The notes below the pieces were generated by a model, which was not told where the DNA came from, searched no databases, and saw only the letters and a list, made by a program, of their open reading frames with translations. A program made the translations under genes and the position numbers. From the NCBI RefSeq assembly GCF_009363435.1, contig NZ_CP045354.1, positions 3,376,501 to 3,440,500 on the forward strand: DNA of 64,000 nt, in the 5' to 3' direction. Shown one piece after another: positions 1 to 64,000 of the stretch. Every line of letters begins with the position of its first letter. Within the stretch, counting starts at the first letter, position 1. Source of the DNA: Labrenzia sp. THAF82. GTDB lineage: Bacteria; Pseudomonadota; Alphaproteobacteria; Rhizobiales; Stappiaceae.

Positions 1-791
1 GCCTGGGTTGGTATTGAACCGGTCACGATTGGACCGGGTTCAACTTCCGGCAATTGCACGATCCGAACAGGCTCCTGGTTTTCGACATTTGCGACTGGAT
101 CGCCGGTCGGGGTGCCTTGGGGTGTGTGAATTGCAATTCGGCGAGGTGGGACGTTTTTCTGCGTGTTTTCCCGATTGTTGCCGGTCAGTATTTCTTTTTC
201 AGGCTTTGACCCCACGGCGAAGCTCGGTTTGCCTGGGACCGCTGCCTGAGAGTCCGTTGTGCTTTGCAGGTCAGGTTTCGCCCTCGTGATGACGACACCC
301 GGTACAGGTTCAATGCTTGCGTCGCCTTGTGCTTTTGATTGGGCAGCGTCGGAAAGCTTTGCAACCGCCACCTGCTTCTCCAGAGCCGCTATTCGCTGAG
401 AATACGCCATATTCTGTTCGGTCAACGCGCTGAGCCTCCGGCGAAGGCCGACAATTTCGCGTTGAAGAACTTCAATTTGGCTTTGATTCAGATTAACCGC
501 ATCAAAATCCAGCCTGTTTGGCGGCACCTGGAGGATTTCCACCGGAATGCGCCCAGATGTGGGGATCGACGCAGTTGTCTCGATATCGCCTGCGGGTGGG
601 AGCACCAGGCCGGACGTTACCAGCGATCCTGAGGATCGATTAGGAGTGTCACCACCGAACTGATAGGAGGCAACTCCAATTGTTCCCATGATAACCGCAA
701 TGAATGCCCAGGAAAGCAGCCCGACGCGCGAAGGCGTGAAGGTTTCACGGATGGTATCCTTGAATGTTTTTTGTTCCTGAGGCTTTGCCAA
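1..791 (-). CDS. Single-pass membrane protein with coiled coil, C-terminus beyond window edge
   Basis: Reading the minus strand from a TTG at 791-789 gives a frame that stays open to the window edge, about 263 codons. The TTG directly follows an in-frame TAA (794-792), so no longer N-terminus is possible. The next in-frame ATG lies inside the hydrophobic segment, which makes the TTG the only sensible start. Residues about 22-45 form one membrane helix (core LLSWAFIAVIMGTIGVASY). A Pro/Thr/Ser-rich linker follows, then a heptad-like stretch (about 97-130, rich in Leu, Arg and Glu), then a low-complexity Pro/Thr tail. This suggests a short cytoplasmic N-terminus, one membrane anchor and a periplasmic coiled coil. 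I do not recognise the family. It is divergent from glmU and shares a 182-bp intergenic region with it. Confidence 0.65.
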   Translation of the reverse strand, partial: MAKPQEQKTFKDTIRETFTPSRVGLLSWAFIAVIMGTIGVASYQFGGDTPNRSSGSLVTSGLVLPPAGDIETTASIPTSGRIPVEILQVPPNRLDFDAVNLNQSQIEVLQREIVGLRRRLSALTEQNMAYSQRIAALEKQVAVAKLSDAAQSKAQGDASIEPVPGVVITRAKPDLQSTTDSQAAVPGKPSFAVGSKPEKEILTGNNRENTQKNVPPRRIAIHTPQGTPTGDPVANVENQEPVRIVQLPEVEPGPIVTGSIPTQ

Positions 792-973
792 TTACCCGGT
801 TTCCCGATCGCGAATAACGAATCTCACTGAGAATAACGTATCAGGTGCTAATTATGGTTAACGGACAGCAAACGGAAATGGTGCTTAAGTCAGATCTTTC
901 AATGTTCTGTGGATCGGGGCATATAAAGACCGATTCCACCTGATCGTCACATGCCTTCAAAAATGGGACTTCC

Positions 974-2329
974 ATGACAACGCGCAGCTGCCTCTCAATT
1001 GTCCTTGCCGCCGGCCTTGGCACACGCATGAAGTCTGATTTGCCAAAGGTGATGCATGAAATCGGTGGCCTGCCGATGGTTGGGCATGTCTTAAAAACGT
1101 TGCAACAAGCCGGTTCTGACAGAATTTCAGTGGTCACCGGCCCTGATATGCCACAGCTTGAAGAGCTCGTTTATCGACTAGCATCAACAGCTCGTTGTTA
1201 TGTCCAGCATGAAAGGCTTGGAACGGCGCATGCTGTTTTGTCGGCTAAACCTGCATTGGAAATCGAAGCCGATGATGTCGTCGTGGTTTTCGGGGACACG
1301 CCTCTGGTGACCGCTTCGACAATCATGAAGGTTCGTCAGGCTTTGCAATTAGGTGCTGATGTCGCCGTTCTGGGGTTCAGATCTGCAAATCCGTTTGGAT
1401 ATGGCCGTTTGCTCATCAAAGACGGGCAACTGATCGCCATTCGCGAGGAAAAGGACGCGAGTGAAGAAGAACGCAAGATCACAGTCTGTAACTCAGGAAT
1501 AATGGGTTTTGCAGGCAAGCATGCCTTGTCGCTGCTACAGGCGATCGGAAATAATAACGCAAAGAACGAGTTTTACCTCACAGATGCGGTTGAATTTGCA
1601 AATACGCGCGGTTTGAAAGTCGTGGCGGTCACCGGTTCAGAGACCGAAACCCAAGGGATCAACACGCGTCTTCAGCTTGCATCTTGCGAAGCCGATTTCC
1701 AGAAACGAATGCGCAAGGAAGCGCTCGAGAAAGGCTGCACGCTTCTTGCACCTCACACAGTGTTCTTTTCGCACGACACTGATCTCGAAACCGGGGTCAT
1801 TGTCGAACAGAATGTCGTTTTTGCAACTGGGGTGAAAGTGGCGAAAGGGGCAAAAATCCGAGCATTCAGCCATCTAGAAGGGGCCACTGTCGGAGCTGAC
1901 AGTATCGTTGGGCCTTATGCCCGCTTGCGTCCAGGTGCTGTGCTTGGAACAGATACGCGTGTCGGGAATTTTGTTGAGGTGAAGAACGCTACATTCGGTT
2001 CCGGCGCAAAGGCCAACCATCTCAGTTACATCGGCGATGCCAGTGTTGGATCAAAATCCAATATAGGCGCGGGAACAATAACTTGTAACTACGATGGTTA
2101 CCTCAAGCACAGAACAGAGATTGGTGCCGGAAGTTTTGTCGGATCCAACTCAACGCTTGTTGCTCCTGTCAAGCTCGGCAACGGCGCTTTTGTGTCAGCT
2201 GGAAGCGTGATCACCGACGATGTTTCGAGAGATTCGCTTGTCTTTGGCCGGTCGAAGCAAACCGAAAAACCCGGACGGGCGAAAAAGCTTCGTGAAGAAT
2301 TGCAGGCAGCCAAGGATGCAAAATCCTGA
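974..2329 (+). CDS. glmU: Bifunctional GlcNAc-1-P uridyltransferase / glucosamine-1-P acetyltransferase GlmU
   Basis: GlmU makes UDP-N-acetylglucosamine, the precursor of peptidoglycan and lipid A, by acetylating glucosamine-1-phosphate and then coupling it to UTP. The 451-residue length is normal for the family. The N-terminal Rossmann-like pyrophosphorylase half carries the nucleotide loop LAAGLGTRM (residues 11-19). The C-terminal half (from about residue 250) shows the hexapeptide periodicity of a left-handed beta helix. The segment NHLSYIGDASVG and the following IGAGTITCNYDG are hallmarks of the acetyltransferase active site. glmS follows 120 bp downstream on the same strand, so both ends of hexosamine synthesis are probably expressed together. 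The ATG start is supported by the immediate onset of the conserved N-terminus. Confidence 0.97.
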   Translation: MTTRSCLSIVLAAGLGTRMKSDLPKVMHEIGGLPMVGHVLKTLQQAGSDRISVVTGPDMPQLEELVYRLASTARCYVQHERLGTAHAVLSAKPALEIEADDVVVVFGDTPLVTASTIMKVRQALQLGADVAVLGFRSANPFGYGRLLIKDGQLIAIREEKDASEEERKITVCNSGIMGFAGKHALSLLQAIGNNNAKNEFYLTDAVEFANTRGLKVVAVTGSETETQGINTRLQLASCEADFQKRMRKEALEKGCTLLAPHTVFFSHDTDLETGVIVEQNVVFATGVKVAKGAKIRAFSHLEGATVGADSIVGPYARLRPGAVLGTDTRVGNFVEVKNATFGSGAKANHLSYIGDASVGSKSNIGAGTITCNYDGYLKHRTEIGAGSFVGSNSTLVAPVKLGNGAFVSAGSVITDDVSRDSLVFGRSKQTEKPGRAKKLREELQAAKDAKS

Positions 2330-2449
2330 TGGTTTTCTGGCTTTAGGCAATTGCTTGTCACGTTCTGAAACAGGGTTTGATTTCAGTCCCTGAGGCTCAG
2401 TCGTCTAAAGCAATGCAATCAGACAAATCAGGTTTTTAAGGCATTTCTC

Positions 2450-4276
2450 ATGTGTGGCATTGTCGGCATTCTGGGCGATATTGAAGCAGCTCCCCGGATC
2501 ATAGATTCCCTGAAAAGGCTGGAATATCGTGGCTATGACTCTGCCGGCGTGGCAACGCTGGTCGAAGGAAAGATCGTGCGCCGTCGTGCGGAAGGCAAAC
2601 TGCGCAATTTGGAAAATTCCCTCGAAAATGCGCCGCTTTCTGGGACATCCGGGATAGGGCACACGCGATGGGCAACGCATGGAGCGCCCACGGTGTCAAA
2701 TGCCCATCCGCATCAGGCTGGCGCTGTCTCGGTTGTTCACAACGGCATTATTGAAAACTATCTCGATTTACGGGACGAAATTGTTGCCGCCGGAGCCATT
2801 CTGGATACTGAGACAGACACGGAAGTTGTCGCCCATCTCCTCAATATTGCACTGGCTGAAGGGATGTCTCCCAAAGAAGCCGTAGCCCACGTGCTGCCTA
2901 GATTGAAGGGAGCCTTCGCTCTCGCCCTTCTTTTTGAAGGCGAGGAGAACTTGCTGATTGGTGCGCGCAAGGGGTCGCCATTGGCCATTGGTCATGGTGA
3001 AGGAGAAATGTTTTTAGGCTCTGACGCGATCGCGCTTTCGCCTTTCACGGACCGCATCACTTATCTGGAAGAGGGTGATTGGGCTGTTGTGACCCGTTCG
3101 GGTGCCGAGATCTTTGACCAGGACAACAACAAAGTAATTCGCCCTGAATCCAGGTCTTCAGTGACGTCCAGCCTGATGGACAAGGGCAACTACAAGCATT
3201 TTATGGCCAAGGAAATTCACGAACAGCCAGAAGTGCTTGGTCATACACTGTCTCGGTACTTTGATTATTCTGCAAAGACAGCGAGAGTTGATGGCGCGCA
3301 AGCACTCAAATTCAAAGACCTTTCCAGGTTGATCGTGACAGCTTGCGGAACCGCATATCTGGCTGGCCTTGTTGCCAAATACTGGTTTGAGAAATACGCG
3401 CGTCTTCCAGTCGAAATCGATATAGCAAGCGAGTTTCGGTACCGGGAAACTCCTGTCGGAGAGCGGGATACAGCGCTTTTCATCTCGCAGTCCGGGGAAA
3501 CGGCCGACACACTTGCTTCGCTGAGGTATTGCAAAGAGCACGGGGCTGCAATCGGGGCCATCGTCAATGTTCCAGAAAGCACGATCGCGCGCGAAGCTGA
3601 CATGGTCTTTCCAACAATCGCAGGCCCGGAAATTGGCGTGGCGTCAACAAAGGCTTTCACGTGCCAACTTGCTGTTCTTGCTGCGCTTGCGCTTCAGGCT
3701 GGCCGGGAACGCGGGGTGCTTTCACTTGAAAGCGAACGTTCACTCGTTGCAGAGCTGACGGAAGTACCGAGCCTTGCGCTGAAGGCACTTGGATTGGAAG
3801 CCGATATTGAAAGGCTCTCGCAACCTCTTTCGAAAGCCAACAATGCGCTTTATCTCGGACGGGCAACAAATTTCCCGCTTGCTTTGGAGGGCGCGCTCAA
3901 ACTCAAGGAACTTTCCTATATCCACGCGGAAGGTTATGCGGCGGGTGAGTTGAAGCACGGGCCCATCGCGTTAATCGATGAGAACATGCCTGTCTTCGTT
4001 ATTGCTCCATATGATGGAATTTACGAAAAGACTGTTTCCAATATGCAGGAAGTTGCCGCGCGCGGTGGTAACATTGTGCTCATTACAGACCAGCGCGGCG
4101 CACGAGAATGCGGGAATGCAGCGCAAAATACCGTCGTTCTGCCGGATATGTCGGATATTGTTGCGCCGATCATATATGCCTTGCCGGTACAGCTCATTGC
4201 CTACCACACTGCGGTTTTCATGGGTACGGATGTCGATCAGCCTCGAAACCTCGCCAAATCGGTGACAGTGGAATAG
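2450..4276 (+). CDS. glmS: Glutamine--fructose-6-phosphate aminotransferase (isomerizing) GlmS
   Basis: GlmS converts fructose-6-phosphate and glutamine to glucosamine-6-phosphate, the committed step of hexosamine synthesis. The protein has 608 residues, as usual. After Met removal, the catalytic N-terminal Cys starts the class II glutamine amidotransferase domain (MCGIVGILG). That domain continues with GHTRWATHG and SNAHPH. Two SIS sugar-isomerase domains follow (about 285-420 and 460-600), including SQSGETADT, and the protein ends in the typical LAKSVTVE tail. I saw no glmS ribozyme; the 120-bp gap after glmU is too short and lacks the fold. A GNAT gene starts 3 bp downstream. Confidence 0.97.
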   Translation: MCGIVGILGDIEAAPRIIDSLKRLEYRGYDSAGVATLVEGKIVRRRAEGKLRNLENSLENAPLSGTSGIGHTRWATHGAPTVSNAHPHQAGAVSVVHNGIIENYLDLRDEIVAAGAILDTETDTEVVAHLLNIALAEGMSPKEAVAHVLPRLKGAFALALLFEGEENLLIGARKGSPLAIGHGEGEMFLGSDAIALSPFTDRITYLEEGDWAVVTRSGAEIFDQDNNKVIRPESRSSVTSSLMDKGNYKHFMAKEIHEQPEVLGHTLSRYFDYSAKTARVDGAQALKFKDLSRLIVTACGTAYLAGLVAKYWFEKYARLPVEIDIASEFRYRETPVGERDTALFISQSGETADTLASLRYCKEHGAAIGAIVNVPESTIAREADMVFPTIAGPEIGVASTKAFTCQLAVLAALALQAGRERGVLSLESERSLVAELTEVPSLALKALGLEADIERLSQPLSKANNALYLGRATNFPLALEGALKLKELSYIHAEGYAAGELKHGPIALIDENMPVFVIAPYDGIYEKTVSNMQEVAARGGNIVLITDQRGARECGNAAQNTVVLPDMSDIVAPIIYALPVQLIAYHTAVFMGTDVDQPRNLAKSVTVE

Positions 4277-4279
4277 CCA

Positions 4280-4717
4280 ATGACTTCATCTCTGGAACCA
4301 AGCATCAGGCATTTTGAGGAAAGCTTTCGGCACGATGTCATCGGCCTTTGGGAAAAGTGCGGTTTGACGAGGGCCTGGAATGATCCAAACAAAGATATCG
4401 ATCGAAAGCTGACTGACAAGAACGGGGCATTTTTTGTTTTGCTCTTGGGAAATCAGCTCATTGGTTCGGTTATGGCCAGCTACGACGGTCACCGAGGTTC
4501 AATCTACTATCTAAGCGTGGACCCTGACCATCAATCGTCCGGTCTCGGCAAATTGCTGATGGATCACTGCGAGACATTTCTTCAAGAGCTCGGATGTCCC
4601 AAAATTAACCTGTTTGTACGTCGTGGAAACGAGCAGGTTCTGCAGTTTTATGAAAAACTTGGATATGCGGAAGATCAGGCAGTTCCGCTCGGAAAACGGC
4701 TCATTCCGGACAACTGA
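4280..4717 (+). CDS. GNAT-family N-acetyltransferase (YpeA-like)
   Basis: This is a 145-residue GCN5-related acetyltransferase that would transfer acetyl from acetyl-CoA to an amine. The acetyl-CoA loop is visible as the HQSSGLGKLLMD segment (residues about 90-101), the Q/RxxGxG/A signature. It is preceded by the beta strand IYYLSVDPDH and followed by a typical C-terminal FYEKLGY motif. Length and motifs fit the small YpeA-type single-domain GNATs. It begins 3 bp after glmS and is probably co-transcribed with it. A substrate linked to amino sugars is only a contextual guess. Confidence 0.85.
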   Translation: MTSSLEPSIRHFEESFRHDVIGLWEKCGLTRAWNDPNKDIDRKLTDKNGAFFVLLLGNQLIGSVMASYDGHRGSIYYLSVDPDHQSSGLGKLLMDHCETFLQELGCPKINLFVRRGNEQVLQFYEKLGYAEDQAVPLGKRLIPDN

Positions 4718-4723
4718 TGCCGT

Positions 4724-5119
4724 TCAAGTTTCTGGTTGCTCTTTGACCTGACGAGGCTTTGGGTCCGAAGGTCGGCTCAGCACATAAGTTGCGCATCCGA
4801 TCATGAAGAGGCCGACCAGGACAGCCAGCCAGGCAGATGGTTGGGCCGTATAGAAAAACATTCCATAGCCGAATGTCATGCCTGCTACCGCAATTGCCTT
4901 GGATTTACGACCAATGGCGCCGTGTTCTCGCCAGGCAACGACCGGTGGTCCGAACACCGGGTGATTTAAGATCCTGGTTTCAAGCGCGGGAGACGACCGT
5001 GCGAAACAGGCTGCTGCCAGAATGAAGAAGATCGTGCTTGGAAGGAGCGGTAGAAATGCACCGACAATTCCGAGCCCAACACAGCCGGTTCCCAACAGTT
5101 TGAACGTGGCTCGCCGCAA
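4724..5119 (-). CDS. DUF454 (YbaN-like) inner-membrane protein
   Basis: This small integral membrane protein of about 131 residues belongs to the DUF454 family, whose biochemical role is unknown. The family signature is the hydrophobic hairpin with LGIVGAFLPLLPSTIFFILA near the N-terminus. An amphipathic stretch with FARSSPALE and NHPVFGPPV follows, then two more membrane segments (about 85-120). A TTG at 5119 is preferred because a GGAGG Shine-Dalgarno sits five bases upstream. A TTG at 5140 in the same frame has no such site. The gene is convergent with the preceding GNAT gene, with only six bases between the stops, and divergent from the DUF502 gene. Confidence 0.82.
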   Translation of the reverse strand: MRRATFKLLGTGCVGLGIVGAFLPLLPSTIFFILAAACFARSSPALETRILNHPVFGPPVVAWREHGAIGRKSKAIAVAGMTFGYGMFFYTAQPSAWLAVLVGLFMIGCATYVLSRPSDPKPRQVKEQPET

Positions 5120-5262
5120 CGCTGCCTCCGAATTCGGCAATTTTGGGGTATATCGCCGAAAAATAAATCAAGCGAAGCATACCGCCTTGCGATAATGATG
5201 CTTATCTAAGTCACGTCACACGGAATGACGAGCACAAAAGGAAAGTCAGTCGGTTTTTATTC

Positions 5263-6000
5263 ATGACCAGGCATAAAGATAATTCAGATGATCCGCACAA
5301 GATAGGTCACAGACCCGGTGCGGCAACTCGCCTGCGAAACTACTTTCTGACAGGCTTGGTCATTACCGGGCCGATTGGCATCACGCTATGGCTGACATGG
5401 ACCTTTATCAAATGGGTCGACGGCTGGGTAAAGCCGTTTGTGCCCCGGATTTATAATCCTGAGACGTATCTGCCGTTCCCTGTTCCAGGATTCGGCCTAA
5501 TCGTCGCGATTTTTGTTTTGACGATTGTTGGCTTTCTCGCGGCAAATTTTCTCGGACGCAGTTTGATCTCGGTTGGCGAGAGCCTACTTGGAAGAATGCC
5601 GCTCGTTCGTAATATTTACAGTGGCTTAAAGCAGATTTTTGAGACAGTACTTGATGAGCGTGGCAACAGTTTTACCAAGGCAGCCTTGATTGAATATCCA
5701 CGTAAGGGGCTTTGGGCGATTGCGTTTATTTCCACGGAAACCAAGGGAGAAGTCGAAAGACGGTTGAAAGGCAAGGCCGACACGATGTCGGTGTTTTTGC
5801 CAACAACGCCGAATCCGACGTCTGGTTTTCTGCTTTTCGTCCCGAAAGAAGATATTGTCGAATTGTCCATGAGTGTCGAAGAGGCCGCCAAACTGGTGAT
5901 TTCGGCTGGTCTTGTCAGCCCGGACTATCCTGAAATTCTGGAAGACGTCATAGCGGACCCTGAAAAGCTGAAGCAGATTAGGGAACGAGAGGACGCTTGA
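5263..6000 (+). CDS. DUF502 family membrane protein
   Basis: This 245-residue protein matches the DUF502 family, common in proteobacteria and plants, with no settled biochemical function. Two membrane helices are visible: about 27-50 (FLTGLVITGPIGITLWLTW) and about 83-107. The conserved stretch GRMPLVRNIYSGLKQIFETV follows the second helix. The remaining soluble domain carries the FLPTTPNPTSGFLLFVP signature typical of the family, then a C-terminal acidic tail. The stop codon is directly abutted by the stop of recG on the other strand, with zero bases between, so the two genes are tightly convergent. Confidence 0.88.
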   Translation: MTRHKDNSDDPHKIGHRPGAATRLRNYFLTGLVITGPIGITLWLTWTFIKWVDGWVKPFVPRIYNPETYLPFPVPGFGLIVAIFVLTIVGFLAANFLGRSLISVGESLLGRMPLVRNIYSGLKQIFETVLDERGNSFTKAALIEYPRKGLWAIAFISTETKGEVERRLKGKADTMSVFLPTTPNPTSGFLLFVPKEDIVELSMSVEEAAKLVISAGLVSPDYPEILEDVIADPEKLKQIREREDA

Positions 6001-8103
6001 CTATCCGGCACGCAACAGCCTGATTGCGGCGTCCCGTCCGAACAGATAGAGCAGGGCTCTCAGAGCTTGGCCGCGCGTGTTTTCAAGCTCAGGATCCATT
6101 TCCAGGATAAGTCTCGCGTCGTCTCGGGCGACTTCCATCAGATCCGCATGCTCATCGGCCCTGGCAATTCGGAAGCCAGGTGTGCCGGACTGCCTTGTTC
6201 CAAGGATTTCTCCGCCTCCGCGCAGCTTCAGATCTTCTTCCGCGATGAGAAAACCATCGTTCGTTTCCCGCATGATGTTGAGACGTGCCCCTGCAGTTTC
6301 ACCAAGCGGACCTTTATAGAGCAGCACACATGAAGAAGCCTTGTCTCCGCGACCGACACGTCCTCTGAGCTGGTGCAATTGGGCAAGCCCGAAACGCTCA
6401 GCATGCTCAATAACAATGATGGTGGCGTCGGGGACATCGACCCCGACCTCGATGACGGTGGTTGCCACAAGAATTTTGGTCTTGCCGGATTTGAAATCGG
6501 CCATCGCAGCGTCTTTCTCATCCGCAGTCATGCGGCCGTGTACCAGCGAAACCCTTTGGTTCAGAAAATGTTCCAGAACACGATGTCTGTCCTCAACGGC
6601 TGCCAAGTCAATTTTCTCCGATTCCTCAACCAGTGGGCAAACCCAGTAGACTTTTTGTCCCTCGGAGACAGCTGCTCCGACGCGTCCTATGATTTCGTCA
6701 AGGCGGTCCAGAGAAACAGACACGGTTTTTATCGGTTTTCGACCTGCAGGTTTGTCCGTCAACCTCGAGACATCCATATCTCCGAAACCTGTGAGGACGA
6801 GCGTTCGCGGGATAGGTGTCGCGGTCATGACGAGAACATCGACGCCTTGCCCCTTCGCCGACAGGGCAAGCCGCTGATGAACTCCAAAGCGGTGCTGTTC
6901 ATCAACCACCACCATTCCAAGATCCTTGAAAGTGACGTTTCCCTGGAAAAGGGCATGAGTGCCGACTACAAGATCGATTTCTCCCCGGTCCAGCTGTTCC
7001 TGCCTCAAACGTCTTTCCTTTTGGCTGTCCTTGCCCGTCATCAGTGTAAGTCGGATACCGGCCTTTTCACACAAGGGAGCCATGGAACTGAAATGCTGCC
7101 GAGCCAATATTTCAGTTGGCGCCATAAGAGCGCCTTGTGCGCCCGTTTCGATAACCTGAGCAAGCGTTGCCAGCGCCACGACCGTCTTGCCGGAACCGAC
7201 ATCGCCTTGGAGGAGACGAAGCATTCGCACGGGTTCTGCGAGATCATCGTTGATTTCTTTGATAGCCTGTACTTGGCTGCCGGTCAGTCGGAAGGGCAGA
7301 GATCCAATGACCGCGGTCTGCAATCTTCCCTCAGGTGCGCGTGAAACACCACCAAGTGTGCGCATATGCTTACGAACCATGGCGAGCGCGAGCTGGCTCG
7401 CCAGAAGTTCATCATAGGCAAGGCGTTCCATATAGGCTGAGTGGGGGTCCAGGTCCTGCCGCTCTTCAGGTGCGTGAAGTACCCTGAGCGCCTCGGTAAA
7501 ACCCGGCCAACCATTTTTTTGCAAGTAAGCTTCGTCCAACCACTCTGGCAGATGAGGCACCTTGCCGGTCGCAGCCTTCATCGCCTTTTGAAGCGTTTTT
7601 GCCGCGACCCCGGCTGTTAACGGGTAGACCGGCTCAATAGGGGGCATCTGTTCGGCTTCTTCAGGAGCCAGAGAATAGTCGGGGTGCACCATTTGTGGCT
7701 TGTCGTGGAACCACTCGACCTTTCCGGAAACGACCCGCCTTTCGCCTTCGGGATAGTTCTTTTCCAACCAGTCTCTTCGGGGGTGAAAGAAAACGAAACT
7801 GATTTGACCGGTCTCGTCAAACGCAGTGATCTTGTAGGGTGCCTTGGAATGGCGGGGCGGTGCTGCGTGCCTGCCGATTGTCACGTCAAGCGTGACAATA
7901 TCTCCATTTTCAGAATAGGCGATGCCCGGTCTGTGACGTCTGTCGATCAAGCTGTGAGGAATATGAAACAGGAGATCGGCAACGGTGGCATCGCGGTCTG
8001 GCTGTGATCTGACCAGTCCGGATAAGAGTTTTGCGATTTTCGGTCCGATGCCGGGCAGTGTGGAAACCGGGGCAAACAATGGGTCGAGAACCGGTGGGCG
8101 CAT
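6001..8103 (-). CDS. recG: ATP-dependent DNA helicase RecG
   Basis: RecG remodels stalled replication forks and branch-migrates Holliday junctions. The 700-residue protein starts with the family N-terminus (RPPVLDPLFAPVSTLPGIGP). It then has the OB-fold wedge domain, followed by two superfamily 2 helicase domains. Visible motifs are Walker A GDVGSGKT, DEQH box (VVDEQHRFG), TATPIPRT and the C-terminal QLRGRVGRG (motif VI), followed by the TRQSG region. A longer start at 8163 exists in frame, but it adds 20 residues with no ribosome-binding site and no family match. I chose the ATG at 8103, which begins the recognisable domain. Confidence 0.95.
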   Translation of the reverse strand: MRPPVLDPLFAPVSTLPGIGPKIAKLLSGLVRSQPDRDATVADLLFHIPHSLIDRRHRPGIAYSENGDIVTLDVTIGRHAAPPRHSKAPYKITAFDETGQISFVFFHPRRDWLEKNYPEGERRVVSGKVEWFHDKPQMVHPDYSLAPEEAEQMPPIEPVYPLTAGVAAKTLQKAMKAATGKVPHLPEWLDEAYLQKNGWPGFTEALRVLHAPEERQDLDPHSAYMERLAYDELLASQLALAMVRKHMRTLGGVSRAPEGRLQTAVIGSLPFRLTGSQVQAIKEINDDLAEPVRMLRLLQGDVGSGKTVVALATLAQVIETGAQGALMAPTEILARQHFSSMAPLCEKAGIRLTLMTGKDSQKERRLRQEQLDRGEIDLVVGTHALFQGNVTFKDLGMVVVDEQHRFGVHQRLALSAKGQGVDVLVMTATPIPRTLVLTGFGDMDVSRLTDKPAGRKPIKTVSVSLDRLDEIIGRVGAAVSEGQKVYWVCPLVEESEKIDLAAVEDRHRVLEHFLNQRVSLVHGRMTADEKDAAMADFKSGKTKILVATTVIEVGVDVPDATIIVIEHAERFGLAQLHQLRGRVGRGDKASSCVLLYKGPLGETAGARLNIMRETNDGFLIAEEDLKLRGGGEILGTRQSGTPGFRIARADEHADLMEVARDDARLILEMDPELENTRGQALRALLYLFGRDAAIRLLRAG

Positions 8104-8330
8104 CTTGCTGGTCACATACCTTTTTACAATCGGTCCTTTCGCGACCTGATACTGTTCTGGCATGAAGAGAGACAGTTTCGCAACAAATAGAACATTCTGA
8201 GAACTCGGGCGCTGACAAGTCCCACTACCGGGGTTATATATCCGCGACCAATTTTTTCAGCCCGGTGCGATCCAATAGATCTGCGACACTCCAATGTCCG
8301 CAGAACGGATCATTATCTTGAAAGCTAGCC

Positions 8331-8657
8331 ATGACAGACGCATCCAGAACTCCCGGATCTCAGAGCATCCCGAAAGGCGCAGCTAGAGATTCCCGCCGCA
8401 AGAAGGTTCTCTTCCGTTGTTGGCACCGTGGTATGAAAGAGATGGACTTGTTGCTCGGAGGCTTTGCAGACGCCGAGATAGACAGTCTCGACGAAAAAGA
8501 AATGCAGGAATTGGAGCATCTGCTCACGGCACATGATCAAGACCTCTATGCGTGGATGACCGGCCGCAAACCTCTGCCTCAGGAGTGGGATGGGCCGCTT
8601 TATCGTCGGATAATCGCTTACCATGAAAAAGCCGGTCCGGCCGGTTTCTCGAAATAG
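8331..8657 (+). CDS. sdhE: FAD assembly factor SdhE
   Basis: SdhE (Sdh5/YgfY family) promotes covalent attachment of FAD to the flavoprotein subunit of succinate dehydrogenase and related enzymes. The protein is 108 residues, slightly long because of a basic, low-complexity N-terminus of about 20 residues. The core has the invariant RGxxExD motif (RGMKEMD, residues 33-39), an acidic helix, and the DQDLYAWMTG segment that closes the four-helix fold. In many alphaproteobacteria sdhE sits between recG and mfd, as here. The mfd gene begins 19 bp after its stop. Confidence 0.93.
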   Translation: MTDASRTPGSQSIPKGAARDSRRKKVLFRCWHRGMKEMDLLLGGFADAEIDSLDEKEMQELEHLLTAHDQDLYAWMTGRKPLPQEWDGPLYRRIIAYHEKAGPAGFSK

Positions 8658-8676
8658 ACTTCTAAGGACAATTGCT

Positions 8677-11600
8677 GTGTTTGACAGCCTTCTGAAAGAC
8701 CAGGCCAATGTCACGTTGGCCGGTGTACCTGACGGCGCTGAAAGCTATGCGCTTGCAAAGCTGCTTTCCGAGTGTGAAGCGGAAGGACTTTCGCTTGTTT
8801 TTGTTGCGCGTGATGCAACTCGCATGGCGATGGTCAGTGAAGCGCTCGCATTTTTCGATCCTTCTGCGAATATCGTTCAGCTGCCGGCATGGGATTGTCT
8901 GCCTTACGATCGGGTCTCACCAAATACAGCTATCAGTGCGCGGCGTTTGCTTGCATTGGGTCAGCTTGCCCGTGGTATCCAGGCCGGACAGAAAACGATC
9001 CTGCTCACAACGCTCAATGCCGCTCTCCAGCGTGTGCCGGAACGGTCGTTCATGGCCGACCAGACTTTTTCGATGGCGCCGGGCAATCAGGTCGACATGT
9101 CCGCGATCTCCAATTGGCTGGAAATGAACGGATTTTCGCGCACACCCACAGTGCGGGAAACGGGTGAATATGCTGTCCGCGGCGGAATTGTCGATTTGTT
9201 TGCTCCTGGTTCGGAAGAGCCTGTTCGTCTTGATTTCTTCGGGGACACGCTTGAGTCAATCCGATCTTTCAATGCCGAAACACAACGGACATCAAGACAA
9301 CTGAAGCGCCTTGACCTTGTGCCTATGAGCGAGGTTGTTTTGTCGGACGAGGCAATTTCGCGATTCAGAAAGTCATATTTGGCAAGCTTTGGCGCAGCCA
9401 GTCGCGAAGATGTCCTCTACCAGTCGATCAGCGACGGCAGGCGCTATGCTGGGATGGAACACTGGTTACCGCTGTTCCACGACCGTCTCGAAACGATTTT
9501 CGACTATGTCGGCGATGCTCCTATCGTTCTCGACACCAACAGTGCTGATGCGGTTCGCGAACGCGCCGAGCAGATCAACGAGCATTACAGGGCGCGCCAG
9601 GAGGCTCGCGAGATGGGCGCTGGCGCAGGCACTGTACCTTATATGCCCATCGAACCGAACCGCCTTTACATTTCAGAAAAAGACTGGACTGCTGCCATCG
9701 CTGACAGGGCGAGTGCAGCGCTGGATGCATTTACACCACCGCCGGGAAGCGGGAAAACAGTCGTTGCGCTTGGTGGCAGGCAAGGACGCAGTTTTGCCGC
9801 AGAGCGGGCCGCAGGAGATGTAAACATCTTCGATGCCCTCACAGCTCATGTGCGGGAACTGCAGGCATCGGGAAAACGTACGGTTATTGCCTGCTGGTCA
9901 GATGGCTCTCGTGACCGTCTGGGGCAGATTCTGGCCGACCATGGACTGGGCTCGGTTCAGGAAGTCGATACCTTCGAACAGACGAAAACCCTGCAGGCAA
10001 AGACTTCAGCGCTTTGCGTCCTTGGTATCGAACATGGATTTGAACTTCAGGACATCGCCTTTATCGGCGAGCAAGACATTCTCGGCGACCGGCTGGTGCG
10101 TAAATCGCGTCGCAAAGCCAAGGGCGCCAACGTCATAACAGAAGCAACCGGCCTGTCGGAAGGGGACTTGGTCGTTCACGTTGAGCATGGCATCGGCCGT
10201 TTTATCGGTCTGAAGACCATAGAAGCCGTTGGCGCTCCACATGATTGTCTCGAGCTGAAATATGCGGGAGGAGACAAACTCTATTTGCCGGTTGAAAACA
10301 TCGAACTGTTGTCTCGATACGGCTCGGAGGACCAGGAAGCACAACTGGACAAATTGGGTGGAGGAGCCTGGCAGGCCCGTAAGGCTAAACTCAAGAAACG
10401 CATACTCGAAATTGCCGATGGATTGATTAAGACGGCCGCGCAGCGTGCCTTGAAGACTGCACCTGTTGTGGAGACGCCGGAAGGTGTCTACGACGAATTT
10501 GCTACGCGCTTTCCTTACGAAGAAACAGATGACCAGATGACGGCAATCGACGCCGTGTTCGAGGATCTTTCTTCTGGCCGTCCGATGGACCGGCTTGTCT
10601 GCGGGGATGTTGGGTTCGGCAAAACTGAGGTCGCGCTGCGAGCAGCCTTCATCGCGGCCATGTCAGGGCGACAGGTTGCAGTTGTGGTGCCGACCACATT
10701 GCTGGCCCGCCAACACTTCAAGACCTTCTCGGATCGCTTTCATGGACTCCCGATCAATGTCGCTCATGCGTCACGACTCGTGCCAACCCGGCAACTGACA
10801 CAGACCAAGAAGGGTCTGACAGATGGTTCGATAGATATCGTTGTCGGAACGCATGCGCTGCTCGGTAAATCCGTTCAATTCCGCGATCTCGGTTTGCTTG
10901 TCATCGACGAAGAGCAGCATTTCGGCGTGAAGCACAAGGAGCGCCTGAAAGAGCTGAAATCGGATGTCCACGTTCTGACGTTGTCTGCGACGCCAATTCC
11001 GAGGACATTGCAACTTGCCTTGACCGGTGTTCGGGAACTATCCCTCATTGCAACACCGCCTGTTGATCGACTGGCGGTGAGAACATTCGTTTCGCCCTTT
11101 GACCCGCTCGTGGTTCGCGAAGCCCTGTTGCGTGAGCACTATCGGGGCGGTCAGAGCTTTTATGTCTGTCCGCGATTGTCTGACCTTGCTGAGCGCATGG
11201 CCTTCATGGAAGAGCAGGTGCCGGAGTTGAAGGTCGCGGTCGCCCACGGTCAAATGCCGCCTGGCGAACTGGAAGACGTCATGAATGCCTTTTATGAGGG
11301 CAAATACAATGTGCTTCTGTCGACAACGATTGTGGAATCTGGCCTCGACATTCCAACTGCAAATACCTTGATCGTGCACAGAGCCGACATGTTCGGTCTC
11401 TCACAGCTTTACCAGCTGCGCGGCCGCGTTGGCAGATCCAAAACACGAGCCTATGCGCTTTTCACTGTGCCGGCAAACAAGACACTGACCGCGACTGCGG
11501 AGCGGCGGCTCAAGGTGCTTCAGTCTCTGGAGACGCTTGGGGCCGGGTTCCAATTGGCCAGCCACGATCTGGACATTCGCGGAGCAGGGAACCTGTTGGG

Positions 11601-12162
11601 TGAAGAGCAATCTGGTCATATCAAGGAAGTTGGGTTTGAGCTCTACCAGCAGATGTTGGAGGAAGCTGTTGCGCAGTTGAAAGATGGTGGTGCTGACTTC
11701 GGTGATGAACAATGGTCGCCGCAGATCAACATTGGTACACCAGTTCTCATTCCCGAGGACTATGTCGCCGACCTTCAGCTGCGTCTGCAGCTCTATCGCA
11801 GGCTTGGTGACGTGACTGAGGCGGAAGAAATTGATGCGTTTGGCGCTGAAATGATTGATCGGTTCGGACCGTTGCCGGACGAAGTTCAACATCTTCTCAA
11901 GATCGTGTTCATCAAAGGGCTTTGCCGTAAGGCCAATGTCGAGAAAGTCGATGCGGGTCCGAAAGGCATAGTTGTCAGTTTCCGCAATTCTGAATTCGCA
12001 AATCCGCCAGGTCTTGTGTCTTACATTGCAGAACAGGGCGTGCTGGCCAAAATACGTCCCGACCAGAAAATTGTACTCACGCGGGAATGGGAAAACACGG
12101 ACACCCGTCTGAAGGGGACAGCGACTGTGCTAACGAAATTGGCGCGTCTGGCTGCGGCCTAA
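8677..12162 (+). CDS. mfd: Transcription-repair coupling factor Mfd
   Basis: Mfd displaces RNA polymerase stalled at lesions and recruits UvrA. From the chosen start the protein is 1161 residues. It shows an N-terminal UvrB-homology module, the RNA polymerase interaction domain (GDLVVHVEHGIGRFIGL, residues near 507), and a RecG-like translocase. Translocase motifs are Walker A GDVGFGKTEVALRA, DEEQHFG, SATPIPRTL and QLRGRVGRS. The C-terminal autoinhibitory D7 domain follows. An ATG at 8623 is in frame but would overlap sdhE by 35 bp and has no ribosome site. A GTG at 8677 is preceded by TAAGGA at good spacing and gives the family N-terminus, so I prefer it. Confidence 0.95.
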   Translation: MFDSLLKDQANVTLAGVPDGAESYALAKLLSECEAEGLSLVFVARDATRMAMVSEALAFFDPSANIVQLPAWDCLPYDRVSPNTAISARRLLALGQLARGIQAGQKTILLTTLNAALQRVPERSFMADQTFSMAPGNQVDMSAISNWLEMNGFSRTPTVRETGEYAVRGGIVDLFAPGSEEPVRLDFFGDTLESIRSFNAETQRTSRQLKRLDLVPMSEVVLSDEAISRFRKSYLASFGAASREDVLYQSISDGRRYAGMEHWLPLFHDRLETIFDYVGDAPIVLDTNSADAVRERAEQINEHYRARQEAREMGAGAGTVPYMPIEPNRLYISEKDWTAAIADRASAALDAFTPPPGSGKTVVALGGRQGRSFAAERAAGDVNIFDALTAHVRELQASGKRTVIACWSDGSRDRLGQILADHGLGSVQEVDTFEQTKTLQAKTSALCVLGIEHGFELQDIAFIGEQDILGDRLVRKSRRKAKGANVITEATGLSEGDLVVHVEHGIGRFIGLKTIEAVGAPHDCLELKYAGGDKLYLPVENIELLSRYGSEDQEAQLDKLGGGAWQARKAKLKKRILEIADGLIKTAAQRALKTAPVVETPEGVYDEFATRFPYEETDDQMTAIDAVFEDLSSGRPMDRLVCGDVGFGKTEVALRAAFIAAMSGRQVAVVVPTTLLARQHFKTFSDRFHGLPINVAHASRLVPTRQLTQTKKGLTDGSIDIVVGTHALLGKSVQFRDLGLLVIDEEQHFGVKHKERLKELKSDVHVLTLSATPIPRTLQLALTGVRELSLIATPPVDRLAVRTFVSPFDPLVVREALLREHYRGGQSFYVCPRLSDLAERMAFMEEQVPELKVAVAHGQMPPGELEDVMNAFYEGKYNVLLSTTIVESGLDIPTANTLIVHRADMFGLSQLYQLRGRVGRSKTRAYALFTVPANKTLTATAERRLKVLQSLETLGAGFQLASHDLDIRGAGNLLGEEQSGHIKEVGFELYQQMLEEAVAQLKDGGADFGDEQWSPQINIGTPVLIPEDYVADLQLRLQLYRRLGDVTEAEEIDAFGAEMIDRFGPLPDEVQHLLKIVFIKGLCRKANVEKVDAGPKGIVVSFRNSEFANPPGLVSYIAEQGVLAKIRPDQKIVLTREWENTDTRLKGTATVLTKLARLAAA

Positions 12163-12166
12163 ACCT

Positions 12167-12856
12167 TTAGTGCTCTGGCCAGGCCTGTGCACCGACAAAG
12201 GGAACAAATGCGACCTTGCCGAAGTTTTCGGATTCATAGGTTCCAACAGAATCGCGGCGGATAACGATTAGATCCTGAAGACTTCGGGAGGAACCAACTG
12301 GAATCACCAAACGTCCTCCAGGCTTCAGTTGCTCCTTGAGCTCTTGGGGAACAAAAGGGGCTCCGGCAGCAACTGTAATTGCGTCATAAGGTGCTTTCGC
12401 ACGATAGCCCAGGCTGCCGTCACCACAGATAACGTCAACATTTTCAAATCCAGCGGTGACGAGATTGTTTCTCGCCGTCTCTGCGAGTTGGGAAAAGCGC
12501 TCGATACTGACGACATGGGCGCAGAGCTTGGACAAAACGGCTGCCGCATAACCGGATCCGGTTCCGACGTCCAGGCAAACGCTACACTTTCTCAACTGCA
12601 AGGCTTCTGCCATTAGCGCAACGATGTAAGGTTGGGAAATGGTTTGGCCGTGTCCGATTGACAATGGACCATCCCAGTAAGCGTCGTATCGCTGCTCATC
12701 TGGCACAAAGAGGTGTCTGGGGACAAACCGCATTGCCTCCAGCACTCTGGCATCTTTCAGACCGCGCCTTTCCAATTGGACGAGAACCATTTGGTGACGT
12801 TCTGCGGCAAAGGGGTCCATGTGTGTGGTCCAGTCGTTCACAACGAAGACGAGCAT
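12167..12856 (-). CDS. pcm: Protein-L-isoaspartate O-methyltransferase
   Basis: Pcm methylates isoaspartyl residues that arise by protein ageing so that they can be repaired. The protein is up to 229 residues and has the class I methyltransferase core with SAM motif I DVGTGSGYAAAVLS. The upstream GHGQTISQPYIVALM segment is the diagnostic PCMT signature. The C-terminus carries LKEQLKPGGRLVIPVG. An ATG at 12820, beginning MDPFAAERHQM, is an equally likely start because the first 12 residues here look unlike the family. The gene is convergent with mfd (4 bp apart) and divergent from the ftsB-like gene. Confidence 0.93.
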   Translation of the reverse strand: MLVFVVNDWTTHMDPFAAERHQMVLVQLERRGLKDARVLEAMRFVPRHLFVPDEQRYDAYWDGPLSIGHGQTISQPYIVALMAEALQLRKCSVCLDVGTGSGYAAAVLSKLCAHVVSIERFSQLAETARNNLVTAGFENVDVICGDGSLGYRAKAPYDAITVAAGAPFVPQELKEQLKPGGRLVIPVGSSRSLQDLIVIRRDSVGTYESENFGKVAFVPFVGAQAWPEH

Positions 12857-12943
12857 TTTTGTCGCGTCTCAAGACTCTATTAAACCTAACGCCTCATAGT
12901 ACTCTGACAAAGAGACCAGAGTTGAAGCGTTAAGGTCCAAAGA

Positions 12944-13285
12944 GTGCCCCGAGCAGCTACCCGTCAGCGTAAGCAATCCTTTATTCGCCGCCTTATTACG
13001 CCTGCGATCGCAATCGCAGCGCTTGGCTATTTTGGTTTTCATGCCATGAGCGGTGAACTCGGCGTGGTTGGCAGAGCAATGATCGAGCGGCAGGTTTCTG
13101 AACTTGAGGCTGAGTTGGCTGAATTATCCGCAGAGCGGCAGGAACTTGTGGCAAGGGTCAGTCTGCTGAGGCCCGAGAGCCTTGATCCTGATATGCTTGA
13201 TGAGCGCGCACGCCTCAATCTCAATTTGGTTCACGAAACCGAGTTGGTTGTGCTTCGTCCTGGGCATAGATACGATATGAACTGA
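12944..13285 (+). CDS. FtsB/DivIC-like septum formation initiator
   Basis: This 113-residue protein begins with GTG and a usable AAGG upstream. It has a basic N-terminus, one membrane helix at about residues 17-33, and a coiled coil rich in Glu, Leu and Arg (about 42-75). A short globular tail contains DERARLNLNLVHETELVVLRP. This layout is that of the FtsB/DivIC family, which bridges FtsL and FtsQ in the divisome and is anchored in the inner membrane. Its position just upstream of pdhA is the usual place for this gene in Rhizobiales. It ends 174 bp before pdhA. Confidence 0.88.
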   Translation: MPRAATRQRKQSFIRRLITPAIAIAALGYFGFHAMSGELGVVGRAMIERQVSELEAELAELSAERQELVARVSLLRPESLDPDMLDERARLNLNLVHETELVVLRPGHRYDMN

Positions 13286-13459
13286 AAACAAGTTTATTGT
13301 TCAGAGTTAATCAATTTTCAGTTAAACGCTAATTTCACCATCCAAAGCAGACATTTAAATCAATTCAAGAATCAGAAAACGATGGATTGGATTGACAGAA
13401 GGGAGCGGATAAGTTGCTCCTACCTGTCTTAGGGGAAACGTCACGCCGAGAAGAGGGTT

Positions 13460-14509
13460 ATGGCCGCAGCAAGAAAGACCACTTCCGCTAGCTCAAAGAG
13501 CACAAGCCGGACCCGCAGCTCCGCTAAAAAAGCGAAGCCTGCGATCGCCGAGTTCGACAAAGACGATGAACTCCACGCCTACCGCGAAATGCTACTCATT
13601 CGCCGATTCGAAGAAAAAGCCGGTCAGCTATATGGCATGGGCTTCATCGGCGGGTTCTGCCATTTGTATATCGGGCAGGAAGCTGTCGTCGTTGGTATGC
13701 AGATGGCCAAGAAAGACGGCGATCAGATGATCACCGGGTACCGCGACCACGGGCACATGCTGGCCATGGACCTCGACCCCAAGGGCGTGATGGCGGAGCT
13801 TACCGGGCGCCGCGGCGGCTTGTCGAAAGGCAAGGGCGGTTCCATGCACATGTTCTCCAAGGAAAAGCATTTCTATGGAGGACACGGGATTGTCGGCGCT
13901 CAGGTGTCGCTTGGAACAGGTCTTGGTTTTGCCAACAAATACCGGGGCAACGGCAATGTTGCGATGGCTTTCTTCGGTGACGGCGCTTCCAACCAGGGGC
14001 AGGTCTATGAAAGCTTCAATATGGCCGAGCTTTGGAAGCTCCCTGTTGTTTACGTGATCGAAAACAACAAATATGGCATGGGCACGAGCGTCGCACGCGC
14101 ATCTGCAATGACCGACCTTTCCCAGCGTGGTGCTTCCTTCGGGATCCCGGGCGAACAGGTCGACGGCATGGATGTTCGCGCAGTCAAGGCTGCCTCCGAA
14201 AAAGCGCTGACCTGGTGCCGCGAAGGCAAGGGTCCCTTCATCCTGGAAATGATCACGTATCGCTATCGTGGTCACTCGATGTCCGATCCGGCGAAATACC
14301 GCTCCAAGGACGAAGTGCAGAAAATGCGGACTGAACACGATCCGATCGAGCAGGTTCGTGCGCGCCTCCTGGAAAACAAGTGGGCAAGCGAGGACGACCT
14401 CAAAGGCATCGATAAGGATGTCCGGGCAAGGGTCGCCGAAGCTGCTGAATTTGCTCAGACTGATCCGGAACCGGATGCGTCTGAACTCTACACTGACATT
14501 CTGCTTTAA
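13460..14509 (+). CDS. pdhA: Pyruvate dehydrogenase E1 component, alpha subunit
   Basis: The alpha subunit of the heterotetrameric E1 binds thiamine diphosphate and decarboxylates pyruvate. The 349-residue protein has an Ala/Ser/Lys-rich N-terminal leader, then the [16 protein letters not shown] start of the family. The TPP motif begins [19 protein letters not shown]. The phosphorylation-loop-like segment [12 protein letters not shown] is also present; in bacteria it is a structural loop. A GAGAAGAGGG ribosome site precedes the ATG. It is the first gene of the pdhA-pdhB-pdhC run, 15 bp from pdhB. The upstream gap contains a TTGACA (13392-13397) and a small GGAGC/GCTCC inverted repeat (13402-13420) that may belong to its leader. 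Confidence 0.97.
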
Positions 14510-14523
14510 CGCCGGGGGAAAAC

Positions 14524-15906
14524 ATGCCGATCGACATTTTGATGCCGGCGCTCTCGCCGACAATGGAAGAGGGTAAGCTCGCCAAATGGCTCAAGGCCGA
14601 AGGCGACACTGTGTCCGCGGGCGACGTCATCGCGGAAATCGAAACAGACAAGGCAACCATGGAAGTGGAAGCCGTCGATGAAGGAACGCTTGGCAAGATC
14701 CTTGTTGCCGAAGGGACCGACAACGTAAAGGTCAACGAGAAAATCGCCGTTTTGCTTGGCGAAGGTGAGGATGCCAGCGCGATCGACGCTGCTGCGGCTT
14801 CACCTGCTCCTGCTGCGGCTCCTGCTGCTGCAGAAGCTCCGAGTGCACCGGCTGTTGCCGCTGCGCCGCAAGCGCCGGTGGCTGAAGTCGTCGAGGATCC
14901 GGAGGTTCCTGCGGGAACGCCGATGAAATCATCAACGGTGCGTGAAGCACTGCGCGATGCCATGGCAGAGGAAATGCGCCGGGATCCGGACGTCTTTGTC
15001 ATGGGTGAAGAGGTGGCCGAATACCAGGGTGCTTACAAGATCACGCAAGGCTTGCTGGATGAGTTTTCAGAAAAGCGCGTTATCGATACTCCTATCACAG
15101 AGCACGGCTTTGCCGGTCTCGGCGTTGGGGCTGCAATGGCAGGGTTGAAGCCCATCGTTGAATTCATGACGTTCAACTTCGCCATGCAGGGTATTGATCA
15201 GATCATCAACTCTGCTGCCAAAACGCTGTACATGTCGGGTGGCCAAATGGGTGCCCCGATTGTTTTCCGCGGACCCAATGGCGCTGCGGCGCGTGTTGGC
15301 GCGCAGCACTCGCAGGACTATGCCTCCTGGTATGCGCATGTTCCCGGGCTGAAAGTCATTCAGCCTTATTCGGCTGCGGATGCAAAAGGTCTTTTGAAGG
15401 CTGCGATCCGTGATCCCAACCCGGTCATCTTCCTGGAAAACGAAATCCTTTATGGTCATTCGTTTGAAATCCCGGATGTTGACGACTTTGTACTTCCGAT
15501 TGGCAAGGCCAAGGTGGAACGTGGCGGAACCGACGTGACCCTGGTTTCCTGGGGCATCGGCATGACCTACACGCTCAAGGCTGCTGAAGAATTGGCCGGA
15601 ATGGGCATTTCAGCCGAAGTCATCAATCTGCGTACAATCCGCCCTCTGGACATCGACACAGTTCTTGCGTCAGTTCGCAAAACGGGGCGTGTGGTGACCA
15701 TCGAGGAAGCTTTCCCGATGTGCTCAGTGTCGTCGGAAATTGCTTATCAGGTTCAGGAACAGGCCTTCGACTATCTCGATGCGCCCATAACCCGGGTGAC
15801 TGGCAAGGACGTTCCGATGCCTTATGCCGCAAACCTGGAAAAACTCGCATTGCCGACTGTTTCTGAAGTTATCGAAGCGGTGAAAGCCGTGACCTACACA
15901 GCCTGA
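14524..15906 (+). CDS. pdhB: Pyruvate dehydrogenase E1 component, beta subunit with N-terminal lipoyl domain
   Basis: The 460 residues exceed the about 330 of a plain E1 beta because a complete biotinyl/lipoyl domain sits at residues 1-80, with [15 protein letters not shown] carrying the lipoyl-accepting Lys. An Ala/Pro-rich flexible linker (about 85-125) precedes the transketolase-like core. The core shows [20 protein letters not shown], the [19 protein letters not shown] segment, and the C-terminal transketolase domain ending near [11 protein letters not shown]. This fused architecture is established for the PDH of Rhizobiales, Caulobacter and Zymomonas. It probably lets E1 carry extra lipoyl groups into the complex. 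It lies 15 bp after pdhA and 16 bp before pdhC. Confidence 0.97.
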
Positions 15907-15922
15907 GGCGGGGGAGACGGAC

Positions 15923-17248
<1,326 letters not shown>

Positions 17249-17259
17249 GACCTCAGCTC

Positions 17260-17288
17260 CGGCGCGGCGGCAACGCCGCGCCGTTTTT
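17260..17288 (+). terminator. Rho-independent terminator after pdhC
   Basis: A perfect 10-bp stem CGGCGCGGCG / CGCCGCGCCG with a GCAA tetraloop is followed immediately by five T residues. It sits 11 bp after the pdhC stop and 33 bp before the lpdA start. It may end most pdhABC transcripts or cause partial read-through into lpdA. Confidence 0.85.
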
Positions 17289-17320
17289 CAAATGAAGTTT
17301 CATTTGCCGGGGAAAACACC

Positions 17321-18769
17321 ATGGCTGATACCAACTACGACGTCATCATCATCGGCTCCGGGCCAGGTGGTTACGTCACTGCCATACGGTCCGCCCAACT
17401 GGGATTGAAGACCGCAATCGTTGAACGGGAACATCTTGGCGGCATCTGCCTCAACTGGGGTTGCATCCCGACCAAGGCCTTGCTGCGGTCGGCAGAAATT
17501 CTCGATCATGCCAATCATGCCAAGAGCTTTGGCTTGACGCTTGAAGGTTCAATGAAAGCAGACGTGAAGGACGTTGTTGCACGTTCGCGCGGTGTTTCGG
17601 CGCGTTTGAACGGCGGCGTCGGCTTTCTGATGAAGAAAAACAAGATCGATGTAATCTGGGGCGAAGCCAAGTTGGCAAAGCCGGGGCAAATTGTTGTCGG
17701 GAAGTCTTCCAAGCCCGCCGTTGAACCTCAGCATCCGGTGCCCAAGGGCGTTAAGGGCGAGGGCACCTATACCGCCAAGCATATCATCGTTTCGACCGGC
17801 GCCCGCCCGCGGGCACTGCCTGGTATCGAGCCGGATGGAAAACTGATCTGGACCTATTTCGAGGCAATGAAGCCAGCCAAGATGCCAAAATCGCTTGTTG
17901 TCATGGGATCTGGCGCGATTGGCATCGAGTTCGCCTCTTTCTATCTGTCGATGGGCGTTGATGTGACGGTTGTCGAACTGATGGCCAACGTGATGCCGGT
18001 TGAGGACGAGGAAATCTCGAAATTCGCCCGCAAGGCTTTGGAAAAGCGCGGGCTGAAAATCATTACCGAAGCCAAGGTCACGAAAGTCGACAAAGCAGCG
18101 AACTCCATCACCGCGCATGTTGAAACCAAGGACGGAAAAGTCAGCCAGATCACGGCAGATCATCTGATCTCGGCGGTCGGGGTTCAGGGCAATATCGAGA
18201 ATATCGGCCTTGAGGCACTTGGCGTAAAAACCGATCGCGGCTGTGTTGTCATTGATGAATATGGCCGGACCAGTGTTCCGGGCATCTATGCCATCGGTGA
18301 CGTTGCCGGTCCGCCCATGCTGGCACACAAAGCAGAACATGAAGGTGTAATCTGCATTGAAAAGATTGCCGGCGTCCCAGGTGTCCACCCGATGGATCAC
18401 CGCAAAATCCCTGGCTGTACTTACTGCAACCCGCAGGTCGCTTCTGTCGGACTGACTGAAGCCAAGGCCAAGGAGCAGGGCCGCGACATCCGCGTCGGTC
18501 GTTATATGTTCAATGCGAACGGTAAGGCGATCGCCCTTGGCGAAGACAATGGCTTGATCAAGGTCATCTTCGACAAGAAAACCGGTGAGCTTCTGGGCGC
18601 ACACATGTGTGGAGCCGAAGTGACGGAGCTTATTCAGGGCTTCATTGTTGCAATGAACCTTGAGACGACCGAAGAAGAGTTGATGCACACGATTTTCCCG
18701 CATCCGACACTGTCGGAAATGATGAAGGAAGCTGTGCTCGACGCATACGGCAAAGTTCTCAACGCTTGA
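17321..18769 (+). CDS. lpdA: Dihydrolipoyl dehydrogenase, PDH E3
   Basis: E3 reoxidises dihydrolipoamide using FAD and NAD+. The 482-residue protein begins with the FAD motif IIGSGPGGYVTAIRSAQLG. The redox-active disulfide GGICLNWGCIPTKALL follows. It then has the NAD-binding GSGAIGIEFASFY, the ATG-like FAD segment GIYAIGDVAG, and the C-terminal dimer interface with the catalytic His-Glu pair in HTIFPHPTLSEMMKEA. The sequence MADTNYDVIIIG is the expected start, with GGGGAA just upstream. It completes the E1-E2-E3 set, but a terminator hairpin separates it from pdhC, so expression may be partly independent. Confidence 0.97.
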   Translation: MADTNYDVIIIGSGPGGYVTAIRSAQLGLKTAIVEREHLGGICLNWGCIPTKALLRSAEILDHANHAKSFGLTLEGSMKADVKDVVARSRGVSARLNGGVGFLMKKNKIDVIWGEAKLAKPGQIVVGKSSKPAVEPQHPVPKGVKGEGTYTAKHIIVSTGARPRALPGIEPDGKLIWTYFEAMKPAKMPKSLVVMGSGAIGIEFASFYLSMGVDVTVVELMANVMPVEDEEISKFARKALEKRGLKIITEAKVTKVDKAANSITAHVETKDGKVSQITADHLISAVGVQGNIENIGLEALGVKTDRGCVVIDEYGRTSVPGIYAIGDVAGPPMLAHKAEHEGVICIEKIAGVPGVHPMDHRKIPGCTYCNPQVASVGLTEAKAKEQGRDIRVGRYMFNANGKAIALGEDNGLIKVIFDKKTGELLGAHMCGAEVTELIQGFIVAMNLETTEEELMHTIFPHPTLSEMMKEAVLDAYGKVLNA

Positions 18770-18778
18770 CCGAGAACG

Positions 18779-18802
18779 CTCCGGTCGGGCAAACGGCCGG
18801 AG
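18779..18802 (+). terminator. Hairpin after lpdA, possible terminator
   Basis: An inverted repeat CTCCGG / CCGGAG, extendable with inner CG pairing, starts 9 bp after the lpdA stop. It is followed by CCTTATTG, which is only weakly T-rich. It could be a terminator or an mRNA-protecting 3' stem. Confidence 0.5.
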
Positions 18803-18830
18803 CCTTATTGATGCGGGCGATGAGGCTGAT

Positions 18831-19298
18831 ATGCTTGCCTATCTTTCTGACGGATTGAGGTTTTTGTTTCGTGAGGGAAGCTGGTCTCTTAAGCCTCATG
18901 AAGAGAAGACGATATGGGCTGCTCTGGCGATACTGCCTGATGATCAATCAGCGCTGGCAAAGAAACAGCTTGATGAGCAGTTTTTCGTCGAACGACAGTC
19001 TGACGGCCGTATTCCGTGTTTCCGCTACTATGCTGAAGATCGCCTTTCCCGTTTGACGGGAAAATACGCGGTTGGCGACCATTTCATAAACGTGAAACTA
19101 CAAGCGGGAGACCGGAAGGTTTCAGGCAAACTCGTACTTCATGATGGGCTCGTGTTCGGATTGGAATTTTCAAAACCAAGCAGCTTCTTCAGGCACGTGG
19201 GTGTTGATGTGATATCGGCAAGTTGTGATGATAGTTCGATTGGATACACTGCTGTTATTGATCGGGCCGAGCACGGTTCTGACGGAAACCAAAAATAG
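18831..19298 (+). CDS. Hypothetical protein, no recognised family
   Basis: This 155-residue protein starts with ATG, with TGAGG six bases upstream. No signal peptide or clear membrane segment is visible. The N-terminal half is helical and charged (LKPHEEKTIWAALAILP, then a DEQFFVERQSDGR stretch). The C-terminal half looks beta-rich (FINVKLQAGDRKVSGKLVLH). Two Cys residues are scattered. It sits in a same-strand run after lpdA and 13 bp before a GlsB-like membrane gene, so it may be co-transcribed with the GlsB pair. I do not recognise it and assign no function. Codon use resembles its neighbours. Confidence 0.72.
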   Translation: MLAYLSDGLRFLFREGSWSLKPHEEKTIWAALAILPDDQSALAKKQLDEQFFVERQSDGRIPCFRYYAEDRLSRLTGKYAVGDHFINVKLQAGDRKVSGKLVLHDGLVFGLEFSKPSSFFRHVGVDVISASCDDSSIGYTAVIDRAEHGSDGNQK

Positions 19299-19311
19299 GC
19301 GAGTTCGCAAA

Positions 19312-19560
19312 ATGGATATGAAAGCAATTTTGATCTGGGTTGCTATCGGTATTCTTGCCGGTTGGCTGGCAAGTATCGTCGTGGGTGGCGGTGGATTGAT
19401 CCGCTATCTGATTACGGGATTGATCGGCGCATTTGTCGGCGGATTCCTGTTCAAGGTAGCCGGCATCAACATCAATCTGGGAAACACACTGGTCAACGAG
19501 ATCGTTGTCGCAGCGATCGGCGCCGTCGTCGTCGTGTTGCTTGCGCGCCTGATCGCTTAG
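19312..19560 (+). CDS. GlsB/YeaQ/YmgE family membrane protein (first copy)
   Basis: This is an 82-residue, almost wholly hydrophobic protein with three helices. Its Gly-rich motifs ILIWVAIGILAGWLAS and GLIRYLITGLIGAFVGGFLF are typical of the GlsB/YeaQ/YmgE (transglycosylase-associated) family. Those proteins are small inner-membrane proteins often induced by stress; their molecular action is unclear. The in-frame ATG at 19312 is chosen, and a second ATG at 19318 is possible. The longer frame upstream overlaps the preceding gene and has no hydrophobic or family match. A second family member follows 22 bp downstream. Confidence 0.88.
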   Translation: MDMKAILIWVAIGILAGWLASIVVGGGGLIRYLITGLIGAFVGGFLFKVAGININLGNTLVNEIVVAAIGAVVVVLLARLIA

Positions 19561-19582
19561 CCAGGGAAGTGGGAGACCCGCG

Positions 19583-19822
19583 ATGGGATGGATCATCACT
19601 ATCATTATCGGTCTGATCGCGGGTGCCGTCGCACACCGGGTGCTCAACAGCCGTGGTGGATTTCTCGGAAGCCTCGTCGTTGGCCTTATAGGTGCGTTGA
19701 TCGGTGGTGAGCTTGCGTCGATTTTAAACCTCAATTTGACGGGTGGCATTCTCGACCGGCTGATCATTGCTGTTCTCGGCTCGATCCTGTTTCTGTTTTT
19801 GTGGCGCAAAATACGCAGCTGA
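19583..19822 (+). CDS. GlsB/YeaQ/YmgE family membrane protein (second copy)
   Basis: This 79-residue membrane protein has the same three-helix, Gly-rich plan as the gene before it (GWIITIIIGLIAGAVAHRVL, SLVVGLIGALIGGELAS). It ends in a basic WRKIRS tail. GGGAG lies at good distance before the ATG. Tandem placement and shared family suggest an old duplication, although the two proteins are clearly diverged. The pair probably makes a small stress-response membrane module. The following 222 bp contain no gene. Confidence 0.87.
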   Translation: MGWIITIIIGLIAGAVAHRVLNSRGGFLGSLVVGLIGALIGGELASILNLNLTGGILDRLIIAVLGSILFLFLWRKIRS

Positions 19823-19918
19823 TTTGACAAGTTGGAACGGAAAGTTCGTGTCGTTCTCGATGTTGAACCCGTTTCGTCGAGCCTGGGAATGGTAACAACT
19901 GGCGATGATAAAATGAGG

Positions 19919-19941
19919 CATCGGTTGAACGTATGCCGATG
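19919..19941. repeat. Short inverted repeat downstream of the GlsB pair
   Basis: Arms CATCGG and CCGATG are separated by 11 bases. The element is flanked on both sides by similar AT-rich words (GATAAAATGAG and GAATAAAATGAG). It lies in the 222-bp gap before the thioesterase gene. It may be a weak transcript stem or a protein site; nothing else is visible in the gap. Confidence 0.35.
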
Positions 19942-20044
19942 AATAAAATGAGACTGATGTGCTGATACTGCAGCAAAGACGGAGCAGGGCTCAGACATTC
20001 ATATGTGCGCAAGCATGTTGTAAAGTCCGAGGAATACCAGATTG

Positions 20045-20467
20045 ATGATCCCAACGATCAGTGATTTTCCCCTTCGCGCGATTGATAAACTTCGATACGC
20101 GGATACAGATCGGCAAGGTCACATCAACAATGCTGTCTTTGCCACGTTTCTGGAAACGGGAAGGGTGGAAGTCATTTTTGGCCAGGCGCTTACAGATGCA
20201 GGGGCATCATTCGTCATTGCTCGCCTTGAGCTTGATTTCCTTTCGGAAGTGAATTGGCCAGGCGAAGTGGAAATTGGAACATCTGTCCTGGATATCGGGC
20301 GCAACTCGTTCCGTCTTTTTCAATCGGTATTCCAGGATGGCAGTCCTGTGGCAAAGGCGGTCACGGTAATTGTTCAGATGAATGAATCGACGCGAAAATC
20401 CCATCCGCTCACGGAGGAAGCGCGGCAAAAGCTGGAGAAACTCCGCAGTCCTGCGCTAAACACATAG
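20045..20467 (+). CDS. Acyl-CoA thioesterase, 4HBT hotdog family
   Basis: This 140-residue single hotdog-fold protein has the catalytic signature of 4-hydroxybenzoyl-CoA-type thioesterases: [20 protein letters not shown], residues about 17-36. The Asp in the DTDRQGH part is the presumed catalytic residue. Beta-strand segments [21 protein letters not shown] follow, and the C-terminus ends in a charged helix. The ATG at 20045 is preferred over the adjoining TTG at 20042. The family hydrolyses short or aromatic acyl-CoAs; the true substrate cannot be read from the sequence. It precedes lipA by 56 bp on the same strand. Confidence 0.88.
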
Positions 20468-20523
20468 CTGGCTCAACAGCTTTCCGTATTGACCTTTCAA
20501 GGGAAAAACGACACTTAAAGCCC

Positions 20524-21498
20524 ATGGTTACGATCGTTGACACGCTAAATCGCCCGAATGAAAAATCCGATGCGCGACCGCGTCATCCGGAGAAGGCTCA
20601 TCGTCCCGATAATCCGGTCCAACGCAAACCAAAATGGATTCGCGTCAAGGCACCGACCTCGCCGGTTTACCGCGAGACCCAGAATGTCGTGCGCGACAAC
20701 AATCTGGTGACCGTGTGCGAAGAGGCCGGTTGTCCGAATATCGGTGAATGCTGGTCCAAAAAGCATGCAAGTTTCATGATTCTCGGCGATACGTGCACGC
20801 GGGCATGCGCCTTCTGTAACGTGCGCACGGGAATGCCCGGTCCGGTCGACCCCAAAGAACCACAGGGCGTCGCAGATGCGGTTGCGACCATGGGACTGGA
20901 GCATGTCGTCATCACGTCAGTTGACCGTGATGATCTTGAGGACGGTGGAGCTCGGCATTTTGCCGACGTTATCAACGCAATCCGCAAAACCTCTCCGACA
21001 ACGACAGTCGAGGTTCTGACGCCGGACTTTCTGAGAAAAGAGGGTGCCGCGGAAATTGTGGTAGATGCGAAACCCGATGTGTTCAATCACAATCTGGAGA
21101 CTGTCCCGTCCAAGTATTTGAAGGTGCGGCCGGGCGCGCGCTACTTCCACTCCATTCGTCTACTGCAGAAAGTGAAAGAACTAGATGCAGAGATGTTCAC
21201 GAAATCAGGCATCATGGTTGGACTGGGCGAAGAGAGAAATGAAGTCCTCCAGCTTATGGACGATCTGCGCGCAGCAGATGTTGATTTCCTGACAATCGGA
21301 CAATATCTGCAGCCTTCAAAAAAACACCACCCAGTGATGTCTTTTGTCACGCCGGAGGAATTCAAGGGCTATGAGCGAATTGCCTATGCCAAGGGTTTCC
21401 TGAAAGTGTCAGCAACGCCTTTGACGCGGTCTTCCCACCATGCGGGCGAGGATTTCGCCGACCTCAGGGCTACGCGAAAAGCGAAGCTCGGCCACTGA
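20524..21498 (+). CDS. lipA: Lipoyl synthase LipA
   Basis: LipA is a radical-SAM enzyme that inserts two sulfurs into protein-bound octanoyl groups, making the lipoyl cofactor of PDH and related complexes. The 324-residue protein has both iron-sulfur clusters. The auxiliary cluster Cys come from [13 protein letters not shown]. The SAM cluster is [10 protein letters not shown] (CxxxCxxC). The conserved [11 protein letters not shown] segment appears here as [17 protein letters not shown]. The basic N-terminus of about 50 residues is normal in alphaproteobacteria. It lies near the pdh and lpd genes it serves, and the RatA-like gene follows 30 bp later. Confidence 0.97.
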
Positions 21499-21528
21499 GC
21501 CGGACCAGAACTGGATCTGTTGAGCCGC

Positions 21529-21981
21529 ATGCCGAGTTTTACTTCCAACCACACGGTCAATCACAAGGCGGATGATATGTTCCGCCTCGTAGCAGATGTC
21601 GAAAAGTACCCGCAGTTCGTACCGCTCTGCCAGGGACTGCACGTGCGCGGCCGCAAGGAACTTGAAAATGGCAACACGGTTCTGGTCGCCGATATGACTG
21701 TTGCCTACAAACTGTTCAAGGAAACATTCACCAGCCGTGTCGAACTTCGCCCTGAAGACCGGACAATACTGGTGGAGTATCTGGATGGACCGTTCAAGCA
21801 CCTGGAGAACAAGTGGACCTTTGAGGACACAGGTGAGGGCAAGAGCAAGGTTGGGTTCTTTATCTCATACGAGTTCCGCAGCCGCACGCTGGGGTCGCTC
21901 ATGGGCGTGATGTTCGACAAGGCATTCCGCAAGTTTTCCAGCGCGTTTGAAGCGCGGGCGGATCAGGTCTACGGCGCCTGA
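21529..21981 (+). CDS. RatA/COQ10-like START-domain protein
   Basis: This 150-residue protein of the SRPBCC (START-like) superfamily opens with MPSFTSNHTVNHKADDMF. It has the family segment VADVEKYPQFVPLC at about 20-33 and an F-x-S-R-V-x-L strand (FTSRVELRPEDRTI). The C-terminal helix FDKAFRKFSSAFEARADQVYG follows. Members include mitochondrial Coq10, which binds ubiquinone, and E. coli RatA. A ubiquinone-related role is favoured in alphaproteobacteria, but the sequence cannot settle it. The ATG at 21529 is used; a TTG at 21520 is in frame. It is directly downstream of lipA, a common arrangement in this class. Confidence 0.9.
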   Translation: MPSFTSNHTVNHKADDMFRLVADVEKYPQFVPLCQGLHVRGRKELENGNTVLVADMTVAYKLFKETFTSRVELRPEDRTILVEYLDGPFKHLENKWTFEDTGEGKSKVGFFISYEFRSRTLGSLMGVMFDKAFRKFSSAFEARADQVYGA

Positions 21982-21987
21982 CTAGGC

Positions 21988-22422
21988 CTATTTGAACTGG
22001 CTGAATGCATCCCTGATTGTACGCAGACGACTCGATTTCATGTCGAGCGGTTCGTTTCTGCGCCTGATCTGTTCGATTTCTCGCTTCTTCAAACCAAGAT
22101 CGTCAAGAGTTGCAAACGCGGAATAGTCCGAACAAACCACACGTCTTTCAGCGCCAATATTTTCTTCAACTATCAGACTTCGGCCCGCTGCAACTTCTTC
22201 TTCCGTCCAGACAACCGTCCCGGAAGACACCCAGAATGTGCGGTCGCAATAGCGAGCTTCGTGATAGCCCTTTTTGGGTAGAGTGAGGATTTCGTGAGAT
22301 CCGTTGAACCCACCGTTCGAATAGTTGGAACGGATATAGAAATCGCCCTGCGCATGCGCAGCGCCCGCCATGTAGACAGCGGATATCGTTGATAACGTCA
22401 GGAACGCAAGGGCGCGTTTCAT
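21988..22422 (-). CDS. Secreted protein of unknown function, paralogue A
   Basis: This 144-residue protein has a clear Sec signal peptide: basic MKR start, hydrophobic core, then a cleavage site after AGAAHA, leaving QGDFYIRS. The mature part contains GSHEI, then RYCDRTFWVSSGTVVWTEEE, and a second Cys in RRVVCSDY. These line up with the same elements in the gene just upstream on this strand. The two Cys could form a disulfide in the periplasm. The C-terminus is charged and helical (KKREIEQIRRRNEP). No known family was recognised. It is convergent with the RatA-like gene, with 6 bp between the stops. Confidence 0.82.
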   Translation of the reverse strand: MKRALAFLTLSTISAVYMAGAAHAQGDFYIRSNYSNGGFNGSHEILTLPKKGYHEARYCDRTFWVSSGTVVWTEEEVAAGRSLIVEENIGAERRVVCSDYSAFATLDDLGLKKREIEQIRRRNEPLDMKSSRLRTIRDAFSQFK

Positions 22423-22522
22423 GCGGTTGGTCCTTTTTGCTCGGCCCCCTTATTGCCTGCAATGTCTAAGTCTACATGTATTGTTGTTACCCGAGCCTTA
22501 CCTTTGGCGGCTCGTTTTTGGA

Positions 22523-22999
22523 TTAATTGCCTCGCAACGTGTTTGCAGCGTCCTCGACCGTTGTCGGGCGGAAAGACTCTCTGATTGCAGCAAATCTGTT
22601 CACCGATTTCACTGTCGACCCGTCGTTTTGAACGATCACTCTGGGATCGTCGTAAATTCCAAGCCCTTCCAACGTGACTTGTTCTTCGGGATGCGCACAA
22701 ATCGGTCGCCAGCCTTTGCCCCAGTTGTACTCAACTCGAACGGTGTAGTTTTGTTCCACTTCGAGCTCGGTCCACGCCACGGTCGCGTAGCGAACCCAGT
22801 ACTTGCGACCGCAATACTCAACCTGAACCAGTCCGTCCGACATCCTGCTGTAGATGCGGTGGGACCCACGAAACGCACTATAGTCGTCCCGAGACACAAT
22901 ATAGGTGTCTCCGACGGCCAGTTGTTCGCTCTCCGCTTTTGCAATTGCTCCACCTGCAAGCAGTGTTCCTGCTGCAAGAAGCATCCGTGCGACAGTCAT
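22523..22999 (-). CDS. Secreted protein of unknown function, paralogue B
   Basis: This 158-residue protein starts MTVARMLLAAGTLLAGG and has a signal peptide with likely cleavage after AIAKA. It shares the order of motifs of paralogue A: DTYIVSRDDYS, GSHRI, EYCGRKYWVRYATVAWTELE, and WRPICAHP with the second Cys. A LGIYDDP turn and a helical tail follow. Spacing between the Cys pair is nearly the same in the two proteins. It precedes paralogue A by about 100 bp on the same strand, so they may be one transcript. The C-terminal 30 residues are unique to this copy. Function is unknown. Confidence 0.82.
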   Translation of the reverse strand: MTVARMLLAAGTLLAGGAIAKAESEQLAVGDTYIVSRDDYSAFRGSHRIYSRMSDGLVQVEYCGRKYWVRYATVAWTELEVEQNYTVRVEYNWGKGWRPICAHPEEQVTLEGLGIYDDPRVIVQNDGSTVKSVNRFAAIRESFRPTTVEDAANTLRGN

Positions 23000-23395
23000 T
23001 TACTCATTCCCGTTTCGCGAAATGGATCGCGTCTTGGTTCTTCCCGAGCGTGACCATATGAGAAGTGTTTGTAAAACAAGTTGCTACTGGTAATTGAAGT
23101 TGATTAAAAATTTAATGGTCCGAGGACCTCAGAGAAAAACCGGGTTCTTGGATTTGAAGGCAAGTGTTCGGCTCACTATTCATGGTGAAAACTGGAGCTT
23201 TTGCTTTATGGCCGCTTCCATGTGAAACCTTCTTCCATCGCCAGCAGACGGCTTTGAAGCTGGTCTTTGGCTTTGGTCAGGAAAACTTTTGTACTTTTTG
23301 TAAAACTGGATACGAGGAAGAACACAACAACCTGAATCAAATCTGTTGTGTTGCGTTCTGTCTGTCTGGAATTAGTCCTGCCTTAAAAGCATTAC
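23000..23395. other. 396-bp intergenic region without a gene
   Basis: No convincing coding frame is present; a short plus-strand frame here has atypical composition and no family match. Near 23018-23033 there is CGCGAAATGGATCGCG, a small CGCG-bounded inverted element. At 23118-23129 GGTCCGAGGACC is a short palindrome. The minus-strand side must carry the promoter for paralogue B. Confidence 0.5.
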
Positions 23396-23917
23396 CTAAG
23401 TGGCCGCATTGAGAACAGAGGTTAGGGCGGTCTGTACGGTTTCAAGTCTGATCGACTGACGGCCGCGGTCTGCAAACCAGCAATGCATGTGTTGTGTTGT
23501 CTTTCCCCTAACTGCAACAGCTACATGAACTGTCCCGACCGGCTTGTCTTCACTTCCGCCGCCCGGACCTGCAATACCTGTTACGGAGACGGTGATATCC
23601 GCATTTGAGTTCTTCAATGCGCCTTCTGCCATTGCCATTGCAACATCCTTGCTGACGGCCCCGACACTTTGAATGAGCCCAGGTGAAACACCCAGCATAT
23701 CTGACTTGGCTTCATTCGAATAAGTGACGAAAGAACGGTCAACGACGGCCGAAGATCCGGGGATTTCTGTCAGAACACCGCTGATCAAGCCGCCGGTGCA
23801 CGATTCCGCTGTTGCAAGCATCAAACCCTTGGCTTTCATTGCGTCCAAGACTTCGGTTGCCAGGGGAATGAGATCGTCCAGATTGCGTGGTGCAGGGCTG
23901 CTCATTGGAGTTATCAT
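23396..23917 (-). CDS. CinA C-terminal domain protein (nicotinamide-nucleotide amidase-like)
   Basis: This stand-alone CinA-C domain has about 173 residues. Members of the PncC type deamidate NMN to nicotinate mononucleotide in pyridine nucleotide recycling. The signature ATAESCTGGLISGVLTEIPG (about 35-54) includes the catalytic Ser-Cys region. Further conserved blocks are FVTYSNEAKSDMLGV, AVSKDVAMAMAEGA and SVTGIAGPGGGSEDKPVGTV. An ATG at 23905 is an alternative start; neither has a strong ribosome site. It follows ispDF by 12 bp on the same strand and is probably co-transcribed, an arrangement seen in many alphaproteobacteria. Confidence 0.93.
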   Translation of the reverse strand: MITPMSSPAPRNLDDLIPLATEVLDAMKAKGLMLATAESCTGGLISGVLTEIPGSSAVVDRSFVTYSNEAKSDMLGVSPGLIQSVGAVSKDVAMAMAEGALKNSNADITVSVTGIAGPGGGSEDKPVGTVHVAVAVRGKTTQHMHCWFADRGRQSIRLETVQTALTSVLNAAT

Positions 23918-23929
23918 CAGGCTGAACTA

Positions 23930-25183
23930 TTACTCATCGTCTTTCAGAGGGAGGCGAACTGTAACACTTGCAAGCGCTGCAATACCTTCCTTTCGGCCGG
24001 TAAACCCCAGTTTCTCGGAGGTCGTCGCCTTAACCGAGACACGCGAAAGCGGGAGCTCGCAAATACGCGCAACAGATGCACGAACTTCTTCTCGGTGGGG
24101 GCCGATCTTCGGTTCCTCGCAAACTATCGTGAGGTCAATATGAGCAATGCGGCCACCAAGGGCAGCCAGTCTCTTGATGGCGTGTTGCTGGAATTGATCT
24201 GAAGATGCGCCTTTCCATTCAGGGTCACTGGGTGGAAAGTGTTGACCGATGTCACCGTCTCCAATTGCGCCGAGCGTCGCGTCGGTAACGGCATGAAGTG
24301 CAACATCGGCGTCTGAATGTCCTTTCAGGCGCTTGGAATGCGGTATGGAAAAGCCGCCAAGGATGACTGCTTCACCGTCCTCAAAAGCATGGACGTCATA
24401 GCCTATACCGACTCTCACGTCCGCCAATTCGCTAAGAGGTCGGGGTGCGGCAGTTTCAGCTTTCATCTTAAAATAGGTTGCCTGTTTTTCAGCGCGCTTG
24501 AGGTCTGCGCCGGTTGTGATCTTAAAGTTGGCTGGATCGCCATCTGAAAGTGAAATGGTCATGCCATTCCATTCCGCAAGACCTGTGTCGTCCGTAAAAG
24601 CCGTTTGTTCAGCTTCGTTCGCGCGCATGTGTGCTGCTAGGATACTTTGCAGCGGAAATCCCTGAGGTGTCTGTGCTGCCCATAAGCCGGTTCTGTCAAT
24701 CGTTTCCAGGTTGCCGCTGGATTGGTCTGCTTTTTTGAGCGTGTCAGCAACAGGTACCGCAGCCAGTGCTCCCTCCGCGCCCTGGTCAAGCCTTTCCAGC
24801 ACTCGGTCAATGGTTCCCGTGTCGACAAAGGGACGTGCCGCATCGTGAATGAGGACGTAGTCACAAGGCACGCTTTCCAGTGCCTTCAATCCCTCGAAAA
24901 CCGATGTTTGTCGGGTTGCGCCACCAAAAACAGCCGCGCCAACCTTTTTTTGGATAGGCTGCTCGATCTCGGCAAATGCTTCTGAATAGAGATCTGTATC
25001 GTCAGGATGAATGACGGTCACAATATGTGTGATCCGTGGATGATTTCCCAAAGCGTTCAGTGTATGGCTCAGAACAGGACTGTTCGCGAGGAGCTTATAC
25101 TGCTTCGGCCGGTCGTCGGTTGCGTCTGCCAGGCGCGTTCCACGCCCAGCGGCAACGATCAGGGCTGCCGCGGATTTTGCCAT
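23930..25183 (-). CDS. ispDF: Bifunctional IspD/IspF of the MEP isoprenoid pathway
   Basis: One polypeptide carries two non-consecutive steps of the MEP pathway. The N-terminal half is IspD cytidylyltransferase (ALIVAAGRGTRLA, then DRPKQY). The C-terminal half, from about residue 250, is IspF cyclodiphosphate synthase (RVGIGYDVHAFEDGEA and LKGHSDADVALHAVTDA). The 417-residue length fits known fusions in alpha- and epsilonproteobacteria. A TTG at 25216 is in frame, but the ATG at 25183 has a textbook GGAGAAAG ribosome site seven bases upstream, so I use it. It is divergent from dusB. Confidence 0.96.
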   Translation of the reverse strand: MAKSAAALIVAAGRGTRLADATDDRPKQYKLLANSPVLSHTLNALGNHPRITHIVTVIHPDDTDLYSEAFAEIEQPIQKKVGAAVFGGATRQTSVFEGLKALESVPCDYVLIHDAARPFVDTGTIDRVLERLDQGAEGALAAVPVADTLKKADQSSGNLETIDRTGLWAAQTPQGFPLQSILAAHMRANEAEQTAFTDDTGLAEWNGMTISLSDGDPANFKITTGADLKRAEKQATYFKMKAETAAPRPLSELADVRVGIGYDVHAFEDGEAVILGGFSIPHSKRLKGHSDADVALHAVTDATLGAIGDGDIGQHFPPSDPEWKGASSDQFQQHAIKRLAALGGRIAHIDLTIVCEEPKIGPHREEVRASVARICELPLSRVSVKATTSEKLGFTGRKEGIAALASVTVRLPLKDDE

Positions 25184-25266
25184 GATCGCTTTCTCCAGGC
25201 TTTCCAAAAAATTCAAACTGACAGGCCGTCTTTAACTAAGAACCTGTTTAGACCGCAAATTATGTC

Positions 25267-25294
25267 TTGTTGCATTGCATTAATTGTCTACAAT
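25267..25294 (+). promoter_or_regulatory. Candidate sigma-70 promoter for dusB-ntrBC
   Basis: TTGTTG at 25267-25272 and TACAAT at 25289-25294 are spaced by 16 bases, about 50 bp upstream of the dusB start. The surrounding AT-rich sequence fits a promoter. This is a visual match only. Confidence 0.4.
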
Positions 25295-25343
25295 ATAGGC
25301 AGATAAGAAAGTGCACAGGCATTAAGCAAAAAATGAGAATCGC

Positions 25344-26360
25344 GTGTTACCTGCGATGAAGACACTAAAGGTTGGCAAGCATGAAGTGCCGAACAGGGCG
25401 GTGCTCGCGCCAATGTCCGGCGTAACCGATCTGCCGTTTCGGCGGATCGCGGCGCGCTTTGGTGCCGGCATGGTGGTCAGTGAAATGGTCGCCAGCGAGT
25501 CCTTTGTTAAGGGGGATGCGGAAACGCAGATGCGTGCCGAGGCCCATGACCAGGGCTTGCATGTTGTCCAGCTTGCCGGACGCGAAGCACGCTGGATGGG
25601 TGAGGCGGCCAAGGTCATTGCCGATCTTGGTGCCGATGTAATCGATATAAACATGGGGTGTCCGGCCAAGAAGGTCACATCTGGCTACTCAGGCTCAGCG
25701 CTCATGCGCGATCTTGATCACGCACTGACGCTTATTGATGCGACCGTTGCGGCTGTTGATGTTCCTGTGACCTTGAAAATGCGACTCGGTTGGGACGAAC
25801 AGTCAATCAATGCACCTGAGCTCGCCCGACGCGCAGAAGCTGCCGGAGTGAAACTCATCACGGTTCATGGTCGAACCCGGAACCAGTTCTACAAAGGTGC
25901 TGCAAACTGGTCGATTATTTCGAGGGTGAAGGCGGCTATTTCCGTTCCATTGGTCGCCAACGGTGACTGTAAGAGCAACACCGACGCACTGAACATGCTT
26001 GAAGCATCTGGGGCGGATGCTGTCATGATCGGGCGAGGCGCATATGGAAGACCATGGCTTCCGGGTTTCGTCGGGCATTTTCTTGCGACTGGCGAACATC
26101 TGTCCGAGCCGGAGGGGAATGACCTCGCGGATCTGGTGATCGAGCATTACGAGAGCATTCTGAGCCACTATGGCGAACGTAAGGGTGTTCGTATCGCCCG
26201 AAAACATGTCGGCTGGTACCTGGAACAATCCGAAACGCAAGGGGCGATACCGATGCCTGCTGCGCTCAAAGCAAACTTGATGACATCCCAAAATCCCAAA
26301 GAAGTGACCCGCATTGCCCATGACTGGATCTCTTCAGCAAATGAACGGACAGCTGCGTGA
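25344..26360 (+). CDS. dusB: tRNA-dihydrouridine synthase (NifR3/DusB family)
   Basis: This FMN-dependent enzyme reduces uridines in the D-loop of tRNA. The 338-residue protein has the TIM-barrel start [20 protein letters not shown] and the catalytic Cys in [10 protein letters not shown]. The FMN phosphate site is near [11 protein letters not shown], followed by [20 protein letters not shown] at 25344 with GAGA upstream gives MLPAMKTLK; the ATG at 25356 is an alternative. The gene is the classical nifR3 upstream of ntrB in Rhizobiales and Rhodobacter. Its TGA stop overlaps the GTG of ntrB in GTGA, which suggests coupled translation. Confidence 0.95.
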
Positions 26361-27508
26361 GTGATCTCAAGTCTGAAACGGGACGAACAGCCGCGCTGGC
26401 CAGCGATGGACCGATGATACTGGATGCATTGCCGCATCCTGTTCTGCTTGTGGCCCCGGACGGGGTGATCGAGTCGGCAAACATGGCCGCAGAAATTTTT
26501 ATGCGATCAAGCGTCTCGGTACTGCGCCGACATCCGATCAGTGATTTTGTGCCTTTCGGCAGCCCCCTCCTGACACTCATCGACCAGGTGCGAGAGCGCG
26601 CGGCACCGGTCAATGAGTACAAGGTCGACATTGGTTCACCTCGCATTGGCGCGCCGAAGGTCGTGGACATCAATGCCGCTCCGGTCTCCGATAGACCGGG
26701 TGCTGTAGTGCTGATGTTTCAGGAACGCACGATGGCTGAAAAGATCGACCGCCAGCTGACGTCGCGCGGAGCCGCGCGCACAGTCACGGGTCTCGCAGCC
26801 ATGCTCGCGCATGAGATAAAGAACCCACTTTCCGGCATACGCGGCGCTGCTCAGTTGATGGAACAATCCGTTCCAAGTGAGGATCGGGCACTTGCCAGGC
26901 TGATCATGGACGAAACAGACCGGATCGTGAAACTCGTCGACAGGATGGAAGTCTTTTCCGATGAACGTCCGATCGAGCGCGAACCCGTCAACATTCACGT
27001 GGTTCTGGACCATGTAAAGCGTCTGTCCGACAGCGGTTTTGCGAGAGACAAGCGTATCGTTGAGATCTACGACCCGTCGTTGCCACCTGTTTATGCCAAC
27101 AAGGATCAGCTCATTCAGGTGTTTTTGAACCTCATCAAGAACGCCAGTGAAGCTATTGGCGATGACCCCGACGGAGAAATCCGTGTTTCAACGGCTTTCA
27201 GACCCGGTGTCCGGTTGTCTGTGCCTGGAACGGATGAAAGGGTCAGCCTGCCGCTTGAATTTTGCGTTCAGGACAATGGTCCAGGTGTTCCAGACGACCT
27301 GCTGCCGCACCTTTTCGAACCATTCATTACGACCAAAACCAATGGATCCGGACTAGGGCTTGCGCTTGTTGCCAAGATCATCGGCGACCACGGCGGTGTG
27401 ATCGAATGCGACAGCCAGCGCCACAAAACAGTCTTCCGAATCCTCATGCCCGCTTTTTCCGGCGAAGGAGCCTCCCACTCCCAAAAGCCGAACGAAGGGA
27501 ATAGCTGA
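26357..27508 (+). CDS. ntrB: Nitrogen regulation sensor histidine kinase NtrB
   Basis: NtrB phosphorylates and dephosphorylates NtrC in response to PII proteins that report nitrogen status. The protein is cytoplasmic, 383 residues, without membrane segments. A PAS domain occupies about 20-130. The phosphoacceptor His152 lies in [19 protein letters not shown]. The ATP lid regions are [12 protein letters not shown] (N box), [12 protein letters not shown] (G1) and [20 protein letters not shown] (G2). It starts with GTG overlapping the dusB stop and ends 2 bp before ntrC, so dusB-ntrB-ntrC form one transcription unit. Confidence 0.96.
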
Positions 27509-27510
27509 CC

Positions 27511-28950
27511 ATGCCGACCGGCACGATCCTAGTTGCAGACGACGACGCGGCCATTCGCACAGTCCTCAATCAGGCCCTTTCAAGGGCCGGGTACACTGTC
27601 AGGCTGACCTCCAACGCTTCAACCTTGTGGCGTTGGGTTTCTTCAGGCGACGGAGATCTGGTTATCACCGACGTTGTGATGCCGGATGAAAATATTTTTG
27701 ATGTGCTTCCGCGCATGAAAAAAATGCGTCCCGAGTTGCCTGTTCTTGTCATGAGCGCCCAGAACACATTCATGACAGCAATCAAGGCGTCTGAGAAAGG
27801 CGCTTATGAATACCTTCCCAAGCCATTTGACCTCAAGGAACTGACCAGCATTGTTCAACGCGCCATGGAGGAGCCGAAAAAGCGGCCGTCCCTGGACCTG
27901 GATGATGCTGGTGAGGGAATGCCGCTTGTTGGTCGTTCTCCGGCAATGCAGGAGATCTACCGCGTTCTGGCGCGCCTTATGCAGACCGATCTGACGGTCA
28001 TGATCAACGGCGAATCTGGAACGGGCAAGGAACTGGTTGCGCGCGCCCTTCATGACTATGGCAAAAGACGAAATGGGCCATTTGTTGCAATCAACATGGC
28101 CGCCATTCCGAGAGACTTGATCGAGGCCGAACTCTTTGGTCACGAAAAGGGGGCGTTCACAGGTGCCCAGAATCGCAGCTCCGGCCGGTTCGAGCAGGCA
28201 GACGGTGGCACGCTCTTTCTTGATGAAATTGGCGACATGCCCATGGAGGCCCAGACCCGCCTGTTGAGGGTTCTGCAGCAAGGCGAATATACGACGGTCG
28301 GTGGTCGTACGCCCATCAAGACGGACGTCCGCATTATAGCTGCAACGAACAAGGATCTAAGGCATCTGATCAATCAGGGGCTTTTCCGGGAAGATCTCTA
28401 TTTCCGCCTCAACGTGGTGCCGATCAGGTTGCCACCTCTTCGTGAACGGATCGAAGACATTCCCGATCTTGTCAGGCACTTCTTCTCACTGGTTGAAAAG
28501 GAAGGGTTGCCAGCAAAACAGATTGACCAAGAGGCACTCAACCTTCTGCGCCGGTATCGTTGGCCGGGGAACGTTCGAGAACTTGAAAATCTTGTCCGTC
28601 GGCTGGCAGCACTTTATCCGCAGGATGTGATCAGCGAAAATCTGCTTGAACAGGAGCTTAGCCAGCCTTCGGTTGCTTCGGTTGAAGAAGAAACGACTGA
28701 GAACATCAATCTCGGTGGATCGGTTGAACGCTACCTTGCAGGCTACTTCGATACTTTTGGAGAGGCTTTGCCACCTCCAGGGCTCTATCATCGTATCTTG
28801 CGGGAAGTTGAGTATCCACTCATCAGTGCAGCACTGGCGGCGACGCGCGGCAATCAGATCAAGGCAGCGGAACTCCTCGGCGTGAACCGGAACACCTTGA
28901 GGAAAAAGATCCGCGATCTGGACATTCAGGTTATGCGCTCGGTTCGTTGA
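27511..28950 (+). CDS. ntrC: Nitrogen regulation response regulator NtrC (sigma-54 activator)
   Basis: NtrC is the DNA-binding partner of NtrB and activates sigma-54 promoters for nitrogen assimilation. The 479-residue protein has a receiver domain with phosphoacceptor Asp54 ([11 protein letters not shown]) and the conserved Lys in [10 protein letters not shown]. Next is an AAA+ domain with Walker A GESGTGKE and the sigma-54-contacting loop GAFTGA. Walker B is [13 protein letters not shown]. The C-terminal Fis-type helix-turn-helix contains [19 protein letters not shown]. All motifs needed for activation are intact, in contrast to NtrX downstream. A 343-bp gap separates it from ntrY. Confidence 0.96.
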
Positions 28951-29034
28951 CTGTTGCTGAGCGTTTGTCGCTGAGGTACCAGTCGACAAATTGATGACGA
29001 AAGACCAAGTTCCTGCGCCAACAAGCCAGGCGTG

Positions 29035-29064
29035 GGAACAGATGTGAACGCCTGAATCTGTTCC
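29035..29064. repeat. Inverted repeat between ntrC and ntrY
   Basis: Perfect 9-base arms GGAACAGAT and ATCTGTTCC are separated by 12 bases, about 85 bp after the ntrC stop. No T-run follows, so it is a weak terminator candidate. It could instead be a protein-binding palindrome or an mRNA-end stem. Confidence 0.55.
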
Positions 29065-29105
29065 GAAGCCGTACCGGGCAGCTAGAAGGGGTTTCGATCA
29101 AGCGT

Positions 29106-29143
29106 TTGACAAAGACTTGATATTGAAAAAATATAAATATAAC
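29106..29143 (+). promoter_or_regulatory. AT-rich promoter-like segment upstream of ntrY
   Basis: A perfect TTGACA (29106-29111) and a TTGATA (29117-29122) are followed by a run of almost pure A/T with TATAAA and TATAAC words. The AT-rich block extends to about 29170. It is the only strongly AT-rich spot in the 343-bp ntrC-ntrY gap, which otherwise holds the inverted repeat at 29035 and a small CACCG/CGGTG stem near 29173-29190. Exact -10 spacing is uncertain. Confidence 0.4.
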
Positions 29144-29293
29144 AATATCTTAAGTCTATTTAAGAAATCTTCCACCGCATTTTTTCGGTGATGCTGCCGC
29201 CCTGTCGCAATTTCGCAACATTGTGTGATAAGTTTGCCGCATAAAACGATATTGAATGCGGTCGATATTTCACGGCCGCTGTGCTGAGGCTTA

Positions 29294-31558
29294 ATGATAC
29301 TGGAAGCGGAACAGCGATCGGCAGCGCAGTCGAGTGCGGCAGGTAAACTCTGGCGCCGCGCAGGCCTCGCGATCATGGTTGTCGCCCTGATTTCGATTGG
29401 CGTGACATTTGCCATTCTGATGGGGCTGACAACCATCGACCCGACTCGGGAAGTCATTGTCACTGCAATGACGATCAATGGCGCATTAGCTGCAGTTCTG
29501 CTTGGCGTCATTTCCGTTGAAATTCTGAAGCTATGGCAGGCGCGACGGCGCGGTCGTGCGGCTGCCCGTCTTCATGTGCGGGTCGTTGCTCTTTTCAGCG
29601 TCGTTGCAGCGGTTCCAGCTATTCTTATGGCAATATTGGCCGCCATTACGCTGGATCGGGGTCTCGATCGCTGGTTTGAGGAGCGCACCCGCCAGATTAT
29701 CGACAATGCCCTTACGGTTGCGCAGGCCTATCTGCAGGAACATGCGCGCGTGTTGCGCGGCGATCTGATCGCCATGACCAACGACATTGATCGTGCCAAA
29801 GCTGTCTACGACTTCGAACCGACGCGTTTTGATCAGTTTTTCGCGACGCAAGTATCTCTGCGTGGGATTCTGGCCGCGTTTATCCTCGACAGCGAAGGTA
29901 AGGTTGTCACGCGTGTTGTGCTGGATCCAAATGCCGATGTTCCACTGCCGCCGGCTGACAGTTTTTTCAAGGCAAAGTCCGGTGATCCGATCCTGATTGC
30001 ACCAGGAAGTTCCAATATCGTCGGCGGCATCATGAAACTGTCTGCATACGACAACTTCTATCTCTACGCCGTGCGCGCCATCGATCCGCGTGTTGTTGAA
30101 TATTTGCGTCTGGCAGAGACAGGGGCCTCTCAATACCAACAGATGGAGAGCAGCAGGTTCGGGGTGCAAGTCGCCTTTGCTCTTGTCTATCTCGGTGTGG
30201 CACTGGTTCTTCTCTTGTCAGCCATCTGGATAGGCTTTGGTTTTGCCAACCGGCTTGTGTCGCCAATCAGAACGTTGATTTCGGCGGCCGACGAAGTTGC
30301 CAAGGGCAATCTTGCAGTGAAGGTCCGAACGGAAAAATCGGGCGGAGACCTCGCAAATCTTGGAACGACATTCAACAAGATGACCGGGCAGTTGCTCGGT
30401 CAACGCGATGCTTTGCTTGCTGCCAATGAACAGATTGACCGGCGCCGGAGATTTAATGAGGCGGTGTTGTCAGGGGTCTCTACGGGTGTGATCGGGATAG
30501 ACGATGAAGCGTCAATCATGTTGATCAACCGGTCAGCATTGGAGCTTCTGCAGCTTGATGAGATCCAGATTCTGAACAAGCCCTTGATGGAGGTTGTTCC
30601 TGAATTGAATGAGTGCATCCGGGAGCTCTTGGAAAATGATGGTGACCGCCTGCCTGAGAGACAGATCGAAATCGCGCGTGGCGGACGGCTGAGGACAATT
30701 AACGTTCGCATTACGACCGAACAATCAACCCGACGCGAACACGGATTTGTTGTTACCCTGGATGACATTACGGATCTTGTGTCGGCCCAGCGCAATTCAG
30801 CCTGGGCGGATGTCGCCCGAAGAATTGCGCATGAAATCAAAAACCCTCTAACGCCAATTCAGCTGTCTGCGGAACGCATCCGGAGACGATATGGCAAACG
30901 CATTGAAGAAGATCGTCAGGTTTTCGACCAATGCATTGACACGATTGTCCGGCAGGTGGGCGATATCGGTCAGATGGTTGATGAATTCTCGTCCTTTGCC
31001 CGTATGCGCAAGCCTAACAAGTCTTCGGGAGATCTCCGGGAAGCCGTAAGAGATGCTGCATTCATGCAGTCTGTTGCCAATCCGGAAATCAGCGTGACTG
31101 CGGATGTTCCGGACACGCCGGTCAAGGCGGTCTTCGACGCGAGGCTTATCGGCCAGGCATTGACTAATGTTGTGAAGAACGCCACCGAAGCCGTTTCAGC
31201 CCGCGAAGGTGAGGATGCACCAAAGGGCACTGTCAAGGTTCGTCTTTCAGGAGAAGGGCCGGACCAGTCGGGCCGCATCGTCATTGATGTGATCGACAAT
31301 GGCGTGGGCTTGCCTGAGGAAAATCGCAGCCGCTTGCTGGAACCATATATGACGACGCGTGAGAAAGGGACTGGTTTGGGTCTCGCGATCGTGCGGAAAA
31401 TTTTGGAAGACCACGGGGGCGGAATTGAATTGCTTGACGCGCCCAAAAACGATCCTTCAGACACGGGAACTCTTGTTCGCCTGACTTTGGCCGCCAAGGC
31501 CGAGATCGAGCCGGAACCCGAGCAACAACAAGAAGCAGTGACTGCTCATGGCACATGA
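29294..31558 (+). CDS. ntrY: Membrane sensor histidine kinase NtrY
   Basis: NtrY is the membrane-bound kinase partner of NtrX. The 754-residue protein has several N-terminal membrane helices in residues about 20-125, then a periplasmic sensing region (about 125-285). Another helix follows (about 293-315; FALVYLGVALVLLLSAIWIG), then a HAMP segment beginning FANRLVSPIRTLISAADEVA. A PAS domain comes next (about 380-480). The phosphoacceptor His is near residue 512 in [20 protein letters not shown], and the ATPase domain carries DVIDNGVGLPEENRSRL and KGTGLGLAIVRKILEDHGG. Its 3' end overlaps ntrX by 11 bp, so the pair is translationally linked. Confidence 0.96.
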   Translation: MILEAEQRSAAQSSAAGKLWRRAGLAIMVVALISIGVTFAILMGLTTIDPTREVIVTAMTINGALAAVLLGVISVEILKLWQARRRGRAAARLHVRVVALFSVVAAVPAILMAILAAITLDRGLDRWFEERTRQIIDNALTVAQAYLQEHARVLRGDLIAMTNDIDRAKAVYDFEPTRFDQFFATQVSLRGILAAFILDSEGKVVTRVVLDPNADVPLPPADSFFKAKSGDPILIAPGSSNIVGGIMKLSAYDNFYLYAVRAIDPRVVEYLRLAETGASQYQQMESSRFGVQVAFALVYLGVALVLLLSAIWIGFGFANRLVSPIRTLISAADEVAKGNLAVKVRTEKSGGDLANLGTTFNKMTGQLLGQRDALLAANEQIDRRRRFNEAVLSGVSTGVIGIDDEASIMLINRSALELLQLDEIQILNKPLMEVVPELNECIRELLENDGDRLPERQIEIARGGRLRTINVRITTEQSTRREHGFVVTLDDITDLVSAQRNSAWADVARRIAHEIKNPLTPIQLSAERIRRRYGKRIEEDRQVFDQCIDTIVRQVGDIGQMVDEFSSFARMRKPNKSSGDLREAVRDAAFMQSVANPEISVTADVPDTPVKAVFDARLIGQALTNVVKNATEAVSAREGEDAPKGTVKVRLSGEGPDQSGRIVIDVIDNGVGLPEENRSRLLEPYMTTREKGTGLGLAIVRKILEDHGGGIELLDAPKNDPSDTGTLVRLTLAAKAEIEPEPEQQQEAVTAHGT

Positions 31559-32915
31559 TATTTTGGTTATAGACGATGAAACCGACATTCGAGAGATGAT
31601 TGCCGGTATACTGGATGATGATGGTTACGGCACAAGAACTGCGCATGATTCAGACAGCGCACTCGCTGCGGTAAAAGAGCGTAAACCGTCGCTCGTTATT
31701 CTGGACATCTGGCTTCAGGGAAGCCGACTGGATGGCTTGGCGCTCTTGGATCTTTTCAAGGAAACCGACCCGGACATGCCCGTTGTCATCATATCGGGTC
31801 ATGGCAACATCGAAACGGCTGTATCGGCAATCAAGCGCGGCGCTTATGACTACATCGAAAAGCCGTTCAAAGCTGATCGTCTGGTTCACATCGTCGAACG
31901 CGCCCTGGAAGCTTCAAGTCTCAAGCGTGAGATTCGCGACCTCAAGCAGCGAAGCGGCGAAACCAGTGATATCATTGGAAACTCTTCTGCCGCTCATGGT
32001 CTCAGACAGACCGTCCAGAAAATTGCCGGTACCAATAGCCGTATTCTGATCGTCGGCCCTTCGGGAGCTGGCAAGGAGCGTGCGGCGCGGATGATCCATG
32101 ATTTGTCGCCCCGGGTCAAAAGCCCGTTTGTGGTTCTCAACGCGGCCACCATTACGCCAGCTCGAATGGAAGAAGAGCTGTTCGGTATCGAGGACGAAAA
32201 CGGAAATCTGCGCAAGATCGGTGCACTAGAGGAAGCCCATGGCGGCACATTGTACCTTGATGAGGTTGCAGACATGCCGGCCGAAACCCAGGGCAAGATC
32301 CTGAGGGTGCTTGTCGAGCAGAGCTTTTCGCGTGTCGGCGGAACTCAGAAAGTTCAGGTTGATATCCGGATACTGTCTTCAACGTCGAAGAACCTTGAAG
32401 AGCATATAGCTTCAGGGCTTTTCAGACAGGATCTTTATCACCGTTTGAGTGTTGTTCCTCTCAAGGTTCCAGGGCTTGCCGAGCGGCGTGAGGACATCCC
32501 GGTTCTCGTGCATCATTTCATGGAGCAAATATCAGGTGCTTCGGGCATTCCGCTCCGGCCGATCGGCGATGATGCAATGGCGGTTCTTCAGACGCATGAC
32601 TGGCCGGGCAATGTCCGTCAGCTACGCAACAATGTTGAGCGACTGATGATCCTGAGCCGCGGTGACCCCGACAGCACAATCACGGCGGATTTGTTGCCGG
32701 CTGAAATCGGAGAAACCTTGCCGAGCCTGCCGAGTTCCGGCACCGGAGAACATCTCATGTCCGTTCCGTTGCGCGAAGCGCGCGAGATTTTCGAGCGTGA
32801 ATATCTACAGGCGCAAATCAAGAGATTTGACGGGAACATCTCGCGGACTGCAGAATTTGTCGGTATGGAACGGTCTGCGCTTCACCGGAAACTGAAGACC
32901 CTGGGTATGACCTGA
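31548..32915 (+). CDS. ntrX: Response regulator NtrX, AAA+ type, lacking GAFTGA
   Basis: NtrX is the partner of NtrY; in alphaproteobacteria it affects nitrogen, redox and cell-envelope functions. The 455-residue protein has a receiver domain with Asp53 (LVILDIWLQGSR) and Lys in YIEKPFKADR. The AAA+ domain has Walker A GPSGAGKERAARM and Walker B GGTLYLDEVADMP. Where sigma-54 activators carry GAFTGA, this protein reads FGIEDENGNLRKIGALEEAH, so the sigma-54 contact loop is absent. The C-terminus has a Fis-like helix-turn-helix (TAEFVGMERSALHRKLK). Loss of the loop is known in alphaproteobacterial NtrX and suggests action at sigma-70-type promoters. Confidence 0.95.
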   Translation: MAHDILVIDDETDIREMIAGILDDDGYGTRTAHDSDSALAAVKERKPSLVILDIWLQGSRLDGLALLDLFKETDPDMPVVIISGHGNIETAVSAIKRGAYDYIEKPFKADRLVHIVERALEASSLKREIRDLKQRSGETSDIIGNSSAAHGLRQTVQKIAGTNSRILIVGPSGAGKERAARMIHDLSPRVKSPFVVLNAATITPARMEEELFGIEDENGNLRKIGALEEAHGGTLYLDEVADMPAETQGKILRVLVEQSFSRVGGTQKVQVDIRILSSTSKNLEEHIASGLFRQDLYHRLSVVPLKVPGLAERREDIPVLVHHFMEQISGASGIPLRPIGDDAMAVLQTHDWPGNVRQLRNNVERLMILSRGDPDSTITADLLPAEIGETLPSLPSSGTGEHLMSVPLREAREIFEREYLQAQIKRFDGNISRTAEFVGMERSALHRKLKTLGMT

Positions 32916-32965
32916 CACCCGGTGAACATCGGAACTAGTCAGCAGAGTGGGGAAGGGTTCTTTCC

Positions 32966-34342
32966 ATGAAAATCGTGATTTGCGGCGCAGGTCAGGTCGG
33001 GTACGGCATCGCCGAACGATTGGCCGCCGAACAAAACGATGTGTCCGTGATCGACTCCGCACCAGAGCTGATCAATGCGATTGGCGATCAACTGGATGTG
33101 CGCGGCTTTGTCGGTCATGGTGCGCACCCGGATGTTCTTGCACAGGCCGGCGCTGAAGAAGCCGACATGATTGTCGCCGTCACGCTCTATGACGAGGTCA
33201 ACATGGTGGCCTGCCAGGTGGCGCATTCCCTGTTCAATGTGCCGACCAAGGTGGCCCGGATCCGCGCACAGTCCTATCTGCAGGGTCGTTGGCGCAATCT
33301 CTTTTCGCGCGACAACATGCCGATCGACGTGATCATTTCGCCAGAGATTGAAGTTGGCGAAATGGTGCTGCGCCGCCTGGCATTGCCGGGGGCGGTTGAA
33401 ACTGTTCGGTTCGCCGATGATCAGGTGGTTGTTGTCGGGATCATGTGCGAAGACGATTGCCCGGTAATCGACACGCCGCTGCGCCAGCTCACCGAGCTGT
33501 TTCCCGATTTGGGAGCCGTTGTAGTCGGCCTTTACCGAAACAATCGGCTGTTCGTACCAAAGAGCAGTGACTCTATCTTGACCGGTGATCTCGCCTATGT
33601 GGTCGCCCGCAGAGATCAGGTCAGGCGTACACTCAGCATTTTCGGACATGAAGAGCCGGAAGCGGCCAAGGTGATTATCGCCGGAGGCGGCAATATCGGC
33701 CTTTATGTTGCCAAGGCTCTTGAGCAGCGTCAGTCCGGAACGAAAATCAAGCTTATCGAGGCTTCGCGTGAACGTGCGATTACCGTGGCGGATGACCTTA
33801 AGAGATCTGTCATTCTTCACGGCAGCGCTCTCGATCAAACGATCCTCAATGAAGCGGACGCCGGCGATGCCGACACGATGGTCGCTCTGACCAACGAAGA
33901 CGAAGTCAACATTCTGTCGTCGGTGATGGCGAAGAAGCTCGGCTGCAAGCGCTCTTTGTCCTTGTTGAACAACCCGAGCTATCCCGCCTTTGCGAATGCG
34001 CTCGGTATCGACGCGTTCATCAATCCTAGAGCGGTGACGATCTCGCGCATTCTGCAGCATGTTCGCCGAGGCCGGATCAGGGGCGTTCACTCTCTGCAAA
34101 ACGGTGCTGCCGAGATCGTTGAGGCGGAAGCGCTGGACACTTCACCACTTGTCGGCAAGCCTCTGAGGGTGATTGATCTGCCGTCAGGTATTCGTGTCGG
34201 GGCCGTTTTCCGCGAGGGTAAGGTTCTGACACCCAATGGTGATCTGCAGATTCAGGCACAGGATCGCATCGTGATCTTTGCGGTTGCCAACAGGGTTCGT
34301 CAGGTGGAGCAAATGTTCCGCGTCAGTCTCGACTTCTTCTGA
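32966..34342 (+). CDS. trkA: Trk system potassium transport protein TrkA
   Basis: TrkA is the cytoplasmic NAD(H)-binding gate of the Trk potassium channel; it works with TrkH or TrkG, neither of which is in the window. The 458-residue protein has two tandem RCK units. Each has a Rossmann motif: GAGQVGYGIAERLA near residue 6 and GGGNIGLYVAKAL near 237. Each is followed by an RCK-C domain. GGGGAAGGG precedes the ATG. The position after ntrX is conserved in Rhizobiales. It is about 100 bp upstream of the transaminase gene and may be part of the same transcript. Confidence 0.95.
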   Translation: MKIVICGAGQVGYGIAERLAAEQNDVSVIDSAPELINAIGDQLDVRGFVGHGAHPDVLAQAGAEEADMIVAVTLYDEVNMVACQVAHSLFNVPTKVARIRAQSYLQGRWRNLFSRDNMPIDVIISPEIEVGEMVLRRLALPGAVETVRFADDQVVVVGIMCEDDCPVIDTPLRQLTELFPDLGAVVVGLYRNNRLFVPKSSDSILTGDLAYVVARRDQVRRTLSIFGHEEPEAAKVIIAGGGNIGLYVAKALEQRQSGTKIKLIEASRERAITVADDLKRSVILHGSALDQTILNEADAGDADTMVALTNEDEVNILSSVMAKKLGCKRSLSLLNNPSYPAFANALGIDAFINPRAVTISRILQHVRRGRIRGVHSLQNGAAEIVEAEALDTSPLVGKPLRVIDLPSGIRVGAVFREGKVLTPNGDLQIQAQDRIVIFAVANRVRQVEQMFRVSLDFF

Positions 34343-34444
34343 TCGTTTGCCGATTTTCTAGCCTTGCATTTGCCTGACCGAAAGGTCAAAAATGACCTCG
34401 ATACCGATTGGTTTGATTTGATCCTGGCCCCTTACGGAGGAAGC

Positions 34445-35308
34445 ATGAGCCGAATTGCCTATGTCAACGGTCAATATGTCCGTCATGCGGATGCCGCAGT
34501 CCATGTGGAGGATCGAGGGTACCAGTTCGCTGATGGCGTATATGAGGTCTGCGAAGTTTGGCAAGGCAAGATTGTCGACGTTCCTCGCCATCTTGACCGG
34601 CTTGACCGTTCCTTAAACGAATTGCGCATAGATTGGCCAATGGCGCGCAGCGCTGTCAAATTTGTGCTTCATCAGGTCGTCAGACGCAACAAGGTGCGCA
34701 ACGGTCTTGTCTATATTCAGGTGACACGCGGCGTGGCCCGGCGTGATCATGTTTTCCCATCCGAAGATGTGGCGCCGTCCATTGTGGTAACTGCTCGCTC
34801 CAGCGACCCTGCGGCTGCACAAGCCGCGGCGGAGGAGGGGATTGGCGTCGTTAGCTACCCTGAAAACCGTTGGCCGAGAGTGGACATCAAGACCGTTGCA
34901 TTGCTTCCTAATGTTCTGGCCAAACAAAATGCCAAGGAACACGGTGGCAAAGAAGCCTGGTATATCGACAAGGATGGCAATGTGACCGAAGGCGGGTCGA
35001 CCAATGCCTGGATTGTCACCAAAGAGGGCGTTCTGGTTACCCGGCCGGCGGAAAGCGGCATATTGCGTGGTATTACTCGCGCCGTTGTGCTGGAACTCGT
35101 TCAAAAGGACGGGATGACCTTTGAAGAAAGACCATTTAGTCTTGAAGAGGCATTTGAGGCCAAGGAGGCATTCGTCACCGCGGCGACTACTGTGGTGATG
35201 CCAGTGACACGTCTGGACGGCCGGATTATCGGAAATGGCCATCCTGGATCTGTTGCAACCCGATTGCGCGAATTGTTCCATACTGCTACTGATTTGCAGG
35301 CGGTATGA
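34445..35308 (+). CDS. D-amino acid aminotransferase-like PLP class IV enzyme
   Basis: This 287-residue fold-type IV PLP enzyme is of the D-alanine/branched-chain aminotransferase group. The PLP Lys is in VDIKTVALLPNVLAKQNA. The N-terminus IAYVNGQYVRHADAAVHVED and the motif EGGSTNAWIV are typical, as is the cofactor-phosphate motif SGILRGITR. Rhizobial homologues in this syntenic spot are annotated as Dat. Such an enzyme would transfer amino groups between D-amino acids and 2-oxo acids, for example for D-glutamate supply. The ATG at 34445 is used because CGGAGGA lies at ideal distance; a longer in-frame start at 34364 overlaps the intergenic leader. Confidence 0.9.
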   Translation: MSRIAYVNGQYVRHADAAVHVEDRGYQFADGVYEVCEVWQGKIVDVPRHLDRLDRSLNELRIDWPMARSAVKFVLHQVVRRNKVRNGLVYIQVTRGVARRDHVFPSEDVAPSIVVTARSSDPAAAQAAAEEGIGVVSYPENRWPRVDIKTVALLPNVLAKQNAKEHGGKEAWYIDKDGNVTEGGSTNAWIVTKEGVLVTRPAESGILRGITRAVVLELVQKDGMTFEERPFSLEEAFEAKEAFVTAATTVVMPVTRLDGRIIGNGHPGSVATRLRELFHTATDLQAV

Positions 35309-35454
35309 TTCGATTGGCCTTGTTGGGCGGCGAATTCGAAACAATATAGAGCTGGGGCAGACAGCTCTTCTGGTGGGCAATGCAAAAAGCGAGCGGTTGT
35401 CAAACCTTAGCGTTTGAACTTGAACGTCTTTTGACGGTAAGCTGCTGTGGAACG

Positions 35455-35476
35455 CCGGATGCTCGGCCGCATCCGG
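35455..35476 (+). promoter_or_regulatory. Hairpin in the hfq leader
   Basis: Perfect 8-base arms CCGGATGC and GCATCCGG with a six-base loop end 22 bases before the hfq ATG. The stem would sit in the 5' UTR just upstream of the ribosome-binding region (AGGATAAAAAGACTG). It could affect hfq mRNA stability or Hfq autoregulation. The function is inferred. Confidence 0.5.
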
Positions 35477-35498
35477 GACAAATAGGATAAAAAGACTG

Positions 35499-35753
35499 AT
35501 GGCTGAGCGCGCACAAAATCTCCAAGACACTTTCCTCAATCACGTTCGCAAGCAAAAAACTCCTCTGACAATTTTCCTGATCAACGGTGTAAAATTGCAG
35601 GGCGTCGTAACCTGGTTTGACAATTTCTGTGTCCTGCTTCGTCGCGACGGGCATTCTCAGCTTGTCTACAAGCACGCGATTTCCACAATTATGCCAAACG
35701 GGCCTGTTCAGTTGTTCGATCAGGCAGAGGAAAACGCTGAAAAGGCAAGCTGA
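35499..35753 (+). CDS. hfq: RNA chaperone Hfq
   Basis: Hfq is a hexameric Sm-like protein that pairs small RNAs with mRNAs. The 84-residue protein has the Sm1 motif region ([20 protein letters not shown]) and the Sm2 signature [10 protein letters not shown]. It starts [14 protein letters not shown], and the conserved [14 protein letters not shown] loop is intact. The C-terminal tail is short ([11 protein letters not shown]), as usual in Rhizobiales. Its stop codon is followed without any gap by the hflX start, so the two are translated from one mRNA. Confidence 0.97.
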
Positions 35754-37190
35754 TTGAAACCGAAGTCTCGGGCAGACGATTTTTCAAAGTCTAACGGTAC
35801 TGAAGAGCCGGGCCAGAAATCACTTCGCGTGAAAGACACTGGGGTAGATCGCCTGCCTCAGCCTTTTCGTGCGATCATCCTAGAGCCTGTCCTCCAATTG
35901 CGGGGGGAGGGTTCCGGCGAACTGCGTGGAAATAGAAGCCCTGAGGCACGGCTTGAAGAAGCTGTTGGCCTAAGCGCTGCCATTAACCTCGACATCGTTC
36001 ACTCAGGCGTAGTTCGGGTCAACAATCCCAAACCAGCGACGCTCTTTGGCGAAGGCAAGGTGGCCGAACTTGCGGGTATTGTTGCCAGCGAAGACCTCGA
36101 CCTTGTCGTCATTGACCATCCATTGACGCCTGTTCAGCAACGAAATCTGGAACGACGCCTTAAGACAAAGGTGATTGACCGCACCGGACTCATTCTTGAG
36201 ATTTTTGGCGACCGAGCACGGACCAAGGAAGGTAAGTTGCAGGTCGATCTTGCGCATCTCACCTGGCAGAAGAGCCGATTGGTCAGGTCCTGGACCCACC
36301 TCGAGCGGCAACGGGGCGGTGCCGGCTTTATGGGGGGGCCTGGTGAAACGCAGATCGAGGCAGACCGTCGCCAGATACAAGAGCGCATCATTGCGCTGCA
36401 GAAGCAGTTGGAAAGCGTGCGACGAACACGCGATCTCCATCGTAAGAAACGCAAGAAGATACCGCAGCCTGTTGTGGCACTTGTCGGTTACACCAACGCC
36501 GGAAAGTCAACACTTTTCAATCGGTTGACCGAGGCAGATGTCTTTGCCAAAGATCTCTTGTTTGCAACTCTTGACCCGACGTTGCGCAAGATAAAGCTGC
36601 CACATGGCAGGGAAGTTATCCTGTCGGATACGGTTGGCTTCATTTCCGATTTGCCGACCCACCTTGTTGCTGCTTTCCGGGCGACACTGGAAGAGGTGCT
36701 GGAGGCCGACCTGATTCTACATGTTCGCGATATTTCGCACCCGGATACAGATGCGCAGGCTGAGGATGTCAAAAAGACCTTGAACGATCTCGGGGTTGAC
36801 GCCCAAAGCGGCGCACCGATCGTTGAAGTATGGAACAAGATCGACTGCCTTGATCCTGCGCTTCGGGAAAAATTGCTCGACGATGCTGGCCATGATGGGC
36901 CTGTTTCTCTGTCGGCTTTGACAGGTGAGGGTATCGATGGCTTGTCTGACCGCATCGACGCGTTCATGGCAATGCACGACGATATCTTCTCCATTCAGAT
37001 ACCGGTTGCGGAAGGCGCGCTTCTGGCAAAGCTTTACCAGATGTCTGAAGTGCTGGAACGCTCAGATGCGGAAGACTTCGTGACGGCGGAGGTGCGTGTT
37101 TCCGACAAACAACGCGGGCCATTCCGGGACTTGTTTTCAGAGTATCTGGTCGATCTCGCTGGCCGGTTGGACAAGAGCTCCGAAGACTGA
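35754..37190 (+). CDS. hflX: GTPase HflX
   Basis: HflX is a ribosome-binding GTPase that splits stalled or heat-damaged 70S ribosomes. The 478-residue protein has the N-terminal HflX domain with the GKVAELAGIV segment and the Gly-rich helix QRGGAGFMGGPGETQIEADR. The GTPase domain follows: G1 GYTNAGKST, G3 DTVGF, G4 NKID. A TTG directly after the hfq TGA is used as start, with AAGG in the hfq 3' end. The first about 35 residues are Lys/Asp-rich and poorly conserved, so a later GTG near 35829 cannot be excluded. The hfq-hflX order is the common proteobacterial one. Confidence 0.94.
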   Translation: MKPKSRADDFSKSNGTEEPGQKSLRVKDTGVDRLPQPFRAIILEPVLQLRGEGSGELRGNRSPEARLEEAVGLSAAINLDIVHSGVVRVNNPKPATLFGEGKVAELAGIVASEDLDLVVIDHPLTPVQQRNLERRLKTKVIDRTGLILEIFGDRARTKEGKLQVDLAHLTWQKSRLVRSWTHLERQRGGAGFMGGPGETQIEADRRQIQERIIALQKQLESVRRTRDLHRKKRKKIPQPVVALVGYTNAGKSTLFNRLTEADVFAKDLLFATLDPTLRKIKLPHGREVILSDTVGFISDLPTHLVAAFRATLEEVLEADLILHVRDISHPDTDAQAEDVKKTLNDLGVDAQSGAPIVEVWNKIDCLDPALREKLLDDAGHDGPVSLSALTGEGIDGLSDRIDAFMAMHDDIFSIQIPVAEGALLAKLYQMSEVLERSDAEDFVTAEVRVSDKQRGPFRDLFSEYLVDLAGRLDKSSED

Positions 37191-37247
37191 CGCTTCCAAA
37201 AAGGTACTTGTGAGGAAGACCGCTTGATTTTGAGCGTCGAGTCAAAG

Positions 37248-38507
37248 TTATTTTTCGAATTTCCTGGCGAAGAAGTAGCTAATTGTGGCCGTCGCGAAGC
37301 TCACAAAGGCAATGAAGAAGATTGCCCAAACGGTTTCCTGCAGGTGGGCAACTGCTGCCAAAAGCGCTGAAAGGCAAATCATTGTAAGTCTGCCAAACGA
37401 TCTTGCTACCGCAATTCCTTTGACGCGCTGACCCTTTGGCGCAATTTCCATAAAATAGACTTGCAAGACCGCTATTATTCCGCGGACTGCCACAGTGACA
37501 ACGAAGATTGCGATGGCATGTATTCTCAAATCGTGTTGCAGGTTCAACATATGCAGTGTCGCCAGGATTGACCCGCAAAAGCCGACCAGAAGTGAACAGG
37601 TTATCATTACCAACCGGTGCGAAACGTTGTTCAAGGTACCCCAAAGCGGGCCTGCCACGATGTAGCCCAAGGCATAGGAGGTGACCATTGCCGTCAGCCC
37701 CTTGCTCGTTGTGTGGTGGGTCTCTGCAGCAATAAGGGCGAAGAACGGAACGGCGAGTATCACAGCTGAAAAAACTGTCGTGATGACCACATACTGGCGA
37801 AACCATGATTGTTTCATCATGGCCAGCACGTTGAGATAGTAGTTTCTGACCAATCTAAGCGGAGACCGTGTTGCCGATGGCCGCGCTGCGTTAGTTGGAG
37901 CACTGTCTTCCACGGCCAATATTGCAAGCGCTGATAGAGCGAAACAGGCGATGCCGATCGTAACCACAATGGAGTGCCGACTAAGGGGTGGCAATTCCAG
38001 TGTGAGCTCATGCGCGATCCAAGCCAAGGCAACGCCAAATCCGCCACCGATCGCCATCTGCGTGTATTGAAGCAACAAGCGCGATTTTGATTGCAAGTTG
38101 TCTGCCAGAAAGTCAGTCATCAGCAAATGCTGAAATTCGTCGGCGACCCCCATTGTGAAAATGCAGACAACAAAAACGATACTTGTCTGGGTCTGGGTTC
38201 CGAAAAGCACAGAGACAATCGTAGCGCCAAAACAGAGCGCTAAGATCATGTCACACAGAGACAGCGCCAACTTTCGATTTTTAACCTTGGCAATTCTCTC
38301 AAAAAGAAAGATGTCGGTCAGCGAGCTGGCAAGTTGTCGAACAGACACGAGGGCACCAACCAAAAAGACTGGCATTCCGACTGATACGGCCAGAAACGTG
38401 ATTACAATCGACGGGCTCGCCATTGTCCAGGCTGTTTGTGCCAGACTTGTTTGCCCGGCCAGCAAAGACAAAGTTCGTCTTTCCACTGAAGATGCAATGA
38501 CGGCCAA
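37248..38507 (-). CDS. Major facilitator superfamily-like transporter
   Basis: This 419-residue protein has about 12 hydrophobic segments spread over its length and a cytoplasmic loop in the middle (near residues 205-225, SAPTNAARPSATRSPLRLVR). The layout is that of MFS transporters. I saw no family-specific substrate motif. Two polar clusters in the N-terminal half are MGVADEFQHLLMTDFLADNL and SLTDIFLFERIAKVKNRK. The start is a TTG at 38507 with GGAG upstream; a GTG seven codons later is possible. It is downstream of mazG on the same strand with a 134-bp gap, and convergent with hflX. Substrate unknown. Confidence 0.75.
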   Translation of the reverse strand: MAVIASSVERRTLSLLAGQTSLAQTAWTMASPSIVITFLAVSVGMPVFLVGALVSVRQLASSLTDIFLFERIAKVKNRKLALSLCDMILALCFGATIVSVLFGTQTQTSIVFVVCIFTMGVADEFQHLLMTDFLADNLQSKSRLLLQYTQMAIGGGFGVALAWIAHELTLELPPLSRHSIVVTIGIACFALSALAILAVEDSAPTNAARPSATRSPLRLVRNYYLNVLAMMKQSWFRQYVVITTVFSAVILAVPFFALIAAETHHTTSKGLTAMVTSYALGYIVAGPLWGTLNNVSHRLVMITCSLLVGFCGSILATLHMLNLQHDLRIHAIAIFVVTVAVRGIIAVLQVYFMEIAPKGQRVKGIAVARSFGRLTMICLSALLAAVAHLQETVWAIFFIAFVSFATATISYFFARKFEK

Positions 38508-38641
38508 TTGTCACAAGCTCCGGATCGAAAATCACGTCTTACAATTGAAGGGTATCTCGCCGTTGGCACGGAAAAAAGCAACTTGAAGTTCAAGAACCAG
38601 GCTCGCCAAGCTGGGCAGGAGACCTCCAGGAGTTCTGAAAT

Positions 38642-39475
38642 TCATGACTGTCTCTTTTTTGCTGCTTGCCAAGCTGCTTCCATGTCTTCGAGTGTCATGT
38701 CCTGAAGCGTTGTGTCGGTCCGACTGGCTTCGTCTTCAATGGCAGCAAACCGGGTTCGGAATTTTCTGTTCGTTCGGCGCAAAGCTTCCTCTGGATCAAT
38801 GTCGAGGTGGCGGGCGAGGTTGGCGAGTGCAAACAGAGTGTCGCCAAGTTCGTCACTCATGCGGTCTTTGTCCGGGTCTCCTTTGGCAAGTTCTGCATCT
38901 AATTCGTGTGTTTCTTCCCGGATCTTCTCGAGTACGAGCCTGGTATCATTCCAGTCGAAACCGACCTTTGACGCCCGGCGCTGCAGTTTGTCGGCTTCCT
39001 GAAGAGCAGGGAAGGCGGTCGGTACATCGTCAAGATAGCCTTTGCTCGGCTCAGAAAGTCCGAGAGCTTTGCGTTCGGCCCGTTTTTCAGCCCGCTCTTC
39101 GGCTTTGATCCGCTCCCAGATACCTTTGACGTGTTCCGCCTTTTCACCGTTTTCATCGCCGAAAACATGAGGATGGCGACGGATCAGTTTTTTGGTTATG
39201 CCTTCAACGACATCGCCGAAATCAAAGTGCTCGCCTTCCTCGGCCATGCGCGCGTGATAGACCACCTGGAGCAACAGATCGCCAAGCTCTTCTCGCAGTT
39301 CCAGCAGATCATTTTTTGCGATTGCATCTGCAACTTCGTAAGCTTCTTCGAGTGTATAGGGAGCAATTGTCGAAAAGTTTTGTTCCAGGTCCCAGGGACA
39401 ACCTGTTACGGGCGTTCTCAAGGCCGCCATGATTTCGATGAGGCGGGCAATGTTGCGGCTGGGTGTCATTGGCAT
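38642..39475 (-). CDS. mazG: Nucleoside triphosphate pyrophosphohydrolase MazG
   Basis: MazG hydrolyses NTPs and dNTPs to monophosphates, clearing damaged or excess nucleotides and lowering ppGpp in E. coli. The 277-residue protein has two MazG repeats. The first shows the metal-binding EEAYEVADAI ... LREELGDLLLQVVYHA helices, and the second EETHELDAELAKG ... MSDELGDTLFALANLA. The motif CPWDLEQNFSTIAPYTLEEA is the family N-terminal signature. It follows the small membrane gene by 21 bp on the same strand, so it could be at the tail of the pyrimidine-transport transcript, although it is a housekeeping gene. Confidence 0.95.
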   Translation of the reverse strand: MPMTPSRNIARLIEIMAALRTPVTGCPWDLEQNFSTIAPYTLEEAYEVADAIAKNDLLELREELGDLLLQVVYHARMAEEGEHFDFGDVVEGITKKLIRRHPHVFGDENGEKAEHVKGIWERIKAEERAEKRAERKALGLSEPSKGYLDDVPTAFPALQEADKLQRRASKVGFDWNDTRLVLEKIREETHELDAELAKGDPDKDRMSDELGDTLFALANLARHLDIDPEEALRRTNRKFRTRFAAIEDEASRTDTTLQDMTLEDMEAAWQAAKKRQS

Positions 39476-39496
39476 TCCAAGTTTAGGTGAAAAGTC

Positions 39497-39733
39497 TTAG
39501 GTGGAGAAAATTCCCACACAAATCATAAACACTGCACCGACAAAGGCCAGTATGCCGACGAAAATCATGAAAATCCGCATTGGTCTGGAGTGCCCCTTGA
39601 AGCCATCATAAGGCGCACGTCTCTCTCGGTGGTCTGAATATAGTTCCAGCAGGTCAGAAAGTAGAAAGGTCGCAAGAATTACCGCAACAACTATTGCTGT
39701 TATGATGACTTCGAGCAACGAAAACTCAGGCAA
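39497..39733 (-). CDS. Small two-helix membrane protein coupled to the ABC permease gene
   Basis: This 78-residue protein has two membrane helices: about 8-26 (EVIITAIVVAVILATFLLS) and about 52-75. A charged loop, ELYSDHRERRAPYDGFKGHS, lies between them. It starts with TTG one base after the stop of the upstream permease gene, and its AAGGAG ribosome site lies inside the last permease codons, so translation is likely coupled. No family is recognised. Position and coupling suggest an accessory subunit of the transporter or a simple operon passenger. The short length and hydrophobicity match nothing specific. Confidence 0.72.
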   Translation of the reverse strand: MPEFSLLEVIITAIVVAVILATFLLSDLLELYSDHRERRAPYDGFKGHSRPMRIFMIFVGILAFVGAVFMICVGIFST

Positions 39734-39734
39734 T

Positions 39735-40880
39735 TCAACTCCTTATGGACGGGTGCCAGAATGTGACGGCCCGCTCCACCAGCGCCACAGCGCCGTAGAA
39801 CAAGGATCCTGCAAGAGCGGCAACAGCAATTTCCGCCCACACCATATCGACGTTCATGCGACCGACTTCCGTTGAGATCCGGAACCCCATGCCGACGATT
39901 GGAGTGCCAAAGAATTCAGCAACAATGGCTCCGATCAGAGCCAGGGTCGAATTGATTTTCAACGCATTGAAGATGAACGGCATGGCCATGGGCAGGCGCA
40001 ACTTGAAGAGCGTTTGCCAATAGCTGGAGGCATATGTACGCATCAAATCGCGCTGCATGGCATCTGACGCGGCAAGGCCCGAAACAGTGTTCACCAACAT
40101 TGGAAAGAACGTCATGATGATGACGACCGCCGCCTTGGATGGCCAATCGAAGCCGAACCACATTACCATGATCGGTGCAACGCCGATGATGGGCAAAGCG
40201 GATACCAGATTGCCGATGGGCAGAAGGCCTCTTCTCAGAAACGGTACCCGGTCAACAAGGATTGCAATCAGAAATGCCGAACCGCAGCCAATTATGTAGC
40301 CTGCCAGAACCGCTTTAAGGAAAGTCTGCTGGAAATCAGCCCATAACGTCGGGACAGAATTGATGAGCCGCACCCAGATTTCAGAAGGGGCAGGCAACAG
40401 TACTTTCGGCACACCTGCACCGGTCACCACCAGTTGCCAAAGAACAAGTATCGTGATGCCGAATATGGCCGGTATCGCCAAATTCACGATGCGGGCCATA
40501 GTCTGCGAACGGCTTTTCCAGATTGCCAGTCTCTCGACAAAGAGCCAGGAGGCTGCCCAGGTCGCAATTGCCAGTGCCCAGAAACCCAGTTTCGCTTCTC
40601 CGACATGCTGCGACACAGTTGAAACCAACAGCCAGGCCGACGCGGCAGCAACAAGCCCGAGTATGAGATCCCCGATCCAGTTGCGCATGAAACCAAGTTC
40701 ATACCGGACACCTGCAATGGCTAGGATCACCAGACAAGCTGCCAATCTCGGCACGTCCATGATGCCGTAGTCAGGCCCGAAGATTGGGCTGAAAAGCCCG
40801 ACAATCACCATCAGCACAACAAACCAGGCAAGAAGGGCCGGCATGTCTAATCTGCGTTTGGCAGCTGCTTGTGCACTCAT
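39735..40880 (-). CDS. ABC transporter permease with extra N-terminal helices
   Basis: This 381-residue inner-membrane permease belongs to the SsuC/TauC/ThiX-type (BPD_transp_1) superfamily. The canonical six-helix domain occupies about 135-375. The cytoplasmic coupling (EAA) segment is here the stretch MRTYASSYWQTLFKLRLPMA. About 130 residues with four additional hydrophobic segments precede it, which is longer than a standard SsuC-type permease. Its start overlaps the end of the neighbouring permease gene in ATGA. Together with that permease, the ATPase upstream and perhaps the small protein downstream it would make an importer. A pyrimidine-type substrate is inferred from the operon. Confidence 0.9.
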   Translation of the reverse strand: MSAQAAAKRRLDMPALLAWFVVLMVIVGLFSPIFGPDYGIMDVPRLAACLVILAIAGVRYELGFMRNWIGDLILGLVAAASAWLLVSTVSQHVGEAKLGFWALAIATWAASWLFVERLAIWKSRSQTMARIVNLAIPAIFGITILVLWQLVVTGAGVPKVLLPAPSEIWVRLINSVPTLWADFQQTFLKAVLAGYIIGCGSAFLIAILVDRVPFLRRGLLPIGNLVSALPIIGVAPIMVMWFGFDWPSKAAVVIIMTFFPMLVNTVSGLAASDAMQRDLMRTYASSYWQTLFKLRLPMAMPFIFNALKINSTLALIGAIVAEFFGTPIVGMGFRISTEVGRMNVDMVWAEIAVAALAGSLFYGAVALVERAVTFWHPSIRS

Positions 40881-41800
40881 CTTGCCATGCCCATACGTTT
40901 GAGGGTGTGTTTTTCCAAAACGCCTATCAGCGCGACAAGAGACCCGGCAAGGAAGGCTGCCATGAGCAATGCGGACCAGATCTGAACAGTTTGGCCATAG
41001 TAGGAGCCTGCTAGAAGTCTTGCCCCCAGTCCTGCAACGGCGCCAGTTGGCAATTCACCGACAATCGCTCCAACCAGTGAAGCGGCCATGCCGATCTTCA
41101 TGGAGGTGAATAGAAACGGCACTGCATAGGGAAGGCGGAGCTTCCAGAATGCCTGAACGCGGGTGGCGGAATAGGTGTGCATCAAATCCATGTGGATCAC
41201 TTCAGGCGACCGCAATCCCTTTACCATGCCGACGGCAACCGGAAAGAAGGAGAGATAAGTTGAGATAAGGGCCTTCGGCAGCAATCCGGAAATCCCGACC
41301 GCATTCAGAACGACGATGATCATCGGCGCGATGGCCAGGATCGGGATGGTTTGCGAGGATATGATCCACGGCATTAGGGATTTGTCGAGTACGCGAGAAT
41401 GAACAATGCCGATCGCCAGCAGAATGCCGAGCGTTGTTCCGATAAGAAATCCCATCAAGGTCGAAGAAAGCGTAATGCCGCTGTGATAGATCAGCGAGCG
41501 TTTTGATGTGATCTTCTTCTCAACCGTTGTTTTCCAGATCTCTATGACAACCTGATGAGGTGCCGGCAGAACTGGGCGTTCCTGGGCAAGTGTGTCGGTT
41601 ATCAGCTGGCTGACAGGAACATCGGTCTGGCTCGCACGCTCATAGATTTCCTGCTGAAAGGGCGTGTTGAGTGCAACGGCAGCTATGTACCAGATCGCTA
41701 GAATGGCAGAGACGACCACGATAACGGGTCCGACCGTTCCGGACATCAGGCCAGAAAAAGGGTTGGTGCTGCGATTTCCGGGGAGAGAAGTGTCTGTCAT
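40877..41800 (-). CDS. ABC transporter permease (SsuC/TauC-like)
   Basis: This 307-residue permease is of the same superfamily as its neighbour. An N-terminal helix (about 22-44) is followed by a polar insertion of roughly 55 residues before the main membrane domain. The EAA-type loop is MHTYSATRVQAFWKLRLPYA. The ATG at 41800 is used because GGGGAG lies just upstream; an in-frame TTG at 41824 is less likely. Its ATGA start overlaps the stop of the GNAT gene, and its stop overlaps the next permease, so three genes are translationally coupled. Two different permeases imply a heterodimeric membrane channel. Confidence 0.9.
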   Translation of the reverse strand: MTDTSLPGNRSTNPFSGLMSGTVGPVIVVVSAILAIWYIAAVALNTPFQQEIYERASQTDVPVSQLITDTLAQERPVLPAPHQVVIEIWKTTVEKKITSKRSLIYHSGITLSSTLMGFLIGTTLGILLAIGIVHSRVLDKSLMPWIISSQTIPILAIAPMIIVVLNAVGISGLLPKALISTYLSFFPVAVGMVKGLRSPEVIHMDLMHTYSATRVQAFWKLRLPYAVPFLFTSMKIGMAASLVGAIVGELPTGAVAGLGARLLAGSYYGQTVQIWSALLMAAFLAGSLVALIGVLEKHTLKRMGMAR

Positions 41801-42258
41801 TGATGCTCCCCGGATGGCTTCCAAGAAAATAGTATGTCCGGAAGGTTCTCTTCGTTGTCGCCATCAGTTCGGCGAACCTCGTGGAAGCCACGCATTGAAT
41901 AAAACTTTTGTGCATCAGTATTGGCAACGAAGGTCCACAAGCTGACACCATCGGAAAAATCTTGTTTCACGTTATCAAGTAGCCGGCTGCCCAATCCGTC
42001 TTTGCGGGCACTTTTTGCGACATACAGCCCTGTGACGAAACCATCGCTACTTGTTGCTGAGAAGCCCTGAACAAATCCGTCGCTGTCTTTTGCAACCAAC
42101 ACACAGCGGTTTGAATACACAAAATCAACATAGTGCCGCACAACATCATCGTGTGGGTGGACGCGCGGCATCCATGGCGTTTCGTCAATCCAATCGTTCA
42201 AAATGTTGCCGCAAGCTATCATGTCTTCTTCGACCGCGCTTTTGATCTCAATTACCAT
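41797..42258 (-). CDS. GNAT-family acetyltransferase embedded in the ABC operon
   Basis: This GNAT of about 153 residues starts at MVIEIKSAVEEDMIACGNIL. The acetyl-CoA loop is KSARKDGLGSRLLD, after VTGLYVAKS. The C-terminal strand-helix SLWTFVANTDAQKFYSMRGF with the FYxxxGF motif is typical. The ATG at 42258 is chosen because it begins the fold; an ATG at 42276 overlaps the ATPase stop. It sits between the ABC ATPase gene and the first permease gene and overlaps the latter by 4 bp, so it is co-expressed with the importer. It may acetylate a transported compound or an intermediate, but no substrate can be read from the sequence. Confidence 0.85.
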   Translation of the reverse strand: MVIEIKSAVEEDMIACGNILNDWIDETPWMPRVHPHDDVVRHYVDFVYSNRCVLVAKDSDGFVQGFSATSSDGFVTGLYVAKSARKDGLGSRLLDNVKQDFSDGVSLWTFVANTDAQKFYSMRGFHEVRRTDGDNEENLPDILFSWKPSGEHQ

Positions 42259-42265
42259 GGTCGCT

Positions 42266-43105
42266 TCAGTCTTCATAAGAATGACCGGCACGAAGGCCGT
42301 CACGTACCCTGTGGGCGATCTTCAGGAATTCCGGTGTTTCGCGAATGTCCAAGTTTCTCTCGCGCGGCAAATCGCTGTCGATAACGTCATAGATGCGGCC
42401 CGGGCGAGGGCAGAGCACAACGATTTTGGTCGAGAGGAAAACGGCCTCCGGAATTGAGTGGGTCACGAAAACGACGGTCTTGTTGGTTTTTGCCCACAAT
42501 TGGAGCAGCTGTTCATTTAAATGGTCGCGAACGATCTCATCCAGGGCACCGAATGGCTCGTCCATGAGAAGCAGATCCGGTTCAACGGCCAGCGCACGTG
42601 CAATGGAGGCGCGTTGCTGCATGCCGCCGGAGAGCTGCCAGGGATATTTCTTTTCAAACCCGGACAGGTTCACAAGATCCATGTTCCGGGCGATCCGCTC
42701 CTGCTGCTCGGTTTTGGGCAGTCCCATGATTTCAAGGGGCAGGGCGACATTCTTGGCGATCGTGCGCCAGGGATAAAGAGCTGCGGCTTGAAATACATAG
42801 CCATAAGCACGGTTCAGGCGGGCCTTCTCCGGTGAGACGCCGTTGACTGTTATTGATCCGGCCGTTGGCCGTTCCAGATCGGCGATCACGCGCAACAGCG
42901 TGGTCTTGCCGCAACCGGACGGGCCGATAAACGAAACGAAATCACCTTCGTCGATCTTGAGGTCGATGTCGGAAAGGGCGTGAACCGGTCCGTCATTGGT
43001 TTCGAACGTCAGCGACAGATTGTCGATGTCGATAACGCGTTTCGGGCTGGCGCTGGTCGTCTGTTCCACCGTTTCGGTGTCCTTTGCGCTGGCAAGAGCA
43101 GTCAT
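42266..43105 (-). CDS. ABC transporter ATP-binding protein (SsuB/TauB-like)
   Basis: This 279-residue nucleotide-binding subunit has Walker A GPSGCGKTT, the signature LSGGMQQRASIARAL and Walker B LLLMDEPFGALDE. The switch His is in VFVTHSIPEA. The N-terminal 30 residues are a Thr/Ser-rich extension. Sequence type is that of the sulfonate/taurine/pyrimidine (NMT1/THI5-linked) importers. It lies downstream of the dihydropyrimidinase gene with a 95-bp gap holding a strong hairpin. No substrate-binding protein gene occurs in the cluster, so the binding partner must be encoded elsewhere. Confidence 0.94.
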   Translation of the reverse strand: MTALASAKDTETVEQTTSASPKRVIDIDNLSLTFETNDGPVHALSDIDLKIDEGDFVSFIGPSGCGKTTLLRVIADLERPTAGSITVNGVSPEKARLNRAYGYVFQAAALYPWRTIAKNVALPLEIMGLPKTEQQERIARNMDLVNLSGFEKKYPWQLSGGMQQRASIARALAVEPDLLLMDEPFGALDEIVRDHLNEQLLQLWAKTNKTVVFVTHSIPEAVFLSTKIVVLCPRPGRIYDVIDSDLPRERNLDIRETPEFLKIAHRVRDGLRAGHSYED

Positions 43106-43167
43106 TCATTTCCTCGCTATCGAGCCATTGGAAAACTGGCCGACAAACGGGCCCTCCCTTGGCACGG

Positions 43168-43191
43168 TTCCCTCCCCAGACGGGGAGGGAA
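43168..43191. promoter_or_regulatory. Strong hairpin between dihydropyrimidinase and ABC ATPase genes
   Basis: Perfect 10-base arms TTCCCTCCCC and GGGGAGGGAA with a 4-base loop lie 10 bases past the dihydropyrimidinase stop (read on the minus strand). No T-run follows on the minus strand, so a classical terminator is unlikely. A stabilising or attenuating intercistronic stem is more plausible and could set different levels of enzymes and transporter. Confidence 0.65.
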
Positions 43192-43200
43192 TATCTTCAG

Positions 43201-44658
43201 TCAGACACCGCTGGCCGGAATGCCTGTGCGTTCCACTTTGCGCGGAGCTGTCAGTTCTTTCCACGTCGAAAGTGCTTTGTTCACAGCCTGGAACGGTTCA
43301 CGGGCGACAAACTCACCATGGCCCTGTTTGTGATTGACGGTGCCGTCTTCGACCGCGACACGTCCACGTGTCAGTGTGTATCGAGGAAGCCCTTTGACAG
43401 CCTTGCCTTCAAAGACGTTGTAGTCGATGGCTGACTGCTGGTTGGTAGCTGTGATTGTCTTTTCCTTTTGCGGATCCCAGACCACAAGGTCGGCGTCCGC
43501 TCCAACCAAAACAGCTCCTTTTTTCGGATAGATATTCAGGATCTTTGCAATATTGGTTGAAGTAACCGCGACAAATTCGTTTGGCGTCAACCGACCGGTT
43601 CCAACTCCGTAAGTCCAGAGCATTGGCATGCGGTCTTCCAAACCGCCGGTGCCGTTGGGGATCTTCGTGAAATCCCCCACGCCAGTACGCTTCTGGTCGG
43701 TTGTGAAAGCACAGTGGTCCGTCGCGACCACCTGAAGGGAACCCGAGGCCAGGCCTGCCCACAGACTGTCCTGGTGCTTCTTGTCGCGGAACGGCGGAGA
43801 CATCACGCGGCGGGCGGAATGGTCCCAATCATGATGATAATATTCGCTGTCATCGAGTGTCAGGTGCTGGATCAAAGGTTCGCCATAAGCGCGAATGCCA
43901 TTCTGCCTTGCCCGACGGATTGCTTCATGTGCCTGTTCGGACGAGGTGTGGACGATGTAAACAGGGACACCTGCCATATCGGCGATCATAATAGCGCGGT
44001 TGGTTGCTTCCCCTTCAACTTCCGGTGGGCGAGAGTGTGCATGGCCTTCGGGGCCATTGTGACCTTCTGCCAGCAGCTTTTGTTGAAGCGTTGCGACAAC
44101 GTCGCCGTTCTCAGCGTGGACCAGGGGCAAAGCGCCAAGTTCAGCGCAGCGCTGGAAGGAGGCGAACATCTCATCGTCATTCACCATTAGGGCGCCTTTA
44201 TACGCCATGAAGTGTTTGAACGTGTTGATGCCCTTTTTCTGGACCACTTCCTGCATGTCGTTAAAGACCTGCTCACCCCACCAAGTGATGGCCATATGGA
44301 AGGAATAGTCGCAATGCGCCATTGTGGACTTGTTGTCCCACATCTGCAGCGCTTCGAGCAGCGACTGACCGGGTGAAGGCAAGGCAAAGTCAACGACCAT
44401 TGTCGTGCCGCCGGATAGGGCTGCACGGGTCCCGCTGTCGAAATTGTCAGATGAGAATGTGCCCATGAAAGGCATTTCCAGATGCGTGTGCGGATCAATG
44501 CCGCCCGGCATGATGTAGCAACCGGTCGCGTCCAGGGTTTCGTCACCTGAAAGGTTCGGGCCGATTTCAACAATACGGCCGTCTTCGATCTTCACGTCGG
44601 CTTCGTAGGACAGGTCAGCAGTGACAACAGTGCCACCTTTGATCACTTTGCTTGCCAT
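43201..44658 (-). CDS. hydA: Dihydropyrimidinase / D-hydantoinase
   Basis: This enzyme opens the ring of dihydrouracil or dihydrothymine (and 5-substituted hydantoins) to N-carbamoyl-beta-amino acids. The 485-residue amidohydrolase has the metal-binding GGIDPHTHLEMPF and the carboxylated Lys in FKHFMAYKGALMVND. Further metal ligands are in HAENGD and the IVHTSSEQAHEAI segment. The ATG at 44658 gives MASKVIKGGTVV and has GAAAGGGAA upstream; a longer TTG start has no support. It is the second step of reductive pyrimidine catabolism and sits with the third-step and transaminase genes on the same strand. Confidence 0.95.
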   Translation of the reverse strand: MASKVIKGGTVVTADLSYEADVKIEDGRIVEIGPNLSGDETLDATGCYIMPGGIDPHTHLEMPFMGTFSSDNFDSGTRAALSGGTTMVVDFALPSPGQSLLEALQMWDNKSTMAHCDYSFHMAITWWGEQVFNDMQEVVQKKGINTFKHFMAYKGALMVNDDEMFASFQRCAELGALPLVHAENGDVVATLQQKLLAEGHNGPEGHAHSRPPEVEGEATNRAIMIADMAGVPVYIVHTSSEQAHEAIRRARQNGIRAYGEPLIQHLTLDDSEYYHHDWDHSARRVMSPPFRDKKHQDSLWAGLASGSLQVVATDHCAFTTDQKRTGVGDFTKIPNGTGGLEDRMPMLWTYGVGTGRLTPNEFVAVTSTNIAKILNIYPKKGAVLVGADADLVVWDPQKEKTITATNQQSAIDYNVFEGKAVKGLPRYTLTRGRVAVEDGTVNHKQGHGEFVAREPFQAVNKALSTWKELTAPRKVERTGIPASGV

Positions 44659-44714
44659 CGTCGTTTCCCTTTCGTTCACATCAGTTTCACCGGCAGATTT
44701 GCCCGGTTGATCAT

Positions 44715-45494
44715 TCAATTGGGTTCAGGGCACCAAAGCGCGGGAGCCGTCAGGTCCCGGTCTTTGAGGATCATCGAGATCCCGTATTTTTCAGCGATGG
44801 TGCACGCTTTGGTGAAGTGTATCGGCTTGTCGATGTATTCCGCATCAAAGATGGCCTTGCCTGCGTCATTATAGGCGCTGTAAGCCTTGCAGGTTCGGTC
44901 CTGATAACAGCTTTCCGCAATGGCAAAGTCGAGCACGTCAATCAGTTTCTCGGTCAGGTCCGGTACATTCTTCTGTCCGATCTTCAAACCGAGACCGCGC
45001 GCCGTGCCGGCAAGCAAGCGAATATAGGCGACCGCGTGCTGCTCTGTGATCGGGAAGCCGCTGTCATTGTCATGGACATCCATGTTGTCTGGCTCAATTG
45101 CATCGAACCCCATCGACTTGCAACTTTCGAAACGGGCTGCCATGAGCGGTAACAGGACATCGAGGCGGCGAATGTCGAGAAAGCGTTCATCGGGCCAGTC
45201 GTCATAAGTGTTGCCGATGATTTCTGACGGAAAATTTGCCCTGTCGGGTGATGTTCTTTCAAGTGTACCCACACTGACATAGCAAATCGTCTTGATGCCT
45301 TTGGATTTCAGAGCGGCCAAGTCTTCGGGCGATACGATAGACGGATGCAGATCCAGCACCTTGACGGGCCTATTGAGCTCAGCCGGTTCCGTTAACTGCC
45401 AATCCCAGCTGTCGCCGGCGGAAAAAGCGAAGGCGGGCAGGGACAGCATGAAAACGCTGCCTGCCAATGCCATCGCTTTTCCAAAAAATCGCAT
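44715..45494 (-). CDS. Secreted GH114-like (polygalactosaminidase-type) glycosidase
   Basis: This 259-residue protein has a Sec signal peptide (RFFGKAMALAGSVFMLSLPA, likely cleavage after AFA). The mature part is a TIM-barrel of the GH114 / endo-alpha-1,4-polygalactosaminidase type. Visible motifs are SWDWQL near the start, TICYVSVGTLE, and the acidic active-site segment GFDAIEPDNMD. IGQKNVPDL and CYQDRTCKAY follow. Its ATG overlaps the stop of the preceding amidohydrolase in TAATG, so translation is coupled. A predicted exported glycosidase is unexpected inside a pyrimidine-breakdown operon; its substrate here is unknown. Confidence 0.85.
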   Translation of the reverse strand: MRFFGKAMALAGSVFMLSLPAFAFSAGDSWDWQLTEPAELNRPVKVLDLHPSIVSPEDLAALKSKGIKTICYVSVGTLERTSPDRANFPSEIIGNTYDDWPDERFLDIRRLDVLLPLMAARFESCKSMGFDAIEPDNMDVHDNDSGFPITEQHAVAYIRLLAGTARGLGLKIGQKNVPDLTEKLIDVLDFAIAESCYQDRTCKAYSAYNDAGKAIFDAEYIDKPIHFTKACTIAEKYGISMILKDRDLTAPALWCPEPN

Positions 45495-46750
45495 TATTCG
45501 ACGATCTCCGCCGTTTCCACCACGGCATGGAAAAGAACATCCGCACCGGCTTTCGCCCAGTCTTTGGAGATTTCTTCTGCCTCGTTGTGCGACAGGCCGT
45601 CGACACACGGACACATGATCATTGCTGTCGGGGCGACTTTGTTGATCCAACACGCATCATGTCCCGCGCCGGAAATGATATTCTGGTGGGAGTAGCCAAG
45701 CCGTTCGGCAGCATTTCTGACCGCGTCGACGCAGCCCTGGTCGAACTCTACCGGATCAAAACCGCCGACTTTTTCGAATTCGACTTCAAGTCCCATTTCG
45801 TCGCAGATTTTCTTGCCACCGATTTTCAGCCGGTCTTCCATGTCCTTGATAACGGCAATGTCGGGCGACCGGAAGTCTATGGTGAAGACGGTTTTGCCGG
45901 GGATCACGTTTCGCGAGTTCGGGTAGACGTCGATGTGTCCAGCCGCGCCAACAGCATGAGGGGCGTGCGACCAGGCAATTTCGTCAACCAGTTCCAGAAT
46001 GCGCGCCATGGCAAGCCCTGCATTCTTGCGCATTGGCATCGGCGTCGAACCGGTGTGGCTGTCTTTTCCGGTCACGGTCACTTGCGTCCAGGAGAGCCCC
46101 TGACCGTGTGTCACAACGCCAATGTCCTTGCCTTCAGCTTCCAGGATGGGCCCCTGTTCAATGTGAAGCTCGAACATGGCGTGCATCTTGTCCTTGCGAG
46201 CGCCAACTTCTTCGTCGCCCACCCAGCCGATGCGCTTCAGTTCATCACCAAACTTCTTGCCTTCGGCGTCTTCGCGATCATAAGCCCAGTTCTGTGTGTG
46301 AACACCGGCAAATACACCGGAAGCCAGCATGGCTGGGGCAAAACGCGTGCCTTCTTCATTGGTCCAGTTGGTCACGACAATCGGATGTTTGGTCTTCAGA
46401 CCAAGGTCATTCATCGTGCGCACAAGTTCCAACCCGCCTAGAACTCCGAGGATCCCATCGTATTTACCGCCTGTTGGCTGGGTATCGAGATGAGACCCGA
46501 CATAGACCGGCAGAGCATCGGGATCCGTTCCCGGCCGGGTCATGAACATGTTGCCCATAGTATCAACGGCCATCGAAAGTCCGGCCTCTTCGCACCATTT
46601 TTGAAACAATTTACGGCCTTCTGAATCCTCATCAGTCAGGGTTTGCCGGTTGTTTCCGCCAGCGACACCCGGGCCGATCTTTGCCATTTCCATCAGGCTG
46701 TCCCAGAGCCTGTCCGGATTGATCTTCAAGTTTTCGCCTGGAGCGGCCAT
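45494..46750 (-). CDS. Zn-dependent N-carbamoyl amino acid amidohydrolase (beta-ureidopropionase type)
   Basis: This 418-residue enzyme is of the M20/allantoate amidohydrolase family. Metal ligands are in GSHLDTQPTGGKYDGILG (His, Asp), NWTNEEGTRFAPA (Glu pair), ELHIEQGPILE (His) and AGHDACWI (His). Family members cleave N-carbamoyl-beta-alanine, N-carbamoyl-L-amino acids or allantoate. With a dihydropyrimidinase next door and a beta-alanine-type aminotransferase upstream, the beta-ureidopropionase reaction (giving beta-alanine, CO2 and ammonia) is the best guess. AGGAGA precedes the ATG. It follows the aminotransferase by 48 bp. Confidence 0.92.
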   Translation of the reverse strand: MAAPGENLKINPDRLWDSLMEMAKIGPGVAGGNNRQTLTDEDSEGRKLFQKWCEEAGLSMAVDTMGNMFMTRPGTDPDALPVYVGSHLDTQPTGGKYDGILGVLGGLELVRTMNDLGLKTKHPIVVTNWTNEEGTRFAPAMLASGVFAGVHTQNWAYDREDAEGKKFGDELKRIGWVGDEEVGARKDKMHAMFELHIEQGPILEAEGKDIGVVTHGQGLSWTQVTVTGKDSHTGSTPMPMRKNAGLAMARILELVDEIAWSHAPHAVGAAGHIDVYPNSRNVIPGKTVFTIDFRSPDIAVIKDMEDRLKIGGKKICDEMGLEVEFEKVGGFDPVEFDQGCVDAVRNAAERLGYSHQNIISGAGHDACWINKVAPTAMIMCPCVDGLSHNEAEEISKDWAKAGADVLFHAVVETAEIVE

Positions 46751-46798
46751 TTGCGTGTCTCCTAGAAAGGTGTCGGTGTCTCGTTGACAAGCTTTTGT

Positions 46799-48145
46799 TC
46801 AATCTATCGCATTCAAAACACTGCGCAATTTGCTGAACAATTCGTCTATCTGGTCCTTGGAGATGATCAACGGTGGTGACAGGGCAATGATATCGCCCGT
46901 GGTGCGGATCAGGATACCGTCGTCATAGGCCTTCAGGAAGGCCGAGAATGCTCTTTTGGTCGGTTCTCCGGCAATCGGTTCCAGTTCAACTGCGCCGATC
47001 AGACCGAGATTGCGTATGTCGATGACATGCGGGCAGTCTTTCAAGGCATGCAGACCGTCTTCCCAATGTTGGGCAAGCTCGGCGGCGCGCGTCAGAAGAC
47101 CTTCTTCTTCATAAGTATCAAGGGTCGCAAGAGCCGCTGCGCAAGCGACTGGGTGGGCGGAATAAGTATAGCCGTGGAACAATTCGATCATGTGTTCCGG
47201 GCCGGTCATGAAAGCGGTGTAGATATCGGAAGAGCAGAATACCGCTCCCATGGGCACAACACCTGATGTCAGTCCTTTGGCCGTTGTGACCAAGTCTGGT
47301 GTGACGCCGAAGAAGTCTGTCGCAAAGGGCGAACCAAGTCTGCCGAAACCTGTGATAACTTCGTCGAAAATCAGCAGAATTCCGTGCTGGGTACATATTT
47401 CGCGAAGCCGTTCCAGATATCCTTTGGGGGGGATCAGAACTCCTGTTGAACCGGCCACGGGTTCAACGATCACTGCCGCAATCGTCGACGGGTCGTGTAG
47501 CTGGATGATGCGGATCAGATCTTCCACATATTCTGCGCCATTTTCCGGCATCCCCCGGGAAAATGCATTGCGGTCCGGGTCGTGCGTGTGCCGCATATGG
47601 TCGACCCCCGCCAGCATGGTGCCGAAGGTCTTGCGGTTCGCGACGATGCCGCCAACTGAGATGCCGCCAAAACCCACACCGTGATACCCGCGCTCACGCC
47701 CGATCAGGCGTGTTCGTGTCCCCTGACCAATGGAACGTTGGTAGGCCAGCGCGATTTTCAGTGCTGTGTCGACGCTCTCCGAGCCGGAGTTAGTAAAAAA
47801 GACATGATCAAGAGGAGAGGGCATCAATGCAGCCAGTCTGGCTGCCAGTTCAAATGCCTTCGGATGCCCCATCTGAAAGGCGGGCGCATAGTCGAGTGTC
47901 GCGATTTGTTGCTGCACGGCCTCAACGACCTTTGGGCGCGAGTGGCCCGCATTGCAGCACCAAAGACCTGCAGTTCCGTCAAGCACCTGACGCCCCTCTG
48001 CGGTCGTGTAGTGCATATCCTTGGCCGAAACGAACATGCGCGGTGTTTGCTTGAACTGACGATTTGCCGTGAACGGCATCCAGAATGCTTCAAGATTGTT
48101 TGTGGCAGCGTGGCTCGATGCTGCCGGAGATGCCGGTGATGACAT
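46799..48145 (-). CDS. Omega-amino acid (beta-alanine)--pyruvate aminotransferase
   Basis: This 448-residue class III PLP aminotransferase has the PLP Lys in LVTTAKGLTSGVVPMGAVF. Other motifs are FFTNSGSESVDTALKIA, IFDEVITGFGRLG and FHGYTYSAHPVACAAAL. The N-terminal FWMPFTANRQFKQTPRM resembles beta-alanine:pyruvate transaminases. It would convert beta-alanine from uracil to malonate semialdehyde. The ATG at 48145 has a perfect AGGAGG; an in-frame TTG at 48178 has none. It is the first gene of the minus-strand array and faces rutR across a region with RutR-type palindromes. Confidence 0.93.
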   Translation of the reverse strand: MSSPASPAASSHAATNNLEAFWMPFTANRQFKQTPRMFVSAKDMHYTTAEGRQVLDGTAGLWCCNAGHSRPKVVEAVQQQIATLDYAPAFQMGHPKAFELAARLAALMPSPLDHVFFTNSGSESVDTALKIALAYQRSIGQGTRTRLIGRERGYHGVGFGGISVGGIVANRKTFGTMLAGVDHMRHTHDPDRNAFSRGMPENGAEYVEDLIRIIQLHDPSTIAAVIVEPVAGSTGVLIPPKGYLERLREICTQHGILLIFDEVITGFGRLGSPFATDFFGVTPDLVTTAKGLTSGVVPMGAVFCSSDIYTAFMTGPEHMIELFHGYTYSAHPVACAAALATLDTYEEEGLLTRAAELAQHWEDGLHALKDCPHVIDIRNLGLIGAVELEPIAGEPTKRAFSAFLKAYDDGILIRTTGDIIALSPPLIISKDQIDELFSKLRSVLNAID

Positions 48146-48430
48146 GCGTCCTCCTTGCGACCCTTTTGCTGCGCTCAAGGTCGACTGTTGATCTCAAAAA
48201 GAAAGGATGATGAGCAACGGAGCATTGGCGGCAATGCAACGCCGATCAGATCCTCTCCCTACACTGTCCCTCATGATCCTCGGGCGGGCTTTTGCCTCTT
48301 CCTGACGATCCTTCTTTCTGGATGGCTCACGCCAATCACGGCTTGTCGCCGGATCACGACCATGATGGTCAGATGCTGCCGAACGATCAAGAGTTGCCCA
48401 TTGCGGGCGCTTTGGTGATCGACTAGCCTT

Positions 48431-48446
48431 CTGACCATCTGGTCAA
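48431..48446. promoter_or_regulatory. RutR-type operator 1
   Basis: CTGACCATCTGGTCAA matches the RutR palindrome TTGACCAnnTGGTCAA at all but the first base. It lies between the divergent aminotransferase and rutR genes. On the minus strand its TTGACC could also be a -35 element, so RutR binding would block that promoter. Confidence 0.85.
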
Positions 48447-48463
48447 TTTACCCTAGGAGGGAT

Positions 48464-48479
48464 TTGACCAAATGGTCAA
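48464..48479. promoter_or_regulatory. RutR-type operator 2 (perfect palindrome)
   Basis: TTGACCAAATGGTCAA is a perfect 7+2+7 palindrome that matches the established RutR consensus exactly. It begins 33 bp from operator 1, about three helical turns, so two dimers could sit on the same DNA face. It is about 150 bp upstream of the rutR start, which suggests autoregulation as well as control of the enzyme operon. Confidence 0.92.
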
Positions 48480-48498
48480 GATGCAAATCCAATCGACA

Positions 48499-48515
48499 TG
48501 ACCAATTTGTGGTCA
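48499..48515. promoter_or_regulatory. Third RutR-like element with wider spacer
   Basis: TGACCA and TGGTCA half-sites face each other as in the two operators, but are separated by five bases instead of two (excluding the inner bases). The half-sites are spaced about 34 bp from operator 2. It may be a weak or degenerate site. Confidence 0.45.
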
Positions 48516-48629
48516 CCTGCCGATGCGACGCGCAACAACAGGTCCGGGCGGGCTGCTTCCATGAGGGGAATCAGCTTACATTTTGGACATCTAGATTGGC
48601 GCCCACATGGGCTGAAACGGACGAATTTG

Positions 48630-49310
48630 ATGACAGGTCTGAGCGGTCAGGATACGGCATCACTTAAACCGGGCGGCATGAGCCGCATTCAGGAAAAGAA
48701 CAGAACACTGATACTGGAGGCCGCGCTTGCCGAGTTTTCCCGAAAGGGATTTTCAGGGGGAACCGTAGAGCGAATTGCCGCGGAAGCGGGCATGTCGAAA
48801 TCCAATCTTCTCTATTATTTCTCTTCAAAGGAAGCGATCTACAAGGCAACTTTGGCGCATATTCTGGAAGTGTGGCTCGCGCCGTTGAAGACGTTGAAGC
48901 CAGATGGTGAACCAGCTGCGGAGCTCGCAGACTATATTCGGCAAAAAATTGAAATGTCGGCGAGATTTCCAGAAGCGTCGCGTCTTTTTGCAAACGAAGT
49001 GATGCAGGGAGCGCCTCAAATCCTCCCGATACTGGAAACGGATCTGAAGCGTCTCGTGGAAGAAAAGAGCCAGGTGATTGAAAACTGGATTTCGGCCGGA
49101 AAGATGCAACAGGTCAATCCGCTTCACCTGATTTTCACCATATGGGCGACCACACAACACTATGCGGATTTTTCCGTCCAGATCAGAGCGCTAACGGGCA
49201 AAGACCTGAGTGACCCCGGATTTCATATGGAAACGGTTCAAGCAGTTACAACGCTGATCCTGAACGGTGTCGGGTTGACCTTGCCTGAGGCAGCCGATCA
49301 AAACCAATGA
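48630..49310 (+). CDS. rutR: Pyrimidine-responsive TetR-family regulator RutR
   Basis: This protein of about 226 residues resembles E. coli RutR along its whole length. The helix-turn-helix reads VERIAAEAGMSKSNLLYYFS and is followed by SKEAIYKATLAHILEVWLAP. The C-terminal ligand domain includes ASRLFANEVMQGAP and HLIFTIWATTQHYADF, which are also strongly RutR-like. RutR binds uracil or thymine, which releases it from DNA. Matching RutR palindromes lie directly upstream. An ATG at 48630 is preferred; one at 48678 would trim the poorly conserved N-terminus, and more upstream starts give no family sequence. Its stop overlaps arfB by 4 bp. Confidence 0.95.
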   Translation: MTGLSGQDTASLKPGGMSRIQEKNRTLILEAALAEFSRKGFSGGTVERIAAEAGMSKSNLLYYFSSKEAIYKATLAHILEVWLAPLKTLKPDGEPAAELADYIRQKIEMSARFPEASRLFANEVMQGAPQILPILETDLKRLVEEKSQVIENWISAGKMQQVNPLHLIFTIWATTQHYADFSVQIRALTGKDLSDPGFHMETVQAVTTLILNGVGLTLPEAADQNQ

Positions 49311-49768
49311 CGGATGAGCCTTCAGATCTGCCCGACAGTTCGCGGATCTCCGTGACCGATCGCTTTTTTATTTCGAAAGAAGATCTGTCGGAGGATTTCA
49401 TCAGGGCCTCCGGGCCCGGTGGCCAGAATGTCAACAAGGTGTCTACCGCCGTACAGCTGCGCTTTAACCTGGCTGGAAACGAGACACTGCCGCAGGATAT
49501 CAAATCGCGCGCTGCAAGGTTGGCCGGGAGCCGGTTGACCTTGAACGGCGAAATTGTATTGCGTGCCGACAGATACAGAACCAGGGAACGCAATCGAGAA
49601 GACGCTTTGGAGCGTCTGCTAGAGTTGTTGCGAAAGTCGACAGAAAGGCAAAAGCCGCGCAAGGCAACCAGGCCCACCCTGGCTTCCAAGAAGCGTCGCC
49701 TGGAAGCAAAGAAACAACGGGGCAATATCAAGAAGATGCGTGGGCGTGCAGGTCGGCAGGATGACTAA
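49307..49768 (+). CDS. arfB: Alternative ribosome rescue peptidyl-tRNA hydrolase ArfB
   Basis: ArfB (YaeJ/ICT1 family) rescues ribosomes stalled without a stop codon by hydrolysing peptidyl-tRNA. The 153-residue protein carries the catalytic GGQ motif in RASGPGGQNVNKVSTAVQLR. Its C-terminus is long and very basic (from about residue 115, rich in Lys and Arg), which is the tail that enters the mRNA channel. The ATGA overlap with rutR suggests translational coupling, although the functions are unrelated. It is convergent with the AraC-type regulator gene. Confidence 0.95.
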   Translation: MTDEPSDLPDSSRISVTDRFFISKEDLSEDFIRASGPGGQNVNKVSTAVQLRFNLAGNETLPQDIKSRAARLAGSRLTLNGEIVLRADRYRTRERNREDALERLLELLRKSTERQKPRKATRPTLASKKRRLEAKKQRGNIKKMRGRAGRQDD

Positions 49769-49882
49769 GTGTGCCAGTCTGCACGTCGCTTCCGTCACCT
49801 CTTCACGATTGGTCGCAATGCAACCGGGAGCAAAGCGCTGTTCAATCAATTCTCTCGAATAGAAGATCTGACAGGTCGACGG

Positions 49883-51634
49883 TCATTTTTGAGGATCGGC
49901 CGTTGCATTTTTCAGCGCGTCACCGGGAGTTTCATTGAAGGCCTGACGATACATTTTCGAAAAATAACTGACGCTCGAAAATCCGGATGCATGGGCGATT
50001 TCCGCTATTGTGTTGTGTTGACGCATAAGGATCAGATCTCGAGCTTGATTTAAACGTACGGATCGAATGAAGGCTGCCGATGTCAGCCCGTTCACCTTCT
50101 TTATTCGCCTGCCCAGTGTCTTTTCACTTGTAGCCAGAGCGGCTGCCAGTTCTTTGACGCCGAAATTTTCGTCTTTAATATGATCCTGAACACAATCAGT
50201 AGCCTGTTCGAGAAATCGTTTCTCCGCCGGCGCCAGCAGATTGTTGTTCGGATCCTCCGTCAAAATCGTTTCCAATGCGTCTATACGTGCACCGGTGTCT
50301 TTAAGTGCCTCAGCCTTCACCGTTACATCGCTCCGCAATAGGTTGGCTTCCATGATCGCAGCATGCTTCTGGCTCTGCATGGTTTTGACCATGACAGAAA
50401 TCGCAATTAGCATGAATGTCGTTTCCCCAATGATCGCAATGTAATAGCCCCAGGAAATTGGGTAGCGAATGATGAGTTCGTAGGCGTAGGTGGCGTTGGT
50501 AATTTCAAGTGGGAAGGAGAAAAAGTAGACCGCGACAACAAGGCCGCTGGTAAAGAACAATAACGAAAGAGCAATCGGCTTTGCCTGTGGCAATCCTTCT
50601 CTGATCTTGCGCAGAGCGACGATCAACAGGACCAAGGGGCAGAAGAAGTAAATAACATGCAATGGCACTGCCAGTGTCCATGGATCCAGGACCGCAAGAA
50701 CAGTTGAGATAATGGTGGTCACAGACAAGACGGAAAACAAAACCGTCAGGCGTCTCTGGCCGGCATCAACCTCGAGCAAAATTCTACAGTATTGGACATT
50801 TGCAAAGGCTGCGACCCCGGTGAAAAAGAACATGACCGGCGAGATCACTGACACGGGCAGGGTGATGCCCAGAATTTTATGAAGCCACCCATCATAGAGA
50901 AACGAGAACAAAAACTGACTGACGAGATAGAGCGAATAATATTTGTAAAAACGGGTTTCTATCTGACGAAAAATGATCAGGCTGAAGATCGTGATTGATA
51001 ACACGTAGCTCAAAAACAATGCATTCAATATCATCATGCCGGTGGACCAGTCTGCAAACAGGTTCGGCGTGATGATGACCGGTTTCAAAGTCGGTTCCAC
51101 GGTTCCGGCAACACGAAGATAGAACACTTTTCTCTCGCCTGGCCCCACAACAAGAGGCAGACCGGGCTTCATGGAACGGGATGCTCTTTCCAATTGAGGA
51201 ACGGTCCGGCCATCTCGAGCTATCAAGACTAAGTCGTCTCGGGTTTGTTCATAAATAATTACGTCATCGAAAATGGTTTCAGCAAATGCGACCAGCCAGT
51301 GTTTTCTTGTTTCATGGTCGTTGTTTACAGCAAAGCGGAGCCATAGGGTTTGGCCGGGCAAAGGCGCTTGTAGCGCCGTGGCACAGGGAAGTTTGGAAAA
51401 CTCTTTTTGGCTAATCTCACTGGTCTCCAGCGAGTTTGAGAGATCAATATAGTATTCCGCATTCAGTGAGCGCAGTTGATCGCTTTGATTTTCCGAAAGA
51501 GTGTTTTCAAGTCCATTGATAAAACCGGTCGCGCATGTGTTTCCGGGATCTTCAGCTTTTGACTTAGCAGTCGCTATGAAGATCAAGAATAGTGTGGCGA
51601 ACACAAGCGCAGTTCGCGGCTTATATCTCTTCAT
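49883..51634 (-). CDS. Membrane-bound 7TM-DISM sensor fused to AraC-type DNA-binding domain
   Basis: This 583-residue protein has a signal peptide (TALVFATLFLIFIATAKSKA). An extracytoplasmic domain of 7TMR-DISMED2 type follows (about 30-210; WLRFAVNND, then HWLVAFAETIFDDVIIYE). Seven membrane helices occupy about 215-425, then a short coiled coil. The AraC-type DNA-binding domain is at about 485-580, with FGVKELAAALATSEKTLGRR and IAEIAHASGFSSVSYFSKMY as its two helix-turn-helix motifs. A much longer frame exists upstream, but only the ATG at 51634 places the signal peptide at the N-terminus. It is divergent from the autotransporter gene, a likely target. Confidence 0.88.
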   Translation of the reverse strand: MKRYKPRTALVFATLFLIFIATAKSKAEDPGNTCATGFINGLENTLSENQSDQLRSLNAEYYIDLSNSLETSEISQKEFSKLPCATALQAPLPGQTLWLRFAVNNDHETRKHWLVAFAETIFDDVIIYEQTRDDLVLIARDGRTVPQLERASRSMKPGLPLVVGPGERKVFYLRVAGTVEPTLKPVIITPNLFADWSTGMMILNALFLSYVLSITIFSLIIFRQIETRFYKYYSLYLVSQFLFSFLYDGWLHKILGITLPVSVISPVMFFFTGVAAFANVQYCRILLEVDAGQRRLTVLFSVLSVTTIISTVLAVLDPWTLAVPLHVIYFFCPLVLLIVALRKIREGLPQAKPIALSLLFFTSGLVVAVYFFSFPLEITNATYAYELIIRYPISWGYYIAIIGETTFMLIAISVMVKTMQSQKHAAIMEANLLRSDVTVKAEALKDTGARIDALETILTEDPNNNLLAPAEKRFLEQATDCVQDHIKDENFGVKELAAALATSEKTLGRRIKKVNGLTSAAFIRSVRLNQARDLILMRQHNTIAEIAHASGFSSVSYFSKMYRQAFNETPGDALKNATADPQK

Positions 51635-51676
51635 GAACCTCTGAACTTCGATCTGACCGGCAGCTTGCACATTCGC

Positions 51677-51713
51677 GCGCATATCGGACAAATGCAAGCG
51701 CATATCCGTCAAA
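51677..51713. promoter_or_regulatory. Tandem direct repeats, candidate AraC-family operator
   Basis: GCGCATATCGGACAAA and GCGCATATCCGTCAAA share 14 of 16 bases and start 21 bp apart (51677 and 51698). Direct repeats with two-helical-turn spacing are the classic binding geometry for AraC-family activators. They sit between the DISM-AraC gene and the autotransporter gene. Binding is inferred. Confidence 0.5.
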
Positions 51714-51840
51714 ATACGGATGATACGTTCCAATCTTTCCGATCGCCTGTAACAACTCCCGAACCTCTGGGGGGCGGCGCTTCGACGCGCATGTCGTTCC
51801 AGCAGGTCTAGCTGATTTTGTAACGACGAAACGGATAGAT

Positions 51841-54800
51841 GTGACACTTCGCAAGTTTGGTTTTCGTGGGAACCGGACCCCGGTTTCAAGGTCGTGTGGT
51901 GCGCCAACCATGTGGCTTCTGAATTCACACCTTCTGGCGTCCGCGTCACTTGTCGCCGCGGGCACTATCACCTTTGCCGCAACCGATGTGCAGGCTCAGC
52001 AGATCGATATTGCCGACGGTCAGACCACAACGATCAACACGTTGACGCCGTTTGATGACATCAATTTCGCCGGTGATGGAAGACTAGATGGCACCGGGCT
52101 GCTGCAGGCGAACGGCACTCCTACAACTATTGACGTCACGGGAAGCGGGTCCGCCTTCATTGACAGCAACATAGGAAGGAATGGCGGAAATGGGATCACT
52201 TTAGTCAATGGTGATGGTGGAACCGGAACGTTGACAATGACAGGTAAACTCTCCGGTACAAGTGTTATCGTCCAAGCCGGAACCTTGATCTTAAACAACG
52301 ACGACGGCGACGCCATCGGTGACACAGATGGTCTCACGGTAAGGAGTGGGGCTACCATCAGTTTGCAGACAGATGAAACGGTAAGCAGGATTTCAGGAGT
52401 TGGTTCCTTTGTCCTGAATGCAAATACGCTGACTTTCGCCGGCTTTGGAAGTACTTTCTACGGAGTGATGTCCGGCACTGGCGGTGTTGTTATCAATGCC
52501 GGCGACCTCCATCAATTTGCAGCAGAAAATACATACACCGGGTCTACGACAGTCAATGGTGGAACATTGACCATCGGTCTGAATAGTCCCCCCCCAGGTG
52601 AGGGGGTGATCCTGGATAGCAATGCCGTCCTTGTGAATGGAGGTGAATTGATCCTTGACGTATCCGAAACAATCGGGTCCCTCGCCGGGACGGGCGGAAC
52701 GGTCCACGTTGAGGACCCTGATGGTTCTCTGCATACGCTGACCACTGGTGGCAACAATGCCAGCACCACCTTTGGAGGGTCTTTCAGCGGTGGCGGCATT
52801 CTCAACAAGCGCGGTACGGGCACTTTCACGCTTTCCGGCGACAATACAGGGTTTGACGGCACGGTCACCGTCTCCGAAGGGACCTTGAGCCTGGCAACGA
52901 CGGCCGCGGGCGGCGATGGCAGTTTTTCCATCACCACAACCGGCTCGGTGATCGACTACGCCGACGGCGTGACCAGTGCAGCGCCGATAGACATCAATTC
53001 GAACACGACCCAGCTACAGGTGCTGACAGGCTCAGCAACACAATCAGGTGTGATATCTGTAACGGGCGGGGCGCGACCGATGGAGAAAATCGGCGATGGC
53101 ACGCTGACGCTGACCGGCACCAACACCTACACCGGCGGCACGACGGTGACTGCGGGGACCTTGCAGCTCGGCAACGGCGGCACGACCGGCAGTGTGGCCG
53201 GAGACATCACCAACAACGCGGCGCTGATCTTCAACCGCTCGGATGCAGTGACCCTGTCAGACGTCATCTCCGGTTCCGGCACCGTGACCAAGGCGGGTGC
53301 GGGCACGCTGACGCTGACCGGCACCAACACCTATACCGGCGGCACGACGGTGACGTCGGGCACGCTCGTCAACCAGGGCACATTAGCCGGGGCTGTTGTC
53401 AATAACGCAAGCTTCACCAATCAGGCCGGGGGCACGACGGGGGCGGTTACCAGTGCCGGCACCGGATCGAATGCCGGTACGATTGCGTCTCTGATCAGCA
53501 CCGGCGGCACTTTCACCAACACAGGAACGATTACCGCTGGCGCCTCCAACAGCGACGGCACGACAACCAACACCGGGGCGATTGGCGGCGCGCTTGTCGT
53601 CTCGGGCGGTGTGTTCAACCAGATCACAGGCGGAACGCTTGTCGGCAACACGACTGTCAGCGGTGGACAGCTGAATGTAAATGGGACTGGGACACTTTCG
53701 TCTGCCAGCGTCACCGTCAACGGCGGAACGCTGTCCACAGATGGCGGTGCGTTCCTGGCGACAGCCGATCTTCAGGTGACTGGCGGAACGTTTGCGCTGG
53801 AGGGCGATGAGACGATCAACACGCTGACCAATGCGGGGACGGTGACAATTGGCGCGGGCAACACGCTTGCCGCGGCCGTCATCACCAATTCCAGCGGCAC
53901 GATCCGAGTTCGTGAAAATGCGACACTTCAGGGCACCGGCAATACACTGAATAACAGTTCTCTCATCGATGTTGCCACGAATGGCACGGTGAGCGATGCC
54001 GGAGCGATCAACAATCTGGCCAATGGCGTCATCAACTTCAATGGCCCCGGCGGCACAGCAACATTTGCCTCAACAACAACCGGTTCGATCTTCAATGACG
54101 GCACCATCAATGTCGTTGACGGTGATGTTCTGGTGAGCGGCAACCTCACCAATCAGGGCAGCGGACAGCTCGGTGTCGCAGGCGGTGACATGACCGGCAT
54201 CGGCGTGCTGACCAACACCTCCACAGCCACGTCCGGTGTCTCGGTTGGAGCAGGGCGGCTGCTGTCGGCCGATACGATCGTCAACAGCACAGGCGCGATG
54301 TTCTCCAATGCGGGGACGCTGACCGTGACCCACGGCTTGACCAACGCGACTGGCGCGACACTCACGACCACCGGAACGTTGAATGGGGCGGTGACCAACA
54401 GGGGCACCCTCAATGCGAAGGGCACGATCAACGGTGCTGTTACCAACAGCGGTGTCTTTTCGACAGGCGGCAGCGGGGCTATTGCAGCGGTCACCATCAA
54501 CGGCAATCTCGTGCAGACGGCCGACGGATCTCTTGTTGTCGATGTGGACAGGGCAAGCAGCACCAATGATCGTTTAACGGTCACCGGCAAGGCAGATCTG
54601 GCCGGTACCGTCGATCTCAATCTGACAGGCGCTGATCCTGTCGGTCTCTTTACGATCGTTAGTGCAGGGGGAGGGGTCACCGACAGTGGGCTTGCGCTCG
54701 GCACCATGCAGACATTCACCAATCCGCTGACCGAGGTTCAACTGGTCTACCCGAACGCGAACGATGTGGCGCTCAACTTCAGCTTCAATGCCGAGGCCGG

Positions 54801-55887
54801 CACTTTCAACTCGAACCAGACAAACACACTGACCACGCTCAACGCGATCAACAGCGGCGATACCGGCGAGACTGGCCCGGTGATCCAGGGATTATTCAAT
54901 TTGGGATCTGTCGGGGAAATGAGAACAGCCCTCAATCAGCTTTCTCCGGAGATCGCGCTCAACACCGAGACGGCCTCTTTGTTCTCCGCGGCTAACTTTA
55001 CGAACAGTCTGTTCTCGTGTCCCGTTGAAGGTGGGGCTCATGCGTTCATACGCGAGGGCGATTGCCTTTGGCTACGCCCGCAGGGGCGTCTTCTGAGTGT
55101 TGACGAAACAGCGGACCGGATCGGCTTTGAGGAACGTGTCGGAGGCGTTTCCGTTGGCGGGCAGTACCAGGTCTGGAAAGACTGGCACGCCGGGTTCGGG
55201 CTTGGATACGAGCAGGGCACCCTGGACAGCAACGCCAGTGCCAGTGCCCGGAGCGACCGCTTTCATCTCGGGGGCACGCTGAAGTACCAGCATGGTGCTC
55301 TGTTGATCGCAGGGGCTGTTTCCGGCGGCATCGGCGCTTATGAAACCACCAGAAGTGTCAACTTCGGCGGTCTTCGTGCGGTCAACAAAGGCGACTACGA
55401 CATCTCCTATGCAGGCGCCCAGATGCGTGCTGCCTATTTGCTGGAAGAAAGCGGTTTTTACGCCAAGCCGCAGGTGGATCTGTATCTTGCCTATCTTGAC
55501 CGCGACGGCTTCACCGAGACCGGCAACTCTGCGACAGCGCTCAGTGTGGACAGCTCCGCAGAAACGAATTTTTCGGTCACGCCCGCGATTGAAATCGGAA
55601 GCGAGCATGCACTGTCCAATGGCTGGACAGCCCGCATGCGCCTCAAGGCCGGTGTCACGCTTTCTTCGCAAGACCAGAACTCTCTGACCGCCCATTTTGC
55701 AGGTGCTCCGGCCGGCGCGCCAGGCTTTGAGAGCACGTCTGACGTGGACAACGTTCTTGCCGATGTGGAAGCCGGCGTAATGCTGCTGTCGGCCGGCAAC
55801 ACAGCACTCGAACTTGGTTATCAGGGTCGTTTGTCACCTGGTACGCGCCAGCATGCAGGTTTCATCAAAGCATCGCTGAAGTTCTAA
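51841..55887 (+). CDS. Large autotransporter (type Va) with PATR repeats
   Basis: This 1348-residue outer-membrane autotransporter has a signal peptide with an extended basic n-region, a hydrophobic part [17 protein letters not shown] and cleavage near DVQAQ. The passenger (about 55-1055) is Gly/Thr/Ser/Asn-rich and beta-helical. It has passenger-associated transport repeats such as [20 protein letters not shown]. The C-terminal about 280 residues form the beta barrel and end in Phe (KASLKF). Two Cys lie near the barrel start ([15 protein letters not shown]). A GTG at 51841 is used because it supplies basic residues; an ATG at 51910 is an alternative with almost no n-region. The passenger function is unknown; adhesion is typical. 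Confidence 0.9.
53098..53150 (+). repeat. 53-bp direct repeat in autotransporter passenger, copy 1
   Basis: This segment encodes [18 protein letters not shown] and recurs 204 bp downstream with a single base difference. Near identity at the DNA level, beyond what the protein repeat needs, suggests recent duplication or gene conversion. Confidence 0.85.
53302..53354 (+). repeat. 53-bp direct repeat in autotransporter passenger, copy 2
   Basis: Second copy of the segment at 53098, differing only at one codon third position (TAT for TAC). Recombination between the copies would remove 204 bp, or 68 codons in frame, giving a shorter passenger. Confidence 0.85.
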
Positions 55888-55937
55888 CGCGGCCTCGCCG
55901 TCAATCCAGTCTTTCCAATCTGAAAAGGAGTTCAATC

Positions 55938-56465
55938 ATGAACCAGCTTAGCCACCGGTCAGCGTGGGCTCTCCTGCCATCAAGTTTGATTGCTGCGACA
56001 ATTGCTTGTGTGCCACCTGCTTTGGCACAATCGAAAGCCAACGCAGTGGCTGGAAAAAACGGTTCAGACTGGATTGTGAATTGTGGCAATCAAAGCGGGC
56101 AGGCGCCTGAATTTTGTACCATGTCTCAGACTGTTCTTGAAACTCAATCGCGAAAACGGCTTGTCAGCGCTACAATTGTGAAAGATAGCGAGGCTTGGGC
56201 CATGGGGTTGTTGCTGCCTCATGGTCTCGACTTGACCTCAGGGGTAGCAGTCTCGATTGATGACGGCACGACAACTCGATACCCGTTTAAGACAGCCGAC
56301 AAACACGGCGCATACGTGCGGGTTGCGCTGCCCTCCAAAATGATTGCAGACATGAAGTCGGGGCAGGTGATGCGGATCGGGGTTGTCAGTGCAGGGAACC
56401 AAAGCGCAAAAATGGAACTTTCATTGACCGGTTTCTCCGGGTCTCTGGAACTCATGGACCGTTAA
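55938..56465 (+). CDS. Invasion-associated locus B (IalB) family protein
   Basis: This 175-residue secreted protein has a signal peptide (hydrophobic IAATIACVPPA, cleavage after ALA). The mature domain fits the IalB family. It has DWIVNCGNQSGQAPEFCTMSQ with two Cys near the start, then AWAMGLLLPHGLDL, a GTTTRYPFKTADKHG segment and MRIGVVSAGNQSAKMELSL. IalB was named for Bartonella erythrocyte invasion, but the family is widespread in free-living alphaproteobacteria, where its role is unclear. AAGGAG precedes the ATG. It lies 50 bp after the autotransporter on the same strand and may be co-expressed. Confidence 0.92.
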   Translation: MNQLSHRSAWALLPSSLIAATIACVPPALAQSKANAVAGKNGSDWIVNCGNQSGQAPEFCTMSQTVLETQSRKRLVSATIVKDSEAWAMGLLLPHGLDLTSGVAVSIDDGTTTRYPFKTADKHGAYVRVALPSKMIADMKSGQVMRIGVVSAGNQSAKMELSLTGFSGSLELMDR

Positions 56466-56507
56466 ACGCTGCAATCAGGCACAAGAGAACCGCGATAGAT
56501 CAGGTGT

Positions 56508-57446
56508 TCAAATCGCTTGCGGTCTTTCACTCAAATGAATGCCTGCAATCATGCAACGGACGGAGCCGCCGGCAAGCTCTATGGTTGGAATGTTGAGCGG
56601 CAACAGCGAGACATGAGCTTCAAGAGGTGCTTTCTGGCGTGAGTTCAGCGAGGCCAGGGCTCGCTGAGACAACGCCAATAGAGGGCCATCTGAACCGGAC
56701 AATTCAATAGCATTTCCCGCAAAATCGGCGATTTGCTGTTGCGAGAGTTCAATGACATCGCGGTGTCCGGCGTGAATACGGTCCAGAACCTCTTGTCGCC
56801 GTACTCTATCTGGGATGCAATCAAGGCCTATCATTGCAAACCCGGTTCCAATGCACATCAGAACGTTGGTGTGATAGATCGGCGCTCCTGACAAATCGAA
56901 TGCGTCAAATACCATGGGCTCGTAGTCGAAGTGCGCGCAAAAGCGCTCCAGCAAGACTTCGCTGGTTCGTCTGGACCGGGCCGCATAGGCGACACGTTCA
57001 AGATGATCGACGACCATGGCTCCCGTGCCTTCCAGAAAAAGGTCGTCTTGTTCCAGTCCGGAATAGTCTCTGATGTCCTGAACCCGAAATCTTTGTTTCA
57101 GCAGCTCCAACACGTCGTGCCGGCGTTCTGAGCGTCTGTTGGGTGAGTACATCGGATAGACTGCAATATGGCCGCCCGAGTGCGTTGAAAACCAGTTGTT
57201 CGGAAAGACTGAATCCGGTGTCGCAGTGCTTTTGTCCTCAAAAAGATGGACCTTGATACCGGCATCTGACAACGCGCTGACTGCTTGAGTGACTTCACTA
57301 TACGCTCGCGAGGCGATTTGTTCTGCTGTGTGGCTGGCGACCTGTCCTTGAAACGTATTGTCTTTGGCTGTCTGGGTGTTCGGTGTGAAGTGATGAGATC
57401 TGATCATCACCACCGATTGTGGTGCTTGTATCGATTTGTTGTGCAT
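56508..57446 (-). CDS. CtlX-type amidinohydrolase (arginine deiminase superfamily)
   Basis: This 312-residue guanidino-group-modifying enzyme resembles the citrulline utilisation hydrolase CtlX. Active-site blocks of the superfamily are visible: FPNNWFSTH, EQDDLFLEGTGAMVVDH (acidic), YHTNVLMCIG (His) and the C-terminal Cys in GGSVRCMIAGIHL. The ATG at 57446 has GGAGAG upstream; a much longer in-frame extension to 57821 overlaps the divergent regulator gene and lacks family sequence. Such enzymes hydrolyse ureido or guanidino groups, as in citrulline or dimethylarginine. The divergent AsnC-type gene probably controls it. Confidence 0.88.
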   Translation of the reverse strand: MHNKSIQAPQSVVMIRSHHFTPNTQTAKDNTFQGQVASHTAEQIASRAYSEVTQAVSALSDAGIKVHLFEDKSTATPDSVFPNNWFSTHSGGHIAVYPMYSPNRRSERRHDVLELLKQRFRVQDIRDYSGLEQDDLFLEGTGAMVVDHLERVAYAARSRRTSEVLLERFCAHFDYEPMVFDAFDLSGAPIYHTNVLMCIGTGFAMIGLDCIPDRVRRQEVLDRIHAGHRDVIELSQQQIADFAGNAIELSGSDGPLLALSQRALASLNSRQKAPLEAHVSLLPLNIPTIELAGGSVRCMIAGIHLSERPQAI

Positions 57447-57515
57447 CTTGCTCTCCGGCGACTTCGGGTGCCGGCACAAAGATATGCCTTGGTATTTGCA
57501 AAAGTTATAGTCAAA

Positions 57516-57532
57516 CCATACATTATGTCTGG
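57516..57532. promoter_or_regulatory. Candidate Lrp/AsnC-type operator
   Basis: CCATACATTATGTCTGG is an imperfect 17-bp palindrome (outer CCA/TGG, inner ACAT/ATGT) in the AT-rich gap between the divergent ctlX-like and asnC-like genes. A related TGGTAT...TTTG...GCAAA word occurs twice around it. Size and place fit an AsnC-family site. Confidence 0.5.
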
Positions 57533-57573
57533 TATCTTTGAGCAAATAGCTATCAATCAACGAGCAAAATGCA

Positions 57574-57999
57574 ATGCATGTTTTTGACGAACTCGATCGC
57601 CAATTGATTGCGATCTTGAGAGAGGATGGTCGTGCACCCGTTGCCAAGCTTGCCGCGATCCTCAATGTCTCCAGGGCGACCGTGCAAAACCGGCTCGACC
57701 GGCTGTTGGACAGCGGTGCCGTTCTGGGCTTCACCATTCGCGCAAGAGAAGACCACGGCCCGGATGGCGTGCATGCGATCATGATGATCGAAGTTTCCGG
57801 CAAATCGACAACCAGCGTCATTCGAAAGTTGCGCGGTCTTCCGGAACTGCGACAACTTCATTCAACCAATGGCAAGTGGGATCTCGTCGCCCAATTGACC
57901 GCCATCAATCTCACGGACTTTGACCGAGTGCTCAGGGATGTCAGAGGCGTTGACGGGATTACGAACAGCGAAACTTCAATCCTGCTGAGTTCCGTGTGA
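57574..57999 (+). CDS. Lrp/AsnC-family transcriptional regulator
   Basis: This 141-residue protein has an N-terminal helix-turn-helix (LDRQLIAILREDGRAPVAKL, then LNVSRATVQNRLDRLLDSG) and a C-terminal RAM (AsnC ligand-binding) domain from about residue 60. The RAM features include VHAIMMIEVSGKS and LHSTNGKWDLVAQL. These proteins bind amino acids and usually control the adjacent divergent gene. In Rhizobiales, AsnC genes next to ctlX-like genes are common. The ribosome site is weak. Amino acid sensed: not deducible, but citrulline or arginine-related is plausible from the neighbour. Confidence 0.92.
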   Translation: MHVFDELDRQLIAILREDGRAPVAKLAAILNVSRATVQNRLDRLLDSGAVLGFTIRAREDHGPDGVHAIMMIEVSGKSTTSVIRKLRGLPELRQLHSTNGKWDLVAQLTAINLTDFDRVLRDVRGVDGITNSETSILLSSV

Positions 58000-58390
58000 C
58001 GTACGTCTGGCGACTATCTTGAAATTGAGCGAAGCATAAAGGGCGCAAGTAGGGGGTGGTACGACCTGAGCAAACTCCTTATTTGTCGAGATTGCTTGTT
58101 TGGTCGAGAGGTTCTTAAACACTCACTCGGGTCGAGTTTAGTTCTCCTTTAAACGCACACGTTGTCCAGTTTGAAAGGATTGAGAAGTGCCGCATTTGTG
58201 AGTGACCACCAAAAACAATGATCACTTTTCTCGTCACGTTAAGTCGAAGCGCTGGACGGAACAAGAAAGGCATTGACACAAATACCAATAAGATATCCAT
58301 TTACCTCACCTAGAAGTTGCATTGTCTTGGCAGGGCATCTTGGTCACAATTCAGAACACTTCAGGCTGCTACAGCCTCTGCGAGGCGGAC
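58000..58390. other. 391-bp region before the lipoprotein gene
   Basis: No gene is seen. The first 160 bp are mixed sequence. At 58184-58210 lies a word (GAAGTGCCGCATT and about 14 more bases) that recurs in degenerate form at 59137. TTGACA at 58274 with an AT-rich stretch 17 to 25 bases later may be part of the lipoprotein promoter. Confidence 0.4.
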
Positions 58391-58837
58391 ATGAAAAAAG
58401 TCTTTTGTTTATTGCCATTTCTTGCACTCGGTGGGTGCGTAACAGACGATACTTCAGCTTCATCCCGGCCAAGCAAGGACGAGTTGATTTGTATCGATTC
58501 AGGCTTCGTCCCGGGGACAATTGAGTTTTCACAATGCCTGGCAACGGCAAAAATCGCTCGCAAGACTGCAGAAGACCTGGAGAAGGAGCGCAAAAAGGAA
58601 CAGGAGAAACGCGACACTATCAGTGCAAGTCTGGCCAACGAAATTTGTGTCGAGTTCGCCAGGAAAAGAATGCCGTATCCGGTCATCAGAAATCAGACCG
58701 TGCATAACATCAGTGGCGGATACAGACAAACGATACGGGTAAGCTTTGAACTGGACCAACCAGGGACTTCATATTCATCCAGAAGCGCGCAATGCATCAT
58801 ACGCGGTCGAGAAGTTGTCGATTTCAAGATTACCTAA
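58391..58837 (+). CDS. Small predicted lipoprotein with coiled coil
   Basis: This protein of about 148 residues starts MKKVFCLLPFLALGGCVTDD. The lipobox LGGC puts the lipidated Cys at residue 16. Asp at +4 and +5 are compatible with either membrane. A Ser-rich linker follows, then a Lys/Glu-rich helix (about 57-80, coiled-coil-like). A C-terminal beta-rich domain carries SGGYRQTIRVSFEL and ends in KIT. Three further Cys are present (ICIDSG, SQCLATA, NEICVEF), plus one in AQCIIRGR. The ATG at 58391 is chosen because it begins the signal peptide. No family recognised. Confidence 0.8.
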   Translation: MKKVFCLLPFLALGGCVTDDTSASSRPSKDELICIDSGFVPGTIEFSQCLATAKIARKTAEDLEKERKKEQEKRDTISASLANEICVEFARKRMPYPVIRNQTVHNISGGYRQTIRVSFELDQPGTSYSSRSAQCIIRGREVVDFKIT

Positions 58838-59302
58838 AGACTGTCATCAGGATTTTCAGACAGATTACAGATCGACCTAAGCGATGTCCTGGCTCACTGT
58901 GATGGCATTGTACGTGTGACGCCTACATGTGGTACGCCGAACTCCGGGAGTGACTTTGGATCTGGATTTGTTTGAAGGTGTAAGATATGCCGTTTGACAT
59001 GTTCATGAGATAGGCGCGGTCGAAACGCTGACATCATCGCCGTTGACCAGAGGCAAAACTTCAATTTGCTTTTTGGTCTCGCTCACTCATTAAAACTTAT
59101 CTGATGTCGCATCCACCAGCTCAAGCGTCAAAGCGGGAAGTGCCGCATTCTTGAATGGACAAACCCGTGCACCGCAGAGGAGCATCCACACATCAAATTC
59201 GCATAATCAATATTATGGAACATTTTTACTTAGGCAGGAATGACCCTGAAACCAAAGGCTTACCGTTGTCAGCGACCACTTAGTCTCAACACCGCATGGC
59301 GT
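58838..59302. other. 465-bp region with no recognisable gene
   Basis: No coding frame with convincing composition is present on either strand. At 59137-59163 lies a degenerate copy of the GAAGTGCCGCATT word seen at 58184. The remaining sequence shows no terminator or tRNA. It may be decayed DNA. Confidence 0.4.
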
Positions 59303-59851
59303 TCAGTTAGAAAAACCGCTCTGGTCGTGTTCGATCTCTTGATGTGCGTCAATGACCTGTCGTGCGACTTCAAAAGCAAATCCGGCTCGGCACAATGCAG
59401 CAAGATCCTTATCCCGGCGCTGATCACGGTCCGCGGCTTTGCGAAACGGACCAAGACGTCGCCGGCGTGCAAATGCGATCGCTGCCTGAAGCTCGGCTTC
59501 ATCATCACTTTCAAGCACGTTCTGAAGTATGTCGCGGTCAACGCCCTTGGCGATCAGTTGCGCTTCAATCTTGCGTTTGGATCCTCCACGCCGACGTAAG
59601 CTGGCTGCCTTTGTCTCAGCGTAATGAAGATCATTGATCAGGCCGGTCTCGACACACAATGAGACAACGCGGTCAATCATTGGCTCGTAGTCTTGCGGCT
59701 CCAACTCAAGGCTGCGACAGGCTTTTGAGACCTTGCGTTGCAGAACCCTGCGAAGATTGGCTGCAGATGATGCATAACGCTCCAGGTAATGAAGCGCCCA
59801 ACGCTTCAATCGTTCTTCGGTCGGTTTCTTGTAGCGCGCTTTAGCCTGCAT
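59303..59851 (-). CDS. recX: Recombination regulator RecX
   Basis: RecX modulates RecA filaments and usually inhibits strand exchange. The 182-residue protein has the triple helix repeat organisation. Key segments are LHYLERYASSAANLRRVLQRKV (first repeat, in part), INDLHYAETKAASLRRRGGS (second) and KRKIEAQLIAKGVDRDI. The ATG at 59851 overlaps the stop of the MBL-fold gene by 11 bp, and a longer in-frame start at 59908 lies entirely in that gene and is disfavoured. recX is often near recA; here it is at the end of a housekeeping run. Confidence 0.88.
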   Translation of the reverse strand: MQAKARYKKPTEERLKRWALHYLERYASSAANLRRVLQRKVSKACRSLELEPQDYEPMIDRVVSLCVETGLINDLHYAETKAASLRRRGGSKRKIEAQLIAKGVDRDILQNVLESDDEAELQAAIAFARRRRLGPFRKAADRDQRRDKDLAALCRAGFAFEVARQVIDAHQEIEHDQSGFSN

Positions 59852-60677
59852 AGTTCGACAAGGCAAACTCGTCGTGGGCATCGTCCAGAACCAGCTGCAG
59901 TCCATCATAGGCCGGTTCTATGCCAGCCGGCAGTTCATCGCACAACGTTCTGTAGTCCAAGTCATTGTGAAGATTGGTGAAAACAGCTTTTTTGGGAGCC
60001 AACCTCTTTGTCCATTCAAGTGAGTCCTGAAGGCAGAAATGGCTAGGGTGTGGTCGTCGTCGCAAGCAATCGAGAACCAGAATGTTCAGATCTTTCAGTG
60101 CTTTCTCGCTCTTTTCCGGAATATCGGAAACGTCCGGAACGTAAGCAAGGCCGGAGGTTTTGAACCCCAGTGCATTGATTTCACCATGAACGACTTCAAT
60201 CGGTTCGAAGCTTATTGTTCCCCCAGCGCCGGAGACTTCGATAGGCTTCCCGATTTGAATTGGCTGATGCTCAAGGATAGGCGGGTAATTAGAGCCCTTG
60301 GGTGTTTCGAAGCAATATGAAAACGCAGAATGAACTCTTCCATAGGTTTCCAAGTCCATGTAAACGTTAGTTTTCTTGCCGCTCTTGACCCAGAAGCCGC
60401 GCAAATCGTCAATTCCGTGTACGTGATCGGCATGAGCATGGGTGTATAGGACCGCATCGACGTTCTGCACATTAGCTGCCAAGAGCTGGTGCCTCAGGTC
60501 TGGTCCAGTATCAATCAACACGGTTGTGCACTTGTTGTCCACACGCTTTTCCACAAGGATTGCACAGCGCAGACGTCGATTCCTCGGCTCACCTGGGTCG
60601 CAATCGCCCCAGTCGTTGCCGATGCGTGGCACGCCGCCAGATGACCCACATCCCAAAATGGTCGCGGTTACCGTCAT
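59841..60677 (-). CDS. MBL-fold metallohydrolase (PhnP-like)
   Basis: This 278-residue metallo-beta-lactamase-fold enzyme has the metal motif THAHADHVHGIDD. The N-terminal TATILGCGSSGGVPRIGNDW with CDPGEPRNRRLRC is typical of the PhnP / cyclic-phosphate phosphodiesterase group. Additional ligands are likely in IEVVHGE (His) and LVLDCLR (Asp). TatD and this type of MBL hydrolase are commonly adjacent in alphaproteobacteria. The start overlaps the stop of tatD in ATGA, and the end overlaps recX. A phosphodiester substrate is likely but not identified. Confidence 0.9.
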   Translation of the reverse strand: MTVTATILGCGSSGGVPRIGNDWGDCDPGEPRNRRLRCAILVEKRVDNKCTTVLIDTGPDLRHQLLAANVQNVDAVLYTHAHADHVHGIDDLRGFWVKSGKKTNVYMDLETYGRVHSAFSYCFETPKGSNYPPILEHQPIQIGKPIEVSGAGGTISFEPIEVVHGEINALGFKTSGLAYVPDVSDIPEKSEKALKDLNILVLDCLRRRPHPSHFCLQDSLEWTKRLAPKKAVFTNLHNDLDYRTLCDELPAGIEPAYDGLQLVLDDAHDEFALSNYAG

Positions 60678-61480
60678 TGGGCGGCTACCTGGGTGAGCTT
60701 TGCAGGATTTGGCACCTTCTTGAACAAACGAAAGAAGTTTTCAGTCGTTTGGCGCGCAATTTCAGCTTCGGAAACACCCCGTGTTTCGGCCAAAACGGCT
60801 GCGGTCATAGCGGTATAGGCCGGCTCGTTGCGCTTTCCGCGCCTGGGCTGCGGTGCCAAATAAGGCGCGTCGGTTTCTACAAGCAAACGGTTTGCAGGCA
60901 GGTCGCGCGCGATATCGCGCAACTCTTCTGAGCGTTTAAATGTCAAAATACCGGAGAAGGAAACGTAAAGCCCGAGTTCAATACCGGTGAGGGCAAGGTC
61001 GCGCCCGGACGAAAAGCAGTGAAGAAGAGCGGAAAATGGCCCCTTTCCCATCTCTTCACGCAAGATGGCGGCCATGTCTTCATCAGCGTCTCTTGCGTGA
61101 ATGACCAAGGGCAACCCTGTTTGCCGAGAGGCTTCGATATGGACGCGCAGCCCTTCGGCCTGGGCCTCTCTTGGCGCCTTGTCATAGAAGTAGTCGAGAC
61201 CTGCTTCGCCGATCGCGACCACCTTAGGGTGGGCAGCAAGGCTCACAATTTCGTCAACCGGTATATCGCGCTCTGTGCCTGCATTGTGCGGATGCGTCCC
61301 GACGGAGCAGTAGACATTGTCGAACTCCTCGGCAATGGCGCGCACCTGATCAAATTTCCGCACATGGGTACAGATTGTGACCATCAATTCGACACCAGCG
61401 GCCTTTGCTCGTGCGATCAGTTCGGAACGTTCGCCGTCAAAGTCGGGAAAGTCGAGATGGCAATGGCTGTCAACAAGCAT
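60674..61480 (-). CDS. TatD-family metal-dependent hydrolase (deoxyribonuclease)
   Basis: This 268-residue TIM-barrel hydrolase has all the TatD signatures. The N-terminal metal site is LVDSHCHLDFPDFDG, then GEAGLDYFYDKA, IHARDADEDM, and HCFSSG. The final ETDAPYLAPQP carries the catalytic Asp. TatD nucleases act 3'-5' on DNA and RNA, partly in quality control. The gene lies 132 bp after holB and overlaps the MBL gene by 4 bp. In many Rhizobiales metG lies between holB and tatD; that is not the case here. Confidence 0.94.
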   Translation of the reverse strand: MLVDSHCHLDFPDFDGERSELIARAKAAGVELMVTICTHVRKFDQVRAIAEEFDNVYCSVGTHPHNAGTERDIPVDEIVSLAAHPKVVAIGEAGLDYFYDKAPREAQAEGLRVHIEASRQTGLPLVIHARDADEDMAAILREEMGKGPFSALLHCFSSGRDLALTGIELGLYVSFSGILTFKRSEELRDIARDLPANRLLVETDAPYLAPQPRRGKRNEPAYTAMTAAVLAETRGVSEAEIARQTTENFFRLFKKVPNPAKLTQVAAQ

Positions 61481-61612
61481 GAAAGTTCCAAGATGGTTGT
61501 ATTAAAAGTCGCAACACAGTGATTCAGCAGGCCTTGATACAGGGAAACAGACAAGATCCCAAGAGGCAGATTTGGCAATGGTCACGGACAACGACAGGTG
61601 TCAGAAAAGACA

Positions 61613-62698
61613 TTACGTAAAGGGCTTGCCTTGGCCGGATGCTGCTTTGAGGGACAGAAAGAAGTCCAGCACGACTTGTTTTCGGTCGAGATTGAGCGCA
61701 TCTGCATCTCGGATCGCCTGGTTTGTTTTTTCGCTGAGCTCAACAAATCCATATGCGTTCCGAACACTGGAACTGACATCCCGGCGCATGCATTCATGAA
61801 GCCAGGCCTGGGCCATGTGCTGGAAGCTTTCCCAGTTATCTGCCTGGCCACGTGCTGCAACAACGTCAGCCAAAGCGTGAACGGCGGCGAGATCAACCTG
61901 TGCACCCTGGTTGGCGAGTTTCTTCATACCCTTGGCAATCGCAAGACCATCGCCGGACAAAAGCGTTATTGCCGACCGCAGGCTTCCATCCGCAGCCTCA
62001 GCAAGCTCTGCCAGGTCATTACCTGAAGGAACAAGGTCAGGCGCAAGGTCTGCCAAACCGCTTCCGATTTCTTCTGGCGACAGTGTTGCAAGATCCAGCC
62101 GGCGGCAACGCGAACGGATGGTTGGCAGCAAACGCCCCGGCGCATGACTGAGTACCAGAAACAGGCACCGCGCGGGTGGCTCTTCCAGTATTTTCAGCAG
62201 TGCGTTGGCGGAACTTATGTTCATGTCATCGGCGGCGTCGACAATACAAATGCGCCATGATTTTGCAGAGGCGGTGGTTCCGAAGAATGAAACGGTTCTC
62301 CGGACCTCATCGACGGGTAGGTCGGATTTGAACCGTTTTCCTTTTTCATCCCAGGGCCTGCGCAAATGCAGGATGTTCGGGTGGCCGCCTGCCGACAATT
62401 GTCTGGAAACAGGATTATCCTCTGACACAGACAGATCTTTTGCAGCTGTTACCGAAGGTCCGAAACGGTCCGGGTTTGCGATGACGAAACGGGCAAACCG
62501 AAAAGCCAGGGTGGCCTTGCCGATCCCCTTTGGCCCGCCGAGGATCCAGGCATGGTGCAACCGTTCGGACCTGTAGGCCTCAAGCAACGCTGCTTCAGTC
62601 CTGGAGTGCCCGATGAGTCGATCTCTTTCATGGGGCAATGGATACCCGGAGATCGCATCAACTTCCGGTATCTCGACCGGTTCGTTTCTACGAGCCAT
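61613..62698 (-). CDS. holB: DNA polymerase III subunit delta' (HolB)
   Basis: HolB is part of the clamp-loader complex of the replicative polymerase. The 361-residue protein has a P-loop-like GGPKGIGKATLAFRFARFV and the clamp-loader sensor segment SSANALLKILEEPPARCLFL with TIRSRCRRLDLATL. A C-terminal helical collar follows. The N-terminal region has a 25-residue acidic leader (EIPEVDAISGYPLPHERDRL). It shares a base with the tmk stop in TGATG and is coupled to it. Its end is 132 bp upstream of tatD. Confidence 0.93.
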   Translation of the reverse strand: MARRNEPVEIPEVDAISGYPLPHERDRLIGHSRTEAALLEAYRSERLHHAWILGGPKGIGKATLAFRFARFVIANPDRFGPSVTAAKDLSVSEDNPVSRQLSAGGHPNILHLRRPWDEKGKRFKSDLPVDEVRRTVSFFGTTASAKSWRICIVDAADDMNISSANALLKILEEPPARCLFLVLSHAPGRLLPTIRSRCRRLDLATLSPEEIGSGLADLAPDLVPSGNDLAELAEAADGSLRSAITLLSGDGLAIAKGMKKLANQGAQVDLAAVHALADVVAARGQADNWESFQHMAQAWLHECMRRDVSSSVRNAYGFVELSEKTNQAIRDADALNLDRKQVVLDFFLSLKAASGQGKPFT

Positions 62699-63384
62699 CA
62701 GGAGGCTGCCTCTGCCTTGTCGGCAAAGGTTTCTGTGTGCTCGAGTTCTTGTTGAAAAGCATTCAGCACGGCGTTTCGGATGGAAGATTCCACCTGGTCA
62801 GTATCTTGCTGACCGTCAATGACAGCAAATCGGTAGTCTTCTTCCTTTGCCAGTGCCAGAAAAAGCTGCCGTCTGCGTTCGTGGACCGTGAGGGCTTCGC
62901 CCTCGAACCGGTCAGGTCCGCCACTGGCGTCTGTCTCAGAGCGTTGAACAACCCTTTTGAGCCCGACGTCAGCAGGAACATCGATCAGGATCGTCAATTC
63001 CGGATAAACGCCTGCAACAGCGGCGGTTTCCAACAATTTGAGATAGTCGGGATCAACACCGGCTTCACCCTGATAGACTCGCGTTGAATCGGCGTACCGG
63101 TCACACAGTACCCAGGTTCCCTGTTCCAAGGCAGGCCGTATGGTCGTATCGACGTGGTCTGCTCGGGCGGCTGCAAAAAGCATGGCTTCGCCCCTTGGGC
63201 CGAGTTCTCTGGCTTCGCCGGAAAGCAGCAGCGCCCGGATTTTTTCTGCGCCTGGAGACCCTCCAGGTTCACGGGTCACGACAACCTTTATTCCGCAGCT
63301 TTCCAGAAAGGTCTTCAAGCGGGCAATCTGAGTTGACTTCCCAGCCCCCTCACCGCCTTCGAATGTAATAAAGTGTCCTGCCAC
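62698..63384 (-). CDS. tmk: Thymidylate kinase
   Basis: Tmk phosphorylates dTMP to dTDP. The 228-residue protein has the P-loop FEGGEGAGKSTQIARL, the DR(Y/H) motif in VLCDRYADSTRVYQG and the lid region near SETDASGGPDRFEGEA. The N-terminus MAGHFITFEGGEG is intact. It lies between dac (94-bp gap) and holB (1-bp overlap), a conserved arrangement. Length is slightly above the usual about 210 because of an extra C-terminal helix. Confidence 0.95.
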   Translation of the reverse strand: MAGHFITFEGGEGAGKSTQIARLKTFLESCGIKVVVTREPGGSPGAEKIRALLLSGEARELGPRGEAMLFAAARADHVDTTIRPALEQGTWVLCDRYADSTRVYQGEAGVDPDYLKLLETAAVAGVYPELTILIDVPADVGLKRVVQRSETDASGGPDRFEGEALTVHERRRQLFLALAKEEDYRFAVIDGQQDTDQVESSIRNAVLNAFQQELEHTETFADKAEAAS

Positions 63385-63477
63385 CTTGGCTCCGGCTCCG
63401 CAGACTGTGTCGATCTTTAAAGTTCTTCGGTGGTCTTTTAACAGCTAATCTGAAGTGTGTGGACTGGTCCTGGAAAT

Positions 63478-64000
63478 TTATCCAATCCAGCCGAACAGCA
63501 GCTCCTGCAATCCGTCAATTGCACGCGAGAAAAGTGTCCCTTCGGCAACAGACTGCCCGGTCACGACAGGAGCGCGATATACAATACCGTCTTTGCCGAT
63601 AACCCTGATTTCGCCTGCTTTGGTGCCTTCCTCCACGGGTGCTTGCAAAGGACCTTCGTAGACGACACGAATGCGATATTCGAGTGTTTCACCATTTGGC
63701 AAAAGCACATCGATATTTCTGGTAGAAACGAGCGGAACAGTGCTTTCCACGCCGCCATGGACACGGCCGTCGGCAATCGTTTCACCAGCGGTAAACACGG
63801 TTTTGACGATGAAATAGTCCCAGGCGCCTTCAAGGACTTCTTTCAATGTCTGAAGCCTGTGCTTGTCAGAAGTCAGACCTGCAACGGACGCAATCACGCG
63901 TCGGCCGTTTCTGTCCACCGATCCAAGACCGGAAAAGCCGTCATTGGGATCGTTGCCGCCGCCCAATCCGTCGAGATTGCGAATTTCGCCCAGAAGTGGG
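63478..64000 (-). CDS. D-alanyl-D-alanine carboxypeptidase (PBP5/DacF type), C-terminal part only
   Basis: The frame is open to the window edge, so the catalytic N-terminal part is missing. The visible 173 residues hold the end of the peptidase domain (GFSGLGSVDRNGRRVIASVA, then GLTSDKHRLQTLKEVLE). The PBP5 C-terminal beta-sandwich domain follows, with STVPLVSTRNIDVLLPNGE and RIRVVYEGPLQAPVEEG. The end FSRAIDGLQELLFGWIG looks like the amphipathic membrane anchor. These enzymes trim pentapeptide side chains of peptidoglycan in the periplasm. The order dac-tmk-holB is standard in Rhizobiales. Upstream continuation cannot be seen. Confidence 0.88.
   Translation of the reverse strand, partial: PLLGEIRNLDGLGGGNDPNDGFSGLGSVDRNGRRVIASVAGLTSDKHRLQTLKEVLEGAWDYFIVKTVFTAGETIADGRVHGGVESTVPLVSTRNIDVLLPNGETLEYRIRVVYEGPLQAPVEEGTKAGEIRVIGKDGIVYRAPVVTGQSVAEGTLFSRAIDGLQELLFGWIG

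Follow-up and report, generated by a model that had tools for sequence, protein, structure and literature searches.

The window analyzed here, a 64,000-nt stretch of the Labrenzia sp. THAF82 genome, contains an operon for the reductive pyrimidine route on the minus strand and, divergent from it as originally predicted, a gene for a RutR-type regulator on the plus strand. The nearest named relatives of this genome belong to Roseibium (formerly Labrenzia), and Stappia is found among the more distant ones. The genes, and the elements of the region between them, are arranged as follows:

39735-40880, minus strand: ABC permease 2 (profile match)
40877-41824, minus strand: ABC permease 1 (profile match)
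41797-42303, minus strand: GNAT acetyltransferase (profile match)
42266-43105, minus strand: ABC transporter ATPase (profile match)
43201-44658, minus strand: dihydropyrimidinase (TIGR02033, 596 bits, cut-off 393)
44715-45500, minus strand: GH114-family protein gene, within the operon (PF03537, 218.5 bits)
45494-46750, minus strand: hydantoinase/carbamoylase-family amidase, expected to be beta-ureidopropionase (TIGR01879, 395 bits, cut-off 204)
46799-48145, minus strand: omega-aminotransferase, AptA-like, expected to be beta-alanine:pyruvate aminotransferase (NF052567, 765 bits, cut-off 500)
48431-48446, no strand: S1, RutR-type operator CTGACCATCTGGTCAA, spanning the expected start of the operon transcript
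48450-48455, minus strand: operon -10, TAGGGT, between S1 and S2
48464-48479, no strand: S2, RutR-type operator TTGACCAAATGGTCAA, holding the operon -35
48474-48479, minus strand: operon -35, TTGACC, inside S2
48499-48515, no strand: S3, TGACCA-N5-TGGTCA, weakly conserved and off-phase, of doubtful function
48630-49310, plus strand: rutR (TetR family, 226 aa), its start conserved among 30 loci

At family level, the reductive (Pyd) set is represented by PreA, dihydropyrimidinase, ureidopropionase, and beta-alanine aminotransferase. No RutA over the family cut-off was found in this genome (best 47 bits against a cut-off of 498, with the E. coli control positive), and the reductive route is probably the only one that RutR serves here. 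RutA exceeds the cut-off in one of the 45 genus genomes, G055. The gene in question (G055:C87:164219-165280, 628 bits) is a true RutA, and the genome has the operator pair too (L060), so that a single regulator may govern both uracil routes in G055. The GH114 gene is also present in L068 and L069, and the gap between the carbamoylase and dihydropyrimidinase genes is too small for it in L072 or L080.

The palindromes noticed in the intergenic region are real, as both a check of the sequence and their conservation confirm. S2 at 48464 matches exactly what we take to be the RutR consensus, and S1 at 48431 differs from it by one base, in agreement with the original prediction on both counts. In each of them, the TGACCA/TGGTCA half-sites are separated by a 2-bp spacer, as in the RutR box. 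Boxes of the TTGACCANNTGGTCAA type thus occur at target promoters, namely S2, S1, and the box of a solute-binding protein gene described below. If up to three mismatches are allowed, the window contains six matches to the 16-mer (0.83 expected), a total not attained in any of 100 shuffles, while the looser pattern TGACCANNTGGTCA with up to three mismatches has 46 against 28.7 expected. Exact TGACCANNTGGTCA is found at five places in the whole 6.395-Mb genome (a single contig), two of them at the S1/S2 locus, and the reversed-pattern control at none. Two of the remaining exact boxes, at 1981392 and 4350159, are located within an SDR gene and the gene for riboflavin synthase and were set aside as probable chance occurrences. 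Center to center, S1 and S2 are 33 bp apart, or ~3.1 turns if 10.5 bp per turn is assumed.

A comparison of related genomes had been named as a check in the original prediction, and it bears both sites out. The core set consists of 30 loci with the nearest RutR, from 45 genus (Roseibium) genomes, and includes the window and one same-species locus. Both half-sites of S2 are exact in 30 of 30 of these loci, half 1 of S1 in 24, and half 2 of S1 in 29, counts that are not independent of one another, as relatives share ancestry. S1 is degenerate in five loci and displaced in one, L064, where an intact site, counted among the six half-1 misses, sits 1 bp further outward. Among 36 named loci, mostly Roseibium and Stappia, the two boxes (each required to match at least 10 of 12 letters) are exactly 33 bp apart in 32, although this set is not independent because it consists largely of the same genomes as the others. 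The four loci without the pair are L174 (S1 too weak), L193 and L201 (one box each), and L203 from Actibacterium (no box). Another 26 intergenic regions, mostly from more distant species, contain the pair in 19 cases, 17 of them at 33 bp and the others at 31 bp (L084) and 34 bp (L099); no pair was found in L072, L079, L080, L087, L088, L096, and L100. In one pattern search, no boxes were seen in the nine loci with the most distant RutR (L089-L095, L101, and L102; 44-51% identity). The contrast between box and flanks (commonest base 0.67-0.68 in the flanks) derives from sequences preselected for having the box.

The pair frames a promoter-like arrangement of the operon. On the minus strand, all 30 genus loci have TAnnnT at a distance of 18 bp from the TTGACC in S2, and the outer half of S2 doubles as the -35. 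In the further regions with at least one box, TAnnnT is present at the corresponding place in 25 of 25 (16-18 bp past the -35 position) and TTGACC in 22 of 25. S1 overlies the expected operon start, estimated from the -10 at about 48443. A strict sigma-70 scan reported no promoter at the locus, and the promoter claim is therefore drawn from conservation. In L072, L079, and L087, TTGACC persists where the S2 palindrome itself is degraded or gone, so S2 is probably conserved in part as a -35. Judged by sequence, conservation, and promoter placement, S1 and S2 are canonical RutR boxes.

Other genes of the pathway are located elsewhere in the genome. PreA (747.8 bits, cut-off 335) is encoded at about 113.5-114.8 kb, and the GltD-like gene directly before it is taken as PreT by its position and family. 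These two genes encode the enzyme that opens the route, and 3.3 Mb separates them from rutR; by contrast, preA and rutR are no more than about 3 kb apart in L085, L086, L096, L098, and L100, five of the more distant loci. The sequence TTGACTAnnTGTTCAA is found 94-102 bp upstream of the preT match start in 29 of 30 loci, the remaining locus ending at a contig edge. This box is off consensus at two of 12 fixed positions, and two-mismatch matches are common genome-wide (416, against 230 for the reversed pattern), so the case for it is one of conservation. About 8 kb past preA, adjacent to molybdopterin-oxidoreductase and DmsC-like genes, lies another candidate member:

G000:C1:123209-124228 (L032:6207-7229): orphan NMT1/THI5-type solute-binding protein gene, with a conserved RutR-type box upstream

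An exact box, TTGACCAnnTGGTCAG, precedes this gene by 142-260 bp in 30 of 30 loci examined, and 45 genomes have the gene. Its promoter follows the same layout as that of the operon, TTGACC-N18-TAGATT and then the box over the expected start. The distance between preT and the binding protein gene is at most 13.2 kb in all 34 genomes that have both on one contig, and the two are on different contigs in seven. Four genus genomes (G031, G043, G056, and G057) have the binding protein gene without a close preT. Since the operon encodes an ATPase and two permeases, with no solute-binding protein among its scanned genes (39735-48145), the unlinked protein is a likely partner and probably serves the ABC transporter of the operon. 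The RutR box also suggests a substrate class for this otherwise unnamed protein.

The third element, S3, was seen where the original prediction placed it, with both half-sites and a wider spacing. It reads TGACCA-ATTTG-TGGTCA, and its spacer of 5 bp instead of 2 bp places the half-sites 11 bp apart center to center, compared with 8 in the RutR box. Both half-sites are exact in nine of the 30 genus loci, and the best-kept part of S3 is its core AATTT, retained in 28 and missing in two. By eye, several more distant species have a TGATGAATTTGTGATCA-like sequence at this position. It is possible, if on balance doubtful, that S3 is a conserved promoter element of rutR, with YAATTT as the -10, and not a RutR site. 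The retention of AATTT and the location of S3 on the rutR side are consistent with such a role; however, no convincing -35 was seen by eye 16-18 bp upstream, and the sigma-70 scan gave no promoter.

The regulator itself combines a TetR N-terminal HTH domain (PF00440, 56 bits) with a YcdC-type C-terminal domain (PF08362, 182 bits). Its score is barely over the cut-off of NF011584 (HTH-type regulator RutR; 231.7 bits, cut-off 230) and under that of TIGR03613 (RutR equivalog; 258 bits, cut-off 368). The best PDB matches are E. coli RutR, with a gap-free alignment; among named regulators, the nearest comes from an uncultured Roseibium (95% identity). The uracil contacts of E. coli RutR are given in PMC10891134 as W77, Y97, W167, Q171, and Q179. 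All five are kept in the window RutR, as are K52 and K62. The reductive route also handles thymine and dihydropyrimidines, which, together with the TIGR03613 score, would suit a regulator with real sites that responds to something other than uracil, such as thymine, dihydrouracil, or a different intermediate of the pathway. We regard this as rather improbable, with the full set of uracil-contact residues arguing against it.

As for how the sites may act together, all three had been expected at spacings of about 33-34 bp, on the same helical face, with cooperative repression or looping as a possibility. The spacing holds for S1-S2 (33 bp) and fails for S2-S3, which is 35.5 bp (3.4 turns) because the spacer of S3 is longer. 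S1-S3 is 68.5 bp, or 6.5 turns with 10.5 bp per turn assumed, so that S1 and S3 are on opposite faces and the common face is not supported. Looping fares no better: S3 is out of phase, its half-sites are wrongly spaced and its conservation is poor, and 33 bp is too short for a DNA loop. Three equal RutR sites on one helix face, cooperating or looping the DNA, would account for three TGACCA/TGGTCA elements inside 85 bp and for the retained AATTT core, but not for half-sites 3 bp wider than those of the RutR box, for 6.5 turns between S1 and S3, for S3 half-sites both exact in just 9 of 30 loci, or for the TGATGAATTTGTGATCA-like sequence that, by eye, replaces S3 in several more distant species. 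We consider this arrangement very unlikely, its looping and single-face components being rejected on phasing and conservation. S3 is probably not a third equal operator, and we do not count it as a RutR operator.

Taken together, the computed sites, their conservation, the promoter-like geometry, the family and ligand residues of the regulator, and the unlinked boxes make it likely, in our judgment, that S1 and S2 are a RutR operator pair in the promoter of the reductive operon, with uracil-relieved steric repression by two dimers and with unlinked regulon members; it is from these that we infer binding, repression, uracil as the inducer, cooperativity, and the transporter partnership. With one RutR dimer bound at S2, the -35 (TTGACC) would be masked, and a second on S1, 33 bp (~3.1 turns) away, would cover the transcription start. 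Both would exclude RNA polymerase until RutR is released on binding uracil or a close analogue. In trans, the regulon would reach two unlinked promoters with one box each, those of preTA and the solute-binding protein gene, and the same two dimers probably regulate rutR itself as well. That S1 and S2 serve rutR autoregulation only, with the operon controlled mainly by a leader RNA or by nitrogen control, is very unlikely, because in spite of the conserved structured leader (below) and the possible share of the -35 in the conservation of S2, the pair encloses both minus-strand promoter elements of the operon, -35 and -10, in all 30 loci, and unlinked pathway genes have boxes as well.

This operator pair resembles the divergent rutR-rutABCDEFG region of E. 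coli in its TetR-family regulator, whose uracil pocket has identical residues, and in the type of box; there, according to PMC10891134, RutR recognizes a palindrome of ~16 bp at the rutR/rutAG promoters, and uracil impairs binding. Unlike in E. coli, RutR is directed here at the reductive route, this genome has no RutA above the cut-off, and the promoter is framed by two boxes with a spacing of 33 bp. PydR of Pseudomonas putida is likewise a RutR-like regulator on the reductive pathway, described as a repressor of the dihydropyrimidine dehydrogenase gene (Hidese 2012, by its title as cited in PMC7332683), whereas the dehydrogenase genes here are unlinked and have a diverged box. In addition, RutR regulons for pyrimidine catabolism have been reconstructed in 68 proteobacterial genomes of 13 taxa, with taxon-specific motif changes, according to excerpts of that work (Leyn 2016, RegPrecise; PMC5343134). 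The proposed "rewiring" of RutR toward the reductive route is thus known in kind, since RutR-like control of this pathway is already in print, and the operator pair is a further example of such control, with a clearly resolved layout. Among the matches listed in a literature search that covered few subscription papers, none pointed to a paper on this operator pair or the leader RNA. What emerges is a testable regulon in a marine genus, with two strong boxes at the operon, one strong box at the solute-binding protein gene, and one diverged box at the dehydrogenase genes, and all three promoters point to one uracil sensor despite loci 3.3 Mb apart.

The analysis of the operon also exposes a leader RNA without an Rfam match:

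48146-48443, minus strand: operon 5' leader, about 298 nt, its start estimated from the -10
48251-48353, minus strand: conserved structured RNA element with two short hairpins, CCAGA(GA), a variable hairpin, GGGA(A)CAG, and GGGAGAGGA

In 27 loci, conserved CCAGAGA, GGGAACAG, and GGGGAGAGGA alternate with hairpins that change in sequence and retain their pairing. A covariance model built from four loci and run on 59 sources matched all 31 near-RutR sources (the window, L039-L066, L068, and L069) at E 0.0021 or better, although the four training loci were bound to match. Among sources at a greater distance, L072, L073, and L076 matched at E <0.01 and L080 and L099 weakly, and in the rest of the 59 no model match could be placed in the leader. 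From 42 model matches up to E 1, alignment A5 retained 34, up to E 0.004; alignment A1 is without L038, L062, and L066. Across the 34 aligned matches, 91.2% of cells pair, and both sides have changed in 101 cells, whereas shuffles gave 24.8 and slid controls 6-15; these counts lean towards the structure because the alignment was fitted to it. Free of this bias is a comparison of the sequence between the two anchors with dinucleotide shuffles of itself: the real sequence folds better, with a mean z of -2.8 and 28 of 37 loci below -2, these loci having been preselected for both anchors (27 of 30 genus loci and 10 of 22 others). Folding of the whole leader was no better than shuffles in the window (z -0.9), and z was -2.24 in L048.

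Genomes that have the element carry one copy, located next to rutR and upstream of the aminotransferase gene. A refined model finds a single copy in this genome and matches 36 of 87 family genomes, all within the genus (36 of 45); 34 of these were already in the model, and the two new ones are a same-species genome and G039. At the order level, a search of 397 genomes gave seven matches, all in the genus. At the class level, 385 genomes gave three matches besides that of the window's own genome, with E values of 8e-4 to 9e-3, about chance level, and the best of them (L206) sits, by eye from the translations, among unrelated genes. Rfam returned no match up to E 5 in 48000-48800, so a known riboswitch was rejected. 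In 10 relatives searched up to E 1, the sole match was to a microRNA outside the leader (L062:2973-3033, E 0.28, 26 bits, gathering 80). An intrinsic terminator was rejected, with none found in 48100-48700, as was an upstream reading frame, the start codon of which is by eye not conserved. We also rejected a Shine-Dalgarno switch: the stretch from GGGGAGAGGA to the ribosome site pairs with that site no better than shuffles do (mean z -0.25; below z -1 in 5 of 28 loci, a 29th being skipped), and between the ribosome site and GGGGAGAGGA the pairing reaches a modest mean z of -1.2, below -1 in 14 of 28 loci. Conceivably, the element acts as a riboswitch that senses a metabolite of the pathway, or an RNA-binding protein recognizes it, and among the features described here it is the one that may be new. 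Control at two levels, by RutR at the promoter and by a cis-regulatory RNA in the ~300-nt leader, is plausible, although we lean slightly against it.

Many of the loci L070-L099, from more distant species and genera, carry tandem pairs of RutR-type genes (for example, L070:4330-5612). In 15 aligned tandem loci, the five uracil-contact residues are found in both copies, and the recognition helices differ (mostly SKSNLLYYF versus PKANLHYYF). Although the tandem loci L086, L087, and L088 have symmetric boxes and shared ancestry also speaks against it, the combination of tandem genes with asymmetric boxes (TGACCA/TGACCG) hints at a heterodimer. Such boxes occur in 15 of 18 tandem loci and 3 of 8 single loci of the further-region set, compared with none of the 30 genus loci.
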